Source of the DNA: Enterovirga aerilata
GTDB taxonomy: Bacteria; Pseudomonadota; Alphaproteobacteria; Rhizobiales; Beijerinckiaceae
Length of the DNA: 64,000 nucleotides
Direction: 5' to 3'
Assembly: GCF_013044135.1 (NCBI RefSeq)
Contig: NZ_JABEPP010000004.1
Coordinates: 1 to 64,000 of the forward strand
The translations under genes and the position numbers were made by a program. Below the pieces are notes generated by a model that saw only the letters and a list, made by a program, of their open reading frames with translations, searched no databases and was not told where the DNA came from. Positions 1 through 64,000 of the stretch are shown in pieces (within the stretch, counting starts at the first letter, position 1; every line of letters begins with the position of its first letter).

Positions 1-278
1 GAGAACACTAGCCATGCTGCACTGGCGCCCGGGCCGTATTACCCGGAGGGCGGCGCTGGTCCGGCTCCCCGAGTGCGGGTTCGCGAAACCCGCCCGCAGG
101 CGCCGCGTCAGCCGGCTCGGGCTCTCGCCCATTCCGGCCCAGTCAAGCTCTTCCGCTCTGTTGACGCCTCGCGAGAGCGCCCCTCGGCGAAGAGGACGAA
201 GCCGATCTAGACTATATTCCTAACAATGTCAAGCCGCCTGTCATCCCCGGCGGCCCGCAGGGCCGGGAAGCCCTCGGC

Positions 279-704
279 GTCATCCCCGGCGCCTGCGCAG
301 CAGGCGGGAAGGGGATCCAGACACCCTAGCCAAAGCGCGACGCCTCTGGATTCCCTTCCCCTCCGCAGCGCTGACGCGCCGCTCCGGCCGGGAATGACAG
401 TGGAGGCGGTCCGGTGTCATCCCCGGCGGGCGCGCAGCGCCCGGGAAGGGGATCCAGAAACCCACCTGACAGAAAAGCCCGTGGATTCCCGTCCCCTCCG
501 GCGGCTCCGCCGCTCCGGCCGGGAATGACAGTGGAGAGGCTGGAGCCTCGGCGCCCCAGCGGACCGCAAGGCCGGGAAGCCCTCGGCGTCATCCCCGGCG
601 CCTGCGCAGCAGGCGGGAAGGGGATCCAGCACACCTCCCACACGGACAACGCCCCTGGATTCCCTTCCCCTCCGGCGGCTCTGCCGCCTCCGGCCGGGAA
701 TGAC
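279..704. repeat. Three tandem palindromic intergenic repeat units
   Basis: Three units of about 115-120 bp lie at 279-398, 416-529 and 588-704. Each begins GTCATCCCCGGC, has an internal GGGAAGGGGATCCAG arm answered by a CTGGATTCCC(T/G)TCCCC arm, and ends GGCCGGGAATGAC, so each can fold into a long hairpin. Units 1 and 3 also share the 18 bases that precede them. The variable centre differs between units. This looks like a non-coding, mobile-type repetitive element of the kind scattered in high-GC alphaproteobacterial genomes. The several open frames across it are by-products of its GC-rich symmetry. Confidence 0.8.
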
Positions 705-830
705 AGTGAGCCTCACGGTCCCGCCGGTTCGTCATCGCGGGCGCAGCGAAGCAATCCGGCCCCTGCTGAACCAAAGACTGGATTGCCGCGTCGCCTTCTC
801 CTCGCAAGGCAGGGCGAGCGCGCAGACTGG

Positions 831-853
831 ATGGTCGGGTCGAGCCCGACCAT
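831..853. repeat. 23-bp palindrome, copy 1
   Basis: The arms ATGGTCGGG and CCCGACCAT pair perfectly around five bases. The same arms recur at 2666-2688, and a related palindrome with different arms lies at 13244-13266. All three are intergenic. Confidence 0.7.
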
Positions 854-1136
854 GACGGAGGGGCGTCTCTGCGCGCTTGCCTGCGCAGTGCTTCCCTCCT
901 CTCCGGCCAGGAATGATGGTGGGAAGCCTTGCACGAGGCAGGCCCCCGCCTCGCGCGCGGCTCGGTTCAGGGGATCGCGTTAACCGACCGTTCGGCAACT
1001 GCCGAAGATTTCGACGGAGCCGGTGATTGCGGCGGGTTAGTTTCGCGCCAAGCCCAAAGAGTTAAGCCTTAGCCATCATGCTCGGGGAGCGAGAGACGCC
1101 GAGGCGGTTCAGGCGCGCCGCAACGCGCCTCGGCTG

Positions 1137-2504
1137 GTGAGTTGGGGACGGGTGCAGGCCGTGGTGGAAACCGCCCAGGACGGGAGGCCGAGCCGGACGA
1201 TCGGCGGCAAGCTCAACCGGCTCGTCCTCCTTTCGGTCGGGGTCGCCCTGATCGTCGGAACGGCGCTCTCCTGCTGGGGCGAGGCGCAGAGGTTCCTCCG
1301 GTCGAAGCGCGACGTGATGCTCGCGACCGCGCAGGTCTTCGCCTCGGCCAGTTCCAGGGCCGTGGCCGGCTCCGACCGGGTCGCCGTCCTTCAGGCGATC
1401 CGCGCCGTCGCGCGCGTCCCGGGGCTCATCTATGTGGAGGTGCGCGGGAGGGACGGCCACCCGCTCGCCCAGATCGGCTCGGGCGAACGCCTGAACGCGG
1501 ACCTCGTCCTTGCGGCCGCGGAGGACGCCTCGCCCCTTGCGCTGCTCGGGTCGCGGACCATGACCCTGACCGTGCCCGTGATCGACGGCGGCGTGGCCGT
1601 CGGCGAGATCGAGCTGGTGGGCGAGACGCGCGGGCTCGCCGGGCAGTTCTGGCGGACGATGCTCTATGCCGGCCTGAGCGCGGCTGCCGCGCTCGCGATC
1701 GGCCTCCTCTTCTCGGTGCGCCTCCAGCGCTCGATCACGGTGCCGCTCGGCCAGCTCACGGAGGCGATGCGCAGGGTGGGGCGCACGCGCGACTATTCGG
1801 TACCCGTCGAGGTCGCGAGCGACGACGAGACGGGGGTCCTGGCGGCGCGCTTCAACGGGATGATGGCCGAGATCCGGGAGGCGGTCGACCGGCTCCTGGC
1901 GCGCGAAAAGGAGATCGTCGAACGCCTCAGCCTGGCGGGCGAGTTGCGCGACGACCAGACCGGCCAGCACGTGCTGCGCGTGTCGGAGATCAGCCGGATC
2001 ATCGCCACCGAGCTCGGGCTGCCGGCGGCCTTCGTGGACGACCTGTGCCGCGCCTCGCCGATGCACGACGTGGGCAAGATCGCCATCCCGGACTCGATCC
2101 TGCACAAGCCCGGGCCGCTCACCCCGGAGGAGCGCCGCATCATGGAAGGGCACGCCCGGTGCGGCTACGAGATCCTGAAGAGCAGCAGTTCGGAGCTCGT
2201 GCAGCTCGCCGCCGAGATCGCGATCTCGCATCACGAGCGGTGGGACGGAGCCGGCTATCCGAACAGGCTCGCCGGGGAGGCGATCCCGGTTTCCGGCCGC
2301 ATCACGGCGGTGGCGGATGTCTGCGACGCCCTCCTGTCGGAGCGCCCGTACAAGAAGCCTTGGAGCTTCGAGCGCGTCCGCGATCTCCTGCGGCAGGAGG
2401 CGGGGGCGCATTTCGACCCGGCCTGCGTGGAGGCGCTGCTGGCGCGCTGGCCGGAGCTGGAGAGGATCTACGAGGGCCGCGCCCCGGTCGCGCAGGCGGC
2501 ATAG
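1137..2504 (+). CDS. Membrane-anchored HAMP/HD-GYP cyclic-di-GMP phosphodiesterase
   Basis: A 455-residue protein with transmembrane segments near residues 27-47 and 174-194 flanking a periplasmic sensor region. A HAMP linker (about 195-248) and a C-terminal HD-GYP domain follow. The HD motif is MHDVGKIAIPD (289-299) and the GYP motif HHERWDGAGYP (335-345), both intact. Known members of this family hydrolyse cyclic di-GMP, so the likely role is lowering this messenger in response to a periplasmic signal; the signal itself cannot be told. The start is uncertain: GTG 1137 has no good ribosome-binding site and sits behind a 9-bp inverted repeat. GTG 1152, with GGGGA just before it, is a fair alternative. 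The gene stands alone, convergent with lepA. Confidence 0.88.
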   Translation: MSWGRVQAVVETAQDGRPSRTIGGKLNRLVLLSVGVALIVGTALSCWGEAQRFLRSKRDVMLATAQVFASASSRAVAGSDRVAVLQAIRAVARVPGLIYVEVRGRDGHPLAQIGSGERLNADLVLAAAEDASPLALLGSRTMTLTVPVIDGGVAVGEIELVGETRGLAGQFWRTMLYAGLSAAAALAIGLLFSVRLQRSITVPLGQLTEAMRRVGRTRDYSVPVEVASDDETGVLAARFNGMMAEIREAVDRLLAREKEIVERLSLAGELRDDQTGQHVLRVSEISRIIATELGLPAAFVDDLCRASPMHDVGKIAIPDSILHKPGPLTPEERRIMEGHARCGYEILKSSSSELVQLAAEIAISHHERWDGAGYPNRLAGEAIPVSGRITAVADVCDALLSERPYKKPWSFERVRDLLRQEAGAHFDPACVEALLARWPELERIYEGRAPVAQAA

Positions 2505-2665
2505 CCCGCGGCCGCGAGCCGGGCACGTTCTGGCTCGACCCAATGGGGCTCGCGCGCGGCGAGCTGGATCCGCGAACGCGGGAGACCGCGCTCCACCATC
2601 CGCGCTGCCGCGTGTCGCGGCAGCATGAGGCCTTTCACGAGCCTGCTCGGCGAACCGAAGGCTGG

Positions 2666-2688
2666 ATGGTCGGGCCAAGCCCGACCAT
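2666..2688. repeat. 23-bp palindrome, copy 2
   Basis: The arms ATGGTCGGG/CCCGACCAT are identical to copy 1 (831-853). It lies between the convergent ends of the HD-GYP gene and lepA, 12 bases from the lepA stop, so it may also act as a weak bidirectional hairpin. Confidence 0.7.
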
Positions 2689-2700
2689 GACAAGAGCCGC

Positions 2701-4506
2701 TCACGAATCCATCTTCAGCGCCGCGATGAACGCCTCCTGCGGGATCTCGACGCGGCCGAATTGGCGCATGCGCTTTTTGCCCTCCTTCTGCTTGTCGAGG
2801 AGCTTGCGCTTGCGCGTGGCGTCGCCGCCGTAGCACTTCGCGGTCACGTCCTTGCGCAGCGCCCGGATCGTCTCGCGGGCGATGATCTTGCCGCCGATCG
2901 CCGCCTGGACCGGGATCTGGAAGAGGTGCGGCGGGATGAGGTCCTTCAGCTTCTCGCACATCGCCCGCCCGCGGCTCTCGGCGCGGTCGCGGTGGACGAG
3001 CATCGAGAGCGCGTCGACCGGCTCGGCATTGACCAGGATCGACATCTTCACGAGGTCGCCCTCGCGATAATCCGTGATGTGGTAGTCGAAGGAGGCGTAG
3101 CCCTTCGAGATCGATTTCAGCCGGTCGTAGAAGTCGAACACGACCTCGTTCAGCGGCAGGTCGTAGACCACCATGGCGCGCTTGCCGACATAGTTCAGGT
3201 CGATCTGCACGCCGCGCCGGTCCTGGCAGAGCTTCAGGACGCCGCCGAGATACTCGTCCGGCGTGAGGATGGTGGCGCGGATCCAGGGCTCCTCGATCGC
3301 CTCGATCTTCATCACGTCCGGCATGTCGGCCGGGTTGTGCAGCTCCTTCACCGAGCCGTCCCGCATCTTCAGATGATAGACGACGGAGGGTGCGGTCGAG
3401 ATCAGGTCGAGGTTGAACTCGCGCTCGAGCCGCTCCTGGATGATCTCGAGGTGGAGAAGCCCGAGAAAGCCGCAGCGGAAGCCGAAGCCGAGCGCCGCGC
3501 TCGTCTCCATCTCGTAGGAGAAGCTCGCGTCGTTCAGGCGCAGCTTGCCCATCGCGGCGCGCAGATTCTCGAACTCGGCCGCGTCGACCGGGAACAGGCC
3601 ACAGAACACGACCGGCTGCACCGGCTTGAAGCCCGGCAGGGGCTCCTTGGCCGGCTTCTTGTCCTCGGTGATCGTGTCGCCGACGGCGGTGTCGGCCACC
3701 TCCTTGATGGAGGCGGTCAGGAAGCCGACCTCGCCCGGCCCGAGCTCGGCCACGTCCTGCATCTTCGGGCGGAAGACGCCGATCTTGTCGACCCCGTAGA
3801 CGGCGCCGGTGCCCATCATCTTGATGGTCATGCCCTTGCGGAGCCTGCCGTCGACGATGCGGACGAGCACGACCACGCCGAGATAGGCGTCGTACCAGGA
3901 ATCGACGAGCAGCGCCTTGAGGGGCGCCGTCTCGTCGCCCTTGGGCGGCGGCAGGCGGGTCACGATCGCCTCCAGCACCTCGTCGATGCCGAACCCGGTC
4001 TTGGCCGAGATCATCACGGCGTCCGAGGCGTCGAGCCCGATCACCTCCTCGATCTGCTCCTTCACCCGGTCGGGCTCGGCCGCCGGCAGGTCGATCTTGT
4101 TGAGGACGGGGACGATCTCGTGGTTCGCGTCGAGAGCCTGGTACACGTTGGCGAGCGTCTGCGCCTCGACGCCCTGGGAGGCGTCGACGACGAGCAGGGA
4201 TCCCTCGCAGGCCGCCAGCGAGCGCGAGACCTCGTAGGCGAAATCGACATGGCCGGGCGTGTCCATCAGGTTGAGGATGTAGTCCCGCCCGTCCTTCGCC
4301 CTGTATTCGAGCCGGACGGTCTGCGCCTTGATGGTGATCCCGCGCTCCTTCTCGATCTCCATGTTGTCGAGGACCTGCTCGGTCATCTCGCGGGCGGAGA
4401 GGGCGCCGGTCTGCTGGATGAGGCGGTCCGCGAGCGTCGACTTGCCGTGGTCGATATGCGCCACGATCGAGAAGTTGCGGATGTTGTCGATCGGATGGCT
4501 GGTCAT
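2701..4506 (-). CDS. lepA: Elongation factor 4 (LepA), translational GTPase
   Basis: A 601-residue protein, the usual LepA length. The start [20 protein letters not shown] gives the standard N-terminus; upstream in-frame ATG codons would add 62 unlike residues and are rejected. The GTPase P-loop AHIDHGKST (16-24), DTPGH and NKIDLP motifs are present, followed by the EF-G-like domains and the LepA-specific C-terminal domain. LepA is a ribosome-associated GTPase that acts on stalled or misassembled translation complexes. It is divergent from the metallophosphoesterase gene across a 196-bp region. Confidence 0.98.
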
Positions 4507-4631
4507 GAGGCGCTCTGGCGATGGCCAGGATCGCGCGCCGGCCACGCCGGGGCTCACTGGATCGCGGAAATCGGATCGAGCGCAGATAGCAGCGCCCGCC
4601 CCTTCCGCCAAGGGAAGCCGTCCTGCCGGGC

Positions 4632-4670
4632 GGCTGTCACATCGGCGCAATCGGAGGCTGTCACAGCCTC
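4632..4670. promoter_or_regulatory. Direct repeat and 17-bp palindrome between divergent genes
   Basis: GGCTGTCACA occurs at 4632-4641 and again at 4656-4665. The second copy lies inside a perfect palindrome, GAGGCTGT-C-ACAGCCTC (4654-4670). It falls between the divergent starts of lepA and the metallophosphoesterase, 33 bases before the latter. It may be an operator; no regulator can be named. Confidence 0.4.
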
Positions 4671-4702
4671 GGGCGTACCGACCCCGAATCACAGGGCGCG
4701 AC

Positions 4703-5506
4703 GTGCAGGTTCAGAACCGGCGGTATCGGACCGTCTTCATCTCGGACGTCCATCTCGGGACCCGGGGCTGCCAGAGCGGCCTGCTGCTCGACTTCCTCCG
4801 CGAGGTCGAGAGCGACACCATCTACCTCGTGGGCGACATCGTCGACGCCTGGCGCCTCAAGCAGGGCTGGTATTGGCCGCAGGAGCACAACGACGTCGTC
4901 CAGAAGCTCCTGCGCAAGGTCAGGAAGCATGTCCGGCTCGTCTACATCCCGGGCAATCACGACGAGTTCCTGAAGGACTATCTCGGCACCCATTTCGGCG
5001 GGGTCGAGGTCGTGTCCCACGCCGTCCACGTCGCGGCCGACGGACGGCGCTATCTCGTGGTGCACGGGGACGATTTCGACGTCGTGGTCCGGCACGCGAA
5101 GTGGCTCGCGCTCCTCGGCGACTGGGCCTACGAGACGGCGCTCTGTGTCTCGAGCTGGATCAACCTCGTCCGCCGCCATCTCGGCCTGACCTACTGGTCG
5201 CTGTCGCAATGGGCGAAGCTGAAGGTGAAGAACGCCGTCAGCTTCATCGGCGATTACGAGGCCGCGCTCGTGAACGAGGCGAAGCGGCACGGCGTGGACG
5301 GCATCATCTGCGGCCATATCCACCATGCGGTGATCCACGACCGGCTCGGCATCCGCTACATGAATTGCGGCGACTGGGTGGAGAGCTGCACCGCGCTCGC
5401 CGAGACCTATGACGGCGAGTTCGAGCTGATCCGCTGGACGGCGCTCACGCCCCGCCGCGCGGCCCCGGAGCTGCGCCCGGAGGTCGCCACGGCAGCCGCC
5501 GCCTGA
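4703..5506 (+). CDS. Metallophosphoesterase, LpxH-like (UDP-2,3-diacylglucosamine diphosphatase family)
   Basis: About 267 residues from the GTG at 4703, chosen because the family fold begins ten residues later at FISDVHLG. Dimetal-phosphoesterase motifs appear in order: DVHLG, GDIVDAW, GNHDE, HGDDFD and GHIHH. The family includes LpxH, which cleaves UDP-2,3-diacylglucosamine in lipid A synthesis, but many alphaproteobacteria use LpxI for that step, so the substrate is uncertain. The next gene, a glycosyltransferase, begins within ten bases of the stop. This pairing suggests a joint role in envelope glycolipid metabolism. Confidence 0.85.
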
Positions 5507-5515
5507 AGCGTGCCG

Positions 5516-6556
5516 ATGCGTCTCCTGGTCGCGACGGATGCCGCACCGCCGCAGGTGAACGGCGTCGTGCGCTCGCTGGAGCAGACCGCGGCGGCGCTCG
5601 CCCGCATCGGCGTGGAGACCGTCTTCCTCGCGCCCGACCGCTTCCCGGCGGTCCCGCTCCCGAGCTATCCCGAGATCCGCCTGGCCCTGGTGCGCCCGGG
5701 GCAGGTCGCGCGCATCGTGGCGGCGGGCCGCTTCGACGCGATCCACGTCGCGACCGAAGGGCCGGTCGGGCTCGCGGCGCGACGGTTCTGCCTGCGCGAA
5801 GGCCTCGCCTTCACGACCAGCTACCATACGCGCTTTCCGGAATACCTCCGGGCGCGCGCTCCCATCCCGCTCTCCTGGAGCCATGCCTGGCTGCGCCGCT
5901 TCCACAATGCGGGAGCGGCCACCATGGTCTCGACGGAGAGCCTGCGGACGGAACTCGCCGGGCGCGGCTTCCGGCGGCTGAAGCTCTGGACGCGCGGCGT
6001 CGACACGGAGCTGTTCCGGCCGCGGCCGCCGGCCCTGGATCTTCCGCGCCCGATCTTCCTCTCGGTCGGCCGGCTGGCGGTGGAGAAGAACCTCGCGGCC
6101 TTCCTGCGGCTGGACCTGCCGGGCACGAAGGTGGTCGTCGGCGACGGGCCGCAGCGGGCGGGGCTCGAGGCCGCCTTCCCGGACGCCGTCTTCCTGGGCA
6201 TACGGACGGGAGCCGAGCTCGCCGCGATCTACGCCTCCGCCGACGTCTTCGTGTTCCCCAGCCTGACGGACACCTACGGCATCGTGCTCCTGGAGGCGCT
6301 GGCCTCGGGCCTGCCGGTCGCGGCCTTCCCGGTGTCCGGCCCGAAGGACGTGGTCGGCGGCGCGCCCGTCGCGGCGCTCGGCCCGGACCTGCGCGAGGCG
6401 GCGCTCGCCGCGCTCGCCATCCCGCGCGAGCGCTGCCGCGCCTTCGCGCTCGCGCGGTCCTGGGAGCGGAGCGCGCGCGAGTTCCTGGCGCATGTCGCGC
6501 CGCTCTCCCGGCCCGTATCCCTGCCGCCGCGCCTCGTGCTACGGTCCGCCGGCTAG
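5516..6556 (+). CDS. GT4-type glycosyltransferase (alpha-mannosyltransferase-like)
   Basis: A 346-residue protein from ATG 5516 (GTG 5510 would add two residues). The N-terminus LLVATDAAPPQVNGVVRSLE is typical of GT4 enzymes acting on membrane lipids. A donor-binding half follows, with FLSVGRLAVEKNL, the EX7E-like stretch SLTDTYGIVLLEALASGLPV and a C-terminal closing helix. There are no transmembrane segments, so it is probably a membrane-associated cytoplasmic enzyme. It is tightly coupled to the upstream metallophosphoesterase. The donor sugar and acceptor lipid cannot be read from sequence; GDP-mannose-type transfer is only a family-level guess. Confidence 0.85.
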   Translation: MRLLVATDAAPPQVNGVVRSLEQTAAALARIGVETVFLAPDRFPAVPLPSYPEIRLALVRPGQVARIVAAGRFDAIHVATEGPVGLAARRFCLREGLAFTTSYHTRFPEYLRARAPIPLSWSHAWLRRFHNAGAATMVSTESLRTELAGRGFRRLKLWTRGVDTELFRPRPPALDLPRPIFLSVGRLAVEKNLAAFLRLDLPGTKVVVGDGPQRAGLEAAFPDAVFLGIRTGAELAAIYASADVFVFPSLTDTYGIVLLEALASGLPVAAFPVSGPKDVVGGAPVAALGPDLREAALAALAIPRERCRAFALARSWERSAREFLAHVAPLSRPVSLPPRLVLRSAG

Positions 6557-6565
6557 GCGAGCACC

Positions 6566-8098
6566 ATGTCGGACCCGCGTGAGTTGGAGCTGAAGCTGGA
6601 GGTCGGGCCGCGCGGGCTCGCGCGCCTGAAATCCCGCGGCCTCAAGCAGCTGGGGGAGGCGAGCGCCCGCGAGCGCCTCGCCAGCGTCTATTTCGACACG
6701 GCGGACCGGCGCCTGCGCGAGAAGGGCCTGAGCCTGCGCGTGCGCTCCGTCGGCGGGCGCCATCTCCAGACCGTGAAGGGGATCGCGGACGGGCCCGGGA
6801 TCGGCCTCTTCGAGCGTTCCGAATGGGAGAGCGAGGTCGCCGGTCCCAGGCCGGATCTCGCCGCCGCCGCCCGCACGCCCGTGCAGGAGGCGCTGGCCGA
6901 AAAGGGCGCGGGCGGCCTTCGCCCGGTCTTCGCCGCCGAGGTCGAGCGCACGATCTGGCTCGTCGAGAGCGAGGGCTCGACGATCGAGGTCGCGCTCGAC
7001 GAGGGGACGATCGCGGCGGAGGGCGCGAGCCGGCAGGTCGCCGAGCTCGAGCTGGAGCTGAAGCGCGGCAGCGCCGCCGATCTCTTCGCGCTGGCCCGCC
7101 GGCTCGACGAGGCGGGCGCGCTCCGGCTCGGGGTGCTCACGAAATCCGAGCAGGGGTACCGGCTCGCCGAGGGCGAGGCGCAAGGCTTCCACAAGGCCGA
7201 GGCCGTGAAGCTGAAGCGCGGAACCCCGACCGCGGCGGCTTTCGCCGCGATCGTGCGGGCCTGCCTGCGCCATTTCCGCCTCAACGAGTCGGGAGTGGTC
7301 GAGGCCCGCCTGCCCGAGGCGCTGCACCAGGCCCGCGTGGCCATGCGGCGGCTCCGCTCGGCGCTGTCGCTCTTCAAGGAGCTGCTCGGCGATCCCGAAT
7401 CGGACGAGATCAGGAAGCGGCTGCGCACGCTCTCGGGCCATCTCGGCCATGCCCGCAACCTCGACGTCTATCTCGCCCGCACCGGGACGGATGCCGCGGA
7501 GGGGCGGCCCGCCGACCCGGCCTGGATCGCCAGGCTCAGGGCCGAGCGCGAGGAGGCCTATGACCGGATCGCCAAGGTTCTGGCCTCCAAGAGGTTCCGG
7601 CGCCTGATGCTCGACCTTCTCGCCTGGGTGGAGGACGGCGCCTGGCGCAGGCCGGCCGATCCGGACGCCCGGGCCCGGTTGAAGCGGCCGATCGAGGTCT
7701 CCGCGGCCGCGATCCTCGACAAGCGGCGGCGCCGCGTGCGCCGGCGCGGCCGCGATCTCGCCGAGCTCGATCCGGAGATGCGCCACGAGGTCCGCATCGA
7801 GGCGAAGAAGCTCCGCTATGCGGCGGAATTCTTCTCGGGGCTCGTCGAGCACAAGGCGGGGAGGAAGGGGCTGAAGCGGTTCCTCTCGGCGCTGGAGGAG
7901 CTGCAGGAGGCCCTGGGCGACCTGAACGACCTGGAGACCGCCAGGACGCTCCACGCCGATGCGGAGGCGCGCGCGGAGGAGGGCGGCGCCCCGTCCCCGG
8001 ACGACGAGGCCGGGCGGGAGGCGGAGCTGCTCGAGCGTGCCGTCGCGGCGCACCGGGCCTTCTCCGACGCGAAGCCCTTCTGGCGCGACTTCGCCTGA
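6566..8098 (+). CDS. CYTH and CHAD domain protein
   Basis: A 510-residue protein. The N-terminal CYTH (triphosphate tunnel metalloenzyme) domain opens with the signature ELELKLEV (ExExK) and spans roughly residues 6-200. The C-terminal CHAD helical domain, rich in conserved His, Arg and Lys (for example ALHQARVAMRRLRSALSLFK and HEVRIEAKKLRYAAEFF), spans roughly 225-500. CYTH domains hydrolyse tripolyphosphate or bind triphosphates, and CHAD domains bind polyphosphate, so a role in polyphosphate metabolism or polyphosphate granules is likely. It starts ten bases after the glycosyltransferase gene and may be co-transcribed with it. Confidence 0.92.
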   Translation: MSDPRELELKLEVGPRGLARLKSRGLKQLGEASARERLASVYFDTADRRLREKGLSLRVRSVGGRHLQTVKGIADGPGIGLFERSEWESEVAGPRPDLAAAARTPVQEALAEKGAGGLRPVFAAEVERTIWLVESEGSTIEVALDEGTIAAEGASRQVAELELELKRGSAADLFALARRLDEAGALRLGVLTKSEQGYRLAEGEAQGFHKAEAVKLKRGTPTAAAFAAIVRACLRHFRLNESGVVEARLPEALHQARVAMRRLRSALSLFKELLGDPESDEIRKRLRTLSGHLGHARNLDVYLARTGTDAAEGRPADPAWIARLRAEREEAYDRIAKVLASKRFRRLMLDLLAWVEDGAWRRPADPDARARLKRPIEVSAAAILDKRRRRVRRRGRDLAELDPEMRHEVRIEAKKLRYAAEFFSGLVEHKAGRKGLKRFLSALEELQEALGDLNDLETARTLHADAEARAEEGGAPSPDDEAGREAELLERAVAAHRAFSDAKPFWRDFA

Positions 8099-8147
8099 GC
8101 CGCGATATGAGGCTGCCGGCCTCGGCCGCGATCCAGCTTCCCTCGCC

Positions 8148-9032
8148 ATGAACTACCGCCACGCCTTCCACGCCGGCAACTTCGCGGACGTGATGAAGCA
8201 CGCGCTGCTCGCCCGCATCCTCGTGCATCTGCGCGGGAAGGAGACGCCGTTCCGGGTCGTCGACACGCATGCCGGGATCGGCCGCTACGACCTGGCAGGC
8301 CCGCAGGCCGAGCGCACCCTCGAATGGCGCGCCGGCATCGGCCGGATGGAGGAGCCGTTCGGGCCGGAGGTCGAGCCGCTCCTGGCGCCCTACCGGGAGG
8401 TGATCGGGGCGACACGGGCGCGCTACGGCGAGACGGTCTATCCCGGCTCCCCGGCGATCGTGCGCGAGCTGCTTCGCCCCGCCGACCGCGCCGTCTTCGT
8501 GGAAAAGCATCCGGAGGACGGGGCGGTCCTCGCCGAGCGCTTCAACGCCGTCCACAACATCAAGGTGATGCTGATGGACGGCTGGATCGCGCTGCGCGGC
8601 CTGATCCCGCCGAAGGAGCGGCGCGGCCTCGTGCTGATCGATCCGCCCTTCGAGGAGCCCGGCGAACTCGCCCGGGCTGCGTCGCGCCTGCGCGACGCCA
8701 TGCGGCGCTGGCCGACGGGCATCTTCGCCGTCTGGTACCCGATCAAGGACATGGCCGAGATCGAGTCCTTCGTGGCCGCCGCATCCGGGGCGCAGGCGCG
8801 CGACCTGCTCAGGCTCGAGCTCCTGGTCGATCGCCCGGACGGGCTGCGGCTGGCCGGGAGCGGCCTCCTCGTCGCGAACCCGCCCTGGACGCTCGCCGGC
8901 GAGGCGGGCCTTCTGCTCCCGGCCTTGGCGGAACGGCTCGCGCGGCGTGACTACGGCGCGTTTCGGTGCGAGAGGCTGGAGCGCGAGCCTCCGCGCGAGA
9001 CGCGCGGGCCGCATGTCCCGGGAGGATCCTGA
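8148..9032 (+). CDS. rlmJ: 23S rRNA adenine-2030 N6-methyltransferase RlmJ
   Basis: A 294-residue protein starting MNYRHAFHAGNFADVMKHAL, the hallmark RlmJ N-terminus, which fixes the start at ATG 8148. VDTHAGIGRYDL is the SAM-binding region and LIDPPFE is the N6-adenine catalytic motif (the DPPF/Y type). RlmJ methylates A2030 of 23S rRNA during 50S maturation. The glutathione S-transferase gene starts three bases after its stop, suggesting coupling. Confidence 0.95.
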   Translation: MNYRHAFHAGNFADVMKHALLARILVHLRGKETPFRVVDTHAGIGRYDLAGPQAERTLEWRAGIGRMEEPFGPEVEPLLAPYREVIGATRARYGETVYPGSPAIVRELLRPADRAVFVEKHPEDGAVLAERFNAVHNIKVMLMDGWIALRGLIPPKERRGLVLIDPPFEEPGELARAASRLRDAMRRWPTGIFAVWYPIKDMAEIESFVAAASGAQARDLLRLELLVDRPDGLRLAGSGLLVANPPWTLAGEAGLLLPALAERLARRDYGAFRCERLEREPPRETRGPHVPGGS

Positions 9033-9035
9033 CCG

Positions 9036-9644
9036 ATGCTGACCCTGCGCTTCTCGCCTGCCTCGCCCTATGCCCGCAAGGTGAGGATCGCGGCCGAGCT
9101 CGTAGGCCTCACGGACCGGATCACGCTCCTGCCGACCCAGACCGGCGACCCGAAAAGCGGCCTCACCGACGTCAATCCGCTGGGAAAGATCCCGACGCTC
9201 ACCCTGGAGAACGGCGAGACCCTCTTCGATTCCCGCGTCATCGTCGACTATCTCGACCATCTCGGCGGCGGCCGGCTCGTCCCGCCGGGGGAGGAGCGCT
9301 TCCGGGTGCTGCGCCACCAGGCCCTCGCCGACGGGATCCTCGATGCCGCCCTGCTGCTCGTCTACGAAGGCCGCTACCGTCCCCCGGAGCACCACGTGCG
9401 GAGCTGGACGGACATGCAGGCCGGCAAGATCTCGCGCGCCCTCGACCATTGCGAGGCGGCGCTGTCCCGCCCTGCCGAGACGGTGCATATCGGACATGTC
9501 GCGCAGGCCTGCGTCCTGGGCTATCTCGACCTGCGCTTCGCGGGAGAATGGCGGAGGAGCTATCCGGCGCTGGTGGCCTGGCTCGAGGATTTCGCCGCCC
9601 GCGTTCCCGTCTACGATGCCACCCGCCCTCCAGCGGGCGCCTGA
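9036..9644 (+). CDS. Glutathione S-transferase family protein
   Basis: A 202-residue protein with an N-terminal thioredoxin-like domain (LRFSPASPYARKVRIAAELV, then NPLGKIPTL and DSRVIVDYLD) and a C-terminal helical domain. The residues after the first strand (SPASPYAR) fit a Ser- or Cys-free active site as in many bacterial GST-like proteins. Substrate and true transferase activity are unknown. It lies three bases downstream of rlmJ. Confidence 0.9.
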   Translation: MLTLRFSPASPYARKVRIAAELVGLTDRITLLPTQTGDPKSGLTDVNPLGKIPTLTLENGETLFDSRVIVDYLDHLGGGRLVPPGEERFRVLRHQALADGILDAALLLVYEGRYRPPEHHVRSWTDMQAGKISRALDHCEAALSRPAETVHIGHVAQACVLGYLDLRFAGEWRRSYPALVAWLEDFAARVPVYDATRPPAGA

Positions 9645-9662
9645 CCGGATGGAAGCCTCGTC

Positions 9663-10235
9663 GTGAAGGGCCGTCCGCTCCTGGCGGTGGCGGCGGCTGC
9701 CGCCTCCTCGCTGGCGCTCGCGGCATGCCTGGAGGTGGGTCTCGCCTCCTCGGTCGCCTTCCCGCCGGACGTTCCGGGCCTCGATGCGGGCCAGCCCTGG
9801 CTCCGCCTGCCGGTCGATGCCTGGGTGACGGAGGGCGGCATCGAGCCTGTCGCGATCGCGGCCTGTTTCGCGTCGTCCTGCTCGCCTCCCGCGGCCGTCG
9901 GCCTGTTCCGGGCGCGCGGAACGGCCGCCGAACGCCTCGCGGCCGCGGCGGCCGAGCCGCAGCGGCTCGTCCGTGCGCTGCTGGAAGGCAGGCCGCGCCC
10001 GCGCAGTCTCGGCTCGGCCCCGCGGCCGAAGATCACGGCCGCGGCGGAGCCCCTGCGCGAGGCCGGATGGCGCGGCTTCACGCTCCACATGGCCCGGCAG
10101 GACGGCTCCCGCCCGGCTTATGCGGCCGTCCTGACCCGGATGGCGGGCGGGGCAGCGACGGCCGTCGTGGTGGTCGCAGCCGCGCCGGATGCGGCGCAGC
10201 GCCTCGCCCGCGAGGTCGCCGCGCGGCAGGGTTGA
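9663..10235 (+). CDS. Predicted lipoprotein of unknown function
   Basis: A 190-residue protein starting at GTG 9663. A signal peptide with the lipobox LALAAC places the lipidated Cys near residue 21. I do not recognise the mature part, which contains one more cysteine pair (CFASSC) and two alanine-rich stretches. It follows the GST gene by 18 bases, so it may share that operon. Lipidation is inferred from the lipobox; membrane side and role are unknown. Confidence 0.7.
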   Translation: MKGRPLLAVAAAAASSLALAACLEVGLASSVAFPPDVPGLDAGQPWLRLPVDAWVTEGGIEPVAIAACFASSCSPPAAVGLFRARGTAAERLAAAAAEPQRLVRALLEGRPRPRSLGSAPRPKITAAAEPLREAGWRGFTLHMARQDGSRPAYAAVLTRMAGGAATAVVVVAAAPDAAQRLAREVAARQG

Positions 10236-10295
10236 TCGCAGGGTTGATCGCCGACCTTGCGCAAGGGCAGCCCGTGCGACTAGAAGGGGCGGCGC

Positions 10296-10371
10296 GCCGC
10301 AATAGCTCAGCTGGTAGAGCATCTCATTCGTAATGAGAGGGTCGGGGGTTCGAATCCCTCTTGCGGCACCA
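10296..10371 (+). tRNA. tRNA-Thr (anticodon CGT)
   Basis: The cloverleaf folds cleanly: acceptor GCCGCAA with TTGCGGC, D arm GCTC/GAGC, anticodon stem TCTCA/TGAGA around TTCGTAA, and the T loop GGTTCGAATCC region. The anticodon CGT at 10329-10331 reads ACG (threonine). Discriminator A and an encoded CCA end at 10371, giving 76 nt. Confidence 0.97.
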
Positions 10372-10397
10372 CTCTCGCAGGCGGGATCGCGACGACC

Positions 10398-10676
10398 GTG
10401 GAGAGCGGGTCATCCTCCGTGCTGCCGCCCGGCTGGTCCGGCGACGAAAGGCGGATCGCGAAGATCTTCACGTTCGCGAGCTTCCCGCAGGCCATCGCCT
10501 TCATGGTCGAGGTGGCCTTCTTCTGCGAGGCGGCGAACCATCATCCGGACTGGACGAACACCTATCGCCGCGTCTCGGTCGAGCTCACGACGCATGATGC
10601 CGGTCGCGTGACGGAAAAGGACCTCAGGCTCGCGCGCCACATGGACGAGGTGCATGGGAGGCTGACGGGGCGCTGA
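10398..10676 (+). CDS. phhB: 4a-hydroxytetrahydrobiopterin dehydratase (pterin-4a-carbinolamine dehydratase)
   Basis: A 92-residue protein with GTG start at 10398. The family signature is complete: EAANHHPDWTNTYRRVSVEL, followed by TTHDAGRVT, giving the catalytic His-His-Pro and the distal His. The enzyme dehydrates the 4a-carbinolamine formed by aromatic amino acid hydroxylases. No phenylalanine hydroxylase is nearby, and the protein is also common in bacteria lacking that enzyme, where a molybdopterin-related or other role has been proposed. Confidence 0.93.
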   Translation: MESGSSSVLPPGWSGDERRIAKIFTFASFPQAIAFMVEVAFFCEAANHHPDWTNTYRRVSVELTTHDAGRVTEKDLRLARHMDEVHGRLTGR

Positions 10677-10688
10677 GGCCCCTTCACA

Positions 10689-10717
10689 TTGACATCGCGG
10701 CCGTTCCTCCGCATAAG
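10689..10717 (+). promoter_or_regulatory. Sigma-70-type promoter for rpmH-rnpA
   Basis: A consensus -35 TTGACA (10689-10694) stands 17 bases before a -10 CATAAG (10712-10717). It lies 111 bases upstream of the rpmH start, leaving room for a leader, as is usual for the L34 operon. Confidence 0.6.
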
Positions 10718-10827
10718 CCCGCGCGAGCAGAGGGTGCCCTTGCGGCGCCCCGCCCGTCTTTTCGGACACAGTCGCAACACCACATAGCGGTCGGGAGCCC
10801 ACCCGGACACGCGACCGGAGATGACAC

Positions 10828-10962
10828 GTGAAGAGGACCTATCAACCCTCGAAGCTCGTCCGCAAGCGGCGGCACGGGTTCCGGGCCCGCATGGCGACGG
10901 TGGGGGGCCGCAAGGTCATCGCAGCGCGCCGGGCGCGCGGCCGCAAGCGCCTCTCGGCCTGA
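10828..10962 (+). CDS. rpmH: 50S ribosomal protein L34
   Basis: A 44-residue, very basic protein that begins [20 protein letters not shown] after its GTG start at 10828 and ends RKRLSA. This is the complete L34 sequence pattern. L34 is a component of the large subunit. It is followed 17 bases later by rnpA, the near-universal bacterial order. Confidence 0.98.
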
Positions 10963-10979
10963 GATCGCGGGCCGCCCCC

Positions 10980-11405
10980 ATGCGCGCCCGGCCTGAGGCG
11001 GCGCTGGGACGCCTGACCAAGCGACCCGAATTCCTGGCGGCGGCCACGGGCCGCCGCTTCCACACCGAGCGGATGAGCCTGCAGGGGCTGCGCCGCCCGG
11101 AACGGGACGGTGCGGCCGGCCTGAGAGTCGGGTTCACGGTCACCAAGCGCGTCGGGCATGCGACCGAGCGCAATCGCATCCGGCGGCGGCTGCGCAGCGC
11201 GGTGGCCGAGGCCGGCCTAGCCTTCGCGGCCGAGCCCGCCGACATCGTCGTGATCGGACGTCGCGACGCGCTGTCCGCTCCCTACGCCACCCTGATCGAG
11301 GACCTGTCGCGCGGCCTGGCGGCCGTCACGCGACCCGGGGCGCCGGGCCGTGGCCGCGGCCACGGTGCCAGGCCCGCTCGAGAGGCCGCCCCCGAGCGGA
11401 CCTGA
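10980..11405 (+). CDS. rnpA: Ribonuclease P protein component
   Basis: A 141-residue protein from ATG 10980. It carries [20 protein letters not shown] at the N-terminus and the diagnostic RNR motif [10 protein letters not shown]. It is the protein cofactor of RNase P, which matures tRNA 5' ends. The C-terminal tail (about 20 residues, rich in Gly, Arg and Pro) extends past the family core. yidC follows at once with no yidD between them. Confidence 0.96.
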
Positions 11406-11409
11406 CACC

Positions 11410-13230
11410 ATGCGTGAAGACAACAAGAACCTGCTGCTCGCCATCGCCCTGTCGGTCGCCGTCCTGATCGGCTGGAACTATTTCTACGGCGTGCCGATGG
11501 TGGAGCGGCAGAAGCAGGCTGCCACCAGCCAGACCGCGCCGGGCCAGAACCCGCAGGTCCCGAGCCCGTCGCCGCGCGAGGGCCAGCCCTCGGCCCCGGC
11601 GCCCTCGACGGTCCCGTCCGTGCCGGGCACGCCCGTGGTCGAGACCCGGGAGGCGGCGCTCGCCCGCTCGCCGCGCATCGGCATCGACACGCCCTCGCTC
11701 GCCGGCTCCATCGCCCTGAAGGGCGGGCGCATCGACGACGTATCCCTCAAGAACTACCGCGAGACGGTCGACCCGAACTCGCCGCGCATCGTGCTCCTCT
11801 CGCCTTCGGGCAGCCCGACCCCCTACTACGCCGAGTTCGGCTGGGTCGGCCCCGGCGCGCCGAACCAGGACACGGTCTGGACGGCCGATGCGCAGACGCT
11901 CACGCCGGCCCGGCCGGTCACGCTGACCTGGGACAACGGCGCGGGACTGGTCTTCCGCCGGGTGATCTCGGTGGACGAGAAGTTCATGTTCTCGGTCCAG
12001 GACACGGTCGAGAACCGCGGCGCCGCAGCCGTGACGCTCTATCCCTACTCGCTCGTCTCCCGGCACGGAAAGCCGCCGACCCAGGGCTACTACGTCCTGC
12101 ACGAGGGCCTGATCGGCGTCGTCGGCGACAGCGGGCTCCAGGAATGGGGCTACGCGGCGCTCGACAAGGAGGCCGTCATCCCGGGTCAGACGACCCGCGG
12201 CAAGATCTGGAACGCCGCGACCGGCGGCTTCCTCGGCATTACGGACAAGTACTGGGCCGCCGCCGTCATCCCGGAGCAGAGCCAGCCCTACCAGGGCAGC
12301 TTCACATCCCGCCAGGAGGGGAGCGGCTTCATCTACCAGGCGAACGCGCTCTCCGACGCGAGGACGGTCACGCCCGGCGCCACGGCCCAGCTCACCCAGC
12401 ACCTCTTCGCGGGGGCCAAGGAGGTCGCGCAGGTCGACGCCTACGAGGCCTCGCTCGGCATTAAGAGGTTCGACCTCCTGATCGACTGGGGCTGGTTCTA
12501 CTTCATCACCAAGCCGATGTTCAAAGCGCTGGACTTCTTCTTCCGGATGTTCGGCAATTTCGGCGTGTCGATCCTGCTCGTCACCCTCATCCTGAAGCTG
12601 TTCTTCGTGCCCTTGGCCAACCGGAGCTACGTCTCCATGGCGAAGATGAAGGCGGTGCAGCCCGAGATGATGGCGATCCGCGAGCGCTACAAGGACGATC
12701 GCGTCAAGCAGCAGCAGGAGATGATGGCGCTCTACAAGCGCGAGAAGATCAATCCGGTCGCCGGCTGCTGGCCGATCCTGATCCAGATCCCGGTCTTCTT
12801 CGCGCTCTACAAGGTGCTCTTCGTCACCATCGAGATGCGGCACGCGCCGTTCTTCGGCTGGATCAAGGACCTCGCGGCGCCCGACCCGACCTCGATCTTC
12901 AACCTGTTCGGTCTCCTGCCCTACGAGGTGCCGCAGTTCCTGCATATCGGCGTGTGGCCCATCATCATGGGCATCACGATGTTCCTGCAGATGAAGATGA
13001 ATCCGGAGCCGCCGGACCCGGTCCAGAAGGCCATGTTCTCCTGGATGCCGGTGATCTTCACCTTCATGCTGGCGAGCTTCCCGGCGGGGCTGGTGATCTA
13101 CTGGGCCTGGAACAACGCGCTCTCCGTGCTGCAGCAGGGCATCATCATGCGGCGCAACGGCGTGAAGATCGAGCTGTGGGACAACCTTCGCGCGACCTTC
13201 GCGAAGAAGCCGGCGACAGCCAAGGGGTAG
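11410..13230 (+). CDS. yidC: Membrane protein insertase YidC
   Basis: A 606-residue protein from ATG 11410 ([20 protein letters not shown]). The first transmembrane segment spans roughly residues 7-25. A Pro/Ser-rich linker and the large periplasmic beta domain (about 60-350) follow. The conserved five-helix insertase core closes the protein, including [16 protein letters not shown], the cytoplasmic [17 protein letters not shown] and the [12 protein letters not shown] hairpin. YidC inserts and folds inner-membrane proteins with or without SecYEG. It begins four bases after rnpA. Confidence 0.98.
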
Positions 13231-13243
13231 CCGGATCGCTGTC

Positions 13244-13266
13244 GTCGCCGGGCTTGTCCCGGCGAC
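13244..13266. repeat. 23-bp palindrome downstream of yidC
   Basis: The arms GTCGCCGGG and CCCGGCGAC pair perfectly around CTTGT. Architecture matches the palindromes at 831 and 2666 (9-5-9), but the arm sequence differs. It could act as a hairpin between yidC and engB. Confidence 0.6.
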
Positions 13267-13330
13267 CCCGATGTGAGCAGCCTCCCCCTCTCCAATCCAG
13301 GTGGCCGGGCAGCCCGGCCAAGACGCAGGC

Positions 13331-13987
13331 GTGACCGAGCCCACCGATACCGACGACTTCGCCGAGGCCGGCCGAAAGCTCTTCGCCGGCGCGGCCGACT
13401 TCGTCTGGGCGGCATCGCGCATCGACAACCTTCCCCCGATGGAGGGGGTCGAGATCGCCTTCGCCGGCCGCTCCAATGTCGGCAAGTCGAGCCTCGTCAA
13501 CGCGCTCACCGGGCGCCGGACGCTGGCCCGCACCTCGCACACGCCCGGCCGGACGCAGGAGCTGAACTTCTTCGACATCGGCGGCCGGCTGCGGCTCGTC
13601 GACATGCCCGGCTACGGCTTCGCGGCGGCCGGCAAGGAGAAGGTCGAGGCCTGGACCAGGCTGATCCATGCCTATCTGCGCGGCCGCGCCAATCTCGCCC
13701 GGGTCTATGTCCTGATCGATGCCCGGCACGGCCTCAAGGCGAACGATGCCGGCGTCCTCGACGGGCTCGATACGGCCGCGGTCTCCTACCAGATCGTCCT
13801 CACCAAGGCGGACGAGCTGAAGGGCGGGGCGCTGGAGCGGCGCGTCGGCGAGACCGAGGAGGCGATCCGGCGCCGGCCCGCCGCCTTCCCGGCCGTGCAG
13901 CCGACCTCGAGCCGGACGGGCCTCGGCATCCCGGAACTGCGCGCCTCGATCGCCCGGCTCCTGGCCGAGCGGGGAGAGGCCCCGTGA
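13331..13987 (+). CDS. engB: Ribosome biogenesis GTP-binding protein EngB (YihA/YsxC)
   Basis: About 218 residues from GTG 13331; GTG 13301 would add ten residues and cannot be excluded. GTPase motifs: G1 AGRSNVGKSS, the G2-region threonines in TSHTPGRTQ, G3 DMPGYG, G4 TKAD and a C-terminal SSRTG. EngB assists late 50S subunit assembly. The stop overlaps the start of the DUF423 gene by GTGA. Confidence 0.96.
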   Translation: MTEPTDTDDFAEAGRKLFAGAADFVWAASRIDNLPPMEGVEIAFAGRSNVGKSSLVNALTGRRTLARTSHTPGRTQELNFFDIGGRLRLVDMPGYGFAAAGKEKVEAWTRLIHAYLRGRANLARVYVLIDARHGLKANDAGVLDGLDTAAVSYQIVLTKADELKGGALERRVGETEEAIRRRPAAFPAVQPTSSRTGLGIPELRASIARLLAERGEAP

Positions 13988-14364
13988 GGGGCGGGCCGGA
14001 GCGCGCTCTCGTCGGCCTGGGCGCGCTGGCGGGCTGCCTCGGCGTCGCCCTCTCGGCGGCCGCCTCGCATGTGACCGGGGGCGGCACGCTGGAGATCTCG
14101 GCGCGCTTCCTCCTCGTCCATGCGCCGGCCCTGATCGGGGTCGCGGCCGGGGCCGCGACGGGCCTGCTCCACCGCGCGGCCGCGCTCGCGGCAGGCGCAA
14201 TCCTCGTGCTCGGGCTCGCGCTCTTCTCGGGCGATCTCGCCGCGCGCGCCCTGCGCGGGGCCGCGCTGCTGCCGATGGCGGCGCCCGCGGGAGGCATCCT
14301 GATGATGGCGGGATGGCTGCTCGCCGCGCTCTCGGCCGTCATAGGTGGACGGAGGGCAGCGTGA
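13984..14364 (+). CDS. DUF423 family small membrane protein
   Basis: A 126-residue, strongly hydrophobic protein with about four transmembrane segments, starting at GTG 13984, which overlaps the engB stop. The opening ALVGLGALAGCLGVALSAAA and the AHA-like turn before LLVHAPALIGVA match the DUF423 pattern (YgdD-like inner-membrane proteins). No function is established for the family. Overlap with engB implies co-translation. Confidence 0.8.
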   Translation: MRGGPERALVGLGALAGCLGVALSAAASHVTGGGTLEISARFLLVHAPALIGVAAGAATGLLHRAAALAAGAILVLGLALFSGDLAARALRGAALLPMAAPAGGILMMAGWLLAALSAVIGGRRAA

Positions 14365-14539
14365 AGCTTGCCCTTTCCCCGAGCTCGGCAATATAAGGCG
14401 GGAGACCTCGGCCGATCCCGCGCCGACCCGCCATCGCGCCACCGCGCCTTCTCGACCTGAACAGCTCGCTCGTCCGAGATGGCCCTCCAGACGCCGCGTC
14501 GGGTGACGCATTCGGCCTGTCGCAGCAGGGAGTACCGAC

Positions 14540-14734
14540 ATGGCGGAACATCGCTTCAACGTTGGCCAGCGCGTTCGCGTGAAGACCCGCTTCCTCGACC
14601 GCTCCGGCGAGGGCGTCTACGAGGTGGTCCGCCAGCTCCCGGCGACCCCGAACGGCGACTACCATTACCGCATCAAGAGCCCGAACGGGCAGGAAAGGGC
14701 GGTTGCGGAGACGGAGCTCGCCCCGGCCGGCTGA
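14540..14734 (+). CDS. Small conserved-type hypothetical protein (SH3-like)
   Basis: A 64-residue protein preceded by AGGGAG eight bases before the ATG. The sequence FNVGQRVRVKTRFLDRSGEG followed by YEVVRQLP and YRIKSPNGQER looks like a small beta-barrel of the KOW/SH3 kind, and Lys and Arg are frequent. It is intact and has codon use like its neighbours. Function is unknown. It sits eight bases before the next small gene. Confidence 0.65.
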   Translation: MAEHRFNVGQRVRVKTRFLDRSGEGVYEVVRQLPATPNGDYHYRIKSPNGQERAVAETELAPAG

Positions 14735-14742
14735 CGCGCCGG

Positions 14743-15033
14743 ATGGCCGCTCCCGCGAACCGCTTCGCCAGGGTGGCGGCGCCCGATCCGGACGCCGTCA
14801 CGGTCACGATCCGCCAGGGCTCGGACGGCGTGATGCTGGGCGAGGTCGAGGGACCCGCATCTTCCGCGCCGGGCGGGCTGCCGCCGCTGAGCTTCGGCCG
14901 GGACGGCTCGCTCGGGGCGCACCAGGCGCTCGCGGTCGGCTGCCAGCTCGCCAACGAGCTCGGCCGGGAGGTCGTGGTGATCGACGAGGGCGGAAACTGG
15001 CGCCCCGCCTGGGGCCGGCTTGAGCCCGCGTGA
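14743..15033 (+). CDS. Small hypothetical protein
   Basis: A 96-residue protein from ATG 14743, eight bases after the preceding stop. I do not recognise a family. It has acidic and hydrophobic patches, no signal peptide and no membrane segment. Its end overlaps a possible TTG start (15020) for the histidine kinase, so the two small genes and the kinase cassette may be one transcript. Confidence 0.6.
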   Translation: MAAPANRFARVAAPDPDAVTVTIRQGSDGVMLGEVEGPASSAPGGLPPLSFGRDGSLGAHQALAVGCQLANELGREVVVIDEGGNWRPAWGRLEPA

Positions 15034-15076
15034 GCCCGCCGGTTCCGTAGCCTTGCCAGGACGGCCCTCCCCATCC

Positions 15077-16966
15077 ATGTCCCGGCTCGCGCCGCCCCTG
15101 CCCGACGGCCTCGACCTCGCCGAGCCGGGCACAGAGCCGGCGCCGCTCCGGCGCGGCATGTCCGTGCGCGGGCATCTCGGCATCTTCACCGCCGTCCTGG
15201 CGGCCCCGATCCTCATCTTCGTCGGTTTCCTGCTTTGGCAGATCGCGGCCCGCGAGCGCGCGCGGCTGGAGGACGAGGCGGGGCAGATCGCCCGCAGCGT
15301 CGCGATCGCGGTCGACCGCGACATCACCGGCCTTCTCGCCTCGCTCGACGTGCTGTCGCTCTCGGCGAACCTGCAGAGCGGAAACCTGCAGGCCTTCTAC
15401 GAGCAGGCCAGGGAGGTCTCCGACCGGCAGGGCATCATGCCTGTCCTGTCCGACATGGCGGGGCAGCAGCTCGTCAATGTGCGGGTGCCATGGGGCACGC
15501 CGCTCCCGAAATCGGGGCTTCCGGTCGATCAGGCGGCCATCGCGGCCGGGCGCGCCTTCGTGACGGACGTCTTTCCCGGCCAGGTGTCCGGGCAGCCGGT
15601 CTTCGCGGTCGCCACGGCCGTCCGGCGGGACGGGCAGCCGCGCTACGTCCTGAACTTCAGCCTCGGGCTCGACCGGCTCCAGCGGGTGATCGGCCAGGTG
15701 GACGCGCCGCCCGGCTACACCGTCGCGATCGTGGACCGGAACGGGATCATCATGGCCCGGAACGTCCGGCCGGAGGAATTCGTCGGCAAGCTTGCCACGC
15801 GGGACCTGCGCGAGCTCACCACCGGCCAGCAGGGAACCTGGTCCGGCACGACGGCGGACGGGACGCCCGTCTTCGGCGCCTATGCCCGCTCCGGGCTGAC
15901 AGGCTTCCGCGCGGCGGTGGGCATCCGATATTCCGAGCTGAACGAGCCGCTCTGGCGGTCCCTGTCGCTCTTCGCCGCGATCGGCCTCGCCATCCTGGCG
16001 CTCTCCGTCGTGCTCGGCGTCCTGTTCGGGCAGAGGATCACGGCCCCGATCCGGGCGCTGGCCGAGCGGGCCGCCGCGCTCGGCCGCGGCGAGCCGGTGC
16101 AGCCGCTCGAAACGACCCTCGCCGAAGCGAACCAGGTCGGCGCCGAGCTCGCCAGGGCCTCGGCCTCGCTGCGCGAGCGGGAGGCGGATCTGCGCGAGGC
16201 CAACGAGGAGGCGCAGCGCTTCGCCTATATCGTGAGCCACGACCTGCGCTCGCCCCTCGTCAACATCATGGGGTTCACGTCCGAGCTCGAGGCTCTGCGG
16301 CACGACGCCTTCCGCCGGCTCGAGGCCCTGCGCGGACCGGATGCGCCGGCGGCCGAGGTGAAGCAGGACAAGCAGCTCGGCGAGGATTTCGACGAGGCGA
16401 TCGGCTTCATCCGCACCTCGATCGCCAAGATGGACCGGCTGATCAACGCGATCCTCAAGCTCTCGCGCGAGGGGCGCCGCGAATTCCGGCCGGAGCGCGT
16501 CGATATGACCGCCCTCATCGAGGCGATCAAAGCTAACGCCACCACGCAGGCGGAGGCCGCGAACGCCACCATCACCACCTCGCGCCTGCCGCCGATCGCC
16601 AGCGACCGGCTCGCGCTGGAGCAGATCTTCTCCAACCTCATCGAGAACGCGGTCAAATACCTGCGGCCCGGCGTTCCGGGGGTCGTCGAGGTGAGCGGCC
16701 GCGTGCAGGGCCCGAACGTGATCTACGAGGTGCGCGACAACGGCCGCGGCATCGACCCGAAGGACCGGGAGCGGATCTTCGAGCTGTTCCGCCGGGCGGG
16801 CACGCAGGACAAGCCGGGCGAGGGGATCGGGCTCGCCCATGTCCGGGCCCTGGTGCGGCGGCTCGGCGGCAACATAACCTTGACCTCGGAGCCGGGTCGA
16901 GGTTCGACTTTTTCGGTCGTCTTGCCTAAGCGGTGGTCGGCCGAGACGCGAAGGAAGGCAGCATGA
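15077..16966 (+). CDS. Membrane sensor histidine kinase
   Basis: About 629 residues from ATG 15077 (a TTG at 15020 would add 19). TM1 lies near residues 35-55. A periplasmic Cache-like sensor region follows (about 60-295, with RYVLNFSLGLDRL and YTVAIVDRNGIIMARN), then TM2 near 300-325 and a HAMP linker. The HisKA H-box is FAYIVSHDLRSPLVNIMGF. The ATPase domain has N-box LIENAVKY, DNGRGI and GEGIGLAHV. Its stop overlaps the following receiver gene by ATGA. The signal is unknown. With the next two genes it makes a translationally coupled signalling cassette. Confidence 0.92.
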   Translation: MSRLAPPLPDGLDLAEPGTEPAPLRRGMSVRGHLGIFTAVLAAPILIFVGFLLWQIAARERARLEDEAGQIARSVAIAVDRDITGLLASLDVLSLSANLQSGNLQAFYEQAREVSDRQGIMPVLSDMAGQQLVNVRVPWGTPLPKSGLPVDQAAIAAGRAFVTDVFPGQVSGQPVFAVATAVRRDGQPRYVLNFSLGLDRLQRVIGQVDAPPGYTVAIVDRNGIIMARNVRPEEFVGKLATRDLRELTTGQQGTWSGTTADGTPVFGAYARSGLTGFRAAVGIRYSELNEPLWRSLSLFAAIGLAILALSVVLGVLFGQRITAPIRALAERAAALGRGEPVQPLETTLAEANQVGAELARASASLREREADLREANEEAQRFAYIVSHDLRSPLVNIMGFTSELEALRHDAFRRLEALRGPDAPAAEVKQDKQLGEDFDEAIGFIRTSIAKMDRLINAILKLSREGRREFRPERVDMTALIEAIKANATTQAEAANATITTSRLPPIASDRLALEQIFSNLIENAVKYLRPGVPGVVEVSGRVQGPNVIYEVRDNGRGIDPKDRERIFELFRRAGTQDKPGEGIGLAHVRALVRRLGGNITLTSEPGRGSTFSVVLPKRWSAETRRKAA

Positions 16967-17400
16967 CGATGCCGGTGACCATCATCATGGTCGAGGATGA
17001 CGAGGGCCATGCCCGGCTCATCGAGAAGAACATCCGCCGGGCGGGCGTGACCAACGAGATCGTCCCGTTCGCGGACGGAACGAGCGCGCTCGCCCACCTG
17101 CTCGGCCCCGACGGGAGCGGGCGCGAGAACGCGGGCAGGCCGCTCCTCATCCTGCTCGACCTGAACCTGCCCGATATGACGGGCGTCGACATCCTGAAGG
17201 TCGTCAAGGAGAACGAACATCTCAGGCGCGCGCCGGTCGTGATCCTGACGACGACGGACGACCAGCGCGAGATCCAGCGCTGCTACGATCTCGGCTGCAA
17301 CGTCTACATCACCAAGCCCGTGAATTACGAAGGCTTCGCCAACGCGATCCGGCAGCTCGGCCTGTTCTTCTCCGTCATCCAGGTGCCCGAGGCGGCATGA
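16963..17400 (+). CDS. Single-domain response regulator
   Basis: A 145-residue receiver-only protein. The acid pair is EDD in IIMVEDDEGHARLIE, the phosphoacceptor Asp lies in LLDLNLPDMTGVD, and the Thr and Lys of the switch are in LTTTDD and ITKPV. It has no output domain. It overlaps the upstream kinase and downstream hybrid genes by ATGA at both ends, so all three should be made in fixed ratio. The arrangement resembles small receivers placed behind bacteriophytochrome-type kinases, though no photosensor is seen here. Confidence 0.93.
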   Translation: MTMPVTIIMVEDDEGHARLIEKNIRRAGVTNEIVPFADGTSALAHLLGPDGSGRENAGRPLLILLDLNLPDMTGVDILKVVKENEHLRRAPVVILTTTDDQREIQRCYDLGCNVYITKPVNYEGFANAIRQLGLFFSVIQVPEAA

Positions 17401-18482
17401 CCGACCGGCCGCTCCGCATTCTGTATGTCGACGACGATCCAGGCCTTGCACGTCTCGTCCAGAAGGGCCTGGAGCGGCGCGGCTGCGCCGTGGAGACGGC
17501 GCATGACGGCGAGAGCGGGCTGCGGCGCATCGAGGAGGGCGGCATCGACGTCGTCGCGCTCGACCATTACATGCCCGGCCAGGACGGGCTGGAGACGCTC
17601 GCCCGCATCCGCGCGCTGACCGACCCGCCGCCCGTCGTCTACGTGACCGGAACGCAGGAGAGCAGCGTCGCGGTGGCGGCGCTCAAGGCCGGCGCCTCCG
17701 ACTACGTCGTCAAGACGATCGGCGAGGAGTTCATCCCGCTCCTTCTGGCGGCTATCGAGCAGGCGATGCATGCGGTCCGGCTCCGCCGCGCCAAGGAGGC
17801 GGCCGAGGCCGAGGTGAGGGCGGCCCGCGACCGCTTCGAGGCGCTCGCGGCCGAGCGCGCGCTCCTCATGCGGGAGGTCAATCACCGGGTCGGCAACTCG
17901 CTCCAGATCATCGCGGCGCTGCTGCACCTCCAGGCCTCCGCCAGCCAGAACGAGGACGTGAAATCGGCCCTCGCGGGTGCGAACCGGCGCGTGATGGCGG
18001 TCGCCCAGGTGCATCGCCGGCTCTACACGTCCGACGACGTGCAGACGGTCGCGCTCGACCAGTACCTGAAGGGTCTCGTGGAGGACCTGCGCAGCTCGGC
18101 AGAGGACGGCGAGGCGCACCGCATCTCGCTGCAGGCCGAGCCCGTCGAGGTCGATCCCGACAAGGCGGTCGCGGTGGGCGTCGTGGTCACCGAGCTCGTC
18201 CTCAATGCGATGAAATATGCCTATCCGGACGGGAAGGGGCCGATCCGGGTCAAGCTGCACAACGAGCCGTCGGGCCGCATCCTCCTCGTCGTCGAGGATG
18301 ACGGGGTCGGGCGCGATGCCGTGCCCGCCGAGCCGCGCTCGCCGAAGGGCCTCGGCCGCATGATCGTCAAGGCGATGGCGACCAAGCTCGATGCGGAATG
18401 GGGCCAGGACGAGAGCCACCGGGGCATGCGCGTGACCTTCGGCTTCTCCGGCCAGTCGCGGCCGCGCCAGCACGCGGCCTGA
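17397..18482 (+). CDS. Response regulator fused to an HWE/HisKA_2-type histidine kinase
   Basis: A 361-residue protein. An N-terminal receiver (ILYVDDDPGLARLV, then VVALDHYMPGQDGLETL and YVVKTIG) is joined by a coiled-coil-like linker (about 120-160) to a HisKA_2 dimerisation domain, whose H-box is MREVNHRVGNSLQIIAALL. The ATPase domain carries ELVLNAMKYAYP and DDGVGRD. Kinases of this class often feed the PhyR/EcfG general stress response in alphaproteobacteria, but no phyR or ecfG is in view. No membrane segment is present; phosphate from the upstream kinase could reach its receiver and alter its own kinase activity. Confidence 0.92.
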   Translation: MTDRPLRILYVDDDPGLARLVQKGLERRGCAVETAHDGESGLRRIEEGGIDVVALDHYMPGQDGLETLARIRALTDPPPVVYVTGTQESSVAVAALKAGASDYVVKTIGEEFIPLLLAAIEQAMHAVRLRRAKEAAEAEVRAARDRFEALAAERALLMREVNHRVGNSLQIIAALLHLQASASQNEDVKSALAGANRRVMAVAQVHRRLYTSDDVQTVALDQYLKGLVEDLRSSAEDGEAHRISLQAEPVEVDPDKAVAVGVVVTELVLNAMKYAYPDGKGPIRVKLHNEPSGRILLVVEDDGVGRDAVPAEPRSPKGLGRMIVKAMATKLDAEWGQDESHRGMRVTFGFSGQSRPRQHAA

Positions 18483-18521
18483 ACCTCGGCCCGCAGCACG
18501 CGCTCCAGCGGAGATTCGTCC

Positions 18522-19415
18522 ATGACCGATAAGCTGCCCTCCGCACCCGTGCGGGCCGAGGTGCTCGTCCAGGCGCTGCCCCACATGCAGCGCTACGACC
18601 AGGAGATCGTGGTCATCAAGTATGGCGGCCACGCGATGGGCGACCCGGCCGCCGCGGAGGATTTCGCCGAGGACATCGTGCTCCTGGAGCAGTCCGGCGT
18701 GAAGCCGATCGTGGTCCATGGCGGCGGGCCGCAGATCGGCCGCATGCTCGACAAGCTCGGCATCAAGTCGACCTTCGAGGGCGGGCTGCGCGTCACGGAC
18801 GAGGCCACCGTCGAGGTCGTCGAGATGGTCCTCGCCGGCTCCATCAACAAGCAGATCGTCGGCTGGATCTCGGGCGAGGGCGGCCGCGCGATCGGGCTCT
18901 GCGGCAAGGACGGCAACATGGTCACGGCCCGCAAGGCCGTGCGCACGGCGGTCGACCCCGCCTCGAACGAGGAGCGCGAGCTCGATCTCGGCTTCGTGGG
19001 CGAGCCGGAGGTGGTGGACCGGGCCGTGCTCGACGCGGTGCTGAAGGCGGAGCTCATCCCGGTCATCGCGCCGGTCGCGGCCGGAGCGGACGGCCAGACC
19101 TACAACGTCAACGCCGACACCTTCGCGGGCGCCATCGCGGGCGCCATGAACGCCAAGCGCTTCCTCCTCCTGACCGACGTGCCGGGCGTGCTCGACAAGG
19201 ACAGGAACCTCATCCCGGAGCTGACCGTGGAGGATTGCCGCCGGCTGATCGCGGATGGCACCATCACGGGCGGCATGATCCCCAAGATCGAGACCTGCAT
19301 CTACGCCATCGAGCGCGGCGTCGAGGCCGTGGTCATCCTGGACGGCAAGGTCCCGCACGCCGTGCTGCTGGAGCTCTTCACCGATTACGGCGCGGGCACG
19401 CTGGTGCGCGCCTGA
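18522..19415 (+). CDS. argB: Acetylglutamate kinase
   Basis: A 297-residue protein with GGAG eight bases before the ATG. It is an amino-acid kinase fold with [11 protein letters not shown] (phosphate-binding Lys and Gly-rich loop), [13 protein letters not shown] and [16 protein letters not shown]. It phosphorylates N-acetyl-L-glutamate, the second step of arginine synthesis. In many Hyphomicrobiales argB follows engB directly; here a signalling cassette lies between. Confidence 0.97.
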
Positions 19416-19495
19416 TCGGCGCAGCACTTCCTTAAGCGCAGCCGCGCTCCTATCTGAGACCGGACGGGGCCGGACGGCCCCCTTTTCGTCTCGCG

Positions 19496-20221
19496 ATGGG
19501 CGCTTCGTCTTCTCCTCATCTGTCCGCGCCGGGCGCGCGCGGCTTTGCGCATGTCGAGACCTGGATCTTCGATCTCGACAACACACTCTACCCGCATGAG
19601 GCGCGCGTCTGGCCGCAGGTGGACGAGCGCATCACGCTCTACCTGATGCAGCATTTCGAGACCGACGGCCTGTCGGCCCGGGCGCTGCAGAAGCATTACT
19701 ACCACCGCTACGGCACCACCCTGCGCGGCCTCATGGAGGAGGAGGGGATCGACGCGGCCGACTTCCTCGACTTCGCGCACGACATCGATCATTCGGCGAT
19801 CGAGCTGAACCCGCTCCTCGGCGACGCGATCGAGAAGCTGCCGGGCCGCAAGCTCATCCTGACGAACGGCTCGCGGAAACACGCCCAGACCGTCGCCATG
19901 AAGCTCGGCATCTACGACCATTTCGAGGACGTCTTCGACATCGAGGCGGCGGGGTTCACGCCCAAGCCCGACCGGCGCGCCTACGAGCTCTTCCTGGCCA
20001 GGCACGGCGTCGCGCCGGCGCGCGCCGCGATGTTCGAGGACATCGCCAAGAACCTCGTCGTCCCGCACGAGCTCGGCATGACGACCTGCCTCGTCCTGCC
20101 CAAGACGGTCGATCCGTTCCGCGACGCCTTCGAGCAGGAGGCGGTCGAGGCGCCGCATATCGATCACGTCACGACCGACCTCGCGGGCTTCCTGTCCGGG
20201 CCGGTCTGCGGAAGCCTGTAG
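19496..20221 (+). CDS. HAD-family pyrimidine 5'-nucleotidase
   Basis: A 241-residue HAD hydrolase of the SDT1-like type. Motif I is WIFDLDNTLYPHEARVWPQV (nucleophile Asp), motif II LTNGS, motif III contributed by the Lys of GFTPKPD, and motif IV MFEDIAKNL. Family members remove phosphate from pyrimidine nucleotides. It lies 80 bases after argB, an order common in related genomes, and is convergent with the ubiK-like gene. Confidence 0.9.
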   Translation: MGASSSPHLSAPGARGFAHVETWIFDLDNTLYPHEARVWPQVDERITLYLMQHFETDGLSARALQKHYYHRYGTTLRGLMEEEGIDAADFLDFAHDIDHSAIELNPLLGDAIEKLPGRKLILTNGSRKHAQTVAMKLGIYDHFEDVFDIEAAGFTPKPDRRAYELFLARHGVAPARAAMFEDIAKNLVVPHELGMTTCLVLPKTVDPFRDAFEQEAVEAPHIDHVTTDLAGFLSGPVCGSL

Positions 20222-20258
20222 TGACGCGGGGCCGATTTCTCGGGCTAGGCGAACGGCC

Positions 20259-20534
20259 TCAGGCGAAACCCGAACTCTGGTCCGGCAGCGGCTTGTCGCC
20301 GCCCTCCAGAGCCGTCACGCGGGCCGCCAGCGCCTCGTTCTCGGCCCGCAGGGCCAGGACCATGTCGCGCAGGACCTCGACCTCCTCCCGGCTCGCGACG
20401 TCCATGTCGCGGAGCATGCGCTCGATCTGAGCCTTGACGGCGCTCTCGACCTCGCGGCGGACGCCCTGGGCGGCACCGGTCGCATCCGTGACGAGGCGCG
20501 CGAAATCGTCCATCAGGCGGCTTGATCCGGCCAT
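20259..20534 (-). CDS. ubiK: UbiK-like accessory factor (BMFP domain)
   Basis: A 91-residue protein from the ATG at 20534, chosen because MDDFARLV begins the conserved core; longer in-frame starts add unlike sequence. Residues about 25-80 form an amphipathic helix ending in a coiled coil (REEVEVLRDMVLALRAENEA), the BMFP/DUF526 pattern. UbiK helps ubiquinone synthesis in Escherichia coli, and BMFP proteins are also known for membrane interaction. It is divergent from lgt. Confidence 0.8.
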   Translation of the reverse strand: MAGSSRLMDDFARLVTDATGAAQGVRREVESAVKAQIERMLRDMDVASREEVEVLRDMVLALRAENEALAARVTALEGGDKPLPDQSSGFA

Positions 20535-20679
20535 GCTCGGTGTCTCCTTCTCCGCCGGCTCGGCCGGCCTCGATCCTAGATGCGCAGCGAGGGCGGCCTG
20601 CGCAACCGCCGCGCGGGGTTGACGCCCGGCACCGGCGCGGGAGACATCCCGCCCGCGGGCGACTCGCACCGGACCAGAC

Positions 20680-21528
20680 ATGCCGCTCCTCGCGATCCCC
20701 TTTCCTCATATCGATCCCGTCGCCATCGCGGTCGGGCCGTTCGCGATCCGCTGGTACGCGCTGTCCTACGTGGCCGGCATCGTGCTCGGCTGGTGGTATT
20801 CCCGCCGCCTCGCCGCCGACGCGGCCCTCTGGGGCGACATCCGTCGCCCGACCCGGGCCGACATGGACGACCAGATCGTCTGGATCGCGCTCGGCATCGT
20901 GCTGGGAGGGCGCCTTGGCTACGTGCTCTTCTACAACCTCGCCAGCTACCTCGAGCGCCCCGCCGAGATCTTCACGGTCTGGCGCGGCGGCATGTCGTTT
21001 CACGGCGGGTTTCTCGGCACGATCCTGGCCATCGTTCTCTTCGCCCGGGCGCGCGGCCTGAATCCACTGGCCATGCTGGACGTCGCCGCGGTCGTGGCCC
21101 CGATCGGGCTGTTCACGGGTCGGATCGCCAACTTCGTCAACGGCGAGCTGTGGGGCCGTCCCGCGCCCGACCTGCCTTGGGCGGTGGTGTTCCCGATGGG
21201 CGGCGATATCCCCCGCCATCCCAGCCAGCTCTACGAGGCCTTCGCCGAGGGGCTGCTTCTTCTCGCCCTCATGGCGGTCGTGGTGCGCCGGTTCGGCTTC
21301 CGCAGGCCGGGCCTGGTCGGGGGGATCTTCGTCGTGGGCTACGCTCTTGCGCGGATCGCCTGCGAGTTCTTCCGCGAGCCCGACGCGCAGCTCGGCTTCC
21401 TCCTCGGGGGCATCACCATGGGCCAGCTTCTGTCCGTCCCCATGGCGGCCGCGGGCCTCGCCGTGATCGTCGCTGCCGCGCGCGGCTGGACGCGTCCGCG
21501 CCATCGGGGAGCCGAGGCGCCCGCGTGA
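20680..21528 (+). CDS. lgt: Prolipoprotein diacylglyceryl transferase
   Basis: A 282-residue polytopic membrane protein. Conserved Lgt segments are IRWYALSYVAGIVLGWWYSR, GGMSFHGGFLG (with the essential His) and GRIANFVNGELWG (Arg, Asn and Glu of the lipid pocket). It transfers diacylglyceryl from phosphatidylglycerol to the lipobox Cys of prolipoproteins. Its stop overlaps the next gene by GTGA. Confidence 0.97.
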   Translation: MPLLAIPFPHIDPVAIAVGPFAIRWYALSYVAGIVLGWWYSRRLAADAALWGDIRRPTRADMDDQIVWIALGIVLGGRLGYVLFYNLASYLERPAEIFTVWRGGMSFHGGFLGTILAIVLFARARGLNPLAMLDVAAVVAPIGLFTGRIANFVNGELWGRPAPDLPWAVVFPMGGDIPRHPSQLYEAFAEGLLLLALMAVVVRRFGFRRPGLVGGIFVVGYALARIACEFFREPDAQLGFLLGGITMGQLLSVPMAAAGLAVIVAAARGWTRPRHRGAEAPA

Positions 21529-22643
21529 CCGGGCTCGAGCGCGAGATCCGGGAGCTGATCGCGGCCGAAGGCCCGATCACGGTCGAGCGCTACATGGCGC
21601 TGGCGCTCGGCCATCCCCGCCTCGGCTACTACGTGACGCGCGATCCGCTCGGGGCCGCAGGCGATTTCACGACGGCGCCCGAGATCAGCCAGATGTTCGG
21701 CGAGCTGATCGGGCTCTGGGCGGCGGAGACCTGGTCCCTCCTGGGCCGGCCAGCACCGCTCCGGCTCGTCGAGCTCGGCCCCGGACGGGGCACGCTGATG
21801 AGCGATGCGCTGCGGGCCGCGGGCGTCCTGCCCGGCTTCCGCGAGGCCCTCACGGTGCATCTCGTCGAGACGAGCCCGGCCTTGCGCGAGGCCCAGGCCC
21901 GTACGCTCCAGCCCGCCGGCGTCGCGGTGACCTGGCACCTGCAGCTCGCCGAGGTTCCACCCGGCCCGGCCATCGTCATCGCGAACGAGTTCTTCGACGC
22001 GCTTCCGATCCGGCAGTTCGTCCGCGCCCGGACCGGCTGGCACGAGCGGATGGTCGGTCTCGGGCCGGACGGCGCGCTCTCCTTCGGGCTTGCGCCCGAC
22101 CCGGACCCGCGTCTCGCCGCGCCCGGCCAGCCCGGCGACGTCCTGGAGGTCGGAGAAGCCGGACTTGCGATCGCGGCGGAGATCGGGGCGCGGCTCGCCC
22201 GGGGCGGCGGCGCTGCACTCGTGATCGATTACGGCCACCACCGGTCCGGACCGGGCGAAACGCTCCAGTCGGTCAGGCACCACGCCTTCGCGGACCCGCT
22301 CGCCGAGCCCGGCGAGGCCGACCTGACCGCGCATGTGGATTTCGAAGCCCTCGCCCGCGCAGCCGCGCGGGCGGGCGCATCCGTGCACGGCCCCGAGAGC
22401 CAGGGCGACTTCCTGCGGGCGCTCGGGATCGAGGCCAGGGCCGAGCGGCTGCGTCGGGGCGCCTCCGCGGAGCAGGCCGCCGAGATCGGGGCCGCCCTCC
22501 GGCGCCTGACCGGCCCGGGCCCGGACGGGATGGGCGACCTGTTCAAGGCGGTCGCATTCGCCCAGCCGGGCGTGACGCAGCTTCCGGGATTTGCGCCGCC
22601 TGCCGCAAGCGTCCGCGCGGCTCAGGAGCTCGAACAGACATGA
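21525..22643 (+). CDS. MidA/NDUFAF7-type SAM-dependent methyltransferase (DUF185)
   Basis: A 372-residue protein whose GTG start at 21525 overlaps the lgt stop. It has the DUF185 pattern: the N-terminal GPITVERYMALALGHPRLGY, then DFTTAPEISQMFGELIG and a SAM-binding loop VELGPGRGTLMSDALR, with NEFFDALPIRQF later on. Eukaryotic NDUFAF7 methylates an arginine of respiratory complex I; the bacterial target is not settled. It overlaps pgeF by ATGA, so lgt, this gene and pgeF form one coupled operon. Confidence 0.92.
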   Translation: MTGLEREIRELIAAEGPITVERYMALALGHPRLGYYVTRDPLGAAGDFTTAPEISQMFGELIGLWAAETWSLLGRPAPLRLVELGPGRGTLMSDALRAAGVLPGFREALTVHLVETSPALREAQARTLQPAGVAVTWHLQLAEVPPGPAIVIANEFFDALPIRQFVRARTGWHERMVGLGPDGALSFGLAPDPDPRLAAPGQPGDVLEVGEAGLAIAAEIGARLARGGGAALVIDYGHHRSGPGETLQSVRHHAFADPLAEPGEADLTAHVDFEALARAAARAGASVHGPESQGDFLRALGIEARAERLRRGASAEQAAEIGAALRRLTGPGPDGMGDLFKAVAFAQPGVTQLPGFAPPAASVRAAQELEQT

Positions 22644-23416
22644 AGATCGAGGCCCCGGACCTTTCGGCTCTCCCGGGCATCCGGCACGCCTTCTTCACGC
22701 GGGAGGGCGGAGCGTCTGCCGGCATCTACGCCTCGCTGAACGGCGGGGTCGGGTCGGCAGATGATCCACGGGCCGTCGCCGAGAACCGTGCCCGGATGGC
22801 GGCGGCGCTCGGGGTGGCGCCCGACCGGCTGGTGAGCCTCCACCAGATCCACTCGGCCGACATCGTGACGGTCGAAAAGCCGTGGCGGCCGGAGGAGCGG
22901 CCCAAGGCGGACGGCATGGCGACCCGGACGCCCGGCATTGCCATCGCGGTCGCAAGCGCCGATTGCGGTCCCGTGCTCTTCGCCGACGCGGAAGCGGGCG
23001 TCGTCGGCGCAGCCCATTCCGGCTGGAAGGGCGCCTTCACGGGCGTGCTGGAGGCGACCGTCGCGCGCATGGAGGAGCTCGGCGCCTCGCGCGCGCGGAT
23101 CGTCGCCGTGCTCGGGCCGACGATCGGCCCCCAGGCCTACGAGGTCGGGCCGGAATTCGCGGCCCGCTTCGTGGAGGCGGACGGATCGTACCGGCGCTTC
23201 TTCCGCCCGAGCGGGCGCGAGGGGCACGCCTATTTCGACCTTCCGGCCTTCATCCTGCACCGGCTGGAAGCAGCGGCAATCGGGAAGGCCGCTTCGCTCG
23301 GGCTCTGCACCTATACGGACGGGACACGGTTCTACAGTTATCGCCGCGCCACCCACCGCGGCGAGCCGGATTACGGCCGGCTGATCTCGGCGATCGCCCT
23401 CGTCCCGCAAGACTAG
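22640..23416 (+). CDS. pgeF: Peptidoglycan editing factor PgeF (YfiH/laccase-domain family)
   Basis: A 258-residue protein with HAFFTREGGAS at the N-terminus, LHQIHS, ASADCGPVLFAD (conserved Cys) and AAHSGWKGAF (conserved His). These Cys/His positions define the YfiH family, whose members act as purine-nucleoside phosphorylases/deaminases and in bacteria prevent misincorporation of the wrong residue into peptidoglycan precursors. It is coupled to the upstream methyltransferase gene. Confidence 0.93.
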   Translation: MKIEAPDLSALPGIRHAFFTREGGASAGIYASLNGGVGSADDPRAVAENRARMAAALGVAPDRLVSLHQIHSADIVTVEKPWRPEERPKADGMATRTPGIAIAVASADCGPVLFADAEAGVVGAAHSGWKGAFTGVLEATVARMEELGASRARIVAVLGPTIGPQAYEVGPEFAARFVEADGSYRRFFRPSGREGHAYFDLPAFILHRLEAAAIGKAASLGLCTYTDGTRFYSYRRATHRGEPDYGRLISAIALVPQD

Positions 23417-23531
23417 GCAGCCCTGCCCCAGATTGCAGCCGGCAACAATGAAACCCGAAGCGTGGCCGTGGCGTTGTGCTGCCATCTTGACGACCGGCAC
23501 GGTCGCACCACTCACTCGGGAATACTTCGAC

Positions 23532-24122
23532 ATGCGTCAAGCGCTTCTCGCGATGGCCGGCCTCGCCATCGGCTTTGCTGCCGCTACCCAGCCCGCCGCC
23601 GCCCAGTCGAGCTGGTGGTCCGATCCGATGAACAATCGTGAGATCGAGTATCTCGACGAGGGATACCGGCCGCAGGCTTCGCCGATCCCGCGGCAGCGCG
23701 TCGAGTTCTCGACGCAATACGCGCCCGGCACGATCGTGATCTCCACGAGCGAGCGCAGGCTCTACTACGTGACCCGCCCCGGCGAGGCGATCGAGTACGG
23801 GGTCGGCGTCGGCCGGCCCGGCTTCGAATGGACCGGCGTCAAGCGCGTCACGGCCAAGAAGGAATGGCCGAGCTGGACGCCGCCGGCCGAAATGCTGCGC
23901 CGCCGCCCCGACCTGCCCCGCTACATGTCGGGCGGGCCCGACAACCCGCTCGGTGCCAGGGCGCTCTATCTCGGCTCCTCCCTGTATCGCATCCACGGCT
24001 CCAACGAGCCGGAGACGATCGGCCAGGCCGTCTCCTCAGGCTGCATCCGGATGACCAACGAGGACGTCATCGACCTCTACAACCGCGTGAAGGTGGGCGC
24101 GAAGGTCGTCGTGCTCGACTGA
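23532..24122 (+). CDS. Periplasmic L,D-transpeptidase (YkuD domain)
   Basis: A 196-residue protein from ATG 23532, which gives a clean signal peptide (MRQALLAMAGLAIGFAAATQ, cleavage near AAAQS); an earlier ATG would bury it. The YkuD domain (about 70-196) ends in the catalytic pattern IHGSNEPETIGQ followed by SSGCIRM, with the active Cys. Such enzymes form 3-3 cross-links in peptidoglycan or attach proteins to it. Followed by a strong terminator. Confidence 0.95.
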   Translation: MRQALLAMAGLAIGFAAATQPAAAQSSWWSDPMNNREIEYLDEGYRPQASPIPRQRVEFSTQYAPGTIVISTSERRLYYVTRPGEAIEYGVGVGRPGFEWTGVKRVTAKKEWPSWTPPAEMLRRRPDLPRYMSGGPDNPLGARALYLGSSLYRIHGSNEPETIGQAVSSGCIRMTNEDVIDLYNRVKVGAKVVVLD

Positions 24123-24144
24123 CGCTCCATTCTCGCGCAGGAGA

Positions 24145-24174
24145 AGCGGCCCGGAGAGTTCTCCGGGCCGCTTT
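24145..24174 (+). terminator. Rho-independent terminator after the L,D-transpeptidase
   Basis: A 12-bp perfect stem, AGCGGCCCGGAG (24145-24156) with CTCCGGGCCGCT (24161-24172), around AGTT, then a short T run. It lies 22 bases after the stop codon. Confidence 0.8.
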
Positions 24175-24294
24175 GCGTATACGGCCTGCGCCGGTGCTTC
24201 CGGCAGGGAGTTCCCGCAGCGGGCCGAAGGTTCTAAGTCGGAGCGGCGGGCTCCTATGGCGCCGCTCGATCGCATCCGGAAGGAAGCAACTCGC

Positions 24295-25617
24295 ATGGCC
24301 TTGAAGCAGAATGTCGAGCAGGCGCTCGAGCCGACGATCGGGGTCGGCGGACTGCCGCGCGCCGCCTTCGAGGCCGGACTTGCAGGCGCGACCTCGGCCC
24401 TGCGGCGGCTTCGCGAGGATCTCGAGACCGGCCGCCTCGCGCTCCTGCAGCTCCCCGGATCCGAGTCGGACCTCGCCGAAATCGAGGCGGCGGCGGCCGG
24501 CCTGAAGCAGGGTGCGTCCGACATCGTGCTGCTCGGCACCGGTGGGTCCAGCCTCGGCGGGCAGACCTTGGCCCAGCTCGCCGATTGGAACGTGCCCGGG
24601 CTCGGCCGTCTCGCCGAGGGGCCGCGCCTCCATTTCATGGACAATCTCGACCCGATCACCTTCGCGCGGCTGCTGGAGCGGCTGCCGCTTCCGGATACCC
24701 GCTTCGTGGCGATCTCCAAATCCGGCGGGACGGGCGAGACCCTGATGCAGGCGATGGCCGTCCTGTCGGCGCTCGATCGCGCGGGCCTGCGGGGCCGCGC
24801 CGGCGAGCTGCTTCTCGGCCTCTCCGAGCCCAGGAAGCCGAACGGCAGGAACGCCCTTCGCGACCTTCTCGAGCCGGAGGGCGTGCGCTTCCTGGAGCAC
24901 CATACCGGGGTGGGCGGCCGCTACTCGGCCCTGACCAATGTCGGACTGCTTCCGGCCGCGATCCTGGGGCTCGATATCCGGGCGATCCGTTCCGGTGCCG
25001 CCGAGGCGCTGGCCCCGATCCGCGCCGGCGCCTCCGTCAACGACACGCCCGCCGCGGTCGGAGCGGCGCTCGCCATTGCGGCAGCGCTCGAACAGCGGGG
25101 CATCCACGTGATGATGGCCTATGCCGACAGGCTGGAGCGGCTTACGCGCTGGTGGGTCCAGCTCTGGGCGGAGAGCCTCGGCAAGGACGGCCGCGGCTCG
25201 CAGCCCGTCGCCGCGATCGGGCCGGTGGACCAGCATAGCCAGCTCCAGCTCTACCTCGCCGGCCCGAACGACAAGGTCTTCACCGTCGTGACGACCGGGG
25301 TCGCCGGCGAGGGTCCGGCGATCGATCCGGAGCTGGCTCGGCGGGCCGGCGAGCCGGGCTTCGCCGGCCGGCATATCGGCGATCTCGTCGCCGCCCAGGG
25401 TCGCGCCACGGCCGACACCCTCGCCCGCAACCGCCGCCCGGTCCGCCGGATCGAGGTCGACAGCCTCGATGCGCGCACCATGGGCGAGCTCATGATGCAT
25501 TTCATGCTGGAGACGATCCTTACGGGCTACGGGATCGGCGTGGATCCCTTCGACCAGCCTGCCGTGGAGGAAGGCAAGATCCTGGCGAAGCAGTACCTGG
25601 CCGAGAGCCGGGCCTGA
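24295..25617 (+). CDS. pgi: Glucose-6-phosphate isomerase
   Basis: A 440-residue protein. ATG 24295 is chosen because GGAAG lies eight bases upstream; ATG 24256 would add 13 residues. SIS-fold motifs: GTGGSSLGGQTL, AISKSGGTGETLMQ, a Gly-rich GVGGRYSALTNVGLLPAAI and QPVAAIGPVDQHSQLQLYL with the catalytic Glu/His region. It interconverts glucose-6-phosphate and fructose-6-phosphate. The protein is shorter than the 550-residue E. coli type, as is usual for this compact branch. Confidence 0.92.
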   Translation: MALKQNVEQALEPTIGVGGLPRAAFEAGLAGATSALRRLREDLETGRLALLQLPGSESDLAEIEAAAAGLKQGASDIVLLGTGGSSLGGQTLAQLADWNVPGLGRLAEGPRLHFMDNLDPITFARLLERLPLPDTRFVAISKSGGTGETLMQAMAVLSALDRAGLRGRAGELLLGLSEPRKPNGRNALRDLLEPEGVRFLEHHTGVGGRYSALTNVGLLPAAILGLDIRAIRSGAAEALAPIRAGASVNDTPAAVGAALAIAAALEQRGIHVMMAYADRLERLTRWWVQLWAESLGKDGRGSQPVAAIGPVDQHSQLQLYLAGPNDKVFTVVTTGVAGEGPAIDPELARRAGEPGFAGRHIGDLVAAQGRATADTLARNRRPVRRIEVDSLDARTMGELMMHFMLETILTGYGIGVDPFDQPAVEEGKILAKQYLAESRA

Positions 25618-25627
25618 TCTCCCCCGC

Positions 25628-27444
<1,817 letters not shown>

Positions 27445-27448
<4 letters not shown>

Positions 27449-27966
27449 CTCTCCGGCTCCAGGGCAGCCCGGGCGATCGCATAGGGAAAGCCCGCCCGGC
27501 AGAGCGAGGCGAGATCCCTGTCCCGGGCTTTCGGATCGGGCCGGGTGCGCCACGGGCCGAGCCGCCTGCGCTCGGCATAACGCCGGGCCAAGGCGAGCTC
27601 GTCCGGGCTGTGCCCGGCCAGCGCCGCCGCGATCGTTTCCTCGCCGACCCCCTTCCCCCTCAGCTTACTGCGCACGGCGCGCAGGGAGGCGCCCCGACGC
27701 AGGAGGGAGCCGACCTTCGCCTCCGCATAGCTCCGGTCGTCCAGGAAGCCGCCCTGCGCGAGCCGTTGGATCACCTCGGCTATCGTCGAGGCCACCTCGC
27801 CGGCGACCGGTTCGCCCGGCCCGAGGCGGCGTCGCACCTTGTCGGTCAGCACCCGCCTCAGGTTCTCGGACGAGGAGGCGTACCGCTCCAGGTAATGCAG
27901 CGCGGCGCGTTCGAGACAGAGGCGGGTGACGGGACGCGGACGGTCGGATCTGCTGAGCTGAGTCAC
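27445..27966 (-). CDS. recX: Regulatory protein RecX
   Basis: A 173-residue protein of repeated three-helix units with LRRVLTDKVRRRL, GGFLDDRSYAEAKVGSLLRRG and LRGKGVGEETIAAAL, the RecX pattern. RecX binds RecA filaments and limits recombination. The family usually sits behind recA; here it stands alone, convergent with mutL, and the two stops overlap within CTAG. It diverges from hutF. Confidence 0.9.
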
Positions 27967-28056
27967 AGGCCCTTATGGCTCGGGGGAGAGCCGGGGTCAC
28001 GCCCGCCCAAGCTCCGCCTTGTCGAGCCGGGCCGGGCGGGCCTATGTGGCCGCGCC

Positions 28057-29421
28057 ATGTCCACCTTCCTGATCGATCACGCCTTCCTGCCATCCGGCTT
28101 CGCACGCGACGTCAGGGTCGAAGTCGAAGGCGGCTTGATCACGTCCGTCGAGCCGGACCGGCCGACGGGGGCGGCCGAGCGCCTCCGGGGCATCGCCGTC
28201 CCGGGGATGCCGAACCTCCACAGCCATGCCTTCCAGCGCGGGATGGCCGGGCTCGCCGAGCGGCGCGGGCCGGCTAACGACACGTTCTGGACCTGGCGCG
28301 AGGTCATGTACCGCTTCCTCGGCCGGCTCTCGCCCGAAGATGTCGAGGCGGTTGCGGCCCATGCCTATGCCGAGATGCTGGAGGGCGGATACACGCTCGT
28401 CGGGGAGTTCCACTACCTCCACCACGATACCGAGGGGCGGCCCTATTCCGACATCGCCGAGCTCGCCGGCCGGATCGCCGCTGCGGCCGCCGAGGCGGGG
28501 ATCGGCCTCACGCTGCTGCCCTGCTTCTACGCGCAGGGCGGCTTCGGCGGGCGGCCTCCCGTCGAAGGGCAGCGGCGCTTCATCAACGACCCGGGTTCCT
28601 TCGCCCGCCTCCTGGACGGCGCACGGCGCCATCTCGAGCGGGTGCCGGGAGCCCGCATGGGCGTCGCGCCGCATTCTCTCAGGGCCGTCACGCCGGAAGC
28701 GCTGGAGACCGTGGTCGGGCTCGCGCCCGACGGACCGGTCCACATCCATGCGGCGGAGCAATGGCTGGAGGTCGAGGATTGCGTCGCCTGGTCCGGGCGG
28801 CGGCCGGTCGAGTGGCTCCTGGAGAATGCCGAGCTCGACCAGCGCTGGTGCCTGATCCACGCCACGCACATGACGGCCGACGAGACCGTCCGGCTTGCGG
28901 CCTCGGGCGCGGTGGCAGGGCTCTGTCCGCTGACCGAGGCCTCGCTCGGCGACGGCACCTTCGAGGGGCCGCGCTTCCTCCTCGGCGGCGGCGCCTTCGG
29001 GATCGGAACGGATTCGAACATCCAGATCGACGTCGCGGCAGAGCTCAGGCAGCTCGAATACAGCCAGCGCCTCCACCATCGGGGGCGGAACGTCATGACG
29101 CTGGAGGAGGGCGAATCGACGGGGCGGCGGCTCTTCACGGCGGCGCTGGCGGGCGGCGCACGGGCCATGGCGCAGCCGATGGGTGCGATCGAGCCGGGCC
29201 GCCGGGCCGATTTCGTGGTGCTCGATGCCGAGCACCCGGCGCTGGCGGCGGCGGGGCCGGAGAGCTGGCTCGATTGCTGGATCTTCTCCGCCGGGCGCGA
29301 CCTGGTGAAGGACGTGATTGCAGGGGGGGAGCGCGTCGTCACCGACCGCCGTCACCATCGGCGCGACGCGATCGCCGCCCGCTACCGCGCCGCCCTCGCC
29401 CGGCTGGTGGGCGGGGTCTGA
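28057..29421 (+). CDS. hutF: Formimidoylglutamate deiminase
   Basis: A 454-residue amidohydrolase. Metal ligands come from NLHSHAFQRGMAGLAERRG (the HxH), VHIHAAEQ, CLIHATHM and GIGTDSNIQID. The stretch DTFWTWREVMYRF after the first motif is typical of HutF rather than guanine deaminase. The enzyme converts N-formimidoyl-glutamate to N-formylglutamate in histidine breakdown. No other hut gene lies in view, so the substrate should be confirmed elsewhere in the genome. Confidence 0.92.
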   Translation: MSTFLIDHAFLPSGFARDVRVEVEGGLITSVEPDRPTGAAERLRGIAVPGMPNLHSHAFQRGMAGLAERRGPANDTFWTWREVMYRFLGRLSPEDVEAVAAHAYAEMLEGGYTLVGEFHYLHHDTEGRPYSDIAELAGRIAAAAAEAGIGLTLLPCFYAQGGFGGRPPVEGQRRFINDPGSFARLLDGARRHLERVPGARMGVAPHSLRAVTPEALETVVGLAPDGPVHIHAAEQWLEVEDCVAWSGRRPVEWLLENAELDQRWCLIHATHMTADETVRLAASGAVAGLCPLTEASLGDGTFEGPRFLLGGGAFGIGTDSNIQIDVAAELRQLEYSQRLHHRGRNVMTLEEGESTGRRLFTAALAGGARAMAQPMGAIEPGRRADFVVLDAEHPALAAAGPESWLDCWIFSAGRDLVKDVIAGGERVVTDRRHHRRDAIAARYRAALARLVGGV

Positions 29422-29466
29422 AGACCGGCAGCTGCGAGCTCTCTGCGCGACGGCCGTCCGCGAACC

Positions 29467-30621
29467 CTACCGCAGCCGCGCGATCGCCAGCGCGAGACCC
29501 TGCGCACGCGGCACGATGGTGTCGACCTCCAGATACTCCTCCGGCGAATGCGCCCGGCCGCCGACCGGCCCGATGGCGCAGATCGTCGGGCAGCCGACCG
29601 CCGAGGTGAAGCCGGAATCGGCGCAGCCGCCGGCGAACTCGCCCTCGACAGGGCGGCCGACCTCGCCCATGGCGGCCCGGTAGGCTTCGAACAGCTCGCG
29701 CGAGGCCGGGTCCTGCACCAGCGGCAGGAACTCGCCCTTGACGGCGAGCGTCGCGCTCGTCCCGGGCACGTTCGCGGTCGCGACGATCTCCTCGATCCGG
29801 ACCAGGGACGCCCCCCGCTGCGGCGGCTCGACGTAGCGCAGGTCGATGCCGAGCTTGGCATAGGGCGCGACGGTGTTGACCGACTGGCCGCCCGAGACCA
29901 GCCCCACATTCAGCGTCACCCCGTGCTCCAGGTCCGTGATCTCCTTGAGCTGCAGGATCTTGTAGGCGGCCTCGTTGATCGCGCTCACCCCCTCGGAGAA
30001 GTTGCCCCCCGAATGCGCGGCCTTGCCGAAGATCTCGCATTCCATGAACACGCCGCCCTTGCGGCCGGTCACGACATTGCCGGACGGACGGCCGGGCTCG
30101 GCATTGAAGACGGCGCGGGCGCCGCGCGCGGTCTCCTCGATGATGTCGCGGCAGGCGGGCGAGCCGATCTCCTCGTCCGACGTGATGAGCTGCACGAGCG
30201 GCGCGGGCGCGCCGCCGAAGCGGTGATAGGCCGCGAGCACGAAGGCGTTCATGACCAGCCCGGCCTTCATGTCGGCGACGCCCGGCCCGTAGGCGCGCCC
30301 GTCCTCGATCCGGAACGGGCGCCGCGCCGCCTCGCCCTTCGGGAACACCGTGTCGCGATGGCCGAGAAGCACGATCGGCTTGTTGCCGCCCCCCGCACCC
30401 GCGACCTCGGCCGTGATCGCATCGCCGTAGGTCTCCCGCGGATGCACGGCGGTGCGGATGCCCTCGCGCTCGAAGAAGCGCAGGAAGCGCGCGCCGACGG
30501 CATCGACCCCCGGCTTGTCGTAGCTGCCGGAATCGAGGTTCACGACCTCCTGGAGGAGGCCCAGCATCGCGCCCTTCTGCTCGGCGAGCCAGGCGAGGAT
30601 CTGCCGTTCGGATTCGGCCAT
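29467..30621 (-). CDS. M20-family glutamate carboxypeptidase-like peptidase
   Basis: A 384-residue protein with no signal peptide. Dizinc-site motifs appear in order: GHRDTVFP (His, Asp), YGPGVADMKAG (bridging Asp), SDEEIGS (catalytic Glu pair), NAEPGR (Glu) and the late GGRAHSPEEY (His). Overall it resembles carboxypeptidase G2 and its cytoplasmic relatives, which remove C-terminal glutamate or related groups. The true substrate is unknown. It lies 30 bases behind the methyltransferase gene and is probably in one operon with it and mnmA. Confidence 0.9.
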   Translation of the reverse strand: MAESERQILAWLAEQKGAMLGLLQEVVNLDSGSYDKPGVDAVGARFLRFFEREGIRTAVHPRETYGDAITAEVAGAGGGNKPIVLLGHRDTVFPKGEAARRPFRIEDGRAYGPGVADMKAGLVMNAFVLAAYHRFGGAPAPLVQLITSDEEIGSPACRDIIEETARGARAVFNAEPGRPSGNVVTGRKGGVFMECEIFGKAAHSGGNFSEGVSAINEAAYKILQLKEITDLEHGVTLNVGLVSGGQSVNTVAPYAKLGIDLRYVEPPQRGASLVRIEEIVATANVPGTSATLAVKGEFLPLVQDPASRELFEAYRAAMGEVGRPVEGEFAGGCADSGFTSAVGCPTICAIGPVGGRAHSPEEYLEVDTIVPRAQGLALAIARLR

Positions 30622-30651
30622 GGAGGTCTCCGACAGGAACCGGGGAGGCGG

Positions 30652-31290
30652 TCAGACCGGCTTGTGCAGGCGCAGGACCTTGAAGAAGCCGCCCGGGAAG
30701 ACGGGCTCGAGCGGCAGCGGTTCGAGCCCGCGCGAACGGGCCCAGCTCTCGATCCGGGAGGCCTTGAAATCGGAGCTCCAGCCGATCCTGGCGCAGAGCG
30801 GCGCGACGACGCGCTCGACGGTCGCGATCGGACCGGTATCCTGCCCGAAATGGTTCACGAGCACGATCTCGCCGCCTGGCCGGAGCACCCGCGCCATCTC
30901 GTCGAGCGCGCGTTCCGGATCGGGCACGAGCGTGATCAGGAACTGCGCCGTGACGCCGTCGAAGGACCTGTCCGGGAAGGTGAGGTGGCAGGCATCCATC
31001 ACGTCCAGGCTTTTCACGTGGCGCAGGCCGCGGCGGGCCACCTTCTCGCGGGCGCGCTGCAGCATGTCCTCGGAGAGGTCGATGCCATGCACCTCCGAAT
31101 TCGGCGAGTAGTAGCCGAGCGAGAGCCCCGTCCCGACGCCCACCTCCAGGATGCGCGGCCCGCAGGCCTCGACGGCGCGAACGGCCGCGCGCGCCGCCGG
31201 CTCGGTGAGCTTGTCGTAGACGATGTCGTAGACAGGCGCCCAGCGCTGATACGCCTTGCGCATCAGCGCTGTCGTCGGTTGTGCCCCCAT
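30652..31290 (-). CDS. pmtA: Class I SAM methyltransferase, PmtA-like (phosphatidylethanolamine N-methyltransferase)
   Basis: A 212-residue soluble methyltransferase. AYQRWAPVYDIVYDKL near the N-terminus and SAM motif I ILEVGVGTGLSLGYY are those of the Rhodobacter/Sinorhizobium PmtA type. VHGIDLSEDML, DACHLTFPDRSFD and VLRPGGEIVLVNHF follow. PmtA makes phosphatidylcholine by three methylations of phosphatidylethanolamine. Other UbiE-like methyltransferases look similar, so the assignment is probable rather than certain. It begins 14 bases after the mnmA stop. Confidence 0.72.
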   Translation of the reverse strand: MGAQPTTALMRKAYQRWAPVYDIVYDKLTEPAARAAVRAVEACGPRILEVGVGTGLSLGYYSPNSEVHGIDLSEDMLQRAREKVARRGLRHVKSLDVMDACHLTFPDRSFDGVTAQFLITLVPDPERALDEMARVLRPGGEIVLVNHFGQDTGPIATVERVVAPLCARIGWSSDFKASRIESWARSRGLEPLPLEPVFPGGFFKVLRLHKPV

Positions 31291-31304
31291 GACCTCCCGT
31301 CCTT

Positions 31305-32459
31305 CTACGCCGCTGCCGCGACCGTGCCCGCCTCGGGCCGCATGATCGTCCCGCCGCCGAGCACGCGGGCGCGCAGGCCGTCGTCCTCGTAGAACACGCA
31401 GGCCTGTCCGGGCGAGACCCCCTCCTCGGGATCGAGCAGCTCCACCCCGATCCCGTCTGCAAGCGAACGCAGGACGGCGGGGCGGGCCGGCCGGGTGGAG
31501 CGCACCTTCGCGGCCACGGGAAGGCCCTCGGGTCCGATCTCGCCGAGCGGCAGGTCGCCGAGCCAGTTCACGTCCCGCAGCCGGACGAAGCGCGTCGCGA
31601 GCGCCTCGCGCGGGCCCACGACCACGCGTCCGCGCGCCGCGTCGAGCCGCACCACGTAGAGCGGCTCACCGCCGGCGACCCCGAGCCCGCGGCGCTGACC
31701 CACGGTAAAGTGTGCGACCCCGCGATGCCGTCCGAGCACCCGCCCGTCCAGGTGGACGATCTCGCCCTCCCGGGCGGCCTCGGGCCGGAGCTTCTCGAGC
31801 ACGTCGGCATAGCGGCCCTGTGGCACGAAGCAGATGTCCTGGCTGTCAGGCTTGTCGGCGACCGGGAGGCCGAACTCGCGCGCGAGGCGGCGCGTCTCCG
31901 CCTTCGGCATGTCGCCGAGCGGAAAGCGCAGCATCGCGAGCTGCTCCGGCGTCGTGGCGTACAGGAAGTAGCTCTGGTCGCGGCCCGGATCGGCGGCCCG
32001 GACGAGCACGCGCCGGCCATCGGGCCCCGGGTGGCTCGCGACGTAATGGCCGGTCGCGAGCGCATGGGCGCCGAGATCGAGCGCGGTCCCGAGCAGGTCT
32101 CGGAACTTGACCGTGCGGTTGCAGTCCACGCAGGGGATCGGCGTCTCGCCCGCCACATAGCTCTCGGCGAAGCGGTCGATCACGGCGCGGCGGAAGCGCT
32201 CCTCGTAATCCAGCACGTAATGCGGGATGCCGATCGTCTCGGCGGCGCGGCGCGCATCCCGGATATCGGCGCCCGCGCAGCAGGCGCCCTTGCGGCCGGT
32301 CGCGGCGCCGTGGTCGTAGAGCTGCAACGTGACGCCGACGACGTCGTAACCCTCGCGCTTGAGGAGCGCGGCGACCACGGACGAGTCCACGCCGCCCGAC
32401 ATCGCGACGACGACGCGCGTCTCCGCGGGCGAGCCCGGCAGGTCGAGTGAGTTCAGCAT
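31305..32459 (-). CDS. mnmA: tRNA-specific 2-thiouridylase MnmA
   Basis: A 384-residue protein from ATG 32459 ([20 protein letters not shown]). Upstream in-frame ATGs overlap the promoter -10 and are rejected. It has the PP-loop [10 protein letters not shown], catalytic Cys pairs in GACCAGADI and [11 protein letters not shown], and DSQDICFVP. MnmA thiolates U34 of Lys, Glu and Gln tRNAs. It is the first gene of a likely operon with the methyltransferase and M20 peptidase. Confidence 0.96.
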
Positions 32460-32487
32460 ATCCGCAGCGGCTTCAGGGCAGGGCATC

Positions 32488-32516
32488 ATTATAGGGAGCC
32501 TCGGGAAGGGCGGCAA
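32488..32516 (-). promoter_or_regulatory. Sigma-70-type promoter for mnmA
   Basis: On the minus strand a -35 TTGCCG (32516-32511) and a perfect -10 TATAAT (32493-32488) are separated by exactly 17 bases. The -10 ends 28 bases before the chosen mnmA ATG. Confidence 0.7.
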
Positions 32517-32621
32517 ACATTGCCGAGCCGGAGGTGCCTTCCTGCCGGGACGCGAGCGATCCGGCCGTCTCGCCGGACGCGATAGATGCGGCGATTCAGA
32601 AACTTAGTCCGCCAGGGCGGC

Positions 32622-32636
32622 TGGCCCGCCGCTTGC
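32622..32636 (+). promoter_or_regulatory. Sigma-54-type promoter before fliK
   Basis: TGGCCC-N5-TTGC matches the -24/-12 consensus TGGCAC-N5-TTGC at nine of ten positions and keeps the invariant GG-N10-GC spacing. It ends 27 bases before the fliK ATG. The sigma-54 activator gene flbD lies five genes downstream in the same cluster, which fits. Confidence 0.55.
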
Positions 32637-32663
32637 GCCGGCCGCCTCCGGAACGGAACCCAG

Positions 32664-34022
32664 ATGCCGAGCGTACCCAACTCGCGCAGCGTCGCCGCGC
32701 AGAGCCTCGCGGCGATGCCGCGAAACGAGCCCGCCAGCCGCGACCGGACGCAGCGGGCGAGCTTCAGCCTGCCCGAGCTCCTGAAGGAGAGCCCGACCGT
32801 CAAGGCTGCACGGCCAGTCGCTGCGACGGCGAGAGCCGGAACGCGGGCGCTCGATGACAGGCGGGAACCCGGGCGCGAAAGGGCCCGAACGGATACGGCC
32901 CGCGACAACGAGCGGGCTGGCCGGAACCGCGGGACGGACCGCGCCGGCGAGTCCCGGCCGCGCCCGGCGGAGCGATCGCGCGACGAGGCGCGACGGACCG
33001 CGCCCCGGGACGAGCCGCGCGACCTCTCCGGAGCGGGACGGAGTGACCGCGAAGGCGTCGACGATGCGGCAGCGGCCGAGACCGGTAAAGGCGAGCTCGA
33101 AGCGGCCGTGACGGGTGCCGAGACCGCGTCTGCCGCCGAAGGCGAAAGCCTGCCCGGTCTCGGCCAGGCCGGTCTGCTGGCTCTCAGCCTGCCGGCGCCC
33201 GCGGCCGGAGCGGAGGAAGGGCTCGCGTCCGGCGCGGCCCAGGGCGGAGCGGAGGGGGTCGAAGCGGCGGCCAAGCGGCGCGGAGGAGGCCCCCGGGACG
33301 GGGAAACCGCTTCCGCAAGCCATGCAGAGGGCCAGACCGAAGCGACCGCCGACGGGGCACCCGGCCGGGGTGGTGCTGCGGTCCCGGCCCTGGCGGCGAT
33401 GGCCGGGAACGGCGGCCGCTCCAGACAAGCCAACGAGGCAGAGGCCGCGCCGGGGGATGCCGGGCCCGCGGACAAGGCCGCCGGGCCGGACGCCGCGTCC
33501 GCGAAGCCCGCCTTCGCCGACCTGCTCACGCAGGCGAATGCCGGCGAGCACAAGGCGGGCGCCGTCGCCCGGCACGCGGTCGTAAGCGACGTCGCGGTCG
33601 GCCGCGTGCCGATCGAGATCGGCCTGAAGGCCCTCGAAGGAACGAACCGTTTCGAGATCCGCCTCACGCCCGAGGAGCTCGGCCGCGTGGACGTGAGGCT
33701 CGATATCGGGGAAGGCGGCGAGGTCCGGGCGCACCTGATCGTGGAGCGGCCGGAGGCGCTGGCACTGCTGACGCGCGACCGGAGCCAGCTCGAACAGGCC
33801 CTCGAACAGGCGGGCCTGAAGCCGTCGGCCGAGGGCGTCGCCTTCTCGCTGCGGGACGGCGCGGCCGGACAGGACGGCCATGGCGGCCGGGACGGCCGGG
33901 CCGAAGCGCACCACCCCGCGGAGGCTCCCGCGGCACGAGATGACGCCGTGACCGCCGCCACGCCCGCCGGGGTGCCGCAAAGGCTCCTGGCGAGGCTCGG
34001 CGCGCTGGACCTGAGGATCTGA
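32664..34022 (+). CDS. fliK: Flagellar hook-length control protein FliK
   Basis: About 452 residues from ATG 32664. The long N-terminal part (to about residue 290) is low-complexity, rich in Arg, Glu, Ala and Gly. The C-terminal hook domain contains IEIGLKALEGTNRFEIRLTP, ELGRVDVRLDI and AHLIVERPEALALLTRDRSQ, the conserved Flg_hook signature. FliK measures hook length and switches export specificity. A sigma-54-type promoter stands just upstream, and flgD follows ten bases later. Confidence 0.9.
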   Translation: MPSVPNSRSVAAQSLAAMPRNEPASRDRTQRASFSLPELLKESPTVKAARPVAATARAGTRALDDRREPGRERARTDTARDNERAGRNRGTDRAGESRPRPAERSRDEARRTAPRDEPRDLSGAGRSDREGVDDAAAAETGKGELEAAVTGAETASAAEGESLPGLGQAGLLALSLPAPAAGAEEGLASGAAQGGAEGVEAAAKRRGGGPRDGETASASHAEGQTEATADGAPGRGGAAVPALAAMAGNGGRSRQANEAEAAPGDAGPADKAAGPDAASAKPAFADLLTQANAGEHKAGAVARHAVVSDVAVGRVPIEIGLKALEGTNRFEIRLTPEELGRVDVRLDIGEGGEVRAHLIVERPEALALLTRDRSQLEQALEQAGLKPSAEGVAFSLRDGAAGQDGHGGRDGRAEAHHPAEAPAARDDAVTAATPAGVPQRLLARLGALDLRI

Positions 34023-34032
34023 GGAGAGACCC

Positions 34033-34701
34033 ATGGCAAGCGTCTCGGGCAGCTATTCGGCCCTGACCTCAACTCAGGCGACGAGCGCGGGCTCTGCCTC
34101 GAAGGAGATCGCCGGCAACTTCCAGGACTTTCTCCTTCTGCTCACCACCCAGCTCAAGAACCAGAGCCCGCTCGACCCGCTCGACACGAACCAGTTCACG
34201 CAGCAGCTCGTGCAGTTCGCGGGGGTGGAGCAGCAGCTGAAGAGCAACGACACGCTCGGCTCGATCCTCACGGCCATGCAGGCGACCTCCACGTCGAGCG
34301 CGGCGGGCTATGTCGGCATGAAGATCACGGCCGACGGCAGCACCGCCGCCCTCGCAAACGGCGCCGCAAGCTGGACGGTGACGCCGGCCAAGGACACGAA
34401 GAGCGCCACGGTCACGATCTCGGACCAGAACGGCGCGGCGGTCGCGACGAAAACCCTCGCGCTCAAGGCGGGCGCACAGACCTTCACCTGGGACGGGAGG
34501 GACGCGAGCGGCTCCGCCCTCCCGGACGGCATCTATGCCATCACCGTCCGGGCCGTCGACGCCTCGGGGCAGAGCGTCGCCGTCTCGACCGAACTCTCCG
34601 GCGTCGTCTCGGCCGTCAACGTGTCGAGCGGCTCGCCGGTCCTCACCGTGGGCACGAGCACGATCCCGCTCTCGAAGGTGAGGACCATCGCCTACCAGTA
34701 A
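34033..34701 (+). CDS. flgD: Flagellar hook assembly (capping) protein FlgD
   Basis: A 222-residue protein. The N-terminal part holds FLLLLTTQLKNQSPLDPLDT and FTQQLVQFAGVEQQ, the FlgD export/assembly signature. The C-terminal FlgD Ig-like domain has TFTWDGRDASGSALPDGIY. It caps the growing hook and is shed on completion. It is part of the fliK-flgD unit. Confidence 0.96.
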   Translation: MASVSGSYSALTSTQATSAGSASKEIAGNFQDFLLLLTTQLKNQSPLDPLDTNQFTQQLVQFAGVEQQLKSNDTLGSILTAMQATSTSSAAGYVGMKITADGSTAALANGAASWTVTPAKDTKSATVTISDQNGAAVATKTLALKAGAQTFTWDGRDASGSALPDGIYAITVRAVDASGQSVAVSTELSGVVSAVNVSSGSPVLTVGTSTIPLSKVRTIAYQ

Positions 34702-34815
34702 GAGCCGGCCCGCCTGCGAGCGAATGTGGCAATTGGATGATTCGCTTCAGCAAATCTTAAGCGCGGCTGTCTAGGTTCAGCCTGAGTGGTCAGCGTAAGT
34801 GTATGTGAGCGTAAG

Positions 34816-35091
34816 ATGACCGAGCCTTTACGACCGCGCGTCAAGTATGTGATCGGTCCAGACGGTTCCCCGCTGACCATCGCTGATCTTCCCCCGTCCA
34901 ATACGCGCCGTTGGGTCATCCGCCGCAAGGCCGAGGTCGTGGCCGCCGTCCGCGGCGGGCTCCTGAGCCTGGAAGAGGCGTGCAGCCGCTACACGCTCAC
35001 GGTCGAGGAATTCCTCTCCTGGCAGCAATCGATCGACGAGCACGGGCTGGCGGGCCTGCGCACGACGCGCATCCAGCACTATCGCCAGTAG
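34816..35091 (+). CDS. sciP: CtrA inhibitor SciP (DUF1153)
   Basis: A 91-residue protein from ATG 34816. A helix-turn-helix of the trp-repressor-like kind spans most of it: NTRRWVIRRKAEVVAAVRGG, LLSLEEACSRYTLTVEEF and SWQQSIDEHGLAGLRTTRIQ. In Caulobacter SciP binds CtrA and DNA to block CtrA-activated promoters, many of them flagellar. Its place between flgD and fliF is typical, and a CtrA box lies 25 bases after its stop. Confidence 0.95.
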   Translation: MTEPLRPRVKYVIGPDGSPLTIADLPPSNTRRWVIRRKAEVVAAVRGGLLSLEEACSRYTLTVEEFLSWQQSIDEHGLAGLRTTRIQHYRQ

Positions 35092-35116
35092 GCAAGCAGC
35101 CCGGATCGGAGGCTGC

Positions 35117-35132
35117 TTAACCCGACGCTAAC
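35117..35132 (+). promoter_or_regulatory. CtrA-binding site before fliF
   Basis: TTAA-N7-CTAAC at 35117-35132 matches the CtrA consensus TTAA-N7-TTAAC at eight of nine specified bases. It lies 24 bases before GTG 35157 and 69 before the alternative GTG 35202. CtrA control of fliF is established in Caulobacter. Confidence 0.65.
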
Positions 35133-35156
35133 CACGAACCGGGAAATCTTTGCCGG

Positions 35157-36809
35157 GTGAGGGCCGCTCCGACGGCCCGGCAGGGTTTCCGTGGGTTCAA
35201 CGTGGGCGGCGTCATAGAGCTCCTGACCAGGTTCGGTCCGGCCAGGCTGGCGGCGATGGGCGCCGTCACGCTGGCGCTGATCGGCTTTTTCGCATTCGTC
35301 ATCCTGCGCGTCTCGCAGCCCGCCATGGGCGTGCTGTTCACCGATCTCGCGGGCGGCGACACCGGCAGCATCATCCGCGACCTCGACGCGCGCGGCATCC
35401 GCTACGAGACTCGCGACGACGGCCAGACCATCCTGGTGCCCAGGTCCGATATCGCGAAGATCCGCATGGAGCTCGCCGGCAAGGGCCTCCCGTCGGGCGG
35501 GGGCGTCGGCTACGAGATCTTCGACAAGGGCGACGCCTTCTCGACCACCAGCTTCGTCCAGAACATCAACCACCTTCGCGCCCTCGAAGGCGAGCTCGCA
35601 CGCACGATCCGGACGATCGGACGCGTCCAGAGCGCCCGCGTGCACCTTGCCCTGCCGGAGCGGCGGCTCTTCGCGCGGGACAAGGAGGCGGCGCGCGCCT
35701 CCATCGTGCTGAAGCTGCGCGGCGAGCTCGCGGCCGACCAGGTCCAGGCCATCCGCCATCTCGTCGCCTCGGCGGTCGAGGGTCTGACGCCGGAGAACAT
35801 CTCCATCATCGACGAACGCGGCCGCCTTCTCGCGAACGGGAGCGGCGGAGCGGATGCGCTCGGCACGGCGGCCACGGAAGAGAAGCGGGTCGCGCTCGAG
35901 CGCCGGCTCCGCGCCCAGGTCGAGGAGATCGTGGCGGGTGTGGTCGGGGTCGGGCGCTCCCGCGTCCAGGTCGCGGCCGAGTTCGATTTCTCCCGGATCG
36001 AGAGCCGGCTGGAGAGCTTCGATCCCGAAAGCCGCGTCGTGCGCTCGACCCAGACGCGCGGCGAGAACGCGTCCACCGCGAATGCCGAGAACCAGGTCAG
36101 CGTCGGCAACGAGCTGCCGGGCGCCCGTGACGCTCAGCCGGCGGCCCAGCCGGCGCCGAAGGACGTCTCCAGCAAGAACGAGGAGACGATCAACTACGAG
36201 ATCTCGCGCACCACCCGGACGGAGATCCAGCAGGCGGGCCGCCTGAAGCGCCTCTCGGTGGCGGTGCTGGTCGACGGCGTGTATGGGCGCGGCCCCGGCG
36301 GCGAGACGGCCTATCAGCCGCGCGGCAAGGAGGAACTCGAGCGGATCGCGGCGCTCGTGCGCACGGCGGTCGGCTTCGACGGCAGCCGCGGCGACCAGGT
36401 CGAGGTGGTGAACCTGCCCTTCGCGGAGGGGCCGCAGATCGCCGAGGGCGAGAAGGCCTCGCTCCTGGCCTCCCTGCTCAACCCGACCAAGGAGGACATC
36501 CTGCACTGGGTGGAGCTCGGCATCATCTCGCTCCTGGTGCTCGTCGTCCTCCTGCTCGTCGTCCGGCCGATGGTGAAGCAGATCGTCGCGCCCGCCGCGG
36601 CGCTCCTCGCGCCCCCCCCGAGCCTGGCGCTCGCGGGCGACGGCGCGGATCTCGCGGCGCTGCCCCAGCCCGGGCAGGCGGAGAGCTACGGCAAGCTCGC
36701 GATCAACAGCCTGCAGAATGCGGAGCAGGTGGTGCGCATCAACGACCTCGCTGAAGGCAATCCGAAGCAGGCCGCCGCCGTGCTCCGCAGCTGGATGGCG
36801 CAGGGCTGA
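35157..36809 (+). CDS. fliF: Flagellar MS-ring protein FliF
   Basis: A 550-residue protein from GTG 35157. GTG 35202 would remove 15 residues and leave more room for the CtrA-dependent promoter. TM1 lies near 35-52 (AVTLALIGFFAFVIL). YscJ/FliF ring-building domains follow (about 55-300, with VHLALPERRLF and ASIVLKLRG), and TM2 lies near 455-475 (IISLLVLVVLLLVVRP). The short cytoplasmic C-terminus that binds FliG completes it. The stop overlaps fliH by ATGA-type spacing. Confidence 0.96.
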   Translation: MRAAPTARQGFRGFNVGGVIELLTRFGPARLAAMGAVTLALIGFFAFVILRVSQPAMGVLFTDLAGGDTGSIIRDLDARGIRYETRDDGQTILVPRSDIAKIRMELAGKGLPSGGGVGYEIFDKGDAFSTTSFVQNINHLRALEGELARTIRTIGRVQSARVHLALPERRLFARDKEAARASIVLKLRGELAADQVQAIRHLVASAVEGLTPENISIIDERGRLLANGSGGADALGTAATEEKRVALERRLRAQVEEIVAGVVGVGRSRVQVAAEFDFSRIESRLESFDPESRVVRSTQTRGENASTANAENQVSVGNELPGARDAQPAAQPAPKDVSSKNEETINYEISRTTRTEIQQAGRLKRLSVAVLVDGVYGRGPGGETAYQPRGKEELERIAALVRTAVGFDGSRGDQVEVVNLPFAEGPQIAEGEKASLLASLLNPTKEDILHWVELGIISLLVLVVLLLVVRPMVKQIVAPAAALLAPPPSLALAGDGADLAALPQPGQAESYGKLAINSLQNAEQVVRINDLAEGNPKQAAAVLRSWMAQG

Positions 36810-37453
36810 TGTCGACCGCCCGCAAGTTCCTGTTCGGGGACGACCTCCGGGGGCCAAGTGCCGAGGAGGTCGCCGCGCGCGAGGCGGCCGATCGCGCCGC
36901 CCGCGACGAGGCGCTCCGGCGCGCCTTCGCGGACGGCGTGGAGGAGGGGCGGCGTCAGGCCGCCGCCGAGACGGAGCGCCGCCTGGCCCTCGCGATGGAG
37001 AGGCTTGCCGCCGAGGCCTCCGCGCGCTTCGCGGCGCTCGACATCGCCGTGACGCATATCGAGGACGAGGCGCTCGCCTATTTCGAGGCGCTCGCCCGCA
37101 AGCTCGCCGGCTCCGCCCTCGCCGCCCAGCCGCTCGCGGCCGTGGCGGATGCGGGCGCGGCAGCCTTCCGCCACCTGCGCGGCGTGCCGCATCTCGTTGC
37201 GCGCGTGGGGGCGCCGCTGGTGGAGGATGCCGAGGCGATGCTGCGTCGGATCGGCCGCGAACACGGCTTCGAGGGCCGCATCATCGTGATCGGCGACGAG
37301 GATTTCGGGCCGGGCGACGTCCGGCTGGAATGGGCGGACGGGGGCGTCGCGCGGGATCGCGCCGCCTTCGATCGGGCGATCGATGCCGCACTCGCGGCCG
37401 CGAGCGCGGCGCCCGCTGACCAGAGACACGAGAACGGGCCGGCAATGCCATGA
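36809..37453 (+). CDS. fliH: Flagellar assembly protein FliH
   Basis: A 214-residue protein. It starts KFLFGDDLRG, has a long charged helix with many Ala, Glu and Arg residues (about 20-85) and a C-terminal domain with VARVGAPLVEDAEAML and GPGDVRLEWADGG. The last match is the FliH C-terminal signature. FliH is the stator of the FliI export ATPase. It is encoded between fliF and fliN with overlaps at both ends. Confidence 0.88.
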   Translation: MSTARKFLFGDDLRGPSAEEVAAREAADRAARDEALRRAFADGVEEGRRQAAAETERRLALAMERLAAEASARFAALDIAVTHIEDEALAYFEALARKLAGSALAAQPLAAVADAGAAAFRHLRGVPHLVARVGAPLVEDAEAMLRRIGREHGFEGRIIVIGDEDFGPGDVRLEWADGGVARDRAAFDRAIDAALAAASAAPADQRHENGPAMP

Positions 37454-37791
37454 CAGCCTCATCCGACGTCCCCCTGCCGCAGCTCGGGGAGGGCGATCTC
37501 GCCTTCGGGTCCGGCGGGCGGCCCTCCGACGGCCCGGTCCCGCGCGACCCGGCCGACCTCGCGCAGATCCTGCACGTCCCGGTGACCCTGTCGGCCGTGC
37601 TCGGCCATGTCCGGGTTCCGGTCGGAGACCTCCTGTCGATCGGTCCCGGCGCGATCCTGGAGCTCGATCGCAAGGTCGGCGAGGCGATCGACATTCTGGT
37701 CAACGACCGGCTCGTCGCCCGCGGCGAGGTCGTCCTGGTCGAGGATCGCCTCGGCGTCACCATGACCGAGATCGTCAGGCCGGGCGCCTGA
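37450..37791 (+). CDS. fliN: Flagellar motor switch protein FliN
   Basis: A 113-residue protein with a Pro/Gly-rich head (about 40 residues) and a SpoA domain: LHVPVTLSAVLGHVRVPVGD, LLSIGPGAILELDRKVGEAI and LVARGEVVLVEDRLGVTMTE. It is part of the C-ring that sets rotation direction. The ATG overlaps the fliH stop. Confidence 0.95.
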   Translation: MTASSDVPLPQLGEGDLAFGSGGRPSDGPVPRDPADLAQILHVPVTLSAVLGHVRVPVGDLLSIGPGAILELDRKVGEAIDILVNDRLVARGEVVLVEDRLGVTMTEIVRPGA

Positions 37792-37820
37792 GCCCGATCG
37801 TCAACGGATAACCGCCCATC

Positions 37821-39176
37821 ATGCGCCTTCTCATCATCGGCCGCCTCTCCGGCGAGCTCATCACGGCCTCCAAGATCGCGATCAGCCGCGGCGCCTCCGT
37901 CAGCCATGCGGACGGGATCGCGCAGGGGCTCGCCTTCCTGCGCACGCGCGGCGCGGACCTCGTCATGATGGAGGTCGCGCTTCCGATCCGGGAGCTGGTC
38001 GAGGCGCTGGACGCCGAGCGCATCCGCACGCCGGTCGTCGCCTGCGGCACCGGCACCGACGCGCGTGCGGCCGTCGCCGCCATCCAGGCGGGCGCCAAGG
38101 AATACATCCCGCTCCCTCCCGATCCGGAGATGATCGCAGCCGTGATCGAGGCGGTCGCGGCGGACACCCGCTCCTTCGTCTGGCGCGACCCGGCGATGGA
38201 GAAGGTGGTCAAGCTCGCCGAGCAGATCGCCCGTTCGGAAGCCTCCGTGCTGATTACGGGCGAGAGCGGCACGGGCAAGGAGGTCCTGGCCCGCCACATC
38301 CATGCGAAGTCGGGCCGGCGAGACAGGCCCTTCGTGTCGGTGAATTGTGCGGCGATCCCGGACAACCTGCTCGAATCCGAGCTCTTCGGCCACGAGAAGG
38401 GCGCCTTCACGGGCGCCGTCGCCCGGCGCATCGGCAAGTTCGAGGAGGCGCATGGTGGGACGCTCCTCCTCGACGAGATCTCCGAGATGGACGTCCGGCT
38501 CCAGGCGAAGCTGCTGCGCGCCCTGCAGGAGCGGGTGATCGACCGGGTCGGCGGCTCCCAGCCCGTCAAGGTCGACATCCGGGTGATCGCGACCTCGAAC
38601 CGCAACCTCGCCGATGAGGTCCGCAAGGGCACCTTCCGGGAGGATCTGCTCTATCGTCTGAACGTCGTGAACCTGCGCATCCCGGCCCTCCGGGACAGGC
38701 CGGCCGACATCCTCGAGCTGGCGGCATTCTTCGGCAAGCGCTACGCCGAGCTGAACGGCCTCCCGGCCCGGGCGCTGTCGCTCGAAGCGAAGCGCCTCGT
38801 GGCCCGCAATGCCTGGCGCGGCAATGTTCGCGAGCTCGAGAACACCATGCACCGCGCGGTGCTGCTGGCCGCCGGCGAGCTGATCGAGGCGGAGGATATC
38901 CGCTCGCCGGATGGCGAAGCGCTCGGCGCCCCGCCCTCTCCGGCCGATCGCGCCGTCCAGACCGCCGAGGCGGTCACGCGCGGGCTCGTCGGCCGCACGG
39001 TCGCCGATGTCGAGCGCGACCTCATCCTGGACACGCTCGACCATTGCCTGGGCAACCGGACCCATGCGGCCCGGATCCTCGGCATCTCGATCCGGACGCT
39101 CCGCAACAAGCTGTCCGAATACATGGGCGCCGGCATCGCGGTGGCGGAGCCCGGCGCGACGCGCGCCGCCGTATAG
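37821..39176 (+). CDS. flbD: Sigma-54-dependent flagellar regulator FlbD
   Basis: A 451-residue activator. The degenerate receiver occupies about 1-120; where the phosphoacceptor Asp should be it reads VMMEVALP, with Glu. The AAA+ sigma-54 interaction domain has Walker A TGESGTGKE, the GAFTGA loop and Walker B LLLDEISEM. The C-terminal Fis-type helix-turn-helix is THAARILGISIRTLRNKLSE. In Caulobacter FlbD activates late flagellar genes and represses fliF, under control of FliX. The sigma-54-type site before fliK is a candidate target. Confidence 0.95.
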   Translation: MRLLIIGRLSGELITASKIAISRGASVSHADGIAQGLAFLRTRGADLVMMEVALPIRELVEALDAERIRTPVVACGTGTDARAAVAAIQAGAKEYIPLPPDPEMIAAVIEAVAADTRSFVWRDPAMEKVVKLAEQIARSEASVLITGESGTGKEVLARHIHAKSGRRDRPFVSVNCAAIPDNLLESELFGHEKGAFTGAVARRIGKFEEAHGGTLLLDEISEMDVRLQAKLLRALQERVIDRVGGSQPVKVDIRVIATSNRNLADEVRKGTFREDLLYRLNVVNLRIPALRDRPADILELAAFFGKRYAELNGLPARALSLEAKRLVARNAWRGNVRELENTMHRAVLLAAGELIEAEDIRSPDGEALGAPPSPADRAVQTAEAVTRGLVGRTVADVERDLILDTLDHCLGNRTHAARILGISIRTLRNKLSEYMGAGIAVAEPGATRAAV

Positions 39177-39186
39177 GGCAGTCCCG

Positions 39187-39396
39187 CTACGAGTTGGTCC
39201 GGCCGACATGGCCGGGATCGACACCGCCCTGCGGCGTCGTCTCGTTCTCCACGTCGCCCTCGACGGTGGAATCGCCCGCGATGATATCCACGTCCTCGCC
39301 GGCCATCGTGGTTCCCTTGGACTGGCCGATGCCGGGATTGCCCTTCAGGTCGGCGTCCGACGGGATGCGGGTCTTCGGATGAGCGTTGCTCGTCAT
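39187..39396 (-). CDS. Small acidic hypothetical protein
   Basis: A 69-residue protein. The ATG at 39396 is chosen because AGGAG lies six bases upstream; an ATG two codons earlier touches that site. It is polar, with an unstructured look (HPKTRIPSDADLKGNPGIGQ), then an acidic segment DVDIIAGDSTVEGDVENET. There is no signal or membrane segment. I do not recognise a family. It converges on flbD, ten bases apart. Confidence 0.6.
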   Translation of the reverse strand: MTSNAHPKTRIPSDADLKGNPGIGQSKGTTMAGEDVDIIAGDSTVEGDVENETTPQGGVDPGHVGRTNS

Positions 39397-39548
39397 TGCC
39401 ATCTCCTGGTTCGGGGTTCGGGGAGTGAACGGACGGGATCGGCGACCGTTCCTGCCCGTTCTGCCCCCGGAACGGGCGCGCGGGCCGGCCGTTAACCCGG
39501 CGAGCGGGCGCGCAGTCGCGCGCCCGGACGCATGCTCGGGAGGATGAG

Positions 39549-40421
39549 ATGGCGGGATCTGGCCGCTGGGGAGACGAGCGCGAGCGCCATCGCGGCCATG
39601 GCGGGCGCGAACGCGGCCGGGACGATTGGGACCGTGGCGGGCCGGACCCCGATCGCTTTTCGCGCTACGACCGTGAGAGCTTCGCACGAGGGGAAGGGCT
39701 CGGCCGCGGCAGCCGCTACTATCCGGGCGGGCATGACTACTACAGCTACGGGCGTGACCGGGACAGCATGGGCCGCCGCGACGAGCCCGGCCGGGACTGG
39801 GATTCAGACTACCGCTCCGGCTACGGCCGCGGGCATGGCGGGTCGCCAAGCGGCGGCCGGCGGGAGGATACTTGGGGGGCCGGCCGGGTCTCGTATCGGG
39901 GCGGAGGACGCTCCGTGGGCGAGATGGCTTTCGGCCGTGACCAGAGCGGCCGGGACGATCCCGGGGATTTCGGCCGGGCGCGGGAGCGCGGCTGGCTGGA
40001 CCGGGCCGGGGAGACGGTCGCGTCCTGGTTCGGCGGGGAGGATGACGAGGAGCGCATCCGCCGGCTGGACCTGCGCGACCGCGCCGGCGAGCATCGCGGA
40101 CGCGGCCCGAAGAGCTATCAGCGGTCCGACGAGCGCATCCTGGAGGACGTGAACGACCGCCTGACGGACGATCCGCATCTCGACGCGTCCGACATAGAGG
40201 TCAGCGTGAGCGGACGCGAGGTCACGCTGACCGGGACGGTTGCGAACCGATTCGACAAGCGCCGGGCCGAGGATCTCGCCGACAGCGTGTCGGGCGTGAT
40301 CCACGTCCAGAACAACTTGCGGGTCCGCGCCTCGGCCGGCGCCGCTGGCTGGTCGGACGAGCGGATATCGGGCGGAGCGGACGTCGCGGGCATGGGCCGG
40401 ACGGACAAGACGACGGTCTGA
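39549..40421 (+). CDS. BON-domain protein with a low-complexity Arg/Gly/Asp-rich head
   Basis: A 290-residue protein. Residues 1-145 are dominated by Arg, Gly, Asp, Tyr and Ser (for example GGRERGRDDWDRGG) and are likely disordered. A linker carries TVASWFGGEDDEERIRRLD. The C-terminal BON domain (about 200-265) has DERILEDVNDRLTDDPHLDA, IEVSVSGREVTLTGTVANRF and GVIHVQNNLRV. BON domains bind phospholipid or act in stress tolerance. There is no signal peptide, so the protein appears cytoplasmic. The head is unusual, and phase separation or nucleic-acid binding would be speculation. Confidence 0.85.
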   Translation: MAGSGRWGDERERHRGHGGRERGRDDWDRGGPDPDRFSRYDRESFARGEGLGRGSRYYPGGHDYYSYGRDRDSMGRRDEPGRDWDSDYRSGYGRGHGGSPSGGRREDTWGAGRVSYRGGGRSVGEMAFGRDQSGRDDPGDFGRARERGWLDRAGETVASWFGGEDDEERIRRLDLRDRAGEHRGRGPKSYQRSDERILEDVNDRLTDDPHLDASDIEVSVSGREVTLTGTVANRFDKRRAEDLADSVSGVIHVQNNLRVRASAGAAGWSDERISGGADVAGMGRTDKTTV

Positions 40422-40614
40422 CGACCGGACGCTCTCCGGCGTGAGTCACCCTCCCCCGGAGGCGGGAGTTGCGGGCGCCAGACGATGCCGGCACCTGCAC
40501 GCGGATCCCGAAGAGGCTCTCCCTCCGGCCGTTCCCGCCTTTCGGGCAGTGCTGGCCGGAAAAGCCGACCCGCACCGGCGATGTTCCGGAAGAGCGCGTG
40601 TGCTTCGAGTTGGT

Positions 40615-42375
40615 TCAGCCGCGGATCGTCCTCGCCTGGGCGACCAGCTTCAGGCGAGCGGCGGCTCGTCCGTCGCCGCCCGCCGCATGCTGCCCGGACG
40701 GGCGGTCGACAGCGGCCTGCGTGGGGCGGGAGCCCGTCGTTTCGCCGACGCGGAACAACCCGATCAATCCGGCGAGCTCGGCCGCCTCGGAGGCAAGCGC
40801 GCGGCTGGCGGCCGTCGATTGCTCGACCATGGCGGCGTTCTGCTGCGTGATCTGGTCCATCTGGTTGACCGCGGTGTTCACTTCCGCGAGGCCCATGGCC
40901 TGCTCCCTCGCGGAAGAGGAGATGGCAGTCACGATCTCCGTGATCTCGGCGACCTGCTCCGAGATCCGGGTCAGCGCCTTGCCTGCCTGACCCACGAGAT
41001 CCACGCCGTCCGAGACTTGGCCCGTCGATGCCGAGATGAGCGCCTTGATCTCCTTTGCGGCCTCTGCCGAGCGCTGCGCTAGGGTTCGCACCTCGGACGC
41101 GACGACCGCGAAGCCTCTGCCCGCTTCTCCGGCGCGCGCCGCTTCCACACCCGCGTTCAGGGCCAGGAGGTTCGTCTGGAACGCGATCTCGTCGATGACG
41201 CCGATGATGCTCGATATCTGACCGGCCGAACGCTCGATCGCGCTCATGGCGCCCACGGCGTCCCGGACGACCTGTCCCGACTTCTCCGCATCCAGCTTGG
41301 CCGCCCGCACGATCTCTCGGGCGTGCGAGGCCGAATCCGCCGTCCGGTTCACCGTCGCCGTGATCTGGTCGAGGGCGGCGGCAGTTTCCTCCAGACTCGC
41401 GGCCTGCTGCTCCGTCCGTCTCGACAGGTCGTCGGAGGCCGAGGCGATCTCTGCGCTCGTCGACTGAATGGCCGCAGAGCCCTGAACGATGCGGGACAGG
41501 GTTGAGCGCAGGGTCTCGTTCGCGAGGTTGAAGTCCAGCCGAAGCTGTTCGAAGGCCGGTCCGAACGGCCGGTCGATGCCGCGCTCGATGTCGTTCTCGG
41601 CCAGCCGCGACAGCCCGGCGCCGATCTCCTTCAGGTCCGTGATGTCGGTGGCGAACTTCACGACCTTCATGACCTTCCCGTTCAGGTCGAAGATCGGGTT
41701 GTACGAAGCCTGGATCCAGACCTCCCTGCCGCCCTTGCCGAGGCGCCTGAAGGACGATGCGATGGCCTCGCCACGGTTCAGCTTCGCCCAGAACTCGGCA
41801 TATTCGGAGGATCGGCCATAGGCCGGATCGACGAACATCCGGTGGTGCTGGCCACGTAGCTCTTCCAGACCATAGTCCATCAGATCGAGGAAGTTCCTGT
41901 TCGCGGTGATGATCTCGCCCGCCGGCGTGAATTCGATCACCGCCTGTACGAGCGAGAGCGCATTCAGCTTCGCTTCGTACTCGGCATTCCTAAGCTTCTG
42001 ATCGGTGACCACGGTGGCCATCTTGACGACCTTCCGGACGCGGCCCCGGCGGTCAAGTACCGGATTGTACGAGGCTTGGATCCAGACCTCGCGTCCGTTC
42101 TTGCCCAAGCGCCTGTACTCGCGGGCGTCGTACTCACCCCGGCCAAGCTTCTCCCAGAATTGCCGGTAGTCAGCACTCTCGGCATAACTCGGGTCGACGA
42201 AGATCCTGTGGTGCTTGCCCTCGATCTCCGCCGGCTCGTAACCCATCGCGGCGCAAAAACTCTCGTTCGCCCGAAGGATCCTGCCTGTCGGCTCGAACTC
42301 GATGAGAGCAACCGCCCGTCCCAGCGCAGCAAGGACCGCCTCGGCTTCAAGCGCGCGCTTCATCTGCGAAATCAC
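40615..42375 (-). CDS. Soluble methyl-accepting chemotaxis protein with two PAS domains
   Basis: About 586 residues from the GTG at 42375, which has GGGAG in good position; ATG 42363 is the alternative. There are two consecutive PAS/PAC units (about 15-125 and 135-250), each ending in near-identical [12 protein letters not shown] segments. The signalling domain has the hairpin tip [20 protein letters not shown] followed by [15 protein letters not shown]. No transmembrane segment is seen, so it senses an intracellular signal such as redox, oxygen or light; no cofactor-binding residue is plain. It lies beside the flagellar cluster. Confidence 0.92.
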
Positions 42376-42711
42376 GATCTCGCTCCCACGTCGGAATGAA
42401 GCGGCCCAATGGAGGCGGCCGAGCCGCCGCGAACGAATCGCTCTAGACCTCACCATTCAGCCCTGCACCCCGTTAACCGAATGTCACCCCGGATAGGTCG
42501 TCAGCCCGAGCTGAATTGCATCTTTTCTCCCTGGATTGTCCATAATTTTCATTCATTTGCTGCATCATTTCGACAACGGACTGAGTTATATTTTGGCATA
42601 ATTCAACGTTATATAATATGATCTTATCATATTCCGAATTTATTTATAATCACAACTTATCGTTAACCATATACAGCACAACAATTCGGCGTATGATTTT
42701 TTCGTGAGCCG
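42376..42711. promoter_or_regulatory. AT-rich regulatory region upstream of the adhesin
   Basis: Bases about 42500-42711 are strikingly AT-rich against a very GC-rich background, with many TA steps and several -10-like hexamers, among them TATAAT at 42612-42617. The region separates the chemotaxis receptor (minus) from the adhesin (plus). Such islands are commonly bound by xenogeneic silencers or by MucR/Ros-type zinc-finger proteins in alphaproteobacteria; that use here is inference. Confidence 0.55.
42615..42633. promoter_or_regulatory. Perfect 19-bp palindrome, putative operator
   Basis: AATATGAT-CTT-ATCATATT is an 8-bp perfect inverted repeat with a 3-base centre. It overlaps the TATAAT hexamer at 42612-42617 and lies 79 bases before the adhesin start, a position suited to repression. 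Confidence 0.45.
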
Positions 42712-44640
42712 ATGATGCTGCTGAATTCCGCCTGTATCGCCGCTTTCCTGCCATCGCTCAGGATGAGTTCAGGCCTTCGACTTCGCCTGCTGGCGGGTGC
42801 CGCCGTAACCTCTGCAGCATTGGCGCAGGGGGGATACACACCGGCTGCCGCACAGAGCGCCCCGGTCGTGAGCCTGTGCTCCGGCGTGGCGGTCAACCTT
42901 CCGGTGCTGACCCCGGTCGTGAACTCCGCCAGCGGCCTTCTGGGAGGTCTTCTGGCGCCGCTGGATCCGATCCTGGATGGGCTTGTCGGCAACATCAACA
43001 CGAACCTCGTGAGCGTTCTGAGCGGTCAGCCCCTTTCGGTCTCGGCCATCGACGCGAACGGCAACCTCATCAGCCTGCCGACGAGCGGATGCTCCGTATC
43101 GGTCACGAGCCCGAACGGCATCACGCTCGGCGGCGGCCAGATCGACGGGCTGGGCGGCAACGGCAATCCGAGGGCGAGCGCCGGGGACACGAGCGCGATC
43201 GCAATCGGAAACGGCGCGTCCACACCGACCGGCATCGTCGACGCCGTCGCCTTCGGAACGGGGGCCAGTGCAACGACCGCCGGTTCGGTCGCGCTGGGAG
43301 CGAACTCTGTGGCCGACCGCCTGAACGGTGCATCCGAGCTCTTCACCGGCACAGGTCTGCGCACGACGCTGGGCGTCGTCTCCGTCGGGTCGGCAGGCAA
43401 TGAGCGCCAGATCACCAACCTGGCTGGCGGGACCGCAGACACGGATGCGGTGAACGTCCGGCAGCTCCGGTCCGTCGGCAACACCCTGGCCGGCGCGTTG
43501 GGGTCCGGCGCGGGCTTCAGCGCCCTCGGAGCTTTCACGTCTCCGAGCTACGTCGTCGGAAACAATACCTACACCGATGTCGGCTCCGCGATCGCGGCTC
43601 TCCAGGTCGGCACCACTCCGATCGGGCCTGGGCTCGTCGTGCAGGACACTCCCACATCGCCGATCACGGTGGGCGCAGCGACGGGCGGAGACACGGTCGA
43701 CATCAACGGAACGGGCGGACCCCGGCGCCTGACCGGTGTCGCAGCCGGAACGGTCGCGAGCGGATCGACCGACGCGGTCACCGGCGGGCAGCTCAACGCC
43801 ACGAACCAGGGCGTACTCGGCACGACCGCAGCGCTCGGAGGCGGCGCTTCGTTCTCGGCATCGACCGGGGGGTTCACCGGGCCGTCCTATGTGGTCGGCA
43901 ACAACAGCTACTCGGATGTCGGCTCGGCCATCGCCGCGCTCCAGGTCGGCGCCAACCCGATCGGGCCCGGGCTCGTCGTGCAGGACACTCCCACATCGCC
44001 GATCACGGTGGGCGCCGCAACGGCGGGCACGGTCGTCAACATCGCCGGGACTGCCGGTCCTCGCGTGCTGACCGGCGTCGCCGGCGGCTCGATCGCGGCG
44101 GGATCGACGGACGCCGTCAACGGCGATCAAGTCTACGGCCTCTCCCGGACGACCGTTCGATACGATGTGGACCCGTCGACGGGCGGGCCGACGAATACGA
44201 TCACGCTCGCCGGCGCCGACCCGAACACGCCGGTGCTGATCCGGAACGTTGCGCCGGGCACGAACACGACCGATGCGGCGAATGTCGGCCAAGTCAGGAC
44301 GGCGGTTTCGGACCTGCGGACCTACGTGGACCAGCAGATCTCGAACCTTGCGGGCAACACGTCCACGGCGGTCAACCTCCTCGGGCAGGAGCTTCGCGAG
44401 GTGAGACGCGAAGCTCGCCAGGCCGCCGCCATCGGCCTCGCCGCGGGATCCCTCAGGTTCGATTCCACGCCCGGGAAGCTGAGCATCGCGGCCGGCGGAG
44501 GCGCTTGGCAGGGCGAAGCCGGCGCCGCCTTCGGCTTGGGCTACACGTCTCAGAACGGCCTCGCGCGGGTCAATGTCTCCGCAACAACCTCCGACGGCAA
44601 ATGGGGCGTCGGCGGCGGCTTCAGCCTCACCCTGAACTGA
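42712..44640 (+). CDS. YadA-type trimeric autotransporter adhesin
   Basis: Up to 642 residues; ATG 42712, 42715 or 42763 are possible starts. A signal region ends near AAAQS. Head repeats of the Hep/Hag type include DTSAIAIGNGAS and AGSVALGANSV. Stalk-neck motifs include RQITNLAGGTADTDAVNVRQ and a degenerate second copy. Two nearly identical passenger modules, offset by 113 residues, contain YVVGNN and SAIAALQVG followed by GPGLVVQDTPTSPITVGAAT. The last 70 or so residues form the membrane anchor (LRFDSTPGKLSIAAGGGAWQ and a terminal beta strand ending in LTLN). It trimerises in the outer membrane for attachment. Cargo length is modest for this family. Confidence 0.92.
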   Translation: MMLLNSACIAAFLPSLRMSSGLRLRLLAGAAVTSAALAQGGYTPAAAQSAPVVSLCSGVAVNLPVLTPVVNSASGLLGGLLAPLDPILDGLVGNINTNLVSVLSGQPLSVSAIDANGNLISLPTSGCSVSVTSPNGITLGGGQIDGLGGNGNPRASAGDTSAIAIGNGASTPTGIVDAVAFGTGASATTAGSVALGANSVADRLNGASELFTGTGLRTTLGVVSVGSAGNERQITNLAGGTADTDAVNVRQLRSVGNTLAGALGSGAGFSALGAFTSPSYVVGNNTYTDVGSAIAALQVGTTPIGPGLVVQDTPTSPITVGAATGGDTVDINGTGGPRRLTGVAAGTVASGSTDAVTGGQLNATNQGVLGTTAALGGGASFSASTGGFTGPSYVVGNNSYSDVGSAIAALQVGANPIGPGLVVQDTPTSPITVGAATAGTVVNIAGTAGPRVLTGVAGGSIAAGSTDAVNGDQVYGLSRTTVRYDVDPSTGGPTNTITLAGADPNTPVLIRNVAPGTNTTDAANVGQVRTAVSDLRTYVDQQISNLAGNTSTAVNLLGQELREVRREARQAAAIGLAAGSLRFDSTPGKLSIAAGGGAWQGEAGAAFGLGYTSQNGLARVNVSATTSDGKWGVGGGFSLTLN

Positions 44641-44647
44641 GGCCGTC

Positions 44648-45205
44648 ATGCGGCTCGTCCGATCGTCGGCCTTCGGGCTCGCGGCCGCGATGCTCTGCTC
44701 GGCCGCCCAGGTGGCGAGCGGGGCAGAACAGACCTACCGCATCAAGCCCTTCGACAATGCGCCGGGGGCCCAGAACGGCGAGATCCGCCGCTCCATCCAG
44801 CCCTTCGGGGGCTGGACCCTGATCTGCGACGAACAGGTCAGGCAGAGAACGAGGGTCTGCAACGTCTCGCAGGTCGTCGTGGATAGCTCGGGCGAGATGG
44901 CCTTCAGCTGGACCCTCGCCGGCACCAGGTCAGGCGAAGCCGTCATGATCGTCAGGATGCCTCGTGCCAACGAGACGCGACAATGGGTCGGGCTGAAGCT
45001 GGAGGGGGTGGCGAAAGCGGTCGATGTCCCCCTCACGTCTTGCGACGAGCGCGTGTGCCTCGGCTTCCTCGGCGTGAACCGGGAAATCACTCAGGCGCTG
45101 CGCAGAGGCGACCCCGCCGAGGTGATCTTTACCCAGAATGGGCGCTTCAGAACCATCCCGACGTCGACCGCCGGGCTGTCGGCAGCCCTGCGGTCGGTGC
45201 GATAG
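44648..45205 (+). CDS. Invasion-associated locus B (IalB) family protein
   Basis: A 185-residue protein with a signal peptide (cleavage near residue 25, VASGAEQT). The mature part has FGGWTLICDEQ, CNVSQVVVDSSGE and a late Cys pair in LTSCDERVCLG, the four-Cys IalB pattern. In Bartonella the founding member aids erythrocyte entry, but the family is widespread in non-pathogenic Hyphomicrobiales. It starts seven bases after the adhesin stop, so the two are likely co-transcribed. Confidence 0.88.
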   Translation: MRLVRSSAFGLAAAMLCSAAQVASGAEQTYRIKPFDNAPGAQNGEIRRSIQPFGGWTLICDEQVRQRTRVCNVSQVVVDSSGEMAFSWTLAGTRSGEAVMIVRMPRANETRQWVGLKLEGVAKAVDVPLTSCDERVCLGFLGVNREITQALRRGDPAEVIFTQNGRFRTIPTSTAGLSAALRSVR

Positions 45206-45314
45206 GCCGGGTGGCGCCGCCCCGAGCATCCACGCATGGTTTTAAATCAACGGTTGCATTCGCGAGCCGCCTGGATGATCATGCAGATTCTAATGCACCT
45301 CAGGACAATTCCGC

Positions 45315-47093
45315 TTGGACAGGAACGTTGCTCAAGTCTTAGACAATGTGACAGCTGACACGTCAGGTACACCGCAACCTTATATGCCTGACGATATATC
45401 GGATACCTTACCATGGATCCGTTTTGTTGGGAAAGACGTCATATGGTCTGACGGAATATACGCCCTTTTGGGTCTGAACAAAGCTGGCTTCGAGCCGTCT
45501 CTATCTCTTTTTATGAGCTTTGTTCACCCTGATGACCTTGCCGTCCGACAACTGTTGGTAGCGGGCGAGAGTCCACTGCCGGCCCGCGACGGGACATTCC
45601 GAATCGTTCGCCGGGACGGCACGATACGTTTGGTGTCTCTTGTCCGCCTGGAGAACTCTGCCGATCATCAGCCCGGCCTCGTCTGCATCTTCGACCACAA
45701 TCGCAGGCTCGAAGAGATGCCTTCGGCTACCGCTCACGATCATTTGAACTGGTCCGACAGCAGCGGCGGGAGCGGGTTCCTGATGCTGCTGGATCGCAAC
45801 GACCTCGCCCTGCCGTCGATCTCCCGGGGCATCCTCGGTGCCGGCTCCAGCGAGCGGATCGGAATCGAGACGATCATCCGGCACGTGCACGAGGAAGATC
45901 GAGAGCTTGCAAGGAGCGTGCTCGAAGGCAGCACCCTGGCTCGGCTGCCCGTCCGGGTGCGCTTTCATCGACTCGACGGAGGGCACGAGCGCAATCTCGA
46001 GATCGGACCGTTCAAGCCGATCGTGCCGCACTGCCCTCGGCTCGGCATCTGGGGGGCTCTGCGCGACGTTACCGTCGAGGTTCAGCGGGACGAGGAGCTA
46101 CGGCGTTGCCGCAGCCAGCTCCGTGCGGTCCTGGAGAACGTGCCTGACGGTATAGCCCTGATCGAAAGCAATGGCCGGATCTGCGAGATAAATCAGGCAG
46201 CCCAGGCCATCCTCGACCTCGAGGTCGGCGACAGGCTGCTCGAAAGACATCCCGGTCTGAACCGTGATCCGCTGTTTCTCGGCATCGAGAAGGTGTTGGC
46301 GGGCGGCGGGCGCATCGAAGAAGAGCGTTTCGTCCCCGGCCTGTCGATGTGGCTGACCTACTCTGTCTCGCCAGTCGGCGCCTGCGCTCTGCTCGTCGTG
46401 CAGCGCCGGGACGACGTCTATCGGCTGAAGGCCGCAGTCGACGATATGTCGTCGCGCTGCAACACTGCCTTCGACCTGGGCCATGTCGGGCTCTGGGAGT
46501 TCGATGTGATGTCCAGGCGCTTGTGGCTCGCGCAATCGGCGCGGGAATTTCTGGGCGTCACGTCGCTGACGGTCGATGATTTCATGGCCCGGGTGCATGA
46601 GGAGGACGTCGCTCGGGTCAATCTGGCCCGCGAGACGGCGGTCTCGCGTCGCGGACCCATCGAGGTGGATTTCCGCTACACGACGGCGGACGGACGGGTG
46701 CGGCGGCTTCGTTGGCGAGGCGGATTCGTTCCGGGGCTGCACGATGGGGTGCTGCGTATGGCCGGGGTCGTCCTCGACCTGGATGATTTCGGAGCCGGCA
46801 GCGCGGGTGACGATCGGCCGACGGTGTCGGACGACGGTGTCGTGGGAGCTCAAATCAGGGCCGCGCGGGGGGCTCTGCGGTGGTCCGTTCGCGAGCTGGC
46901 GAGCCGCTCGGATGTTTCGGTTGCCACGATCAATCGCTTCGAGGCCGAGCGGCCCGCCTTCGACACCCGGGCTTCCAGCGTGGAGGCGCTTGTCTCGACC
47001 TTGAAGGCAAGAGGCATCGGCTTCCATCGCGGTCCGACCGGCAAGCCTGCAATCGAGATCGATCCGACAGGGCGCGGCAGCGAACGGCGGTGA
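45315..47093 (+). CDS. Multi-PAS sensor fused to a C-terminal helix-turn-helix domain
   Basis: A 592-residue soluble protein. Start TTG 45315 has AGGA nine bases upstream; ATG 45384 is the alternative. It contains about four PAS-like units: roughly 35-120 (FVHPDDLAV with RIVRRDGTIR), 155-250, 265-375 (VLENVPDGIALIESNGRICE) and 385-490 (GHVGLWEFDVMSRRL). Units 1 and 4 look like PAS_3. The C-terminal 80 residues resemble small Xre/Cro-like proteins: GAQIRAARGALRWSVRELAS then VATINRFEAERPAFDTR. No kinase or cyclase domain is present. Next to the adhesin and chemotaxis receptor, it is likely a one-component sensor-regulator. The signal is unknown, and codon use at the 5' end is more AT-rich than the rest. 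Confidence 0.8.
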   Translation: MDRNVAQVLDNVTADTSGTPQPYMPDDISDTLPWIRFVGKDVIWSDGIYALLGLNKAGFEPSLSLFMSFVHPDDLAVRQLLVAGESPLPARDGTFRIVRRDGTIRLVSLVRLENSADHQPGLVCIFDHNRRLEEMPSATAHDHLNWSDSSGGSGFLMLLDRNDLALPSISRGILGAGSSERIGIETIIRHVHEEDRELARSVLEGSTLARLPVRVRFHRLDGGHERNLEIGPFKPIVPHCPRLGIWGALRDVTVEVQRDEELRRCRSQLRAVLENVPDGIALIESNGRICEINQAAQAILDLEVGDRLLERHPGLNRDPLFLGIEKVLAGGGRIEEERFVPGLSMWLTYSVSPVGACALLVVQRRDDVYRLKAAVDDMSSRCNTAFDLGHVGLWEFDVMSRRLWLAQSAREFLGVTSLTVDDFMARVHEEDVARVNLARETAVSRRGPIEVDFRYTTADGRVRRLRWRGGFVPGLHDGVLRMAGVVLDLDDFGAGSAGDDRPTVSDDGVVGAQIRAARGALRWSVRELASRSDVSVATINRFEAERPAFDTRASSVEALVSTLKARGIGFHRGPTGKPAIEIDPTGRGSERR

Positions 47094-47131
47094 TCCTGAC
47101 CGAGCCAGGGTCCGGACCGGGAAGGTCGCCA

Positions 47132-47464
47132 TCAGGTGGCGAACGGCTCTCGTCTCATGATGAAGATCCCGTGTCCGTCCGTCGCGGCCAGTGCTCCGAC
47201 CCGGGCAGCAGCATCGATGAGCGCGGTCCTTGCGGCGGAAACGTTCTCCAGAGTGGGTTCCCGCAGCGCCTCGTCGAGAGCCGAGCGGGCGACGCGCCAT
47301 TCCCGGCAGGGACATCCGTCGTTCTTGAGGTTCTCGATCCCATACCGGTGTAGGGCCGCCAGCCCGTCGTGAACGTCCCGGATCAGCCGCATGCCGAGAT
47401 CCGGTTGTCCGTTGAACAGCCACACGGCCACGGGCTCGGGGAACGGAATTCGCGGCACACGCAT
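47132..47464 (-). CDS. DUF982-like small protein
   Basis: A 110-residue protein. FPEPVAVWLFNGQPDLGMRL at the N-terminus, a central helix with HDGLAALHRYG and the later LENVSAARTALIDAAARVGAL resemble the DUF982 pattern (PV-start, then an AR-AF-type helix). A Cys pair (CPC) sits at about 51-53. DUF982 proteins are abundant in Hyphomicrobiales without known function. It converges on the PAS-HTH gene. Confidence 0.55.
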   Translation of the reverse strand: MRVPRIPFPEPVAVWLFNGQPDLGMRLIRDVHDGLAALHRYGIENLKNDGCPCREWRVARSALDEALREPTLENVSAARTALIDAAARVGALAATDGHGIFIMRREPFAT

Positions 47465-47863
47465 CTCGGTTACGACCGCCTCGTCAGGTGGGAGGCCGCG
47501 CGGCCCGCTCTACGGTGTCGAAGGCTACCTCTCGCTCCCATCGTCGCAGACACTTTCGAGGTGATGTGCCTCGTTATACTCCCAATCGGGTCCGATGTTT
47601 GCCGCGCTGTCGGTTTGAGGCACTCGATTCCTAACAGTTGACTGACGAGAACGAATGGGCCCGTTCGGATCTCGGCCGTGCCACGGATTCGATGATTGTG
47701 AGATGAACTGCCCCTGACGGATGCTGAATTCGTGGCGCGTCGGCAGATCGGTGACCTGAAGTTGCAGGCTTGATCACAGAGACCAGGGTCTGCCGGCCGC
47801 GCCCTTCGCAAGTTCAGGTGGGCCGCGCCGGGCCGCAGGTGGCCGAGCCGACGGGTATCTGCG
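47465..47863. other. Gene-free stretch between the DUF982-like gene and the secretion operon
   Basis: No intact gene is convincing. A short frame near 47704-47773 encodes ELPLTDAEFVARRQIGD and stops, with an in-frame stop just before it; it could be a gene remnant. The region must hold the promoter of the DUF982-like gene and the end of the secretion operon, but no clear terminator is seen. Confidence 0.4.
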
Positions 47864-49171
47864 TCAGCTCTCGCGGAAGACGAGTCGCACCTGGTCGGTG
47901 AGCGGCCTCAGGAGGTAGGACAGGATGGTCCGCTCGCTGGTCCGGATGAACACGTTCACCGGCATCCCTGGCACGAGCTGCACGTCGCCGAGCTTCCGTG
48001 CCTCGCCGGGAGCGAGTGCGATGCGCACGAGAAAGAAGCTGATGCCGGTCCGCTTGTCTTCCGTGATGTCCGCCCCGATGCGGATGACCTCGCCACGGAG
48101 TTCCGGGGTAGTCCTCTGGTTCAGGCCGGGAAAGCGCAGGACCGCGGCCTGCCCGGGCCGGACCTGATCGATGTCCTCGGGAGCGATCCGGGCGTCGACC
48201 ACCAGCGAATCCGCATTCGGCACGATGAGCATGATCTGTTCGCCGGCACTCACCACGCCGCCCGGCGTATGCACCGCGAGCTCGTGCACGATGCCCGCCT
48301 GCGGCGCCCGGATGTCGACGCGCCGAAGCTGGTCCTCGGCCGTGACCTTCTGCTCCACCACGGTGGACAGCTTGGCGCGGATCTCCGCCAGCTCCGCCGC
48401 GACTTCGCTGCGATGGTTCTGGTCGAGCTGGATGATCTGAAGTTCCGTCTCCGAGATCTTCCCGCGGGCCTGTGCGGCCGCGGCAACGAGCCGGCCGCGT
48501 TCGCCTTTGAGGCGGGCCTGCTCGCGTTCGAGCGCGGTCACCCGGGTGATCTGGACGAGCTGCTTCTGCCAGAGCTCCCGAACCCCTTGCCACTCCCGGG
48601 CGACCAGCTCCAGCTCCTGCGCCTTTGCAGCGCTCTGCTCCTCGAGCCCCGATATTTCCTCTCGCAGCTGCGCGATCTGCTCCCTGAGCTGCCCCTTCTG
48701 CCCCGCCAGCGCATCCCGCCGGAGGCGGAACAGCCGCGCTTCTCCCGTGAGGATGCGCGCGAGGTCCGGCTCCTGCAGCGCCGTCGCCGTGAGGTCTTCC
48801 GGCATTCTGACCTCCTCGAGGCCGTCGCGCTCGGCTTCCAGGCGGGCGCGGCGGGCCGAGAGCTCCCAGACGGTCTTGGTAACGGCGTCGAGATTCGCCT
48901 TCGCGGTCGTCGCATCGAGGCGCATCAGGAGCTCTCCGGCCCGCACCGGGCGGCCGTTCTGGACCAGGAGCTCGCTCACCACGCCGCCCGTCGGATGCTG
49001 GACCTTCTTGACGCTCGACTCGACCACCAGCGAGCCCGCGGCGATGATCGCGCCCGACAACTCGACGGCCGCGCCGGCGATGGCGGCACCGCAGAGCAGG
49101 ACGACCGCGCCGACCATCAGGGCGAGATGCCGGGTGACGGACTGCATGGTGGTTGTGGTAGGTGCGTCCAT
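47864..49171 (-). CDS. HlyD-family type I secretion periplasmic adaptor
   Basis: A 435-residue protein with one N-terminal transmembrane segment (about 15-36, ALMVGAVVLLCGAAIAGAAV). A split lipoyl/barrel-sandwich domain (VQHPTGGVVSELLVQNGRPV and its later half IVHELAVHTPGGVVSAGEQI) flanks a long coiled coil (about 95-280). The C-terminal beta domain ends PVNVFIRTSERTILSYLLRP, typical of PrtE/AprE adaptors. It bridges the inner-membrane ABC exporter and a TolC-like outer-membrane channel, not encoded here. Its ATG overlaps the exporter stop. Confidence 0.94.
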   Translation of the reverse strand: MDAPTTTTMQSVTRHLALMVGAVVLLCGAAIAGAAVELSGAIIAAGSLVVESSVKKVQHPTGGVVSELLVQNGRPVRAGELLMRLDATTAKANLDAVTKTVWELSARRARLEAERDGLEEVRMPEDLTATALQEPDLARILTGEARLFRLRRDALAGQKGQLREQIAQLREEISGLEEQSAAKAQELELVAREWQGVRELWQKQLVQITRVTALEREQARLKGERGRLVAAAAQARGKISETELQIIQLDQNHRSEVAAELAEIRAKLSTVVEQKVTAEDQLRRVDIRAPQAGIVHELAVHTPGGVVSAGEQIMLIVPNADSLVVDARIAPEDIDQVRPGQAAVLRFPGLNQRTTPELRGEVIRIGADITEDKRTGISFFLVRIALAPGEARKLGDVQLVPGMPVNVFIRTSERTILSYLLRPLTDQVRLVFRES

Positions 49172-50928
49172 CAGGCGCTCCTTGCAGCGGGAGAAGGCTC
49201 GGCGGGCGCGGGAACCGTCGCCGGGCGGGCCGGCCCGAGCAGGCGCGGCAGGATCTCTTCCCGCGGCCCGAAGGCCTGGACCTGGCCCTCGTTCAGGACC
49301 AGGATCTTGTCCACGGCCGCAAGCGCGCTCGGCCGGTGCGCGATCACGACGGCGATCCCACCGCGGGCGCGGACGGAGTGGATCGCGGCCGTCAAGGCGC
49401 GCTCCCCTTCCGCGTCGAGGTTCGAGTTCGGCTCGTCAAGCACGACCAGGAAGGGCTCGCCATAAAGGGCACGCGCCAGCCCGATACGCTGCTTCTGGCC
49501 GCCCGACAGGCGCGCTCCGCTCTCGCCGACCGGCGTGTCGTAGCCGTTCGGCAGGCGCAGAATGACCTCGTGGACGCCGGCGACCTGAGCCGCCGCGATG
49601 AGCGCCCCATGATCGGGGTGATCTGCGAAACGGGCGATGTTCTGCGCGACCGTCCCGCGCAGGAGCTCGACGTCCTGCGGCATGTAGCCGATGAAGGACC
49701 CGAGCGCGTCGGGCTCCCATTGGTCGAGCGTCGCCCCATCGAGACGCACCACACCGCGCGCCGGGCGCCATAAGCCGACCAACGCCCGGGCGAGGGACGA
49801 CTTGCCGGACCCGCTCGGCCAGATGACGCCCAACGCGCTCCCTGCCTCGATGGCGAAGCTGACATTGTGGACGATCAGCGTATCGGTGCCGGGCGGCGCC
49901 AGCGACACCGAGGCCAGCCGAAGGCTGCGGGAGGGGACAGGCAGAGGTGTCGGATCCTGAGTGGCGGGGGGATTGGCGAACCAGTCCCGGAGTCTGGACC
50001 AGCCCTGACGCGCGCTCACGAAGCTGCGCCAATTCGCGATGACCTGGTCGAGCGGCGCGAGGGCCCTGCTGCAGATGATCGTTGCGGCGAGCATCACGCC
50101 CGGCGTCGCTTCTCCCTTGATGACGAGGAAAGCCCCGAGCGCCAGGATACCCGATTGCAGAGCCGTCCGGAGAAACCGCGACAGACCGGCAGCCGCGCCC
50201 GCGACGTCGCCTCCGGCCTCGCTGCGGTCGAGGTAAGCCTGATTGTCCCGTCCCCAGAGCCGCGTCGTGCGATGCCGCATCCCGAGGGCGTGAACGAGTT
50301 CCGCGTTCCTGCAGACCGCATCGGCCGTGACCTGCCGGGTCGCGGCGGCCGCCACCATCGCTTCGGCCGGACCGCGGCTCAGCTTGTCCGTCGTGACCGT
50401 CACCGCAGCGAGCAGCAAGGCTCCCAGCAGCACCGCGATCCCGATCAGCGGGTGGAAGGCGAAGCAGACCGCCAGATAGAGCGGCATCCATGGCAGATCG
50501 AAGATCGCAACGGTCCCGCCGCCCGACAGGAACGACCTGCAGGTATCGAGATCCCGCAGAGCCTGCAGGCTCGACGAAGGTTCGCGCTTCTCCGCCGAAG
50601 CCTCCACGACCTTCCGGAACAGCCGGGCCGCCAGCCGTTCGTCGACGACCCTGGCCACCCTGCCGAGCGTCCGAGACCTCAGGATCTCGAGCGCGGCCTG
50701 GATCGCATAGAGCACCAGGGCGATCAGCCCCAGCGCCACCAGCGTCGGAACGCTCCGGCTCGGCAGTACGCGGTCATAGACCTGAAGCATGAAAAGCGGG
50801 CCGGTCAGCATCAGGAGGTTGATCAGCCCGCTGACGGCCGCGACGGCCACGATCACGTTTCTGCACGGCCGAAGTATCTCGGCGAGACTGATCTCGTGCG
50901 AAGGCCCGCGGCCGGTTTTTTGGGTCAT
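49171..50928 (-). CDS. Type I secretion ABC exporter (permease-ATPase), PrtD-like
   Basis: About 585 residues from ATG 50928. An N-terminal six-helix transmembrane domain (about 20-305, with the PrtD-type MLTGPLFMLQVYDRVLPSRS) leads to the ATPase domain. There, Walker A reads VIWPSGSGKSS, with Trp-370 where Gly is expected; the codon TGG at 49821-49819 is one base from GGG. The other motifs are normal: YMPQDVELLRGTVAQNIARF, signature LSGGQKQR, Walker B FLVVLDEPNSNLD and H-loop IAHRPSAL. The N-terminus lacks the peptidase domain. It exports the upstream-encoded protein or a similar cargo. Confidence 0.93.
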   Translation of the reverse strand: MTQKTGRGPSHEISLAEILRPCRNVIVAVAAVSGLINLLMLTGPLFMLQVYDRVLPSRSVPTLVALGLIALVLYAIQAALEILRSRTLGRVARVVDERLAARLFRKVVEASAEKREPSSSLQALRDLDTCRSFLSGGGTVAIFDLPWMPLYLAVCFAFHPLIGIAVLLGALLLAAVTVTTDKLSRGPAEAMVAAAATRQVTADAVCRNAELVHALGMRHRTTRLWGRDNQAYLDRSEAGGDVAGAAAGLSRFLRTALQSGILALGAFLVIKGEATPGVMLAATIICSRALAPLDQVIANWRSFVSARQGWSRLRDWFANPPATQDPTPLPVPSRSLRLASVSLAPPGTDTLIVHNVSFAIEAGSALGVIWPSGSGKSSLARALVGLWRPARGVVRLDGATLDQWEPDALGSFIGYMPQDVELLRGTVAQNIARFADHPDHGALIAAAQVAGVHEVILRLPNGYDTPVGESGARLSGGQKQRIGLARALYGEPFLVVLDEPNSNLDAEGERALTAAIHSVRARGGIAVVIAHRPSALAAVDKILVLNEGQVQAFGPREEILPRLLGPARPATVPAPAEPSPAARSA

Positions 50929-50978
50929 GGAGGGCTTTGTCGGTGACGGCGCGGCCGGCCGTGGACACTGTGGTGAGA

Positions 50979-51003
50979 GCTCCGGGGCGAATCGCCCCGG
51001 AGC
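50979..51003 (-). terminator. 11-bp perfect hairpin between cargo and exporter genes
   Basis: GCTCCGGGGCG and CGCCCCGGAGC pair around three bases, starting seven bases past the cargo stop codon. There is no T run after it on the minus strand, so it is more likely an RNA-stabilising or attenuating hairpin that makes cargo mRNA exceed exporter mRNA than a full terminator. Confidence 0.55.
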
Positions 51004-51010
51004 GGCATCG

Positions 51011-52876
51011 TCAGATCGCAAGCCCGCTCAGCAGCGAACCGGACCGGACATCTGCGTGCGGATCGGAATGCCCGAGATCCGCGATCGCGATGTCGAGCAC
51101 GCCGAGGTCGAGGGACAGATCGCCATCGGCCGCGGGCGCGTCGACCGGTGCCGGGAGCGGCGCCGTGTCGAGCAGCCTGCCGACGAGCGAGTCCGCGCCG
51201 GTCCCGTCCAGGGCCGCGAAGGCGAGCTGATCGCCGCCCGTGATGGCATCGACGTCGAGCAGCGTCGGCTGCGCAGTGTCGAGCGCGTTGACCTCGATCG
51301 GAGAGGGCGAGCCGTCGCCCGCCGACAGCAGGTTCCCTGTGAGGATCGACGGTGCGCCGCCGCTGCCCACATCGGCCGTGACGAGAGGTTGCGTCTCGCC
51401 GCCCGTGCCGCCGCCTGGCACTCCGCCGAGAACGTCGCCCAGCGTGTCCACGGTGCCTCTCACGAGGTCGATGAGGATGGGCGAGCCTCCGTCGCCGCCG
51501 GGAAGCGCGCCGGTCAGCCCGTCCAAGGCGCCCGTCGCGCCGCCATCCACGACCTCCTGCACCAGACCCGTCACGGGCGTCGCAACGTCGCCCACACCGT
51601 CCAGCGTGCCGATCGCCGTGGAGACGAGCCCGCCCGCGGCGTCCAGCGTGTCCCCCAGGTTCTCGACGACCGGATCGAGGCTCGCCCCGAGATCGGCGCC
51701 CGATAGGACCGCCCCGGGCACCGCGATGACGGACGTGAGGAGGTTCGAGTCTCCGTCGGGGCCGTTCGTCCCGAGATGGCCGATCCCGACCGACTCGATC
51801 GTGTCCGTCAGGCTCCCGACCAGGCCACCCGCACCGGCGCCCGCGCCGATCCCGGCCAGCGTGTCGGTCAGGTCCAGACTGACGTCGTTGACGATCCCGG
51901 TGATCGACCCGAGCCCGATTCCGGTGCCGAGGGACAGGGACCCGAGCGAGTCGGCGACGTCGCCGGTCGCGTCGAGCACGCCGCCCGTCGCACCGAGGAC
52001 CGACCCGAGCCCGCCGACCGACACCGCGGAGCCGAGCTCGCCCAGGACATCACCCGTATCGTCCAGGACATTCCCGACGCTGGTGAAGACCGGGTTGAGG
52101 GCGTTCCCGAGAGGCGCCCCTGACAGGATGGTCCCGGGGGCCGCAACGACGCTGCCGAGGAGGCTCGGACCGCTGCCGCCAGACGTCAGTCCCGTGTCGT
52201 CGAGGAGAGTCGACAGCGCCCCGCCGATCCCGCCAAGCCCCGCGCCGGCCACCACCTGGCCGATGGTTCCGCTTACGCCGCCGACCGCACCGGTCGCGAT
52301 GTCGGTCACGCCGCCGAGCGAGACGCCCTGTCCGGGATTGATGCCGCCACCGCCCGCGACATCGCCGATGATCCCGCCGGTACCCGGCGAATCTCCCGAT
52401 GCGACATCCCGGACCACCTCGGTGACCCCCTCGATCAGCCCGCCGCCGGCCGAGGGCTGGCCCGATCCGCCGGCGTCGCTGACCTCGGTCGTGGGCTGGC
52501 TGCCGCCCGTGTTGGATCCGCCGGCAGCCCCGGGCGGGGTCGTGCCGCCAGCATTGCCGGCATTGGCGGTCGGAGCTGGCTCGGCGGGAGCGCCCGTCGT
52601 GCCCGCATCGCTCCCCGCGGCGGGGGGCGGAGCGCTCGCCATGTCGGTGGAAGACTGGTTCTGGCTGCCGTCCTGGGGTTCGCTGGCGGCCGTTTCCGTC
52701 TGGGACGGCGTGGTGCCGGGCCCGGTCGACTGATCGCCCGCCGAGGGCTGATCCGGCGGCGGGACGTCCGATCCGCCGTAGAATTCGGTCTGACGACCCG
52801 GTCGATCGTAATAGACCTTGCCGCTACCGTTATCAGCGTAGCTGACGTAGGTACCGTCGGAATAACTCTCTGCCAT
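51011..52876 (-). CDS. Large glycine-rich repetitive protein, probable type I secretion cargo
   Basis: A 621-residue protein with AGAGGA before the ATG and no signal peptide. Domains in order: a short aromatic head (SDGTYVSYADNGSGKVYYDR), a Pro/Ser/Thr/Gly-rich disordered stretch (about 35-150) and a long valine/glycine/aspartate-rich repetitive region (about 150-480). An acidic C-terminus (about 520-621) ends RSGSLLSGLAI. Two modules match: AAPGTILSGAPLGNALNPVF and AVPGAVLSGADLGASLDPVV, each followed by runs such as DDTGDVLGEL. No GGxGxD RTX repeats are seen. It is acidic, almost free of Cys, and lies directly upstream of the exporter genes. Function is not recognised; an adhesive or matrix role is inference. 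Confidence 0.72.
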   Translation of the reverse strand: MAESYSDGTYVSYADNGSGKVYYDRPGRQTEFYGGSDVPPPDQPSAGDQSTGPGTTPSQTETAASEPQDGSQNQSSTDMASAPPPAAGSDAGTTGAPAEPAPTANAGNAGGTTPPGAAGGSNTGGSQPTTEVSDAGGSGQPSAGGGLIEGVTEVVRDVASGDSPGTGGIIGDVAGGGGINPGQGVSLGGVTDIATGAVGGVSGTIGQVVAGAGLGGIGGALSTLLDDTGLTSGGSGPSLLGSVVAAPGTILSGAPLGNALNPVFTSVGNVLDDTGDVLGELGSAVSVGGLGSVLGATGGVLDATGDVADSLGSLSLGTGIGLGSITGIVNDVSLDLTDTLAGIGAGAGAGGLVGSLTDTIESVGIGHLGTNGPDGDSNLLTSVIAVPGAVLSGADLGASLDPVVENLGDTLDAAGGLVSTAIGTLDGVGDVATPVTGLVQEVVDGGATGALDGLTGALPGGDGGSPILIDLVRGTVDTLGDVLGGVPGGGTGGETQPLVTADVGSGGAPSILTGNLLSAGDGSPSPIEVNALDTAQPTLLDVDAITGGDQLAFAALDGTGADSLVGRLLDTAPLPAPVDAPAADGDLSLDLGVLDIAIADLGHSDPHADVRSGSLLSGLAI

Positions 52877-53284
52877 CGTTCCTCTCTCGATAGAGACTTC
52901 GCAGCGACAAGTCTTTCCCGGAGAAGTTGTTTTCGATGGCTAAAATGCCCCCATGTATGTGGCTAACGGTGGGTAACCAAGCTACCTCGAAGGCGAGCAA
53001 AATCGAAGAACGCGCCTCGGCACGAGAGATTGCCGCGACGGCCCGCGGAGGGGTGTGCAGGTGGAAGCGCAGCACGCGATGCCGGCGCGACATGCGAGCA
53101 CCGCAGACCGCGCCGATCACGGACCTGATCTGCCTCGCAATCAGCCCGAATCTTGCCCAGGACAGCCGGCGCGACCAGCGAAAAAACGTACCCCCGGGGG
53201 GGTTGGGGGCCCATACCCTGAATCCCGCGCCGCGGGCCGGGCGGCGCCAGCTACAGGCCGATCTCCCGGCCTGCACGCGCTCGC
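52877..53284. other. Gene-free stretch between gapR and the secretion cargo gene
   Basis: The part near 52880-53000 is relatively AT-rich and should hold the promoter of the secretion operon (minus strand). A 7-bp hairpin (53254-53260 with 53267-53273) and a C5/G5 hairpin lie downstream of gapR. No gene is supported. Confidence 0.5.
53181..53209 (-). terminator. Possible rho-independent terminator of gapR
   Basis: On the minus strand a CCCCC run (53209-53205) can pair with GGGGG (53195-53191), followed four bases later by six T (53186-53181). It lies about 75 bases past the gapR stop. Confidence 0.35.
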
Positions 53285-53539
53285 TCAGGTCATTCCGAGC
53301 GCCTGCATGTACAGCTCCAGGATGGCTTCCTCCTCCTGGCGCTCGGCATGATCCTTCTTGCGGATCCGGAGAATGGAGCGGACCGCCTTCGCGTCGAAGC
53401 CGCGGCCCTTCAGCTCGGCGAACACGTCCTTGATGTCGCCCGCGATGCCGGCCTTCTCTTCCTCGAGCCGCTCGATGCGCTCGATGAACTGCTTCAGCTC
53501 CTCGGCTGCGACACCGGTATCCGCGACGTCTGCGGCCAT
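53285..53539 (-). CDS. gapR: Nucleoid-associated protein GapR (DUF2312)
   Basis: An 84-residue protein from the ATG at 53539, with GGAGG just before it. The sequence [20 protein letters not shown], then [20 protein letters not shown] and LRIRKKD is the DUF2312 pattern of two helices with a coiled-coil N-terminus. GapR in Caulobacter clamps AT-rich, overtwisted DNA ahead of polymerases and is needed for replication and division. The gene diverges from hemW. Confidence 0.95.
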
Positions 53540-53679
53540 GATCCTCCAACTCCTCACATCCGGCAGATCGGCCGGTCAACGATTCGGAAAGCGAGGAAGC
53601 GGCCTGCCCGGCCGGTCCCGCGGCGTCAAGGTTTCGCAACGCGCCACCCTGCCCGCACGTTCTGTGCTAGGGTGGCTCG

Positions 53680-54843
53680 ATGCTCGACCACCCGACCCGC
53701 GACGCCGGCTTCGCCGTCTATGTGCATTGGCCGTTCTGCCTCGCGAAATGCCCCTATTGCGACTTCAACAGCCATGTCCGGCAGACAGGGGTCGACGAGC
53801 CGCGTTTCGCGGCCGCATTCGCGCGCGAGATCGCGCATGCGGCCTCGCTCACCCCGGGGCGCCGGGTCACGAGCATCTTTCTCGGCGGCGGCACGCCCTC
53901 CCTGATGAGGCCGGAGACGGTCGGGGCGGTGCTCGACGCGGTCGGCGGAGCCTGGGAGGTCGCTCCGGACGCCGAGGTGACGCTGGAGGCCAATCCGACG
54001 AGCGTGGAGGCCGAGCGCTTCCGCGGCTACCGCGCCGCCGGCGTCAACCGCCTCTCGATCGGCGTCCAGGCGCTGAACGATGCCGACCTCAGCCGGCTCG
54101 GCCGCATGCATTCGGCCGCGGAGGCGCTCGCCGCGGTGGCGGTCGCGCGAAAGACCTTCGAGCGGTACTCGTTCGATCTGATCTATGCCCGCCCGAACCA
54201 GAAGCCGGAGGCCTGGGCGGAGGAGCTGCGGCAGGCGATCAGCCACGCGGCCGAGCACCTGTCGCTCTACCAGCTCACGATCGAGCCCGGGACCTGGTTC
54301 GAGAAGCTTCATGCCGCAGGCCGGCTCGTCGTGCCGGACGCCGAAACGGGGCGGGTTCTCTACGACCTGACGCAGGAGATCTGCGACGCCGCCGGCATGC
54401 CCGCCTACGAGATATCCAACCACGCCCGGCCCGGCGCCGAATCGCGGCACAACCTCGTGTATTGGCGCTACGGGGAATATGTCGGCGTGGGGCCCGGCGC
54501 GCACGGCCGGATCGTCGCGCCGGAGGGCCGGGTCGCGACCGCGACGGAGCGCAGCCCGGAGGAGTGGCTCGAACGGGTGGAGCGGCACGGCCATGGTCTG
54601 ACGGAGTTCACGACCCTCTCGGCCGAGGAGGCCGCGGACGAGTTCCTCCTGATGGGCCTGCGCCTGCGCGAGGGGATCGATCCCGAGCGCTTCCGCGCCT
54701 TCGCGGGCCGCCGGCTCGACGCCCGCCGCATCTCGGACCTCGTCGGGGACGGCCTCCTTGCCGGCCATCTCGGCTCGCGCCTGGCGGTCACGCCGGCCGG
54801 CTTCCCGGTGCTGGACGCTGTGGTGGCCGACCTCGCGGCCTGA
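53680..54843 (+). CDS. hemW: Radical SAM heme chaperone HemW
   Basis: A 387-residue protein. The radical-SAM cluster motif is CLAKCPYC (CxxxCxxC) in VYVHWPFCLAKCPYCDFNSH. FLGGGTPSLM and NRLSIGVQAL follow, with a C-terminal HemN-like domain (LVYWRYGEYVGVGPGAHGR). HemW delivers heme to target proteins and lacks the extra Cys of true HemN. It is a monocistronic gene after the divergent gapR. Confidence 0.94.
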   Translation: MLDHPTRDAGFAVYVHWPFCLAKCPYCDFNSHVRQTGVDEPRFAAAFAREIAHAASLTPGRRVTSIFLGGGTPSLMRPETVGAVLDAVGGAWEVAPDAEVTLEANPTSVEAERFRGYRAAGVNRLSIGVQALNDADLSRLGRMHSAAEALAAVAVARKTFERYSFDLIYARPNQKPEAWAEELRQAISHAAEHLSLYQLTIEPGTWFEKLHAAGRLVVPDAETGRVLYDLTQEICDAAGMPAYEISNHARPGAESRHNLVYWRYGEYVGVGPGAHGRIVAPEGRVATATERSPEEWLERVERHGHGLTEFTTLSAEEAADEFLLMGLRLREGIDPERFRAFAGRRLDARRISDLVGDGLLAGHLGSRLAVTPAGFPVLDAVVADLAA

Positions 54844-54942
54844 CCGGCACGACGCGGGCCGCCACTGCCGCACCGCGTCCTCCCGAACCAAACCGTCCCC
54901 CGCGCGTAGACCGGGACAAGCCTGATCCGCACGAGGGCGGCC

Positions 54943-55152
54943 ATGGACCCGGAGCTCGACCGATTGATCCGCGAGGAGATGCTGGCGAAGTCGCTCCAGG
55001 TGAGCCTGAGGCTCGCGACGCTCGCGGAACAGCTCGCGACATCGCTCGAAAGGGCAGCCGCAAGTTTCGAGCGGCTGGCAAACGCCCCCGCCGAGGCCGC
55101 GGCGCGCCGCGAAGCGTTCCGGCGGGCGGAATGCCCGGGCCGCTTCGAATAG
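54943..55152 (+). CDS. Small helical hypothetical protein
   Basis: A 69-residue protein that is almost wholly helix-forming (LVSLRLATLAEQLATSL-like runs; MLAKSLQVSLRLATLAEQLA is seen). It begins DPELDRLIREE and ends in an Ala/Arg/Glu-rich tail. It resembles a short coiled coil. Its TAG stop abuts the stop of the opposite-strand lpoA-like gene. Function is not known. Confidence 0.5.
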   Translation: MDPELDRLIREEMLAKSLQVSLRLATLAEQLATSLERAAASFERLANAPAEAAARREAFRRAECPGRFE

Positions 55153-56352
55153 CTATCCGAAGGCCTTGGGAGCCGGGCTGATCACGGCCGTCCCCTCGCC
55201 CCGCACCTCGTTCACGGCCAGCGCACGCTCGTTCGTTCCGTCCGGTCGGAACCGGAAGACGCCATCGACCCCGGCGAAACCGGTCGGAGCCAGGAGCGCC
55301 GCCTCCGAGTAGCGCGGCGTTCCCTGCATCCTGGCGAGCGCGGCCGCGAGCGACACGGCGTCATAGGCGAGCGTCGCGATGCGGGTCGGCTCGGCGTTGA
55401 ACCGGGCGCGGTAGCGGCCCGCGAAAGCCGTGAAGCCCGCAATCTCCGGGGAGGCGAACCAGCCGCCCTGGATCGCCGCGACGCCGGCCGCTCGCGGATC
55501 GTTCCACAGCCCCGTCCCGAGCGGCTTCACGCGCCCGGGGCTGAAGCCCGCGGACTGGAGCGCGGAGCCGATCGCCGGCAGGTCGTCGCCGGGCGCCGGG
55601 ATCAGGATGGCGTCGATCTGGCCGGAGAAGAGCGGCGCCAGGCGGGTCACGGCCGCGGCCGGCTGGCCCGGCGCATACCGCTCGAGCCCCGCGACCCGGA
55701 TCCCGCGCCGCGCCGCAGCCTCCCGGAACGCGCCTTCGACGACGCTGCCGTAGGTCGTGTCGGGAACGAGCGCCGCGAAGGACCTCCGGCCCTGGGCGGC
55801 GGCGTAGTCGATGACGCGATCGACCTCGTTCTGCGGCAGGAAGCTCAGCAGATAGACGCCCCGGGAGGCGACCCCGGCATCCGTCGAGAAGCCGATCACC
55901 GGCCGTCCCTGCGCCTTGGCGACCGTACCGGCGGCCGCCACCGCGGAGGCGAAAAGCGGCCCGAGGATCAGCTCGGCCCCCTCGGCGAGCGCGGCCGTCG
56001 CCGCCTCCCGGGCCCCGTCGGCCGTCCCGCGATCGTCCTTCACCAGGATCGTGAGGTCAGGGTTCTGGAACTCGGCCATGGCGAGATCGGCCGCGTTGCG
56101 CAGCGAGGTCGCGGCCGAGGCGGCCTGCCCGGAAGCGCCGAGCGGCAGGATGAGTGCGACCTTCACGGCGCCGGTCCCGATCGTGGGTCCGGCGGAGGGC
56201 GCGGGAGCAGCCGGCGGATCGGCCAGCGGGTCGATCGCGGCGCTGGGGCGTCCGCGGCCCGGATCCATCACGCCGCCGCACGAGGCGAGGCCCGCGGCCG
56301 AGCCGCCGAGAAGCCCGGTCAGCACGATTCGGCGAGAGATCGGCTCGGTCAC
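55153..56352 (-). CDS. Penicillin-binding protein activator-like lipoprotein (LpoA-like)
   Basis: A 399-residue protein. A lipoprotein signal with twin-Arg start ([20 protein letters not shown]) puts the lipidated Cys near residue 25. A Pro/Ala-rich linker and a periplasmic-binding-protein-like domain follow ([56 protein letters not shown]). It is the alphaproteobacterial relative of LpoA, which stimulates penicillin-binding proteins in E. coli; that activity is inferred. It is divergent from rsmI. Confidence 0.85.
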
Positions 56353-56483
56353 GGGAAGCCTCGTCGGAAAGCTCTCCTCCCCGTGGCCCGGGACGGAGGC
56401 CGCTCACTATCGCCAAGCATGGACAACAAAGGATGAAACTCCCGGCCGTTCCGTTCAACCGCGCCTCATGGCACAGATGGGCG

Positions 56484-57443
56484 ATGGCGCAGGTGATCGA
56501 CAACCGGACGCGGCGACCGGGAACCGGAGGACTGCCCTCCCCCGGCCGGGGCCCCGCGACCTTCACGGCCTTCGGCCTGGCGGCGGAAGCCGAGCCGCTG
56601 CCGCCGGGCCTCTATGTCGTCGCGACCCCCATCGGCAATCTGGGCGACATCTCGCTCCGGGCGCTGCAGACGCTCGCTGCCGCCGACGCGGTCCTGGCCG
56701 AGGACACGCGCGTGACCCGAACCCTTCTCGCCCATTACGGGATCACGACCCCGCTCGTCAGCTATCACGAACATTCCAACGACGCTGTGCGCGAGCGCAT
56801 GATCCTGCGCATCCGCGAGGGGCAGGCACTCGCGCTCGTCTCCGATGCCGGCACGCCGCTGGTGTCAGATCCCGGATACAGGCTGGTCGAGGCCGCCATC
56901 GCGGAGGGCCTCCGCGTCGTCCCGCTCCCGGGCGCGTCGGCGGCGCTCGCCGCGCTCGTCGTCTCGGGCCTGCCGACCGACCGCTTCTTCTTCGAAGGCT
57001 TCCTTCCGGCGAAATCGGGCGCGCGAAGGACCCGGCTGGCGGAGCTCGCCTCTATTCCGGGCACGCTCGTGCTCTACGAGGCGCCGCACCGCCTCGCCGA
57101 ATCGCTCGCCGACGCCGCCGCCGTCCTCGGGCCGCGGAACGCGGCCGTCGCGCGCGAGCTGACCAAGCTCTACGAGACCGTCAGGCGCGGCGCGCTCACC
57201 GATCTCGCCGAGGCCTACGCGGCCGAGCCGCAGCCCAAGGGCGAGATCGTGCTCCTGATCGCACCCGCGACCGCGGCGACGCGCGAGGCCGAGACACGTG
57301 CGACCGTCGACGGCAAACTGCGGGACGCCCTGCGCCAGCACAGCCTCAAGGACGCGGCGGCGCTCGTCGCCGGCGAGACCGGGCTGCCGAAGCGCGACGT
57401 CTATGCCCGAGCGCTCGCGCTGTCGAAGGAGGCGCCGGGGTGA
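56484..57443 (+). CDS. rsmI: 16S rRNA 2'-O-ribose C1402 methyltransferase RsmI
   Basis: About 319 residues from ATG 56484 (ATG 56433 is possible). The family signature [19 protein letters not shown] is followed by [42 protein letters not shown] and KGEIVLLI. It methylates the 2'-OH of C1402 of 16S rRNA. The stop overlaps yraN by GTGA. Confidence 0.95.
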
Positions 57444-57820
57444 GGACGGCCGCCGGTCGCCGCGTCTTCACCTACGGGCGCGGGCGCGGCGCCGAGCGCG
57501 TCGCTCTCCTCTGGCTGCTGGCGAAGGGCTACCGGCCTCTCGCGCGCCGCTTCTCGGCTGCGGGCGGCGAGATCGACCTCGTCGTCAGGCGGGGCGGCAC
57601 CATCGCCTTCGTCGAGGTCAAGGCGCGGGGCAGCATGGAGGCGGCGCTCGCCTCCATCGACACCGCGAAGCGCCGCCGTTTCGGCCGCGCCGCCCGCGCC
57701 TGGCTCAGCCGCAATCCCGGCTTATCCGGCCTGACCTTCCGGGCCGACGCGGTCTTCATCGCGCCCGGAGCTTTTCCCCGGCACATGCCCGCCGCGTTCG
57801 AGCTCGATTTCGGCGGCTAA
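57440..57820 (+). CDS. yraN: YraN family (UPF0102) endonuclease-like protein
   Basis: A 126-residue protein whose GTG start overlaps the rsmI stop. The fold follows [20 protein letters not shown] and the nuclease-like [20 protein letters not shown], with the D-ExK residues of PD-(D/E)xK nucleases. The role is unsettled, possibly Holliday-junction related. In related genomes gshB normally comes next. Confidence 0.92.
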
Positions 57821-58404
57821 CCCTGCGGCAGCCCGAGATGGGCGCGGAAACGGTTCTTGACGTGGACCGCATCGCGCGAGGGCAGCGATCGCGGCGGGTT
57901 CTCCTGCGATATCCGGATCACGAGGAGCCTCGGCCCGGCCGACGGCTCCGCGAGTGAGCGCCGCGCCGCCGCGATCTCGTCCATGCTGCGGACGGCCCGC
58001 GCCGCCGCGAAGCCGCACGCCTCCGCCACCTTCACGAGATCGATCGCAGCCGTGTGGCTCGCCTGCATGCCGGTCTCGCCATATTGCTGGTTGTCCAGCA
58101 CCGCGAGGGTCAGGTTCCGAGGCCGCGCAACCCCGATCGTGGCGAGGGCGCCGAGCCCCATCAGCTGCTCGCCATCCCCCGTGATCACGAGTACCGGCCT
58201 GCCGGGCTGCGCCTGGGCGAGGCCGAGCCCGACCAGGGCGGCACCGCCCATCGCGCCCCAGAGATAGAAGTTGCCGTCGTGATCGCCGGCCGCGTGGACG
58301 TCGTAGGTCGGCGAGCCGAGCCCCGTCACGACCAGCAAGTGCTCGCGATCGGCGAGAAGCGCCGCGACCGCGTCGCGGCGGGCGAGGGTTCCGGGTCCGG
58401 TCAT
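57817..58404 (-). CDS. Thiamine-diphosphate decarboxylase, beta (TPP-binding) subunit
   Basis: A 195-residue protein with the pyrophosphate/Mg motif [17 protein letters not shown] closing at [10 protein letters not shown], which is the TPP motif (GDG about 26 residues before the Asn). It resembles the beta subunit of sulfopyruvate/phosphonopyruvate-type decarboxylases (ComE-like). It begins four bases after the alpha gene and overlaps the yraN end by a few bases. The true 2-oxo acid is unknown. Confidence 0.85.
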
Positions 58405-58408
58405 GCCT

Positions 58409-58963
58409 TCACCACTTCTTGCGGCCGAGAAGGCGTTGTCCGAGCAGCACCGCGACCTGCCCGTCGGCCTCGAAGGCGAGCGCCGCGGCGGCTTCGACGG
58501 TCTCGACGAGATCCTCGGGCGCCTCGGCCCGCATCACCCGCACTCCCATCGCCTCGAGCGTCGGCTGCGTCGCCCGGCTCATCGGCACCTGCCAGGGGTT
58601 GAACTCCGCCCACTCGCCCCGCATCGTCACCAGCATCAGCAGCGGAAAGCGCCCGATCGCCGGCAGCGACAGCATGTTGATGCAGTTCCCGACCCCGCTC
58701 GACTGCATCAGCAGGACGGAGCGCTGGCCGCCGAGCCAGGCGCCCGCCGCGATCGCGATGCCCTCCTCCTCGGTCGTCAGCACGTTGCAGATGACAGCGG
58801 GATCGGCCTCGAGAAGCTTGATGAGGGCGGTGTGGCCCGCATCCGGCACATAGGACATGTGCCCGATACCGGCCGCCTTGAGCGTGCGGTAGAGCCGAAC
58901 CGGCCAGCCATTCTCTGCCGGAGCGGCTGTCCCGCTCTCTCCGGCCCCCGACGGAGCATCCAC
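58409..58963 (-). CDS. Thiamine-diphosphate decarboxylase, alpha (PYR) subunit
   Basis: About 184 residues from GTG 58963, with GGAG eight bases upstream. The PYR domain shows LKAAGIGHMSYVPDAGHTAL, CNVLTTEEEGIAIAAGAWLG (with the catalytic Glu of TTEEE), MQSSGVGNCINML and MLVTMRGEWAEFN. It pairs with the beta subunit, as in ComD/ComE sulfopyruvate decarboxylase. Neither phosphoenolpyruvate mutase nor sulfolactate genes are in view, so the pathway is undetermined. The pair is on the strand opposite to its neighbours. Confidence 0.85.
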   Translation of the reverse strand: MDAPSGAGESGTAAPAENGWPVRLYRTLKAAGIGHMSYVPDAGHTALIKLLEADPAVICNVLTTEEEGIAIAAGAWLGGQRSVLLMQSSGVGNCINMLSLPAIGRFPLLMLVTMRGEWAEFNPWQVPMSRATQPTLEAMGVRVMRAEAPEDLVETVEAAAALAFEADGQVAVLLGQRLLGRKKW

Positions 58964-59080
58964 GCCCGTTCTCCCGCTTTGCTGCGCCTCCCTACAACCG
59001 GCAGCCCCGCGGAGAAACCCTCTCCGCTGGCGCGGGACGTCCGAGCCGCTATGGTCCGGCGCGACTGACCGGAGCATCCC

Positions 59081-60028
59081 ATGACCCTCACCGTCGCGGT
59101 CCAGATGGACCCGATCCAGACGATCAAGATCGCGGGCGATTCGACCTTCGGGCTGCTGCTCGAGGCGGAGCGGCGCGGGCACAGGCTGCTCCATTACGGC
59201 CCGGAGCGGCTCTCCATGCGCGACGGCCGGGTCACGGCGCGCGTGGAGGAGCTCCGCGTCCGCGACGAGGAGGGCAACCACGCGACGCTTAGCGAGCCCT
59301 TCCGGATGAACCTCGCGGAGGCCGATGTCGTGCTGATGCGGCAGGATCCGCCCTTCGACATCGCCTATATCACGGCGACCCATCTCCTCGAGCGCATCCA
59401 CCCGAAGACGCTGGTCGTGAACGACCCGGCCTCTGTCCGCAACGCGCCGGAGAAGCTCTTCGTCACCCACTTTCCGCAGCTCATGCCGCCGACGCTCATC
59501 AGCCGCGACAAGGCCGAGATCGAGGAGTTCCGGCGCGAGCACGGAGCCGTGGTCATGAAGCCGCTGCACGGCCATGGCGGCGCGGCCGTGATCCGCATCC
59601 TGCCGGACGATCCGAATTTCGGCTCGGTCTTCGACCTCTTCTCCGTGACCTTCAAGGAACCCTGGGTGATCCAGCGGTTCCTGCCGCGCATCACGGAGGG
59701 TGACAAGCGCATCGTGCTGGTCGAGGGCGAGCCGCTCGGCGCCGTGAACCGCGTCCCGGCCGCGAACGATCTCCGCTCCAACATGGTGCGGGGCGGCGCC
59801 GCGAACGCGACGGAGCTGACGGAGCGCGAGCGCGAGATCTGCGCGACGATCGGGCCGGAGCTGAGGGCGCGCGGGCTCGTCTTCGTCGGGATCGACGTGA
59901 TCGACGGCAACCTCACGGAGATCAACGTCACGTCCCCGACCGGCATCCGGGCCATCCGGCGGCTCGGCGGGCCGGACATCGCGTCCGCGATCTGGGATGC
60001 GATCGAGGGGCGGCTCGGGCGGAGCTGA
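59081..60028 (+). CDS. gshB: Glutathione synthetase
   Basis: A 315-residue ATP-grasp enzyme. [20 protein letters not shown] at the start is the classic gshB opening. [32 protein letters not shown] (ATP-binding Lys/Gly loop), [16 protein letters not shown] and [13 protein letters not shown] follow. It joins gamma-glutamylcysteine and glycine. It is the expected member of the lpoA-like/rsmI/yraN group, here set apart by the decarboxylase pair. Confidence 0.97.
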
Positions 60029-60053
60029 GGCGCGATTCCGCCGGGAGACGCCC

Positions 60054-60599
60054 TCAGCCGGCGGCCTGGCGCGCCCCGAAGGCCATCTTCAGGAGGTCCT
60101 GCTGGATCGAGACCGGGCTCGAGGCGCGCGGGGCGGGCGCCTCCTCGGCCTGGGCGATCAGCGCGTCGAGATGAACGAGGCGGGCGTGAAGACGCAGCGA
60201 CAGCGCGACCAGCTCGCGGAAGCGCTCGGGCATCTCGTCGAAATCCCGCTGGCTGACGGTCGTCTCCTGCACGGCCAGGCGCACCCGGTCCTTCTCGCGC
60301 CGGGCCTGGGCCGGCGTGATCTCGCCCTCGGCGACCGCACGCTGCACCAGGAGCCATGAGGCGATCTGCATCAGCCGCGTCGTGAGCCGCATGCTCTCGC
60401 TGGCATAGGTGAGGGTGGCGTTGCGGCGGAGCAGGGCCGATTCGCTGCGGCCGGGACCGTCGAGATACTCGGCCGTGTCCTCGACCAGCGCCATGCCCTC
60501 TCGGAACAGGGCTTTGAAGGCGTCCGACTTGACGAAGCTCGTCCCGAAGCGGACGAGCCCGCGATCGGCCTCGAACGAGAACTCTGGCTGGCTCAACAC
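60054..60599 (-). CDS. rcdA: Regulator of CtrA degradation RcdA (DUF1465)
   Basis: About 181 residues from GTG 60599, chosen for the perfect AGGAGG (60613-60608) eight bases upstream; an ATG at 60659 would bury this site. The all-helical protein has FVKSDAFKALFREGMALVED, LTYASESMRLTTRLMQIASW and MPERFRELVALSLRLHARLV. This is DUF1465, in Caulobacter the RcdA adaptor that helps ClpXP degrade CtrA through CpdR and PopA. The CtrA-driven RNA unit lies just upstream. The tail is rich in Ala and Pro. Confidence 0.9.
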   Translation of the reverse strand: MLSQPEFSFEADRGLVRFGTSFVKSDAFKALFREGMALVEDTAEYLDGPGRSESALLRRNATLTYASESMRLTTRLMQIASWLLVQRAVAEGEITPAQARREKDRVRLAVQETTVSQRDFDEMPERFRELVALSLRLHARLVHLDALIAQAEEAPAPRASSPVSIQQDLLKMAFGARQAAG

Positions 60600-60735
60600 G
60601 TAACGCCCCTCCTCGTGACGGAACCCTGCCCCGTTCCGGGTCGTTCGGGGCGGCTCCATCGGCGAAGAGCAACTCTAGCGCCGTCAACTCCGAGGCGCCT
60701 CGTTCACTCTCTGTCAAGGTTAACAGGGTGGGGGC

Positions 60736-60831
60736 GCGAAAGAAAAGCCGCCCTTGCGAGCGGCTTGAAAGTGGTAACAGGGAGGCATCAAACAGAGTGG
60801 CAGGCCACTCGAGATCCAGCAAAACTGGACG
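60736..60831 (-). ncRNA. Probable trans-acting small RNA, about 95 nt
   Basis: On the minus strand, hairpin 1 is TCCAG (60829-60825) with CTGGA (60819-60815). Hairpin 2 is GAGTGG with CCACTC (60810-60795), four-base loop. A mainly unpaired stretch contains CCTCCC at 60785-60780. Hairpin 3 is AAGCCGC with GCGGCTT (60766-60745), directly followed by TTTTCTTTC as a terminator. A CtrA-type promoter lies just upstream, with its expected start at hairpin 1. The unpaired anti-Shine-Dalgarno and three-hairpin shape are those of known alphaproteobacterial riboregulators. I cannot assign a named family. Confidence 0.62.
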
Positions 60832-60837
60832 GCTCTG

Positions 60838-60869
60838 GTTATGAAGCGGAAAGCTTAAAGGGCGGTTAA
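60838..60869 (-). promoter_or_regulatory. CtrA box and -10 element for the small RNA
   Basis: TTAA-N7-TTAA is perfect (60869-60855 on the minus strand). The box covers the -35 area, and a -10-like CATAAC (60843-60838) stands 17 bases from the centre of it. This is the usual layout of a CtrA-activated promoter. Confidence 0.65.
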
Positions 60870-60921
60870 GGCCCGGGACACGCTGGCCCAGAACGGAACG
60901 GGTGGTACAGGGCCCGTCGGT

Positions 60922-61116
60922 TCAGGTCCTGAAAAAGGCGCTCGCCGCCTCGCGCGAGGCGGCCTTCCGGCGCGCCTCCTCCTCGATCCGCGCGATCTCG
61001 GCCCTGAGAAGCTCGACGCGCTCCTTCAGCTCGTGCTCGGAGAGGCTCGCCAGGTCGCAGCCGATCTCGTGCGCGACCTGTTTCCTCGGGGCAAGACCGA
61101 ACTCGTCCTCGCGCAT
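60922..61116 (-). CDS. DUF1192 family small protein
   Basis: A 64-residue protein, mostly one helix: MREDEFGLAPRKQVAHEIGC is followed by LSEHELKERVELLRAEIARI and an Ala/Arg tail. This is the DUF1192 pattern, common in Hyphomicrobiales and of unknown function. It is divergent from trcR and precedes the small RNA region. Confidence 0.88.
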   Translation of the reverse strand: MREDEFGLAPRKQVAHEIGCDLASLSEHELKERVELLRAEIARIEEEARRKAASREAASAFFRT

Positions 61117-61146
61117 GCTGCCCTCCCCGCTTCGCCGAAGGCTCGA

Positions 61147-61174
61147 TTGCGCCGACCCTCGCCTTGCCTATATG
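61147..61174 (+). promoter_or_regulatory. Possible promoter for trcR
   Basis: TTGCGC (61147-61152) and TATATG (61169-61174) are 16 bases apart, in the divergent region before trcR. Confidence 0.4.
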
Positions 61175-61284
61175 AAGGAGCGACTTCCGTCACAATCAGG
61201 AACGATGCGCTCCGGTCGAGCCGCAGCCGGAGCACGAGGGAAATCCGGCTGCCGGGGACCCGCCGACCGTCCGAGGAGAACAAG

Positions 61285-62004
61285 ATGTCGCAAGCACCGC
61301 TGATGCCGAAGGCGACCGCCGTGTGGCTGGTTGAGAACACCTCGCTTACCTTCGAGCAGATCGCCGAGTTCTGCCACCTGCACCCCCTGGAGGTGAAGGG
61401 CATCGCGGATGGCGAGGTCGCGCAGGGCATCAAGGGGGCCGACCCGATCACGGGCGGGCAGCTCACGCGCGAGGAGATCGATCGGGCGGCGGCCGATCCG
61501 AGCTATAGGCTCAAGATGGCGCCCCCTAAGGTGAAGCTGCCGGAGATCAAGCCGACCCGGCGCGGCCCCCGGTACACGCCGGTCTCGCGCCGCCACGACC
61601 GGCCGAACGCGATCCTCTGGCTCATCCGCAACCATCCGGAGCTGAAGGACGCGCAGATCATCCGCCTCGTCGGGACGACCAAGAGCACGATCCAGCAGAT
61701 CCGCGAGCGCACCCACTGGAATTCGGCCAGCCTGCAGCCGATGGACCCGGTCACGCTCGGGCTATGCTCGCAGATCGACCTGGATTTCGAGGTGCAGCGC
61801 GCGGCCAAGGACCGGCCCGCCACGGAGCCGGCGGAATCAGGCCAGACGCTGTTGCCGGCCGAGGTCACGACCGCACCTGAGACGCGCACCGACCCCTTTG
61901 CCGACATGTCCCGCAAGACGAGCCCTGAGGAGGAGAAGATCGACGTCGATTCGGTCTTCGCCAAGCTCAAGCAGCTCAAGCGTACCGAGGACGAGGACGC
62001 CTGA
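61285..62004 (+). CDS. trcR: Cell cycle transcriptional regulator TrcR (DUF1013)
   Basis: A 239-residue protein from ATG 61285, preceded by GAGGAG. The N-terminal part reads KATAVWLVENTSLTFEQIAE, then HPLEVKGIADGEVAQGIKG; a second helix-turn-helix-like part has LIRNHPELKDAQIIRLVGTT and KSTIQQIRERTHWNS. This is DUF1013, a DNA-binding protein confined to alphaproteobacteria and linked to cell-cycle control. The last 70 residues are acidic and probably disordered. Confidence 0.92.
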   Translation: MSQAPLMPKATAVWLVENTSLTFEQIAEFCHLHPLEVKGIADGEVAQGIKGADPITGGQLTREEIDRAAADPSYRLKMAPPKVKLPEIKPTRRGPRYTPVSRRHDRPNAILWLIRNHPELKDAQIIRLVGTTKSTIQQIRERTHWNSASLQPMDPVTLGLCSQIDLDFEVQRAAKDRPATEPAESGQTLLPAEVTTAPETRTDPFADMSRKTSPEEEKIDVDSVFAKLKQLKRTEDEDA

Positions 62005-62019
62005 GCGGAGCGCCGGACC

Positions 62020-62970
62020 ATGGAACTGCGCCGCCTCGGCCGCTCGCCCCTGCAGGTGCCGCCGCTCTGCTTCGGCTGCAACATCTTCGGCTGGACGGCG
62101 GACGAGGCGACCTCGTTCACCCTGCTCGACGCCCTTCTCGATCACGGCGTCAATTTCCTCGACACGGCGGACGTCTATTCGCGCTGGGCGCCGGGGCATC
62201 AGGGCGGCGAATCGGAGACGATCATCGGGCGCTGGATGAAGGCCCGCGGCAACCGGGACCGCATCATCCTGGCCACCAAGGTCGGGATGGACATGGGCGA
62301 GGGCCGGGTCGGCCTGAAGGCCGGCTATATCGCGCAGGCCGTCGAGGCGTCCCTGAAGCGGCTTCAGACCGATTACATCGACCTCTACCAGTCCCATAAG
62401 GACGACCCGGACACGCCGCAGGAGGAGACCCTCGGCGCCTATGCGAAGCTGATCCAGGCCGGGAAGGTCCGCGTGATCGGCGCCTCGAACTTCTCGGCCG
62501 AGCGCCTCTCGGAGGCGCTCCGCCTGGCCGAGACGGAGAACCTGCCGCGCTACGAGAGCCTTCAGCCCGAATACAATCTCTACGAGAGGTCGATCTTCGA
62601 GGGGCCGCTGGAGCGGGTCTGCCGCGAGAACGAGATCGGCGTGATCACCTTCTTCTCGCTCGCGGCCGGCTTTCTCACGGGCAAGTACCGGTCGGAGGCG
62701 GATTTCTCCAAGAGCCCCCGCGGTGCGCGCTCGATCCCCCGCTACATGAACGAGCGCGGCATGCGCATCCTCGCGGCCCTCGACGAAATCGCGGCGGCGA
62801 AACGCACGGAGCCGGCGGCGGTCGCGCTCGCCTGGCTGATGGCGAAGCCCGCCGTCACGGCCCCGATTGCCAGCGCCACCTCGCCGAAGCAGCTCGAGAC
62901 GCTGATCGCCGCCACCCGGCTGGAGCTCTCGCCGGACGAGATGGCGAAGCTCGACGCCACGGGGCCGTGA
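62020..62970 (+). CDS. Aldo/keto reductase
   Basis: A 316-residue protein with a (beta/alpha)8 fold. Catalytic tetrad: Asp and Tyr in NFLDTADVYS, Lys in ILATKVG, His in YQSHKDD. The NADPH site includes RVIGASNFSAERL and the late AWLMAKPAVTAPIASATS. It starts 15 bases after trcR. The substrate is unknown. Confidence 0.93.
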   Translation: MELRRLGRSPLQVPPLCFGCNIFGWTADEATSFTLLDALLDHGVNFLDTADVYSRWAPGHQGGESETIIGRWMKARGNRDRIILATKVGMDMGEGRVGLKAGYIAQAVEASLKRLQTDYIDLYQSHKDDPDTPQEETLGAYAKLIQAGKVRVIGASNFSAERLSEALRLAETENLPRYESLQPEYNLYERSIFEGPLERVCRENEIGVITFFSLAAGFLTGKYRSEADFSKSPRGARSIPRYMNERGMRILAALDEIAAAKRTEPAAVALAWLMAKPAVTAPIASATSPKQLETLIAATRLELSPDEMAKLDATGP

Positions 62971-62977
62971 CGGGCGG

Positions 62978-63190
62978 ATGTCGAACCCGCACGAATCCTC
63001 GCTCCGGGCGGAGCGCGGGAGCGAGCTCGTCGAGATTGCGGGGGAGAAGGTGGCGCTCGGCTACGATCCGGACGGCGAGGTCTGGTTCGTCCGCGCCAGC
63101 AGCGTGCCCGGCCTCGCCGCAACGGCAGCCACGCGGGACGAGCTTCTCGACGAGCTGCCGCTGCTGATCCGGCAGGCGCTGCTGCCGTAA
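62978..63190 (+). CDS. DUF1902-like small protein
   Basis: A 70-residue protein. VALGYDPDGEVWFVRASSVP, GLAATAATRDELLDEL and a final LIRQALLP resemble DUF1902, a HicB-like fold. No partner toxin gene (HicA-like) is nearby. It lies seven bases after the aldo/keto reductase stop, so it is probably in that operon. Confidence 0.65.
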   Translation: MSNPHESSLRAERGSELVEIAGEKVALGYDPDGEVWFVRASSVPGLAATAATRDELLDELPLLIRQALLP

Positions 63191-63218
63191 CTGGCGGGCG
63201 ACGGTTTTCGGTGAGACG

Positions 63219-63476
63219 TCACGGGCGCAGCCCGATCCTGACGAGAGTGACGAGCGCGCCCAGAATCACGATCGTCTGCAGGCCGATCGCGCCGAACATT
63301 CATTTCAGGATTTCGGCCTTCAACTCCGCGAGACCGGCTTTGGTCGCGAGCGAAGACGTGTGGACCGCGCTGGCCTCTCGGACGACGTCCGTGACCGCTT
63401 CGGCCTGATCCTCCGTGAAACCGGCAGCCCTCAACCGCTTGGCGAGCGACAGGGTATCGAGGGCCGCGACCGCCAT
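63219..63476 (-). pseudogene. DUF1640-like small membrane protein gene interrupted by a TGA
   Basis: From ATG 63476 the frame gives 58 residues beginning AVAALDTLSLAKRLRAAGFT and ending AELKAEILK, then TGA (63302-63300). Beyond it the same frame reads MFGAIGLQTIVILGALVTLV, a membrane helix, and ends at 63219. Related coiled-coil proteins with a C-terminal helix have Trp before this Met-Phe-Gly-Ala segment, so one G-to-A change (TGG to TGA) explains the break. The second part starts with its own ATG, so a two-part product by re-initiation is possible. Confidence 0.6.
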
Positions 63477-63521
63477 GCCACAAATATGGCGGAGCTCCGT
63501 GTGTCTGTCGAGACTTCGGCG

Positions 63522-64000
63522 TCAGCCCGGCAGCCCATGCGAGCTCAGCGCTGCCGCGATCTCGTCGAAGATGGCCGGATCGTCGACCGTCGCCGGCACG
63601 GTCCAGCTATCCCCGTCGGCGAGCTTCTTCATCGTCCCGCGGAGGATCTTGCCCGAGCGGGTCTTCGGCAGCCGACCGACCGTGATGGCGATCTTGAAGG
63701 CCGCCACGGGCCCGATCTTCTCCCGCACGAGCCCGACGAGTTCCGTCTCGACCTCCTGGGGTGCCTTGCCGATGCCGGTCTTGAGCACGACGAAACCCGC
63801 CGGCACCTCGCCCTTGAGCGGGTCTTTCACGCCGATCACGGCGCATTCGGCGACGGCCGGATGCGAGGCGAGCACTTCTTCCATGGCGCCGGTCGAGAGC
63901 CTGTGGCCGGCGACGTTGATGACGTCGTCCGTCCGGCCCATCACGTAGACGTAGCCGTCCTCGTCGAGATAGCCGGCATCCGACGTCGTGTAGTAGCCCG
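63522..64000 (-). CDS. prpE: Propionyl-CoA synthetase (AMP-forming), C-terminal part only
   Basis: The gene enters from the right edge; only about 159 C-terminal residues are present. Motifs: the A8-type MGRTDDVINVAGHRLSTGAM, the hinge region before it, and the catalytic Lys in RLPKTRSGKILRGTMKKLAD, followed by a PATVDDPAIFDEI tail. The RGTM and PAT-DDP segments favour propionyl-CoA synthetase over acetyl-CoA synthetase. The Lys is the usual site of regulatory acetylation. Confidence 0.88.
   Translation of the reverse strand, partial: GYYTTSDAGYLDEDGYVYVMGRTDDVINVAGHRLSTGAMEEVLASHPAVAECAVIGVKDPLKGEVPAGFVVLKTGIGKAPQEVETELVGLVREKIGPVAAFKIAITVGRLPKTRSGKILRGTMKKLADGDSWTVPATVDDPAIFDEIAAALSSHGLPG

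Follow-up and report, generated by a model that had tools for sequence, protein, structure and literature searches.

A putative CtrA-driven small RNA gene of the BjrC1505 family beside rcdA in Enterovirga aerilata

In these bacteria the cell cycle is governed by the master regulator CtrA, to whose destruction RcdA contributes. Within the 64,000-base stretch of Enterovirga aerilata DNA analyzed here (the window), the minus-strand interval between a DUF1192 gene and rcdA had been predicted to hold a small RNA (sRNA) gene under CtrA control, which raises the question of whether such an RNA exists, what drives it, and which mRNA it might silence. Domain matches to the two flanking genes placed the unit where it had been predicted (Table 1), and TrcR, a cell-cycle regulator, is also among the neighbors. 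With a probability of roughly two in three, we favor a free-standing BjrC1505 sRNA gene beside rcdA, whose trans-acting product would be driven by CtrA and would block translation at GGGAGG sites; the family, structure, box conservation, synteny, and pairing potential of this RNA were established computationally.

Table 1. Features of the sRNA locus and its neighbors in the window
Feature	Position	Strand	Evidence
DUF1192 gene, upstream of the sRNA	60925..61116	-	PF06698, 70 bits
CtrA-type box TTAA-N7-TTAA, TTAACCGCCCTTTAA	60855..60869	-	Sole exact match in the window; at least 7/8 letters in 98/101 loci among the matches listed
-10-like CATAAC	60838..60843	-	Positional profile of 98 loci
sRNA, BjrC1505 family	60738..60832	-	Model R1, 77.9 bits; RF02356, 79 bits over 60738-60877
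Hairpin 1, within a slightly longer stem	60814..60830	-	6 pairs counted, 5 with double-sided changes
Hairpin 2	60795..60810	-	6 pairs counted, 6/6 with double-sided changes
Conserved unpaired core TTTGATGCCTCCCTGTT, 17 nt	60776..60792	-	12/17 columns invariant in 76 aligned sequences; unpaired in the MFE fold
Intrinsic terminator, hairpin 60745-60766 then tail TTCTTTC	60738..60766	-	8 pairs counted, 5 with double-sided changes
GTTAACC motif 3' of the terminator, candidate rcdA promoter element	60718..60724	-	Sequence; TTAACC/GGTTAA at this place in 54/98 loci
rcdA (DUF1465), longest reading	60057..60659	-	NF051867 (NCBIfam equivalog), 208 bits, cutoff 170; PF07323

Family and fold of the RNA

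The search of Rfam covariance models that had been proposed as a check returned BjrC1505 (RF02356), which the window matches over all 140 model positions (60877-60738) at 79 bits against a gathering threshold of 50. The RNA family is therefore already catalogued in Rfam, of which the original prediction was unaware. BjrC1505 is said to originate from work of Madhugiri et al. in RNA Biol in 2012. In the literature searched, one paper names it, in a Herbaspirillum list, and no function for the family came to light. The predicted transcript is about 95 nt long, with its start estimated at 60831-60834, so that only the 3' part of the range first proposed as the RNA unit (60736-60869) stands as RNA, the remainder (60835-60869) being promoter.

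The MFE fold bore out the three consecutive hairpins, the last with its tail, and was more stable than expected, with a z-score of -3.47 and none of 200 shuffles folding equally well. The predicted CCTCCC between hairpins 2 and 3 was found at 60785-60780, unpaired in the MFE fold; judged by its letters, it mimics an anti-Shine-Dalgarno. To examine the stems in homologues, we used an alignment (A1) in which 166 homologues that scored 6 or more for the box, which served as anchor, were reduced to 85 at 90% similarity and, after exclusion of nine poorly alignable ones, to 76; a transcript-only covariance model, R1, was built from these 76 sequences, the window among them. In the consensus-named structure, the 20 tested pairs form in 95.9% of cells, and 16 of them show double-sided changes. 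Sliding the pair partners lowered pairing to 33-55% and the covariation score from 0.211 to 0.030-0.064, and the stems thus passed the covariation check set out beforehand.

Of the helices in the RF02356 consensus, hairpins 1 and 2 and the terminator are supported by covariation and the 5' helices are not: the latter form in 44% of cells among the 85 box-anchored sequences, compared with 42% when slid by +1 and 32-40% in the other slides, and in 47.8% versus 42.9% slid over all 166 rows. We read the first ~46 columns of the model, its 5' third, as probable promoter DNA rather than RNA. The core TTTGAYGCCTCCCTGTT is nearly invariant across the aligned homologues, partly because the loci were retrieved by the core. 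RNAalifold offers an alternative in which a weak 5-bp stem closes around CCTCCC; this stem has no double-sided changes, so that loop and open strand are indistinguishable. A coding function was considered and rejected, since 61 of 85 transcripts lack a closed ATG frame and the longest frame has 22 codons. Taken together, these data suggest that the RNA is almost certainly real and would be transcribed from this locus.

Promoter and conservation beside rcdA

The predicted perfect TTAA-N7-TTAA box on the minus strand proved to be the sole exact copy in the window, and 100 dinucleotide shuffles gave none. Its conservation was scored in loci that had been picked by the core-plus-terminator pattern, blind to the box; duplicates and loci with short flanks or more core mismatches were dropped beforehand, leaving 101 distinct loci among the matches listed, each with no more than one mismatch in the core and 420 nt or more of upstream sequence. 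These are many records from few genera rather than 101 independent observations, and 98 of them carry a box with at least seven of eight letters (43 perfect), the best site beginning 75-93 nt before the core, a nearly constant distance. The same loci gave 2 such boxes at -400 to -360 and none at -300 to -260, and shuffles averaged 3.7; a third control, 80-120 nt downstream, gave 15 in 100 loci (13 perfect), which we attribute to a separate rcdA box present in certain lineages. Box and hairpins are thus retained in relatives, one of the points on which the original prediction had staked its refutation.

A positional profile of the 98 loci places a family consensus, TATnAC, 12 bases after the box, and CATAAC lies at the identical offset in the window. 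The predicted hexamer is therefore present, but its "17-base spacing" is nominal. No sigma-70 consensus promoter was found. Activators of this kind have their box just ahead of the -10 element, as at 12 bases here, and TTAA-N7-TTAA stands at the promoter position as in CtrA-activated genes. CtrA very probably acts as an activator of the sRNA promoter.

Homologues came from a DNA search of 100 genomes, from RF02356 run over 289 genomes of the class, and from the core-plus-terminator pattern in named GTDB genomes. RF02356 gave 14 matches above its cutoff and 30 at E ≤ 0.001; the exact pattern occurred in at least 118 stretches, and the genera among the matches listed include Bradyrhizobium, Mesorhizobium, Phyllobacterium, Stappia, Roseibium, Bosea, Chelatococcus, and Sneathiella. 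Among these listed matches, rcdA follows in the same orientation at 83 of the 89 pattern loci with enough flank, and DUF1192 lies within 1.5 kb upstream in 60 of 87. One of the six rcdA misses is a Bradyrhizobium metagenome bin, in which sRNA and box (at ~1613 of the locus) are inverted between DUF1192 and rcdA. Genus g262 has tandem sRNA copies, at 77 and 277 in one locus and at 79514-79595 and 79714-79795 of G661:C6; in the former, the downstream copy has a perfect box, and no box is visible for the upstream copy, which lies close to the end of the contig.

Model R1 detects the RNA directly ahead of rcdA in two Sinorhizobium records and in Shinella at 43-44 bits, where RF02356 gives no match reaching E 0.01. 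A perfect box precedes the RNA in all of these, and DUF1192 is annotated in the S. meliloti record alone. R1 matched 59 of the 99 genomes of the window's family. Genera g5 and g36 each gave one locus in which rcdA is present with no recognizable sRNA; a pattern scan of nine loci of the family for a diverged sRNA found nothing, and the stretch of about 90 nt upstream of one Sphingomonas rcdA gave no R1 match. RF02356 matched none of 14 control genomes, including that of Caulobacter vibrioides, which has rcdA. Twenty weak R1 matches were fetched, and seven of them lie near rcdA. Seven others (L283-L285, L290, L293, L295, and L296) show a GTCTCCCAGAC hairpin followed by a CCTCCCTGTT-AACTT-terminator 3' module, without rcdA, and the R1 tally for the class (84/385) therefore overcounts the BjrC1505 family.

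The same strand and order in so many loci would also fit a CtrA-controlled 5' leader of rcdA whose terminator serves as an attenuator; the "sRNA" would then be this leader after termination, and read-through would give rcdA expression. Published work on transcription start sites in agrobacteria, Sinorhizobium, and Caulobacter likewise reports either several starts for rcdA or CtrA motifs ahead of it (PMC10469942, PMC3616915, and PMC4287350). Several observations nevertheless make a leader unlikely. Of 98 loci, 54 have a TTAACC-type motif past the terminator, ahead of rcdA, as against an average of 5.5 in shuffles and one upstream control stretch, which supports the earlier suggestion that rcdA needs its own promoter, and in Sinorhizobium and Shinella (L249, L250, and L253) a second perfect TTAA-N7-TTAA lies between the sRNA terminator and rcdA. 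The most conserved stretch in the consensus structure examined is the unpaired core and not a switch helix, and both the tandem copies and the inverted sRNA are at odds with a leader. We therefore retain the free-standing sRNA gene as the preferred reading.

Candidate targets and proposed mechanism

The original prediction had named rcdA itself as a possible target through its AGGAGG site. The likely rcdA start in the window is a GTG or TTG at 60599/60596, preceded by GAGGAGG (the alternative is an ATG at 60659), and the linkage between the two genes is conserved. Over 139 rcdA starts, however, the duplex energy averages -17.8 kcal/mol, with 14 at or below -22 and none at or below -26, as against -15.8 for the full set of 757 control starts and -17.3 for 172 starts that have a good Shine-Dalgarno; the window's own rcdA duplex has -19.8 kcal/mol. 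A CtrA-driven sRNA with rcdA as its main target is thus highly improbable.

Target sites were sought instead in the window's family. The pattern GGGAGGCRTCA close to an ATG gave 66 rows at 62 sites in 99 genomes, every one of which was read, and for a second pattern, AACAGGGAGG plus ATG, 78 places among the matches listed were read. Clustering of the genes behind both patterns gave 110 proteins, 78 of them singletons, and a single five-member cluster of orthologues, drawn from five genera and entirely from the GGGAGGCRTCA pattern. The clusters from AACAGGGAGG plus ATG, of two to three sequences, were set aside, since they grouped members of general protein families, sequences from two almost identical genomes, or short reading frames. 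An 18-nt full complement, searched in 248 family genomes, occurred at 36 places in 34 genomes with no shared target; these were mostly the sRNA gene or its variants (four variant places were read), and six other sequence types were single matches.

The protein of the five-orthologue cluster, of ~150 residues, was found in 68 of the 99 family genomes, including that of the window (G000:C4:201913, 146 amino acids), and has no family in Pfam, NCBIfam, or PDB. In 30 orthologues with loci read, the duplex reaches -36 kcal/mol, with 14 of the 30 at or below -26.4, and ribosome-site pairing extends to about 17 contiguous bases, taking in bases outside the Shine-Dalgarno. Among the 757 control starts, two reach -26, both being misread starts on the sRNA gene itself. 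Four of the 14 strong orthologues had been selected by the pattern; the other ten had not, yet most come from the same genus as a selected orthologue, and genus g6 accounts for three. With each genome's own sRNA, the varying base of the core is paired in 21 of 25 genomes (16 C-G and 5 U-A), although this is not an independent test because the duplex program seeks the best pairing; in 18 of these 21, the partner base sits 5-9 nt before the start codon. The base is unpaired in G421, G415, G424, and G018, and the own-sRNA duplex is near background (-14.7 to -18.6) in five of the 25 (G006, G424, G040, G016, and G018). The window's genome pairs it as U-A at the site CAGGGAGCGCAUCAGA, with one bulge and -26.7.

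Genus g6 of this family counts against the target. Its three genomes (G013, G054, and G413; completeness 97-99%) have no DUF1465 hit, being three of the five genomes without one among 28 checked, and no credible R1 match (two with none at E ≤ 1, the best in G054 being 0.69), yet their target orthologues retain the site at -26.7 to -28.3, three of the 14 strong ones. The 26 long two-domain homologues outside the family showed no stand-out pairing (best -22.3). Within 200 nt of promoter sequence per orthologue of the target gene, TTAACC or its complement is present in all 30 and GANTC in 20, which we take to be CtrA half-sites and CcrM sites, respectively. Two TTAA elements 30 bp apart lie between -122 and -86 of the start in 27 of the 30, and the remaining orthologues have the pair further upstream (two) or a 29-bp spacing (one). 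These promoter motifs would fit cell-cycle control. The promoter contains a strongly conserved block, TTAACCTGAA-N4-GATTCA-...-GTTAAC (L458, 1350-1490, and orthologues), and in many genera a CCGGC/GCCGG hairpin adjoins the Shine-Dalgarno of the gene. We conclude that the core probably pairs with mRNA and that the gene for the ~150-residue protein is likely a better target candidate than rcdA; whether its mRNA is in fact the one repressed we would put at even odds.

The near-invariance of the core, set beside target pairing confined to one family, would also suit a more general role, as would related 3' modules in SorX/MmgR-like RNAs. The RNA might then be real, with another regulator using the box or with CtrA repressing, and its core might titrate a protein such as Hfq or a ribosome-related factor. 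We consider this improbable: the box stands 12 bases ahead of the -10-like hexamer, which is the placement expected of an activator, and target pairing extends beyond the Shine-Dalgarno. In the mechanism that we prefer, the CtrA box would form the -35 region of the promoter, so that high levels of phosphorylated CtrA would bring about sRNA synthesis. The open 17-nt core UUUGAYGCCUCCCUGUU, framed by the first two hairpins and the terminator, would pair with ribosome-binding sites having GGGAGG and the adjacent spacer and thereby block translation, the mRNA of the uncharacterized ~150-amino acid protein being the best predicted target in the window's family. The sRNA and rcdA, which encodes the adaptor for CtrA destruction, would lie next to each other, both carrying a CtrA-type promoter motif of their own.

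A CtrA-type promoter and an anti-Shine-Dalgarno sRNA have been retained next to rcdA in genera ranging from Bradyrhizobium to Sinorhizobium, which suggests that published CtrA sites credited to rcdA may partly belong to an sRNA. We tentatively raise the possibility, though somewhat doubtful, of an ancient branch of the alphaproteobacterial cell-cycle circuit that leads from CtrA to an sRNA, physically linked to rcdA and silencing a small cell-cycle protein in the window's family. If it is true, the branch went unrecognized since the box was credited to rcdA and the Rfam model mixes promoter with RNA; CtrA would control both the repressor sRNA and its target, an incoherent feed-forward loop, and an RNA layer would join transcription and proteolysis, the levels at which this circuit has mainly been studied.

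Comparison with known RNAs

No report of a CtrA-driven sRNA beside rcdA was found in the literature searched, most subscription journals lying outside its coverage. Compared with R1, the catalogued model RF02356 holds ~46 columns that are promoter here and misses the Sinorhizobium and Shinella members. Two S. meliloti RNAs were considered as the homologue in that species and rejected, SmrB35 because it lies between other genes, on pSymB, and SmelB053 because its loop is different. MmgR (RF00519, suhB) and SorX (RF02784) resemble the window's RNA in their 3' module of CCUCCCU, ACUU, and terminator, but the window scores 17.5 bits with RF00519 against a gathering score of 41. When L283-L285 and L290 were compared, three of the four resembled SorX/MmgR, below the thresholds of those families, and the SorX/MmgR-like L283, L284, and L290 are without box and rcdA, unlike the window's sRNA.

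EcpR1/SmelC291, as described in PMC4414408, is likewise a trans-acting sRNA of the Rhizobiales tied to the cell cycle; however, it lies between divK-pleD and rpmG, has the loop UCCGCCGCAUCU, and is induced by stress, whereas the RNA described here has DUF1192 and rcdA as neighbors and is without UCCGCCGCAUCU. The Caulobacter RNA CcnA, as described in PMC8959179, differs in its replication-origin locus, its CCCC loop, and its ctrA and gcrA targets, and the control genome from its host genus is without an RF02356 match. The same source nonetheless describes CcnA as a putatively CtrA-activated noncoding RNA with a C-rich loop that acts at the ribosome-binding sites of cell-cycle mRNAs, a likeness shared by the present sRNA, which adjoins rcdA.
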